Source of the DNA: Roseburia sp.
GTDB lineage: Bacteria; Bacillota_A; Clostridia; Lachnospirales; Lachnospiraceae
Length of the DNA: 16,749 nt
Reading direction: 5' to 3'
Assembly (NCBI GenBank): GCA_017547315.1
Contig: JAFYQA010000012.1
Coordinates: 1 to 16,749, forward strand
Every line of letters begins with the position of its first letter. Position 1 is the first letter of the stretch. Position numbers and translations under genes: made by a program. A model generated the notes under the pieces. That model did not search any database. It was not told the origin of the DNA and was given only the letters and a program-made list of their open reading frames with translations. Shown here one piece after another: positions 1 through 16,749 of this stretch.

Positions 1-1
1 A

Positions 2-127
2 ATTGCTGTAAAAGAAGGTAATGAAAATAGCGAAAAGATTAAAGCATTAGTAGAAGTATTAAAATCTGATGCAATCAAAGAATATATCAATAGCACATAT
101 GATGGTTCTGTAATACCATTTGAATAA
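2..127 (+). CDS. metQ: MetQ/NlpA-family methionine ABC transporter substrate-binding lipoprotein, C-terminal fragment
   Basis: Only the last 41 codons are present; the gene enters from the left edge and ends at TAA 125-127. The readable tail runs from IAVKEGNENS through KIKALVEVLKSD and ends KEYINSTYDGSVIPFE. A late LVExLKSDxxKxYI helix followed by TYxGxVxP is typical of the C-terminus of MetQ/NlpA lipoproteins of Clostridia. These proteins are anchored outside the membrane and deliver methionine to the MetNI transporter, whose genes would be expected further left. The lipobox and ligand pocket are outside the window, so substrate specificity cannot be read. A strong terminator 40 nt downstream shows this is the last gene of its operon. 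A related NlpA-family binding protein for another substrate is possible. Confidence 0.72.
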   Translation: MAVKEGNENSEKIKALVEVLKSDAIKEYINSTYDGSVIPFE

Positions 128-166
128 GAGAATTTGCTGGAAAAAGAATCAGAGATAGAATAGTAA

Positions 167-215
167 TATACCAAATAAAAGAGCAGGTCAAAGACCTGCT
201 CTTTTATTTGGTATA
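167..215 (+). terminator. Perfect 23-bp hairpin terminator after metQ
   Basis: The arms at 167-189 and 193-215 are exact reverse complements around a 3-nt AAA loop. The stem has a GC-rich apex (GAGCAGGTC/GACCTGCTC) and an AT-rich base containing CTTTTATTTGG on the 3' side. The symmetry means it could stop transcription in both directions. It separates metQ from the araC unit. Confidence 0.88.
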
Positions 216-224
216 AAATAGGAT

Positions 225-253
225 GGTCAGGGAGTCCGAAGACACCCCCGACC
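225..253 (-). repeat. Stable hairpin with UUCG tetraloop on the minus strand
   Basis: Dyad: GGTC 225-228, GGG 230-232 and GTC 234-236 pair with GAC 241-243, CCC 245-247 and GACC 250-253. On the minus strand the loop is C(UUCG)G, a very stable RNA tetraloop, whereas on the plus strand it is CGAA. No T-tract follows on either side, so it is not an ordinary intrinsic terminator. It sits just after the metQ terminator and upstream of the araC promoter. Function unknown. Confidence 0.5.
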
Positions 254-318
254 TGTATGAAGTAATTAAAGTATATATCAAAAATATGTTGATAACATCC
301 GTTTTTGTTACGAAAAAC

Positions 319-350
319 TTGAAAAAACTATGTTTTTATGACATTATAAT
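319..350 (+). promoter_or_regulatory. Possible sigma-A promoter of araC
   Basis: TATAAT at 345-350 matches the -10 consensus exactly. The best -35 is TTGAAA at 319-324, giving a 20-bp spacer that is longer than ideal. The araC start lies 40 nt downstream. The weak geometry would fit activator dependence or autoregulation, but that is inference. Confidence 0.4.
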
Positions 351-389
351 GTATAAAGAAAGAATAACGGCAAATGGAGGAGTCTCTGT

Positions 390-1232
390 ATGGCAAAATC
401 AACACAAAAAATGCCACAGATTTATATTGGTAGAAATTATTCCAGTGGGGAGGAATTCAGACAAACTACGGGGATGACGAAGGATTATTTTGAGGTCGGT
501 TATATTATATCTGGTGCACAGAAAGTAATTACTTCTACAAAAACTTACGATGCCGTGGCAGGAATGGTAGGAATTACACATCCGTATATTTATCATAAAC
601 TGATTACTACGTCGGATGAACCATATGAATGTATTTTGATAAGATTTACGACCGCATTTGTAGAACCATTGATACAGATTGTAGGGCGCACGATTGTAGA
701 TAAATTAGAGGCACAGACTATTTTCAGTTTTGCTCCAGCTTCGCAGGAAAAAATTTGCAGGATGTTTTTGGAGATGGAGGAAGAATTTAAGAAAGAACAT
801 CCGTATCGCGAGTTGATTCTGCAAGGTATGTTATTCCGTTTGATATTTACTATTTATGAAGAAAAGTTATCGGTTTCTACTGTAGTGACGAATTGTAAAC
901 CATTAACACCACCGATTATGGATGCTATTGTGTATATAGAGGAGAATTTTATGGAGAATCCTTCCGTTGAAGAGGTGGCGAAAGTTGCAGGATTCTCTAC
1001 GGCATATTTTTCGAGAGTTTTTTCATCGCAGATGGGGAAATCGTATAGTGAGTATCTGGACGGTATAAAAATAAAGTATGCACAGATATTACTGACGCAG
1101 ACGAAGAAAACGATTATGGAGATAGCAGAAGAGACAGGATATTGTCATGGTAATTATTTGAATAGTCAATTTAAGAAAAAAGTAGGAATGACACCGGGGC
1201 AGTATCGCAAAAAGAACCGTGAGTTGACGTAA
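390..1232 (+). CDS. AraC-family transcriptional regulator
   Basis: A 280-residue DNA-binding regulator. Residues ~15-110 form an N-terminal sensing region with the beta-rich look of a cupin-like AraC sensor (DYFEVGYIISGAQKVITSTKT). Residues ~175-275 are the C-terminal AraC DNA-binding domain: first helix-turn-helix at about 192-213 (PSVEEVAKVAGFSTAYFSRVF), second at about 241-263 (TIMEIAEETGYCHGNYLNSQF), then the family signature GMTPGQYRKK at 266-275. Length is normal for the family. The start is supported by GGAGG at 376-380, nine bases before ATG. The ligand is unknown. The next gene begins 36 nt downstream with no terminator between, so the regulator probably heads a three-gene unit with the YkgJ-like protein and the helicase; whether it controls them is not shown. 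Confidence 0.9.
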   Translation: MAKSTQKMPQIYIGRNYSSGEEFRQTTGMTKDYFEVGYIISGAQKVITSTKTYDAVAGMVGITHPYIYHKLITTSDEPYECILIRFTTAFVEPLIQIVGRTIVDKLEAQTIFSFAPASQEKICRMFLEMEEEFKKEHPYRELILQGMLFRLIFTIYEEKLSVSTVVTNCKPLTPPIMDAIVYIEENFMENPSVEEVAKVAGFSTAYFSRVFSSQMGKSYSEYLDGIKIKYAQILLTQTKKTIMEIAEETGYCHGNYLNSQFKKKVGMTPGQYRKKNRELT

Positions 1233-1268
1233 ATAGATTTATAGGAAAAACAAGGAGATAAAAGTAGA

Positions 1269-1928
1269 ATGAAGAAGAACTTAGAAGAGATTTCAGATGG
1301 AAAAATATATGGCTTGCAGGATATGGTGCGAGCAGCATGCAATGATTGTGAAGGCTGTCATTCCTGTTGCGAAGATATGGGAGATTCTATTATTTTAGAT
1401 CCGTTGGATGTATATCTGTTGCAGAAAAATCTGGGCGTAACCGTAGAAAGTCTGATTGAGAAAAAAATAGAGCTTCGCATGGTAGATGGATTAATTTTAC
1501 CGAATATGATGATGAGTGAGGAGACAAATTGTTGTGTTTTTCTAAATGAGGAAGGGCGTTGTAGTATTCATAGTTTTCGCCCAGGAATCTGCCGTCTGTT
1601 TCCACTAGGTCGTATTTACGATGAACATGGATTGTCGTATTTTTTGCAGAGTGAAGGCTGCATAAAGCAGAATCGCAGCAAGGTGAAAGTGTCAAAATGG
1701 CTGGATACACCAGAATTAAAACGTAATCAGCAATATTTGATTGACTGGCATGATTTCAGAAAGCAGATGGAAAAAGTAATCGCTGATACCGCGGATGAGA
1801 AGATGGTAAAGACGATTACGATGTTTTTATTGAATACATTTTTTATTCAGCCGTATGATGTGAACGCGGATTTTTATGAACAGTTTTATGGAAGGTTAGA
1901 ACGCATTCAAGCTGTATTACAGGGATAG
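1269..1928 (+). CDS. YkgJ-family cysteine-cluster protein (putative zinc/iron-chelating)
   Basis: 219 residues with a striking cysteine pattern: C24, C27, C30, C33 and C34 (CNDCEGCHSCC), then C88-C89 (NCCVFL), C98 (GRCSIH), C108 (RPGICRLFPLG) and C131 (SEGC). The order CxxCC, then CxFL..GxCxIH..RPxxCRxFPxG, is the hallmark of the YkgJ/CxxCxxCC family, which is predicted to bind zinc or an Fe-S cluster; biochemical function is not established. The C-terminal 80 residues carry no recognised motif. No signal peptide or membrane segment is visible, so it is probably cytosolic. Start: AAGGAG at 1252-1257, 11 nt before ATG. It follows araC by 36 nt and precedes the helicase by 67 nt without a terminator. 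Confidence 0.85.
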   Translation: MKKNLEEISDGKIYGLQDMVRAACNDCEGCHSCCEDMGDSIILDPLDVYLLQKNLGVTVESLIEKKIELRMVDGLILPNMMMSEETNCCVFLNEEGRCSIHSFRPGICRLFPLGRIYDEHGLSYFLQSEGCIKQNRSKVKVSKWLDTPELKRNQQYLIDWHDFRKQMEKVIADTADEKMVKTITMFLLNTFFIQPYDVNADFYEQFYGRLERIQAVLQG

Positions 1929-1995
1929 TTTGGCAGAAGAAAAAGACTGGAATTTTATATAGAATGTATGGAATTATGTGATGGAGGAGAAGACG

Positions 1996-4722
1996 ATGGA
2001 TTTCAGTAAAGTAATGCAATTTAAGTGGACCTGGCGCGATTATCAAGCGAGAGTGTTGGAAAATGCAGAAAAATATGTGCAGGATGGTAAGGTACATATC
2101 GTGGCTGCTCCAGGTTCGGGAAAGACGACATTAGGAATCGAATTGATTCGTAGAATGAATGAAAATGTGTTGATTTTGGCACCATCTGTTACGATTCGTG
2201 AACAATGGGCAGCACGTATCAAAGAAGGATTTTTGTTAGAGGGTGTGGACGGCGATAGTTTAATTTCACAGAGCATGAAACAACCAAAAGCGATTACAAT
2301 TGCGACTTATCAGGCCTTGCATAGTGCGATGGTACGTTTTAAAGGCACATTGGATGATGTCAGTGAGGATAATGATACAGATGATGTTGTAGAGAAGAAA
2401 GTGAAAAAAACCAGCACAAAGGCAGAGAAGTTAGAAGAAGATGTAAACCAGGAGCGAGCCGGAGTAGAAGAGGTAGACTTTGAAGGCTTTGACTTGGTTA
2501 AGGTGATGAAAGAGAATAAGTTAGGCTTGCTTTGTCTGGATGAGTGTCATCATCTCCGTAGTGAATGGTGGAAAGCGTTAGAGCAGTTCCGAAAAGATTG
2601 TGGAGATTTAAAGGTAATTGCACTGACAGCTACGCCGCCGTATGATTCGACACCGACGATGTGGAACCGTTATATGGCAATGTGCGGAGAAATTGACGAA
2701 GAGATTACGGTGCCGGAATTGGTAAAAGAAGGAAGCCTTTGTCCGCATCAGGATTTTGTATATTTTAACTATCCAACAGAAGAGGAAAAAGCAGAGATTC
2801 AGAAGTTTAGGGATCGTAGTAGTAAGATGATGGAGAAGTTGATGCAGGATGACGAACTCTTAGAGGCGATTTCTAGTCATGCAGCTTTGACAGGTGTTAT
2901 GAAGGATGAAAAGCTTTACGAGGATAAAGAATATTTGAAAGCTTTTTTAGTGTATTTAAAGAGTAAAAATGTAGAATTTCCGAAGAAGTTGCAAGCGGTA
3001 GCAGGGACACTGCGTCTTCCGAAAATGAACGCTTCTTATATGGAAAAACTTTTACAGGGATTCTTGTATAGTAATACAGAGGCTTATGCGTATAAAGAGG
3101 AGTATTCAGAAAAATTAGAAAAAGAGTTAAAAGCAGAGGGATTAATTGAAAAAAAACAGGTGGTTTTAAATACGAGTGCGGCAGTTGAAAAACTGTTGAT
3201 TAATTCAAAGGGAAAAGCCAACAGTATCCGTGATATTGCTTTACATGAATACGAAGCAATGGGAAAAGACTTGCGTTTACTGGTGCTTACAGATTATATC
3301 CGCAAGGAGTATGAAAAGGCAGTGGGTGTACCGGAAGCAGATATCAATGCACTAGGGGTATTGCCGTTTTTTGAAATGCTTCGAAGAGAAGCAGGCGATA
3401 AAATGCGAATAGCGGTTTTGTGTGGAACAATCGTGGTGATTCCCGCAGAAGAAAAAGAAGCTTTAGAGAAAGAAATCGAAGGCGTCGGAAAAGTAACTTA
3501 TGATACGATAGGTTCATTGCCAGAAACAGATTATGTAAAAGTAAATGCGGTAGGAGATGCTCACTTTTTGACGGGGGCGATTACCAATTTATTTTCGCAA
3601 GGCTGTATGCAGATTATGATTGGAACCAAGTCATTACTTGGGGAAGGTTGGGATTCACCTTGTATCAATTCTTTGATTTTAGCGAGTTTTGTAGGTTCTT
3701 TTATGCTTAGTAATCAGATGCGTGGCCGTGCGATTCGTACGTTTAAACAGAATCCGGAAAAGAGCAGTAATATCTGGCATTTGGTATGTTTAAAACCATG
3801 GGAGGAAGCGAAGGATGAGGAAGAAATCAGTGAAGATTTCAGTCTCTTAGAGCGCCGTATGGAACATTTTCTGGGACTTCATTACACAGAGAATACGATT
3901 GAGACAGGATTGGCACGATTGTCTTATATTAAGCGCCCTTTTGACGAGGCGAATGTAGCTGTGATTAACGAAAGTATGTTGAAATTATCCGGTGAGCGGT
4001 CAAACTTAAAACAGCGTTGGAATGAATCTCTTGCTATTTATAAAAAGATGGAGATCGCAGAAGAGACAGAAGTAATTGACGAGGCATTGGCAGAAACCGT
4101 ATTTAAAGAGGCGAAGGGAAATGCGCTTCTTGGAGGCTTAGCGGCAGTCGGTTTAGGTATTGCTTCCCTAGCAACCGGTGGGGTACTTGGCACATTATTA
4201 GGAGTAGGAGCGGCATATAGTGCCTTTAAAGCGATTCCGAATGTGCCGAAAGTATTGACGATGGATACGCCTGTGAAACGTTTGCGTTCCTGCGGTATGG
4301 GTATTCGTAAAGCATTAATGAATCAGGAGCTACTTCAGACCAAGGGCACAACGGTGGCAGCAGAAACTACCAAAGAGAACAAGTCTTCTGTGTACCTTTG
4401 TGGTGGTACAAGTTATGAAAAAAATCTATTCGCGGAATGCGTACAGGAATTTTTTGCAGATATAAACGACCAGAGATATATTTTAGTGAAAAAGAGAAAT
4501 CGCAAGGGAGAAGATGGTTTTTACAGTGTACCGGAATGTTTTGCGAAACGGAAAGAAGATGCAGAGAATTTTGCAGCGTGCATCACGCCTTATATTGGAG
4601 AATATGAGCTGGTTTATACCAGAAATGGTAAAGGAAAAGAACTTCTGCTAGAGGGTAGAATGAAGTCTTTAGAAAGGGAAGGAGCTGCTAGTGCAACACA
4701 TAAAGTGGTAAAAGAGCAATAG
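1996..4722 (+). CDS. Superfamily 2 DEAD/DEAH-type helicase with C-terminal hydrophobic segment
   Basis: 908 residues counted from ATG 1996, chosen because GGAGG 1983-1987 sits eight bases before it; a longer frame could begin at GTG 1978. Motifs in order: WRDYQ near 14-17; Walker A APGSGKT 38-44; APSVTIREQW ~62-71; Walker B DECHH 182-186; TATPP 211-215; GEGWD 549-553 (motif V); QMRGRAIR 574-581 (motif VI). These indicate a complete SF2 ATPase core split by a ~330-residue insertion. An acidic/lysine-rich linker lies at ~120-160. Residues ~709-747 are glycine-rich and hydrophobic (LLGGLAAVGLGIASLATGG), unusual for a helicase and suggesting membrane association or oligomerisation. The remaining ~160 residues are unrecognised. 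Third gene after araC and the YkgJ-like gene. Substrate is unknown; a DNA-repair or defence role is speculation. Confidence 0.85.
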   Translation: MDFSKVMQFKWTWRDYQARVLENAEKYVQDGKVHIVAAPGSGKTTLGIELIRRMNENVLILAPSVTIREQWAARIKEGFLLEGVDGDSLISQSMKQPKAITIATYQALHSAMVRFKGTLDDVSEDNDTDDVVEKKVKKTSTKAEKLEEDVNQERAGVEEVDFEGFDLVKVMKENKLGLLCLDECHHLRSEWWKALEQFRKDCGDLKVIALTATPPYDSTPTMWNRYMAMCGEIDEEITVPELVKEGSLCPHQDFVYFNYPTEEEKAEIQKFRDRSSKMMEKLMQDDELLEAISSHAALTGVMKDEKLYEDKEYLKAFLVYLKSKNVEFPKKLQAVAGTLRLPKMNASYMEKLLQGFLYSNTEAYAYKEEYSEKLEKELKAEGLIEKKQVVLNTSAAVEKLLINSKGKANSIRDIALHEYEAMGKDLRLLVLTDYIRKEYEKAVGVPEADINALGVLPFFEMLRREAGDKMRIAVLCGTIVVIPAEEKEALEKEIEGVGKVTYDTIGSLPETDYVKVNAVGDAHFLTGAITNLFSQGCMQIMIGTKSLLGEGWDSPCINSLILASFVGSFMLSNQMRGRAIRTFKQNPEKSSNIWHLVCLKPWEEAKDEEEISEDFSLLERRMEHFLGLHYTENTIETGLARLSYIKRPFDEANVAVINESMLKLSGERSNLKQRWNESLAIYKKMEIAEETEVIDEALAETVFKEAKGNALLGGLAAVGLGIASLATGGVLGTLLGVGAAYSAFKAIPNVPKVLTMDTPVKRLRSCGMGIRKALMNQELLQTKGTTVAAETTKENKSSVYLCGGTSYEKNLFAECVQEFFADINDQRYILVKKRNRKGEDGFYSVPECFAKRKEDAENFAACITPYIGEYELVYTRNGKGKELLLEGRMKSLEREGAASATHKVVKEQ

Positions 4723-4829
4723 TAGGATTTATTCCTTGGAATTTTATAATGTATAAGTGTCATTTATGGGAGGTTTACATAAAATAATATAGGGTGAAAG
4801 AATTGCCGAAAAAGGGAAGATTTTGCGAA

Positions 4830-4854
4830 AAATGAATTGACGGAAAATTCATTT
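4830..4854. repeat. 9-bp perfect inverted repeat over the lysC -35 region
   Basis: AAATGAATT and AATTCATTT are separated by 7 nt. Its position over the -35 hexamer and the start of the spacer is where a repressor operator would act. It is AT-rich and seen once only, so chance is possible. Confidence 0.4.
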
Positions 4855-4865
4855 ATGTTTAAGAT
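4837..4865 (+). promoter_or_regulatory. lysC promoter with overlapping inverted repeat
   Basis: TTGACG 4837-4842, exact 17-bp spacer, TAAGAT 4860-4865; transcription would start near 4872, leaving a leader of about 60 nt. A perfect 9-bp inverted repeat (AAATGAATT 4830-4838, AATTCATTT 4846-4854) spans the -35 element. The same -10 hexamer and spacing occur at the phosphohexomutase promoter at 14172. The 210-nt gap after the helicase shows no clear terminator. Confidence 0.6.
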
Positions 4866-4934
4866 AACTAAAGAGTAAAATGAGAAGCGTAGAATCATAG
4901 CGGCAAAGGGAGTCGCTTTGGAATGGAGGCTTAT

Positions 4935-6254
4935 ATGTTTAAGGTAGTAAAGTTTGGCGGAAGTTCATTAGCAAGTGCAGAACAGTTCGCAAAAGTAGGA
5001 AATATTATTCGTGCGGATAAGGAAAGAAAGTTCGTTGTTCCGAGTGCGCCAGGTAAGCGTAACAGCAAGGACACTAAGGTAACAGATATGTTATATGCTT
5101 GCTATGCATTGGCAGAACAGGAAGAAGACTTCAAAGTACAGTTAAATAAAATTAAAGACCGTTACGATTCTATCATCAATGGTTTGCATTTGAAAATGTC
5201 TTTAGAAGAAGAGTTCAGAAAAATTGAAACAGATTTTAAGGCAAAAGCAGGTGTAGATTATGCAGCTTCCCGTGGTGAATATCTGAATGGTTTGATTATG
5301 GCTAACTATTTAGGATTTGAATTTGTGGATCCTGCAGAAGCAATTTTCTTTGATGAAAATGGTGAGTTTTTAGCTGATAAGACTAATGAAGTGTTGAGTA
5401 AACGCTTAGAGGGTATTGAAAGTGCAGTTATTCCAGGTTTCTATGGTGCAGGACCGGATGGAAGAATTAAGACATTTTCAAGAGGCGGTTCGGATATTAC
5501 AGGTTCTATCGTTGCAAAGGCAGTGCGTGCATCAGCATACGAAAACTGGACAGATGTCTCTGGTTTCTTAGTAGCTGATCCAAGAATTGTAGAGAATCCA
5601 AAACCAATTAAAACGATTACTTACAGAGAGTTACGAGAGCTTTCTTACATGGGTGCGAGCGTACTTCACGAAGAAGCAGTATTCCCAGTTCGTAGAGCAG
5701 GTATCCCAATCAACATCCGTAATACCAATGCACCAGAAGACGTAGGTACATGGATTGTGGAGAGCACATGCCATCAGCCAGAATTTACCATTACTGGTAT
5801 TGCTGGTAAAAAAGGTTTTGTATCTGTAAATATTGAAAAAGACAGAATGAATACGGAAGTAGGCTTCGGAAGAAAGGTATTGTCTGCATTCGAAGATTAC
5901 GGTATCAGTTTTGAACATGTACCATCAGGTATTGATACGATGACGGTATTCGTACATCAGCCAGAATTCGAAGGCAAAGAGCAGTCGGTTATTTCTGCAA
6001 TTCATCGTTATGCACAACCGGATAGCGTAGAATTAGAAGCGGACCTTGCGTTAATCGCAGTAGTAGGTCGTGGTATGAAATCTAACCGTGGTACAGCTGG
6101 AAGAATTTTCTCGGCATTGGCACATGCGAATATAAACGTGAAGATGATTGACCAGGGTTCTTCTGAGTTGAATATTATCATCGGTGTACGTAATGAGGAT
6201 TTTGAAAAAGCAATTAAAGCGATTTACGATATTTTCGTAGTAACTCGTTTATAG
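4935..6254 (+). CDS. lysC: Aspartate kinase, monofunctional with C-terminal ACT domains
   Basis: 439 residues. Phosphorylates aspartate at the head of the lysine/diaminopimelate, threonine, methionine and dipicolinate pathways (cytosolic). Motifs: nucleotide-binding KFGGSS at 6-11, SRGEYLNG near 112-119, SRGGSDITGS at 182-191 and WTDVSGFLVADPRI near 205-218, all expected in the amino-acid kinase domain. Two ACT domains follow: ITGIAGKKGFVSVNIEK onward, and LALIAVVGRGM..GSSELNIIIGV, which normally carry feedback inhibition. I chose ATG 4935 because GGAGG at 4925-4929 precedes it by 5 nt and families start MxKVVKFGGSS; an in-frame ATG at 4923 would add four residues. The next gene starts 3 nt after the stop. 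In Bacillus the dapG aspartokinase is co-transcribed with the dipicolinate genes; here dpaAB lie 1.7 kb downstream, beyond a candidate RNA gene. Confidence 0.95.
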   Translation: MFKVVKFGGSSLASAEQFAKVGNIIRADKERKFVVPSAPGKRNSKDTKVTDMLYACYALAEQEEDFKVQLNKIKDRYDSIINGLHLKMSLEEEFRKIETDFKAKAGVDYAASRGEYLNGLIMANYLGFEFVDPAEAIFFDENGEFLADKTNEVLSKRLEGIESAVIPGFYGAGPDGRIKTFSRGGSDITGSIVAKAVRASAYENWTDVSGFLVADPRIVENPKPIKTITYRELRELSYMGASVLHEEAVFPVRRAGIPINIRNTNAPEDVGTWIVESTCHQPEFTITGIAGKKGFVSVNIEKDRMNTEVGFGRKVLSAFEDYGISFEHVPSGIDTMTVFVHQPEFEGKEQSVISAIHRYAQPDSVELEADLALIAVVGRGMKSNRGTAGRIFSALAHANINVKMIDQGSSELNIIIGVRNEDFEKAIKAIYDIFVVTRL

Positions 6255-6257
6255 GAT

Positions 6258-7226
6258 ATGATGAGAGAAGAAGAATTAAGTGTAAAAAGTGAAAAGAGCT
6301 TTTGGGAAGGCAGAGCTGCAATAACTTGTGTTATTGCAGTTACTGCCTTTTTGTGCTTTTTTACGGTGTTTGAAATCTTTGTAATTAAAATGGAGTGGAA
6401 TCTGCCGGTTATGAGGGCGCTTATTGGTGGTTCTGAAAATTTTATTTTTTCTCAGTACAGAGAGGAAGAAGAACAATTGGAATTGAGTACGGAGAATGAA
6501 ACAGAGGAGATAGAGTCTGCACTAAGACCTTCCGATGTTACTGTTAGTATAGTTGATACAGAAACTTTAACAAGTGAAGAACAGGTAGAAGATATTACAG
6601 ATACACAGATATTATCGACGGAAAATATAGTAGATACCGAGAGTATGCCTGGTGAGGAAAATACTGTGGATGCAGAGCGCGATACTGAAACCGAGAAAGA
6701 AGAACTGCTACCGTATTATATCAAAATTAACCGTCAACAGAATGTGATTACCATATATGAGCCGGATGAAAATGGAGAATATACCATACCTGTAAAAGCT
6801 ATTTTATGTTCTACCGGTTTATATAATGCGACACCAAGAGGTGTGTTTCATTTGTCTTCAAAATATATCTGGCGAGAATTGCATGGCGGTGTGTATGGTC
6901 AATATGCGAGTCGTATTACGGGGGGCGTTTTGTTTCATTCTGTACCTTATGCAAGCAAGAACAAATCTACACTATACTGGGATAAATATAATAAACTGGG
7001 GCAGCAGGCTTCTATGGGATGTGTACGTCTGACGGTGGAGGATGCAAAATGGATTTATGATAATTGCCCGTCCGGTATAGCAGTAGAAGTATACGATAGT
7101 GAGGATCCAGGGCCGCTTGGCAAGCCGGAGACGCTGAAATTGGATAAGGATAATGTGAATAAAGGTTGGGACCCTACAGATCCGGATGAGAAAAATCCAT
7201 GGCATGAGTGGTCGAAGGATGGTTGA
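6258..7226 (+). CDS. Membrane-anchored L,D-transpeptidase (YkuD domain)
   Basis: 322 residues. A single transmembrane helix at about 20-43 (AAITCVIAVTAFLCFFTVFEI) lacks a lipobox or clear cleavage site, so it is probably a signal anchor. Residues 65-150 form an acidic Glu/Thr/Ser-rich linker, likely spanning the wall. The YkuD catalytic domain occupies ~153-280: YYIKINRQQNVITIYEP, TPRGVFHL, catalytic-region H227 and nucleophile C255 in SMGCVRL. The usual S-H-G-C signature has Met in place of His. The tail (~285-322) is Asp/Pro/Trp-rich. Such enzymes cross-link peptidoglycan or attach proteins to it. It starts 3 nt after lysC with no good ribosome binding site, suggesting translational coupling. 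A terminator-like hairpin lies inside codons ~17-31. Confidence 0.88.
   Translation: MMREEELSVKSEKSFWEGRAAITCVIAVTAFLCFFTVFEIFVIKMEWNLPVMRALIGGSENFIFSQYREEEEQLELSTENETEEIESALRPSDVTVSIVDTETLTSEEQVEDITDTQILSTENIVDTESMPGEENTVDAERDTETEKEELLPYYIKINRQQNVITIYEPDENGEYTIPVKAILCSTGLYNATPRGVFHLSSKYIWRELHGGVYGQYASRITGGVLFHSVPYASKNKSTLYWDKYNKLGQQASMGCVRLTVEDAKWIYDNCPSGIAVEVYDSEDPGPLGKPETLKLDKDNVNKGWDPTDPDEKNPWHEWSKDG
6307..6349 (+). terminator. Terminator-like hairpin inside the 5' end of the L,D-transpeptidase gene
   Basis: AAGGCAG 6307-6313 pairs with CTGCCTT 6343-6349; CTGCAATAAC 6316-6325 pairs perfectly with GTTATTGCAG 6330-6339 around a TTGT loop. That gives 17 bp with one small internal loop (AG opposite TTA), followed by T-rich sequence (CTTTTTGTGCTTTTTT). 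Shape and tail are those of an intrinsic terminator for lysC transcription, but it encodes the membrane anchor of the next gene. Confidence 0.5.
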
Positions 7227-7240
7227 ATCATGTTACGTGC

Positions 7241-7282
7241 AAAAGATTAGGCGACATTCAAATATTTTTATTTGATGCCGCC
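7241..7282 (-). terminator. Intrinsic terminator of the candidate ncRNA
   Basis: Read on the minus strand, GGCGGCAT plus CAAATA pairs with TATTTG, a bulged A, then ATGTCGCC: 14 bp with one G-U pair and an AAAA loop (7250-7282), followed by TAATCTTTT (7241-7249). The plus-strand side lacks a T-tract, so it serves minus-strand transcription. Confidence 0.65.
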
Positions 7283-7402
7283 TGTTAAGCTATTTCGTCC
7301 ATGGGACCTTTTACCTCTCTTTAATTTTTTAGGTGTTTTAATCTTTTCTTTTTAAAAGATTTTTCCTGAAAACGATTATCTTTTCGTCCTAAACTATTGA
7401 TT

Positions 7403-7487
7403 TCAATTTTTAAAAGTTTTCTTCTTTTTCGCTTGTTTTTTATAGAAGTTATTCCTCTTCTCAATTTTCTAAAGTTTTCTTCTTTTT
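7403..7487 (-). repeat. 27-nt direct repeat within the candidate ncRNA
   Basis: 7403-7429 and 7461-7487 are identical at 25 of 27 positions, offset by 58 nt, and share an exact 17-nt core (minus strand AAAAAGAAGAAAACTTT). Purine-rich, so partly low-complexity, but the length and the identical trailing A/T pattern suggest a duplicated RNA module. Confidence 0.55.
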
Positions 7488-7769
7488 GGACTTCTTCGTT
7501 TCTAAATAATGACTTCCGATTTCTGTTCTACATATAGCACCTTTCGAATCGTATCATATAAGATAAGAATTAGTTCATGGTCTGATACTTATTCTCTTTT
7601 TCCCTTATTGGTTCCGGCTACGTTTTCCTTCTTTATCAAGATTTAAAATCGAATGCGGTTAAGTTTTTGTTGGACCGTACCTCTCTTTCTTAGATTATGA
7701 AGTTAAGATTTACGTTTCTGGTGGTTTGTACCTTCCTTTCTGTAAGTCTTATTTGTTTTTGTTAAGTTC

Positions 7770-7798
7770 ATTATATCTGTCAATTTAGGATTTGTCAA
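7770..7798 (-). promoter_or_regulatory. Full-consensus sigma-A promoter driving the candidate ncRNA
   Basis: On the minus strand TTGACA (7793-7798), 17-bp spacer, TATAAT (7770-7775): twelve of twelve consensus bases at optimal spacing. The predicted start is near 7763. It is the best promoter in the window and no protein gene lies in front of it. Confidence 0.75.
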
Positions 7799-7940
7799 CT
7801 ATTATTTTAAAAATATTTAAAAATAATTTTATAAAAGTGAGTTAATTACCTGAAAAATATAAAATATTCAGAAAATATAAAAAGAAATAATTATTTGCGC
7901 AAAGTAAAAAATTTTAGGGAAGATGAAAGATGGCATAGGA
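7799..7940. other. AT-rich spacer between divergent promoters
   Basis: No gene seen. The sequence is nearly all A/T, with an imperfect dyad around 7850-7871 (CTGAA..TTCAG). It separates the leftward ncRNA promoter from the rightward dpaA promoter. Confidence 0.5.
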
Positions 7941-7967
7941 ACTTAAGGAGACCTTTCTCATATAATA
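7941..7967 (+). promoter_or_regulatory. Candidate sigma-K promoter of dpaAB
   Basis: CATATAATA at 7959-7967 fits the sigma-E/sigma-K -10 pattern CATAnnnTA, with AC (7941-7942) 16 nt upstream as expected for the sigma-K -35. Mother-cell, late-stage expression is what is known for dipicolinate synthase. The start would fall near 7973, leaving a short leader that begins at the ribosome binding site, so geometry is tight. Confidence 0.5.
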
Positions 7968-7991
7968 TGGTGAAGGGAGCGTAATTTTTTT

Positions 7992-8840
7992 ATGGAAAAA
8001 CAGACAATACTTTTGATTAGCGATATGCGACAGGTTTATCTGGCTGAGATTCTTACCAAACGTGGCAATCATGTGCGCTGCCTGGATATCAGAAATCAAA
8101 ATGCGATGAAAGAACAATTAATGAAGTTGAAAGTATTTTTGAATGAGGCAGATGTACTCATCCTCCCAATTCCTGTTACAAAGGGAATCGAAAAGGATGA
8201 TTTGAATGAGATATTAAATAAAAATGTGAAAAACGATACGATTGTAATGGGTGGCTGTTTTCTTCCGGAACAGCAGAAGATTTTGATGGAACGTGGAATT
8301 CGTTATTTGGATTTCATGGAAGATGAGGTAGTGACAGAAGAAAATGCAGTGGCTACCGCAGAAGGTGCCATTGCAGAACTGATTCGAAACTGCCCATACA
8401 ATATCGAAGGGTCTAAAATCATCGTGACAGGTTATGGCTGTTGTGGTAAAGCGATTGCAAAAAAACTGGGTGCATTGGGAGCAAGGGTAACAGTGCTTGC
8501 AAGGCGCAGTGAGGTTCGAAAACTGGCAAAACAAGATGGATTTTATGCGGTAGATTTTGCGTTTGGACCGGAAGAGGCGATGGGTGCAGTAATGCTTGTG
8601 AATACCGTTCCGGCTCCAGTGGTGACAAAACTCATAATTCGGGAATTGCCGAGGGACGCTTATATTTTAGATATTGCATCGAATCCGGGAGGATGTGATT
8701 TTGCTTGTGCAAAAGAAAGTGGAATATCAGCAGATCTTGTGTTAGGAATTCCAGGCCGTTTTTCTCCGAAAGCCAGTGCCTATATTCTGGCGCGGGCAAT
8801 GGAAAGGTTTACGCTCGTTGACAGTGATGGAAAGGCATAA
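7992..8840 (+). CDS. dpaA: Dipicolinate synthase subunit A
   Basis: 282 residues, close to Bacillus SpoVFA (about 297). With DpaB it oxidises dihydrodipicolinate to dipicolinic acid in the mother cell; the product is loaded into the forespore as its calcium chelate and gives heat resistance. A Rossmann dinucleotide motif GYGCCG sits at 147-152 inside SKIIVTGYGCCGKAIAKKLG, followed by VTVLARR; upstream ATAEGAIAELI (121-131) and downstream DIASNPGGCDF match the DpaA family. The fold resembles D-2-hydroxyacid-type dehydrogenases, but the GGC-rich N-terminal lobe and the immediate DpaB partner support the specific call. Start ATG 7992 follows AAGGGAG 7973-7979 by 12 nt, slightly long. The candidate sigma-K promoter is just upstream, and dpaB begins 3 nt after the stop. 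Confidence 0.94.
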   Translation: MEKQTILLISDMRQVYLAEILTKRGNHVRCLDIRNQNAMKEQLMKLKVFLNEADVLILPIPVTKGIEKDDLNEILNKNVKNDTIVMGGCFLPEQQKILMERGIRYLDFMEDEVVTEENAVATAEGAIAELIRNCPYNIEGSKIIVTGYGCCGKAIAKKLGALGARVTVLARRSEVRKLAKQDGFYAVDFAFGPEEAMGAVMLVNTVPAPVVTKLIIRELPRDAYILDIASNPGGCDFACAKESGISADLVLGIPGRFSPKASAYILARAMERFTLVDSDGKA

Positions 8841-8843
8841 TGT

Positions 8844-9434
8844 ATGGATTTTTCAAAATATAATATTGGTATAGGAATTACTGGTTCGTTCTGTATGTTT
8901 GCAAGAACCAGAAAGGAAATTCAAAGACTTGTGGATTTAGGCGCGAATGTGATTCCGATTTTTTCTTTCAACGCACAGATGATTGATACACGATTTGGAA
9001 GTGCGAAAGATTATGTAGAGGGGATTTGCGAGATAACAGGAAACGAAGGAATACGTACCATTTGTGCAGCAGAACCGATAGGCCCAAATAATTTTCTAGA
9101 TATTATGGTGATTGCACCGTGTACTGGAAATACTGCGGCAAAGCTTTGCAATGGTATTACAGATACACCAGTGTTGATGGCTGCAAAAGCGCATATGCGC
9201 AATGGAAAACCATTAGTGGTGTCGATTTCAACAAACGATGCAATGGGAGCAAATTTTAAAAACATTGGAATGCTTATGAATATGAAAAATATTTATTTTG
9301 TGCCGTTCGGACAGGATAGTCATAAGAGCAAGCCGAATTCGTTGATTGCGAAGATGGAACTGATACCGGAAACGATAGAGATGGCATTGGCGGGAAAACA
9401 GATTCAGCCGGTGTTACAGAATCCGAATGAATAG
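8844..9434 (+). CDS. dpaB: Dipicolinate synthase subunit B (flavoprotein family)
   Basis: 196 residues, normal for SpoVFB (about 200). It is the second subunit of dipicolinate synthase. It belongs to the flavoprotein/phosphopantothenoylcysteine-decarboxylase-like fold: nucleotide-loop GIGITGSFC at 9-17, APCTGNTAAKLCNGITDTPVLMAAKAH near 91-117, and a C-terminal SISTNDAMGANFKNIGMLMNMKNIYFVPFGQD that is characteristic of DpaB. AAAGG at 8831-8835, inside the end of dpaA, lies 8 nt before ATG, so the pair is tightly coupled and should be made in equal amounts. A terminator follows 12 nt after the stop, so the operon here is only dpaA-dpaB; unlike Bacillus, asd, dapG and dapA are not attached. Confidence 0.95.
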   Translation: MDFSKYNIGIGITGSFCMFARTRKEIQRLVDLGANVIPIFSFNAQMIDTRFGSAKDYVEGICEITGNEGIRTICAAEPIGPNNFLDIMVIAPCTGNTAAKLCNGITDTPVLMAAKAHMRNGKPLVVSISTNDAMGANFKNIGMLMNMKNIYFVPFGQDSHKSKPNSLIAKMELIPETIEMALAGKQIQPVLQNPNE

Positions 9435-9446
9435 AGATAGGAAAAC

Positions 9447-9478
9447 AGGCAGCCGCGAATGCGACTGCCTATTTCTTT
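9447..9478. terminator. Terminator between convergent dpaB and the Rpn-like gene
   Basis: AGGCAG 9447-9452 pairs with CTGCCT 9465-9470, and CGC 9454-9456 with GCG 9461-9463, with one C/A mismatch and a GAAT loop. ATTTCTTT follows on the plus strand and GTTTTCC on the minus, so it can serve both genes. The minus-strand gene ends 7 nt from the stem. Confidence 0.7.
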
Positions 9479-10544
9479 AAAGGTTCATAGTTTTTTTTAC
9501 ATCTTCGACATCGGAGATATTACAACTTAAAAGGGTAGCAATTTTTTCGATGCTCATATTATCTTGAAGCATGTTTTTGATTGTATTAATCCTAGTTTCT
9601 AATAAATTATGAATTTGTAATTCTTTTTCTGCAAGCGCTTCCTTCTGTCTATCAATTTCTTGTTGCTGTTCTTCTATCATGTATTTCACAGTATTTCGGT
9701 CTAGTATACGTAATTCTTCAGAGAACATATTCATCACCCTTTCGATATTGAGACACATCTGATACAAATTTTCATACATAGGCTTAAATTCGGGAAAGTG
9801 CGTGATTAACTCGATAATACGGTCTGGAGAATCACTCGACAGGAATGTAAGCCATGCTTCTAATGGTGTTTCTATAATTTTATTGTCCATATTCTCATGA
9901 AAAATGTCAAGAGGAATCATGATGTATTCCTGCAACATATTTAACTGTAATCCTGTATCGAAAATCTGTTTGCCATGATGATAGTACAGCGTTGGAAAGC
10001 GTTTGAATTCCTTTGGGCTGTTTTCGTAGATGACGATCAGATAAACAGTTTGGATATTGTTATAAGAAAAGTTATCGCCTTGTGCGGATCGGACACGTTT
10101 GTACTGGCGCAACAACATGTCGGAGGAGTAACAGGCACAACGTTCGCCGGGAAAAGAGTAACCTATTTTTTGGATTTCTACATTGGCAAGAGAGCCATCC
10201 TCCAATTCTACGATGATGTCTGTAATTAATAAAGATGCCTCATCTGCGATGCGGGTAGAATCGTTTGGTAGAATTCGTACGATTTTAACTTTGCGTTTTA
10301 GGACTGTGCACAAGAAAGCTTCCAATCGCTCTGGTGCATACTCGGGATTCATAACTTCTTTGAAAAAGGAATCATATAGAACTTTGATACCCTTCACGCC
10401 GGTACAAAAATTCATAAATTCATTTTGTCTTGCAGTGGTCCAACTATTGTATATATTGGCTAAGTTTAGGTTGGACTGTATTGCTGTAAGAATTTCTTTG
10501 CGTTCACGTATGAGTGGAAAATGTGTTTTTAATTTACTGGTCAT
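9477..10544 (-). CDS. Rpn/PD-(D/E)XK nuclease-family (transposase-like) protein
   Basis: 355 residues. N-terminal half: YDSFFKEVM (57-65), LEAFLCTVLKRKV, then the nuclease core with D109 (LITDIIVEL) and E123-x-Q125 (NVEIQKIGYSFPGER), the D..ExQ arrangement of Rpn/YhgA-type PD-(D/E)XK proteins, followed by YSSDMLLRQY. C-terminal part: a glutamate/glutamine coiled coil at ~285-325 and a short helix-turn-helix-like MSIEKIATLLSCNISDVEDV (330-349), common in clostridial members. Rpn proteins are DNA endonucleases that promote RecA-independent recombination, and some act in phage defence; families in Clostridia are multicopy and fast-evolving. The gene looks intact. Start: a GGGGG-containing ribosome binding site ends 7 nt before ATG at 10544. 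No second transposon gene or terminal inverted repeat is visible, so I do not call it a mobile element. Confidence 0.85.
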   Translation of the reverse strand: MTSKLKTHFPLIRERKEILTAIQSNLNLANIYNSWTTARQNEFMNFCTGVKGIKVLYDSFFKEVMNPEYAPERLEAFLCTVLKRKVKIVRILPNDSTRIADEASLLITDIIVELEDGSLANVEIQKIGYSFPGERCACYSSDMLLRQYKRVRSAQGDNFSYNNIQTVYLIVIYENSPKEFKRFPTLYYHHGKQIFDTGLQLNMLQEYIMIPLDIFHENMDNKIIETPLEAWLTFLSSDSPDRIIELITHFPEFKPMYENLYQMCLNIERVMNMFSEELRILDRNTVKYMIEEQQQEIDRQKEALAEKELQIHNLLETRINTIKNMLQDNMSIEKIATLLSCNISDVEDVKKTMNL

Positions 10545-10574
10545 AAAATGTCCCCCTTTTTAGAATTTACTCAG

Positions 10575-10583
10575 ATACTAGCA
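10575..10583 (-). promoter_or_regulatory. Possible extended -10 promoter of the Rpn-like gene
   Basis: On the minus strand TGCTAGTAT is an extended -10 (TGn plus TAGTAT) 30 nt from the start codon, with no good -35. The missing -35 would fit activation from the tandem repeats immediately upstream. Confidence 0.35.
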
Positions 10584-10610
10584 CAAACAAATTGAAAAAA
10601 CTCGAAATGA

Positions 10611-10644
10611 CGCGATACGCACAGTGAACTGCGCGATATGCACA
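10611..10644. repeat. Tandem operator-like direct repeat upstream of the Rpn-like gene
   Basis: CGCGATACGCACA (10611-10623) recurs as CGCGATATGCACA (10632-10644): 12 of 13 bases identical, offset exactly 21 bp, or two helical turns. The GC-rich motif stands out in an AT-rich spacer and lies just upstream of the possible promoter. Confidence 0.55.
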
Positions 10645-10763
10645 ATTTTCTAAATCTCCAAGAAATAGAAGGGTATGAATATGTTATGGCAAAGGGAGAA
10701 TATAATAATGCAAAGTTATTAGTATGTAACGGCCAGAATTTAGAGACACAGCTGAAATGGTGA
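10638..10763 (+). pseudogene. Short unassigned open frame, possible gene remnant
   Basis: A 41-codon frame beginning MHNFLNLQEIEG and ending NGQNLETQLKW. Its composition looks protein-like, and just past its stop another frame reads AEMVREIKDV, which could be the continuation after a frameshift. There is no ribosome binding site before the first ATG and the frame overlaps the repeat at 10632-10644. I recognise no family. It may be chance or debris of a degraded gene. Confidence 0.2.
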
Positions 10764-10821
10764 GAGAAATAAAAGACGTATAGGATGAGAGTTTTGAAGA
10801 AAGACGAGGCTGATAGTATAA

Positions 10822-10859
10822 AAAAGACTGGAATAGCGATTGCTACCTTCCAGTCTTTT
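10822..10859 (-). terminator. Terminator of the TSCPD-domain gene
   Basis: AAAAGACTGGAA 10822-10833 pairs exactly with TTCCAGTCTTTT 10848-10859, with an inner TAGC/GCTA stem and GATT loop. On the minus strand the hairpin runs into TTTTTTATAC, an ideal U-tract 25 nt past the stop of the minus-strand gene. Confidence 0.85.
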
Positions 10860-10884
10860 GAATATTTAACAGTGAGTGAATAGC

Positions 10885-11142
10885 TTATTGCTGAGAAGCT
10901 TCTAACGCTTCACGACAAGCACGTGCTAACTGGTCACCACAAGAGGTTCCGCGTCCGTTACAAGAGATGCCTTTGATACGAGCTTCTACTTCTTCAACAG
11001 TGAGACCTTCTACTAATTTTGGAATAGCCTGTAAGTTACCATGGCAGCCACCTGTGAATACTACGTTGTGTACTACGTTGCCATCTAATTCTAATTCGAT
11101 AAGTCTAGAACAGGTGCCTTTTGTTTTGTATGTATATTTCAT
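10885..11142 (-). CDS. Small TSCPD-domain protein (TIGR03905-like)
   Basis: 85 residues from ATG at 11142, preferred because an AAAGGA site lies about 9 nt upstream and homologues start MKYTYKTKGTCS; a longer frame to 11208 would run through the promoter. Conserved features: C11 in KGTCSR, TGGCHGNLQAIPKLVEG (31-47) with C33, and GISCNGRGTSCGDQLARA (59-76) with C61, C68 and C76. The TSCxDQLA element is the TSCPD domain, which also occurs at the C-terminus of some class II ribonucleotide reductases; the stand-alone protein has no proven function. The cysteines suggest metal or redox chemistry. It is monocistronic, with its own promoter and terminator, and lies divergent from secA. Confidence 0.88.
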   Translation of the reverse strand: MKYTYKTKGTCSRLIELELDGNVVHNVVFTGGCHGNLQAIPKLVEGLTVEEVEARIKGISCNGRGTSCGDQLARACREALEASQQ

Positions 11143-11179
11143 GATGTGTTCCTTTCTGTGTATTTTTATATTTCTTTCT

Positions 11180-11208
11180 AGTATACAAAGCAAGAGTAGA
11201 TTTGGCAA
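11180..11208 (-). promoter_or_regulatory. Sigma-A promoter of the TSCPD-domain gene
   Basis: Minus strand TTGCCA (11203-11208), 17-bp spacer, TATACT (11180-11185): ten of twelve consensus bases. The leader is about 30 nt. Confidence 0.65.
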
Positions 11209-11323
11209 GGATTTTTGTTTGATACTATATAACAGCTCATGTCACGCCATTCGCAAAGGCGATTTCCCGTTGCTTTGCAGGGAACTGTTAATAAAAAATT
11301 CATAAATCGTTTACGAGTATTTC

Positions 11324-11352
11324 TTGTGATAAGCGGAAAAAAGTGGTACAAT
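11324..11352 (+). promoter_or_regulatory. Sigma-A promoter of secA
   Basis: TTGTGA 11324-11329, 17-bp spacer, TACAAT 11347-11352, giving a start near 11358 and a leader of about 68 nt. The rest of the spacer back to 11209 holds only a weak GCAAAG/CTTTGC dyad (11253-11278). Confidence 0.55.
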
Positions 11353-11425
11353 AGGTAATCGTATGGACTTAAGAGAAGACACACAGAGATATTTGATATA
11401 GAAATTAGATTAGGAATGGAGATTT

Positions 11426-13993
11426 ATGGGATTAATAACAAAATTATTCGGAACACACAGTGAACGCGAATTAAAAAGAATTTATCCAATTGTCGATCAG
11501 GTAGAGGCTTTACGTGACAGTATGATGGCTCTCTCTGATGAAGAATTACGAGCAAAGACGAAAGAATTTAAAGAGAGATTAGCAAAAGGCGAGACTTTAG
11601 ATGACCTTATGGTGGAAGCATATGCGACTGTTCGTGAAGCAGCCAGACGTGTGCTTGGTATGGAGCACTACCGTGTGCAGATTATCGGTGGTATTATTTT
11701 GCACCAGGGACGTATCGCTGAGATGCGTACCGGTGAAGGTAAGACATTGGTGTCTACATTGCCTGCATATTTAAATGCGTTAGAAGGCAAAGGTGTATGT
11801 ATCGTAACAGTTAACGATTACTTGGCAAAGCGAGATGCTGAGTGGATGGGGCAGGTGCATGAGTTCTTAGGTTTAAAAGTAGGCGTAGTTTTGAACTCTA
11901 TGAATAATGACGAACGTCGCGAAGCATATAATTGTGATATTACTTATATTACCAATAACGAACTTGGTTTCGACTACCTTCGTGATAATATGGTAATTTA
12001 CAAAGAGCAGTTAGTACAGCGTGGTTTACACTTTGCCATCATCGATGAGGTAGACTCTGTTTTGATCGACGAGGCACGTACACCGCTTATTATTTCCGGG
12101 CAGGGAAGCAAATCTACTAAGCTTTATGAGGCATGTGATATTCTTGCACGTCAGATGAAACGTGGTGAAGACGTGGCGGAGATTTCTAAGATGGATGTCA
12201 TCATGGGTGTGGAACAGGAAGAAACAGGAGACTTCCTTGTAAACGAGAAGGATAAAGTTGTTACACTTACACAGGAAGGTGTGAAAAAAGTTGAGCAGTT
12301 CTTCAAGATTGAGAACTTAGCAGATGCTGAGAACCTTGAAGTACAGCACAATGTTATCCTTGCTTTAAGAGCACATAATTTGATGTTTAAGGATCAGGAT
12401 TACGTAGTAAAAGACGAACAGGTTCTGATTGTCGATGAGTTTACAGGTCGTATCATGCCGGGACGTCGTTATTCGGATGGTTTACATCAGGCTATTGAAG
12501 CAAAGGAGCATGTAAAAGTAAAACGTGAAAGCAAGACACTTGCTACTATTACATTCCAGAACTTCTTTAATAAATTCGAGAAAAAAGCAGGTATGACAGG
12601 TACTGCTTTGACTGAGGAAGAAGAATTCCGTGATATTTACGGAATGGACGTTATCGAAATCCCGACCAATAAACCGGTTCAGAGAAAAGATTTGAATGAC
12701 GTTGTATATAAGACAAAGAAAGAAAAATACCTTGCAGTAGTAGAGGCCGTAAAAGAGGCACACGCAAAGGGACAGCCAGTATTGGTAGGTACAATTAATA
12801 TCGATACTTCTGAACTTTTAAGTGCATTGCTTAAGAAAAACGGTATTCCACATACCGTATTGAATGCGAAGTTCCATGAGATGGAAGCGGAAATCGTAGC
12901 GGCAGCAGGACAGACTGGTGCAGTTACCATCGCTACCAACATGGCAGGTCGTGGTACGGATATTAAGTTGGATGATGAAGCAAAGGCAGCTGGCGGTCTT
13001 AAAATTATCGGTACAGAACGCCATGAGTCCAGACGTATTGACAACCAGTTACGTGGTCGTTCCGGACGTCAGGGTGACCCGGGTGAATCACAGTTCTACA
13101 TTTCGTTGGAAGATGATTTGATGCGCCTCTTTGGTTCAGAAAGACTGATTGAGACCTTTAATATGCTTCGTATTCCGGAAGGTGAGCAGATTGAACACAA
13201 GTTGCTTACTGATACCATTGAAAAGGCACAGAAGAAGATTGAAAGCAATCACTATGGCGTTCGTAAGAATCTGTTAGAGTACGACCAGGTTATGAACGAT
13301 CAGAGAGAGATTATTTACGCAGAACGTCTTCGTGTATTAAATGGCGAAAGTATGCGCGATGTAATCTATAAGATGATTACTGATCGTGTAGAGGCTTGTG
13401 TAGATACTTGTATATCAGCAGAAATCTCAAAAGAGGAATGGGATTTACATGAACTTAATATGTTACTTCACGGTATGATTCCATTACCAAAGATAACAGA
13501 AGAAACTATTGCTGATATGAAGACAGGCAAAGAATTAAAGCACTACTTAAAAGAAAAAGCAGTGAAATTATACGAAGCAAAAGAAACAGAATTCCCAGAA
13601 CCGGAACAGTTCCGCGAATTAGAGCGAGTTATCTTATTAAAGGTAATCGACCGTAAGTGGATGGATCATATCGATGATATGGATCAGCTTCGTCAGGGTA
13701 TTGGCTTGCAGGCATATGCACAGCGTGACCCACTTGTAGAATACAAGATGGCAGGTTATGATATGTTTGATGAGTTAATCGCAAGCGTTCAGGAGGATAC
13801 AATCCGTCTTCTTTACCATGTGAAGATTGAGCAGAAGGTAGAGCGTGAAGAGGTTGCCAAGGTAACGGGTACGAATAAGGATGATACTGTAGCAAATGCA
13901 CCAAAGAAACGTGAGAATGTGAAGGTGTATCCAAATGACCCATGTCCATGCGGCAGCGGTAAAAAATATAAACAGTGTTGTGGAAGAAAGTAA
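11426..13993 (+). CDS. secA: Preprotein translocase ATPase SecA
   Basis: 855 residues, close to Bacillus SecA (841). The cytosolic/peripheral motor pushes unfolded preproteins through SecYEG. Motifs: [18 protein letters not shown] start; Walker A MRTGEGKT at 100-107; [15 protein letters not shown]; Walker [20 protein letters not shown] from 207; preprotein cross-linking region after 220; helicase motifs [27 protein letters not shown] and [13 protein letters not shown]; scaffold and wing ending near [28 protein letters not shown]. The C-terminal zinc tail [17 protein letters not shown] has C840, C842, C851 and C852, the SecB/ribosome-binding module. GGAG at 11418-11421 precedes ATG by 4 nt. 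It has its own promoter and terminator. There is no sign of an accessory SecA2, since all canonical parts are present. Confidence 0.98.
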
Positions 13994-14011
13994 ATTTCTA
14001 ACTGTAACATA

Positions 14012-14062
14012 TAAGAAAGTGTTTATAAGCTGAATATGGCTTATAAGCACTTTCTTAATTTT
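14012..14062 (+). terminator. secA terminator
   Basis: The 19-nt arms 14012-14030 and 14039-14057 pair throughout with a single G-U, around an 8-nt loop, and ATTTT follows. It begins 18 nt after the secA stop. Confidence 0.82.
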
Positions 14063-14171
14063 AAAGGTAACTTACGATACGTATTTTCAAAGGTGATTAT
14101 CTTGCGTTCTTGCCACTTTGCTTATAAAAAGGCAATTAGTACTTTTTTGCCATAAAAAGTGTCAGATTACA

Positions 14172-14200
14172 TTGACTTTTAGCAGGAAATTATTTAAGAT
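14172..14200 (+). promoter_or_regulatory. Sigma-A promoter of the phosphohexomutase gene
   Basis: TTGACT 14172-14177, 17-bp spacer, TAAGAT 14195-14200; the start is near 14207, with a leader of about 55 nt containing GAGGGG at 14248-14253. The spacer between the secA terminator and this promoter contains two overlapping small dyads (14131-14160) and no gene. Confidence 0.6.
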
Positions 14201-14261
14201 AATGATATATAGATTGGGGACGTATCTCAATTAATAAAATAATATAAGAGGGGTGTTTACA

Positions 14262-15944
14262 ATGTTTTTAGAAGATTACAAACGTTGGATGGATGCAGAC
14301 TTAGAAGATCCTGCATTAAAGGCAGAGTTAGAGTCCATCGAAGGAAATGAAGAAGAAATCAAAGATCGTTTTGCAGTAGCATTAAAATTCGGTACAGCCG
14401 GTTTACGTGGTGTGTTAGGCGCAGGTTCTAACCGTATGAATATCTACGTAGTTCGTCAGGCTACACAGGGTCTTGCTAACTGGGTTAAAACACAGGGTGG
14501 TAATCAGTTAGTAGCAATCAGCTACGACAGCCGTATTAACAGTGATGTTTTTGCTAAGACAGCAGCTTGTGTATTAGCAGCTAACGGCATCAAAGTTCGT
14601 ATTTACGATGCATTAATGCCAGTTCCAGCATTAAGCTTTGCAACACGTTATTATGAAGCAAACGCAGGTGTTATGGTTACAGCATCTCATAACCCAGCTA
14701 AATACAATGGCTATAAAGCATACGGTCCAGACGGATGTCAGATGACAGACGAAGCGGCAGACATCGTATATGCAGAAATCCAGAAAACAGACATCTTAAC
14801 AGGTGCACAGATGATTACATTCGAAGAAGGTCTTGAAAAAGGTCTTATCGAATACGTTGGTGATGATTGTAAAGAAGCTCTTTACGATGCTATTAAGGCA
14901 AGAAGCGTTCGTCCAGGTATCTGCGAAACAGCTGGTCTTAAATTAGTTTACTCTCCACTTAACGGATCTGGTTTAGTTCCTGTTATGAGAATCTTAAAAG
15001 ATATCGGTATCAGCGATATTACAATCGTTCCAGAACAGCAGTATCCAGATGGTAATTTCCCAACATGTCCATATCCTAACCCAGAAATTTTCGAGGCTCT
15101 TCGTTTAGGTTTGGAATTAGCAGAAAAAGAAGGCGCTGACTTAATGTTAGCAACAGACCCAGATGCTGACCGTGTTGGTATCGCTATGAAATGTCCAGAT
15201 GGTACATATGAACTCGTTTCTGGTAACGAAGTAGGTGTACTTTTATTAGACTACATCTGTGCAGCTCGTATCGAAAAAGGTACAATGCCAGAAAAAGCAG
15301 TAGCAGTTAAATCTATCGTTTCTACACCACTTGCAGATGCAGTAGCGGAGAACTACGGCGTTGAATTAAGAGGCGTATTAACAGGATTTAAGTGGATTGG
15401 TGATCAGATTGCTCAGCTTGAAGCAGCAGGCGAAGTTGATCGTTTCATCTTCGGTTTCGAAGAAAGCTACGGCTACCTTGCAGGTCCTTACGTAAGAGAT
15501 AAAGATGCTATCATCGGTTCTATGTTAATCTGTGAAATGGCAGCATACTACAGAAGCATCGGTTCTTCAATCAAACAGAGATTAGAAGAAATCTACGCTA
15601 AATATGGCCGTTACTTAAATAAAGTAGACAGCTTTGAGTTCCCAGGTTTATCTGGTATGGACAAGATGGCTGGTATCATGGAAGACTTAAGAAAGAATCC
15701 TCCAGCAGAAATCGGCGGCTACGCAGTTACAAAAGTAACTGACTACAAGAACACAGCAGAGACAGGACTTCCAGCAGCTAACGTATTAATCTACAAATTA
15801 GACGGTGGCGCAGAAGTTATCGTTCGTCCTTCAGGTACAGAACCAAAGATTAAGACATACTTCACAACATTAGGAAAAGATTTAGCAGAAGCTTCTGCAC
15901 AGAAAGATACTTTGGCAGCAGCTTTAAAACCAATCTTCTCATAA
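14262..15944 (+). CDS. pgcA: Phosphoglucomutase/phosphomannomutase (alpha-D-phosphohexomutase)
   Basis: 560 residues. Interconverts glucose 1- and 6-phosphate (possibly mannose phosphates), linking glycolysis to UDP-glucose and surface polysaccharide. All four signatures are present: KFGTAGLRGVLGAG near 43-56; phosphoserine loop TASHNPAKYNGYK with Ser142; Mg2+ loop DPDADR at 299-304; sugar-specificity loop GFEESYG at 398-404; and phosphate-binding RPSGTEPKIK from 522. Length and the GFEESYG loop fit the PgcA-like branch of Firmicutes rather than GlmM (~450). Start ATG 14262 chosen because GAGGGG ends 8 nt before it; an in-frame GTG at 14253 overlaps that site. Codon choice is visibly more biased (TTC, AAC, CCA, GGT, CGT) than in araC or ldt, suggesting high expression. 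Monocistronic. Confidence 0.95.
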   Translation: MFLEDYKRWMDADLEDPALKAELESIEGNEEEIKDRFAVALKFGTAGLRGVLGAGSNRMNIYVVRQATQGLANWVKTQGGNQLVAISYDSRINSDVFAKTAACVLAANGIKVRIYDALMPVPALSFATRYYEANAGVMVTASHNPAKYNGYKAYGPDGCQMTDEAADIVYAEIQKTDILTGAQMITFEEGLEKGLIEYVGDDCKEALYDAIKARSVRPGICETAGLKLVYSPLNGSGLVPVMRILKDIGISDITIVPEQQYPDGNFPTCPYPNPEIFEALRLGLELAEKEGADLMLATDPDADRVGIAMKCPDGTYELVSGNEVGVLLLDYICAARIEKGTMPEKAVAVKSIVSTPLADAVAENYGVELRGVLTGFKWIGDQIAQLEAAGEVDRFIFGFEESYGYLAGPYVRDKDAIIGSMLICEMAAYYRSIGSSIKQRLEEIYAKYGRYLNKVDSFEFPGLSGMDKMAGIMEDLRKNPPAEIGGYAVTKVTDYKNTAETGLPAANVLIYKLDGGAEVIVRPSGTEPKIKTYFTTLGKDLAEASAQKDTLAAALKPIFS

Positions 15945-15967
15945 GATGATTAGTTGAGTAAAAATGC

Positions 15968-16005
15968 CCCTCGAAAGTGAAAGCTTTCGAGGGGATTGTT
16001 TTTTG
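15968..16005 (+). terminator. Phosphohexomutase gene terminator
   Basis: CCCCTCGAAAG 15968-15978 pairs exactly with CTTTCGAGGGG 15985-15995 around a 6-nt loop, followed by ATTGTTTTTT. A classic intrinsic terminator. Confidence 0.92.
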
Positions 16006-16040
16006 AAATCGTAAAAAATGCATGAGAAAAGAAAAATGTA

Positions 16041-16093
16041 AAAAAGTACCCTTGCTGCTAGAGTGAATTACTATAGCAACAAGGGTACTTTTT
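16041..16093. terminator. Bidirectional terminator serving the PPi-PFK gene
   Basis: AAAAAGTACCCTTG 16041-16054 pairs exactly with CAAGGGTACTTTTT 16080-16093. T-tracts exist on both sides; on the minus strand it ends ACTTTTTTACATTTTT, 25 nt beyond the stop of the leftward gene. With the hairpin at 15968 it insulates two convergent genes. Confidence 0.85.
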
Positions 16094-16118
16094 ATTAGAT
16101 TAAAGAGTTAAGAAATTC

Positions 16119-16749
16119 TTATTTAGCCTGCTCAAGAGCAAGTGTTACAGTTGTGATATCACAAACTTCTGTTGGTCCGTAGTACTGGATAGCACCTGGA
16201 TATACGAAGCATGTATCAACTGCCCATTCGTCACGATGAGCTTCGAAGTATTTGAATGGAGCACCATCTAATTCAACGAGAGCTTTTCTGATAACTGGTT
16301 TGTCTTCGCCATGTCTTCTTTCGATGTTCATCATCTTTGTGATTGGCATACCACCTGCAACCCATTCGTTAGCTGGCTGTGAAAGGTTAGAGATTTTTGA
16401 TAAGTAACCTGTGTAGCCATACTGGATAAGCATGAATGCATTGTATCCTAATGAGTAGCAGTAGTCTGAGTCAAAGTTAGATGGGAATGCACATCTTCCT
16501 TCATAACCTAAGAAGTGGTGTAATGCACCAAATTTACCTGTATATGTACCAGCTGCTTTTCTAGCTGCTAATTTGTCAGCAACGAGAGCAGAGAATAATT
16601 TCTCAGATTCGATAAGAGATACCTGTACGTTACCGTGTGGATCTCTTTCTAAGAATAACTGCTGCTGGATTGTCTGTGGAAGAATAGCGAATACTTCCAT
16701 AGATTCTTTTGTTAAGCCGTTTTCGATAAATGCATATTTATCAGCCCAT
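16119..16749 (-). CDS. pfp: Diphosphate--fructose-6-phosphate 1-phosphotransferase (PPi-PFK), C-terminal part
   Basis: Partial: the frame is still open at the right edge (WADKYAFIENGLTKES precedes the first in-frame Met at 16700), so the true start is outside the window and 209 residues are seen. Uses pyrophosphate instead of ATP to phosphorylate fructose 6-phosphate, reversibly. Diagnostic blocks: HHFLGYEGRCAFPSNFDSDY with CYSLG, closely resembling the FGYQARGSLPSKFDCDY block of plant PFP; GGMPITKMMNIERRHGEDKP near 132-151 of the fragment; and YPGAIQYYGP near the end. These place it in the long (~550-residue) PFP clade rather than ATP-dependent PfkA. The catalytic GGDD region lies outside, so phosphoryl-donor specificity is inferred from the clade. 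Codon bias is strong, as in the convergent phosphohexomutase gene. Confidence 0.9.
   Translation of the reverse strand, partial: WADKYAFIENGLTKESMEVFAILPQTIQQQLFLERDPHGNVQVSLIESEKLFSALVADKLAARKAAGTYTGKFGALHHFLGYEGRCAFPSNFDSDYCYSLGYNAFMLIQYGYTGYLSKISNLSQPANEWVAGGMPITKMMNIERRHGEDKPVIRKALVELDGAPFKYFEAHRDEWAVDTCFVYPGAIQYYGPTEVCDITTVTLALEQAK

Follow-up and report, generated by a model that had tools for sequence, protein, structure and literature searches.

In the cry3A mRNA of Bacillus thuringiensis, a strong Shine-Dalgarno (SD) sequence near the 5′ end, the so-called STAB-SD, contacts the 3′ end of the 16S rRNA and binds the 30S subunit without starting translation, the bound subunit blocking RNase J1 (PMC4113751). 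In lambda bar, a start codon is followed by AUA and UAA, and its expression is toxic, with tRNA held as peptidyl-tRNA (PMC8012679). Large structured bacterial RNAs such as OLE, ROOL and GOLLD offer another point of comparison. Finally, 6S RNA acts as an RNA decoy for RNA polymerase.

The RNA reported here, present in a 16,749-nt stretch of Roseburia sp. DNA (GenBank assembly GCA_017547315.1, contig JAFYQA010000012.1; hereafter the window, with relative loci designated by L numbers), can be set beside all of these. Like the STAB-SD, 105 of the 121 internal SD units recognized in its family carry a strong SD with no ATG, GTG or TTG at the start position, but they differ from that 5′-proximal element in being tandem, in having a fixed start position and stop, and in belonging to a stand-alone RNA with a mini-ORF at its end. 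As in lambda bar, an SD, a start and a stop lie within a few codons (in the final unit of 90/90 RNAs and in 16/121 internal units), and an AUA codon recurs; unlike the two-codon bar, the mini-ORF is mostly of five codons and abuts the terminator, and most internal units lack an initiator. As a large structured bacterial RNA it resembles OLE, ROOL and GOLLD, but it gives no match at the Rfam gathering score, in the window or within the RNA in 40 relative loci, and its inferred length ranges from 131 to 779 nt (median 386 in 75 RNAs); the likeness to OLE and ROOL drawn in a preliminary description, made from the letters of the window, holds for size and for nothing else. The likeness to 6S RNA, which likewise gives no Rfam match here, would be one of working principle only, the proposed target being the 30S subunit.

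The Rfam search proposed in that description covered the 4227 families of Rfam 15, which we take to include OLE, ROOL, GOLLD, raiA, 6S and tmRNA, and returned no match in the window at the gathering cut-off. In the 40 relative loci the search found just two elements, a ZMP/ZTP riboswitch in L063 and a tRNA in L189, both apparently outside the RNA by their position. A lax search of positions 7150-7950 brought up snoR120, PreQ1, MIR5291 and XIST A, all four below threshold and all rejected.

The predicted RNA gene upstream of dpaA

The predicted gene of ~520 nt occupies positions 7763-7241 of the minus strand, with its start point inferred from the -10 box, and is flanked by a convergent L,D-transpeptidase gene (YkuD, Pfam PF03734; 6258-7226, plus strand) and a divergent dpaA (Pfam PF16924; 7992-8840, plus strand), both of them context outside the RNA. 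The full-consensus promoter noticed in the preliminary description is indeed present as TTGACA-17-TATAAT at 7798-7770 (minus strand; -35 box 7798-7793, -10 box 7775-7770), a 12/12 match and the sole full match in 6400-8800, where six promoter-like sites were found against 7.0 expected. The terminator, described beforehand with a 14-bp stem and a T-rich tail, was recovered as a stem-loop at 7283-7249 (minus strand), which in the MFE fold has 15 bp with one bulge, starts 1 nt past the stop of the mini-ORF and is followed by the T-rich tail at 7248-7241; this stem-loop was absent from the output of a simple terminator scan.

The claim that the interval has no usable reading frame is right for long frames, since the longest minus-strand stop-to-stop stretch in the gene, of 68 codons, is not kept (the nearest relative, L001, has 41 codons at most), but it overlooked an SD-bearing ORF of five codons at 7302-7285. 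Short frames, though defective, also occur in the interior of the RNA. A homologue in which the RNA strand encodes a protein was also looked for, and an open frame of at least 80 codons spans the 3′ element on that strand in one of 81 family loci (L104). On the opposite strand, open frames of at least 80 codons cross the 3′ element in 13 of the 81 loci, probably as a by-product of the purine-rich strand. The folding energy gave z values of -2.59 for the minus strand and -2.23 for the plus strand; both being about equal, it decides nothing, and it is comparative evidence rather than folding energy that settles the reality of the predicted gene.

Three elements covary in the Roseburia-type core, defined from 12 related sequences: P1 is a long-range helix, P2 an inner helix and P4 a hairpin. 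P1 joins TTCG-a-TTTTAAAT (7653-7641, minus strand, as are all elements of the body) to ATTTAGAA-a-CGAA (7507-7495). P2 joins GTAGC (7621-7617) to GCTAT (7538-7534) and reads TGAC/GTCA in most relatives, and P4 is the hairpin GAAT..GTATCA/TGATAC..ATTC at 7594-7546, a stem already listed in the preliminary description; each of these two helices has three pairs changed on both sides. The small helix P3 is weak (68% paired), and the GAAGTCC that follows P1 (7494-7488) is kept in 10 of the 12 copies. The whole drawn structure shows 12 pairs changed on both sides against a shuffled mean of 7.7, with none of 500 shuffles as high and with 3-6 such pairs when the structure is slid, a result favoured by the structure having been drawn on the same 12-sequence alignment on which it was tested. 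Another measure shows no rise: further pair types number 32 against 30.3, and 154 of the 500 shuffles reach that level. Covariation among homologues is in this way present in the Roseburia-type copies. Two other stems of the preliminary description fared less well: AAGA-c-TTAC/GTAA-a-TCTT exists and encloses the first SD unit, with a sequence that is recognizable, within the homologue alignment, only in the window, L001 and L002, and AATCTTTT/AAAAGATT sits in a variable stretch that most aligned homologues from dpaA loci lack. A purine-rich stretch at 7487-7323 varies in length and sequence and is mostly gaps in the relatives.

In other lineages the body differs, and the units and the mini-ORF stay. 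A hairpin with the loop UGACGAGAAAG/TGACGAGAAAG occurs in 20 of 89 RNAs (0 in 1800 shuffles), flanked by stems of 3-16 pairs. In sum, the proposal of an undescribed large structured RNA between the L,D-transpeptidase and dpaAB genes stands, with a covarying structure, no Rfam match and an apparently independent gene, but the most conserved parts of the RNA are the repeated SD units and the 3′ mini-ORF rather than its ornate folding.

Distribution and genomic context in Lachnospiraceae

A DpaA scan of genome contigs gave 13 loci. In ten the record title names Roseburia, R. inulinivorans DSM 16841 among them, and in the other three it reads Lachnospiraceae bacterium (two) or Clostridiales bacterium (one). 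Homologues upstream of dpaA, which the preliminary description had recommended collecting, were found in 11 of these 13 loci on the strand opposite to dpaA, the copy in L013 being truncated where its contig ends; L005 and L012 have contigs that stop short of the RNA position, hence their absence from the count. A covariance model of the 3′ block built from 12 sequences (R1) finds the RNA in all 13 genomes of this set and, at E ≤ 1e-4, in 90 of 397 genomes sampled from Lachnospiraceae, the family of R. inulinivorans in the NCBI taxonomy. A wider model of the 3′ end built from 85 sequences (R2) matched 160 of the 397 at E ≤ 1e-3, and among 20 R2 matches in genomes missed by R1, a script rule recognizes a mini-ORF in 19, and 18 contain an internal unit. 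The internal unit, written as an exact 20-nt pattern, occurs in 44 of 387 of these Lachnospiraceae genomes and its reversed control in none of 387; since 33 of the 44 are also among the 160 of R2, the union amounts to 171 genomes, the exactness of all these genome counts being limited by draft genomes and strict filters. At the class level, 9 of 391 genomes matched, five of which also belong to the family draw; the other four were read by hand, and L157 and L159 are likely real and L161 and L162 false. Phage and plasmid records searched for the RNA gave no match, nor did viral contigs searched with one 3′ pattern.

R. inulinivorans DSM 16841 carries one copy (L003), at about 1513-2055 of contig NZ_ACFY01000117.1, some genomes carry two or three, and tandem copies were found in L007, L015 and L088. 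In L007, two whole tandem copies lie upstream of dpaA (L007:7036-8014), and the second has a diverged P2-P4 region with the units and the mini-ORF kept. The analyses below use 90 RNAs, namely 12 Roseburia-type copies and 78 family matches, after three of 81 family matches (L142, L148 and L151) without a recognizable mini-ORF had been left out beforehand.

Roseburia-type genomes carry the RNA upstream of dpaA; in other Lachnospiraceae its site varies. The nearest called genes vary between loci, with neither identity nor orientation conserved: in 81 loci with crude gene calls, the upstream neighbour is on the minus strand relative to the RNA in 40, on the plus strand in 39 and missing in two, and the downstream neighbour is on the plus strand in 43 and on the minus strand in 38. 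These varied neighbours, with their orientation split about evenly, indicate a free-standing RNA rather than a leader. A cis-acting leader, attenuator or leader peptide was rejected, given that a downstream gene on the same strand is found in only 43/81 loci, that the genes are varied and that in the window the L,D-transpeptidase gene is convergent. Within 760 nt, a promoter scoring 11/12 or better is present in 76 of 88 RNAs, two of the 90 having been omitted for contig ends that are too near, as against 32 of 692 control windows drawn anywhere in the loci, genes included. Promoter and terminator are conserved across the RNA family while the neighbour genes are not.

Elsewhere in the window, a PD-(D/E)XK nuclease family transposase (PF12784; 9477-10544, minus strand) is sited between dpaB and secA, and the matching interval of L002 measures only ~0.1 kb by a blast map. 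A TSCPD-domain gene lies at 10885-11208 (minus strand), and in L074, L079 and L083 the called gene closest to the RNA on its upstream side is an ORF of similar sequence, which is probably a shared neighbourhood.

Internal Shine-Dalgarno units and the 3′ mini-ORF

The internal unit is a repeat of ~30 nt with a strong SD, a fixed spacer, a start-codon position that is usually CCR and an in-frame stop that is usually codon 4. The window has two on the minus strand: unit 1 at 7737-7706, with AGGAAGGTACAAACCA followed by CCA GAA ACG TAA (CCA at the start-codon position; PWM score 33.8), and unit 2 at 7686-7655, with AGAGAGGTACGGTCCA followed by ACA AAA ACT TAA (ACA at that position; score 37.6). 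A weight matrix recognizes 121 distinct units in 84 of the 90 RNAs and 0, 0, 0, 0 and 1 units in five mono-shuffled controls; the consensus by eye is AAAGGAGGUACrGWCCACC(G/A)AAAACnUAA. The start position holds CCA in 54 units, CCG in 31, ATG in 13, AAG in nine and other triplets in 14. The first stop falls at codons 2-8 in frame in 110 of the 121 units, the corresponding counts for the two other frames being 23 and 53; in 93 units a stop occupies codon 4. The 16 units with ATG or TTG are all closed ORFs of 2-6 codons. Unit arrays reach five or more in L163, L165 and L170, loci found from the internal pattern alone, and the shortest RNAs (131-144 nt) keep the final unit together with 0, 1 and 1 internal units.

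With a 16S tail read in L153/L154 and ending in ...GCGGCTGGATCACCTCCTTTCT, the internal SDs pair with a median of -13.9 kcal/mol (122 sites, two counted twice), whereas gene starts gave -10.0 (429, crudely called) and random sites -4.8 kcal/mol (400). A pairing of the whole motif, beyond the SD, with the 16S tail plus h45 was dropped by eye on viewing that tail. A CsrA-type reading based on GGA sites was set aside because GGA is missing from many internal units, which read GAGAGG. A search with alifold for a fold shared by the internal units gave none.

The RNA ends in a final unit that, in the window, comprises the SD segment AAAGAGAGG..GTCCC plus the mini-ORF (7322-7285, minus strand; covered by R1 and R2), the mini-ORF itself being ATG GAC GAA ATA GCT TAA (M D E I A; 7302-7285). 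In the 90 kept RNAs, from which those lacking one had been excluded, a mini-ORF is always present at the 3′ end: 74 are of five codons, 13 of six and the rest of 7, 8 and 10, with starts ATG (79), TTG (9) and GTG (2) and stops TAA (50), TAG (31) and TGA (9), and 89 have RRGG 8-14 nt ahead of the start. The five-codon peptides are often MD-S/E-IV, and in the mini-ORFs as a whole residues after the first position are acidic in 37% and basic in 2% of cases. In the GUCC/GGAY hairpin round the start codon, 92% of cells are paired, and all 12 pairs of the terminator stem covary across the family. The stop codon abuts this stem in 70 of 85 RNAs, as counted in an alignment that had been fitted to the model. 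By an automatic rule for an SD and mini-ORF abutting a hairpin, 50 of 80 final hairpins qualify, against 24 of the 1736 remaining ones in these loci. Among the 44 pattern-bearing genomes, the loci examined were 23 from genomes missed by R1, plus L164; the automatic rule succeeds in 12 of the 23 and eight more fit by eye (L172 weakly), which makes 20, and L176, L182 and L183 do not fit. In L183, a UGACGAGAAAG hairpin occupies the expected place of the terminator, directly after a short ORF. A second type of mini-ORF, which begins M I E (e.g. MIEES..) and lacks the GUCC spacer, was seen in L164, L171, L179, L180 and L184, where it also abuts the terminator by eye or by the automatic rule.

Possible roles at the ribosome

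The repeated strong SDs, the kept frame, the missing internal initiators, the genuine mini-ORF in last place and the position of its stop at the hairpin can be read directly in the sequences, and from them we infer an internal capture of 30S subunits, the seating of a ribosome at the 3′ end and a decoy or parking role. These features suggest that the gene encodes an undescribed kind of RNA that engages ribosomes. The pathway would start with 30S subunits binding the internal SDs, where they would be unable to start. In internal units with AUG or TTG, a ribosome would begin and then stop at once. Finally, the last unit would be translated, and the ribosome would meet the terminator hairpin while terminating. 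In this way the RNA would hold or buffer initiating 30S subunits and ribosomes, as a decoy or parking RNA acting at the translation step, akin to 6S RNA for RNA polymerase. That a free-standing Lachnospiraceae RNA has ribosome-landing sites as its working parts and plays such a decoy or parking role is put forward tentatively, with a probability that we place a little short of even. A more specific version, in which the RNA would serve the whole family as a 30S decoy through tandem false starts and a minigene of about five codons seating a ribosome at the terminator, with the number of units tuning its capacity, seems to us rather unlikely.

The engagement of 30S subunits with a decoy or parking role is favoured because it is the units and the mini-ORF that are near-universal and multiplying, and not the body. 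Some data count against it: six of the 90 RNAs have no internal unit at the threshold used; the final SD pairs with only gene-like strength (-10.3 against -10.0 kcal/mol); and the covarying Roseburia-type body is more than a simple decoy requires. Moreover, the CCR at the start position and the GUACrGWCC spacer are conserved beyond the need of a bare SD decoy, and therefore another reader, either a protein or a local fold, may act. A separate explanation is that the units are binding sites of an unknown protein that happen to include AGGAGG, with ribosomes irrelevant there. The GUACrGWCC and CCACC kept beyond the SD would agree with this, as would the CC of GWCC, universal in the units accepted by the matrix but demanded by the seed pattern. 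However, a protein site would leave unexplained the kept frame of the stop codon, the occurrence of the same units as AUG/TTG variants and the plainly ORF-like last unit, and we regard this explanation as improbable.

The units could also act as stabilizers, with parked 30S subunits blocking a 5′-3′ exonuclease, the ribosome on the mini-ORF shielding the 3′ hairpin and the structured body being the functional part. The STAB-SD of cry3A offers a precedent, internal units are often close to the 5′ end (median start 77 nt past the -10 box), and the bodies hold conserved structure, either P1, P2 and P4 in the Roseburia core or, elsewhere, elements such as the UGACGAGAAAG hairpin. Yet a single SD would be enough for this purpose, a fixed stop codon is not required, some RNAs are nearly without a body, and lineages that differ in body share the units and the mini-ORF; such a stabilizing function is possible, though we are inclined to doubt it. 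The very short ORFs may instead be a device for peptidyl-tRNA drop-off that ties up certain tRNAs, a growth brake like lambda bar. Two-codon units (AUG-AAA-UAG and AUG-AGA-UAA) do occur in L170, and the isoleucine at codon 4 of the mini-ORF is encoded by AUA in 56 of 57 cases, while AUA accounts for 16% of isoleucine codons in the long open frames found at family loci. This bias, however, arises in part from the model, whose source sequences carried AUA, and it belongs to the MD-x-I-V class and is not universal: 19 further mini-ORFs have isoleucine at codon 4 in only three cases, all AUA, and several at the 23 pattern-found loci lack AUA. Since, in addition, most internal units are missing a start codon, we regard a role of this kind, too, as improbable.

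If the 30S decoy or parking role were true, about four in ten of the sampled Lachnospiraceae genomes (160/397) would carry an RNA that touches ribosomes through repeated mock start sites, in a family that includes major gut butyrate producers. It would represent a new means of setting translation capacity, it would imply that ORFs of minimal length can belong to the conserved components of RNA machines, and it would provide a marker for tracking in gut transcriptomes.

A last point concerns possible earlier sightings of the RNA. Literature searches found no description of it, although it may be among the candidates in published supplements, above all those of PMC8040213. Fremin and Bhatt (2021) reported 3161 intergenic candidates (PMC8040213), among which fragments of the RNA may be present, unnamed. 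On cellulose and corn stover, a transcript below cphy2658 has the strongest transcription start of Lachnoclostridium phytofermentans, another member of Lachnospiraceae; the authors of that study suggested it to be non-coding (PMC5171806, section 7), and it may or may not be the same RNA.

Outside the family draw, the likely RNAs of L157 and L159 have a TTG mini-ORF (M E I S E and M E I L N) that the terminator abuts. Their body is quite different, with repeated GTGGCTTAAGCTTCAC-like stretches, and perhaps they form a sister class.
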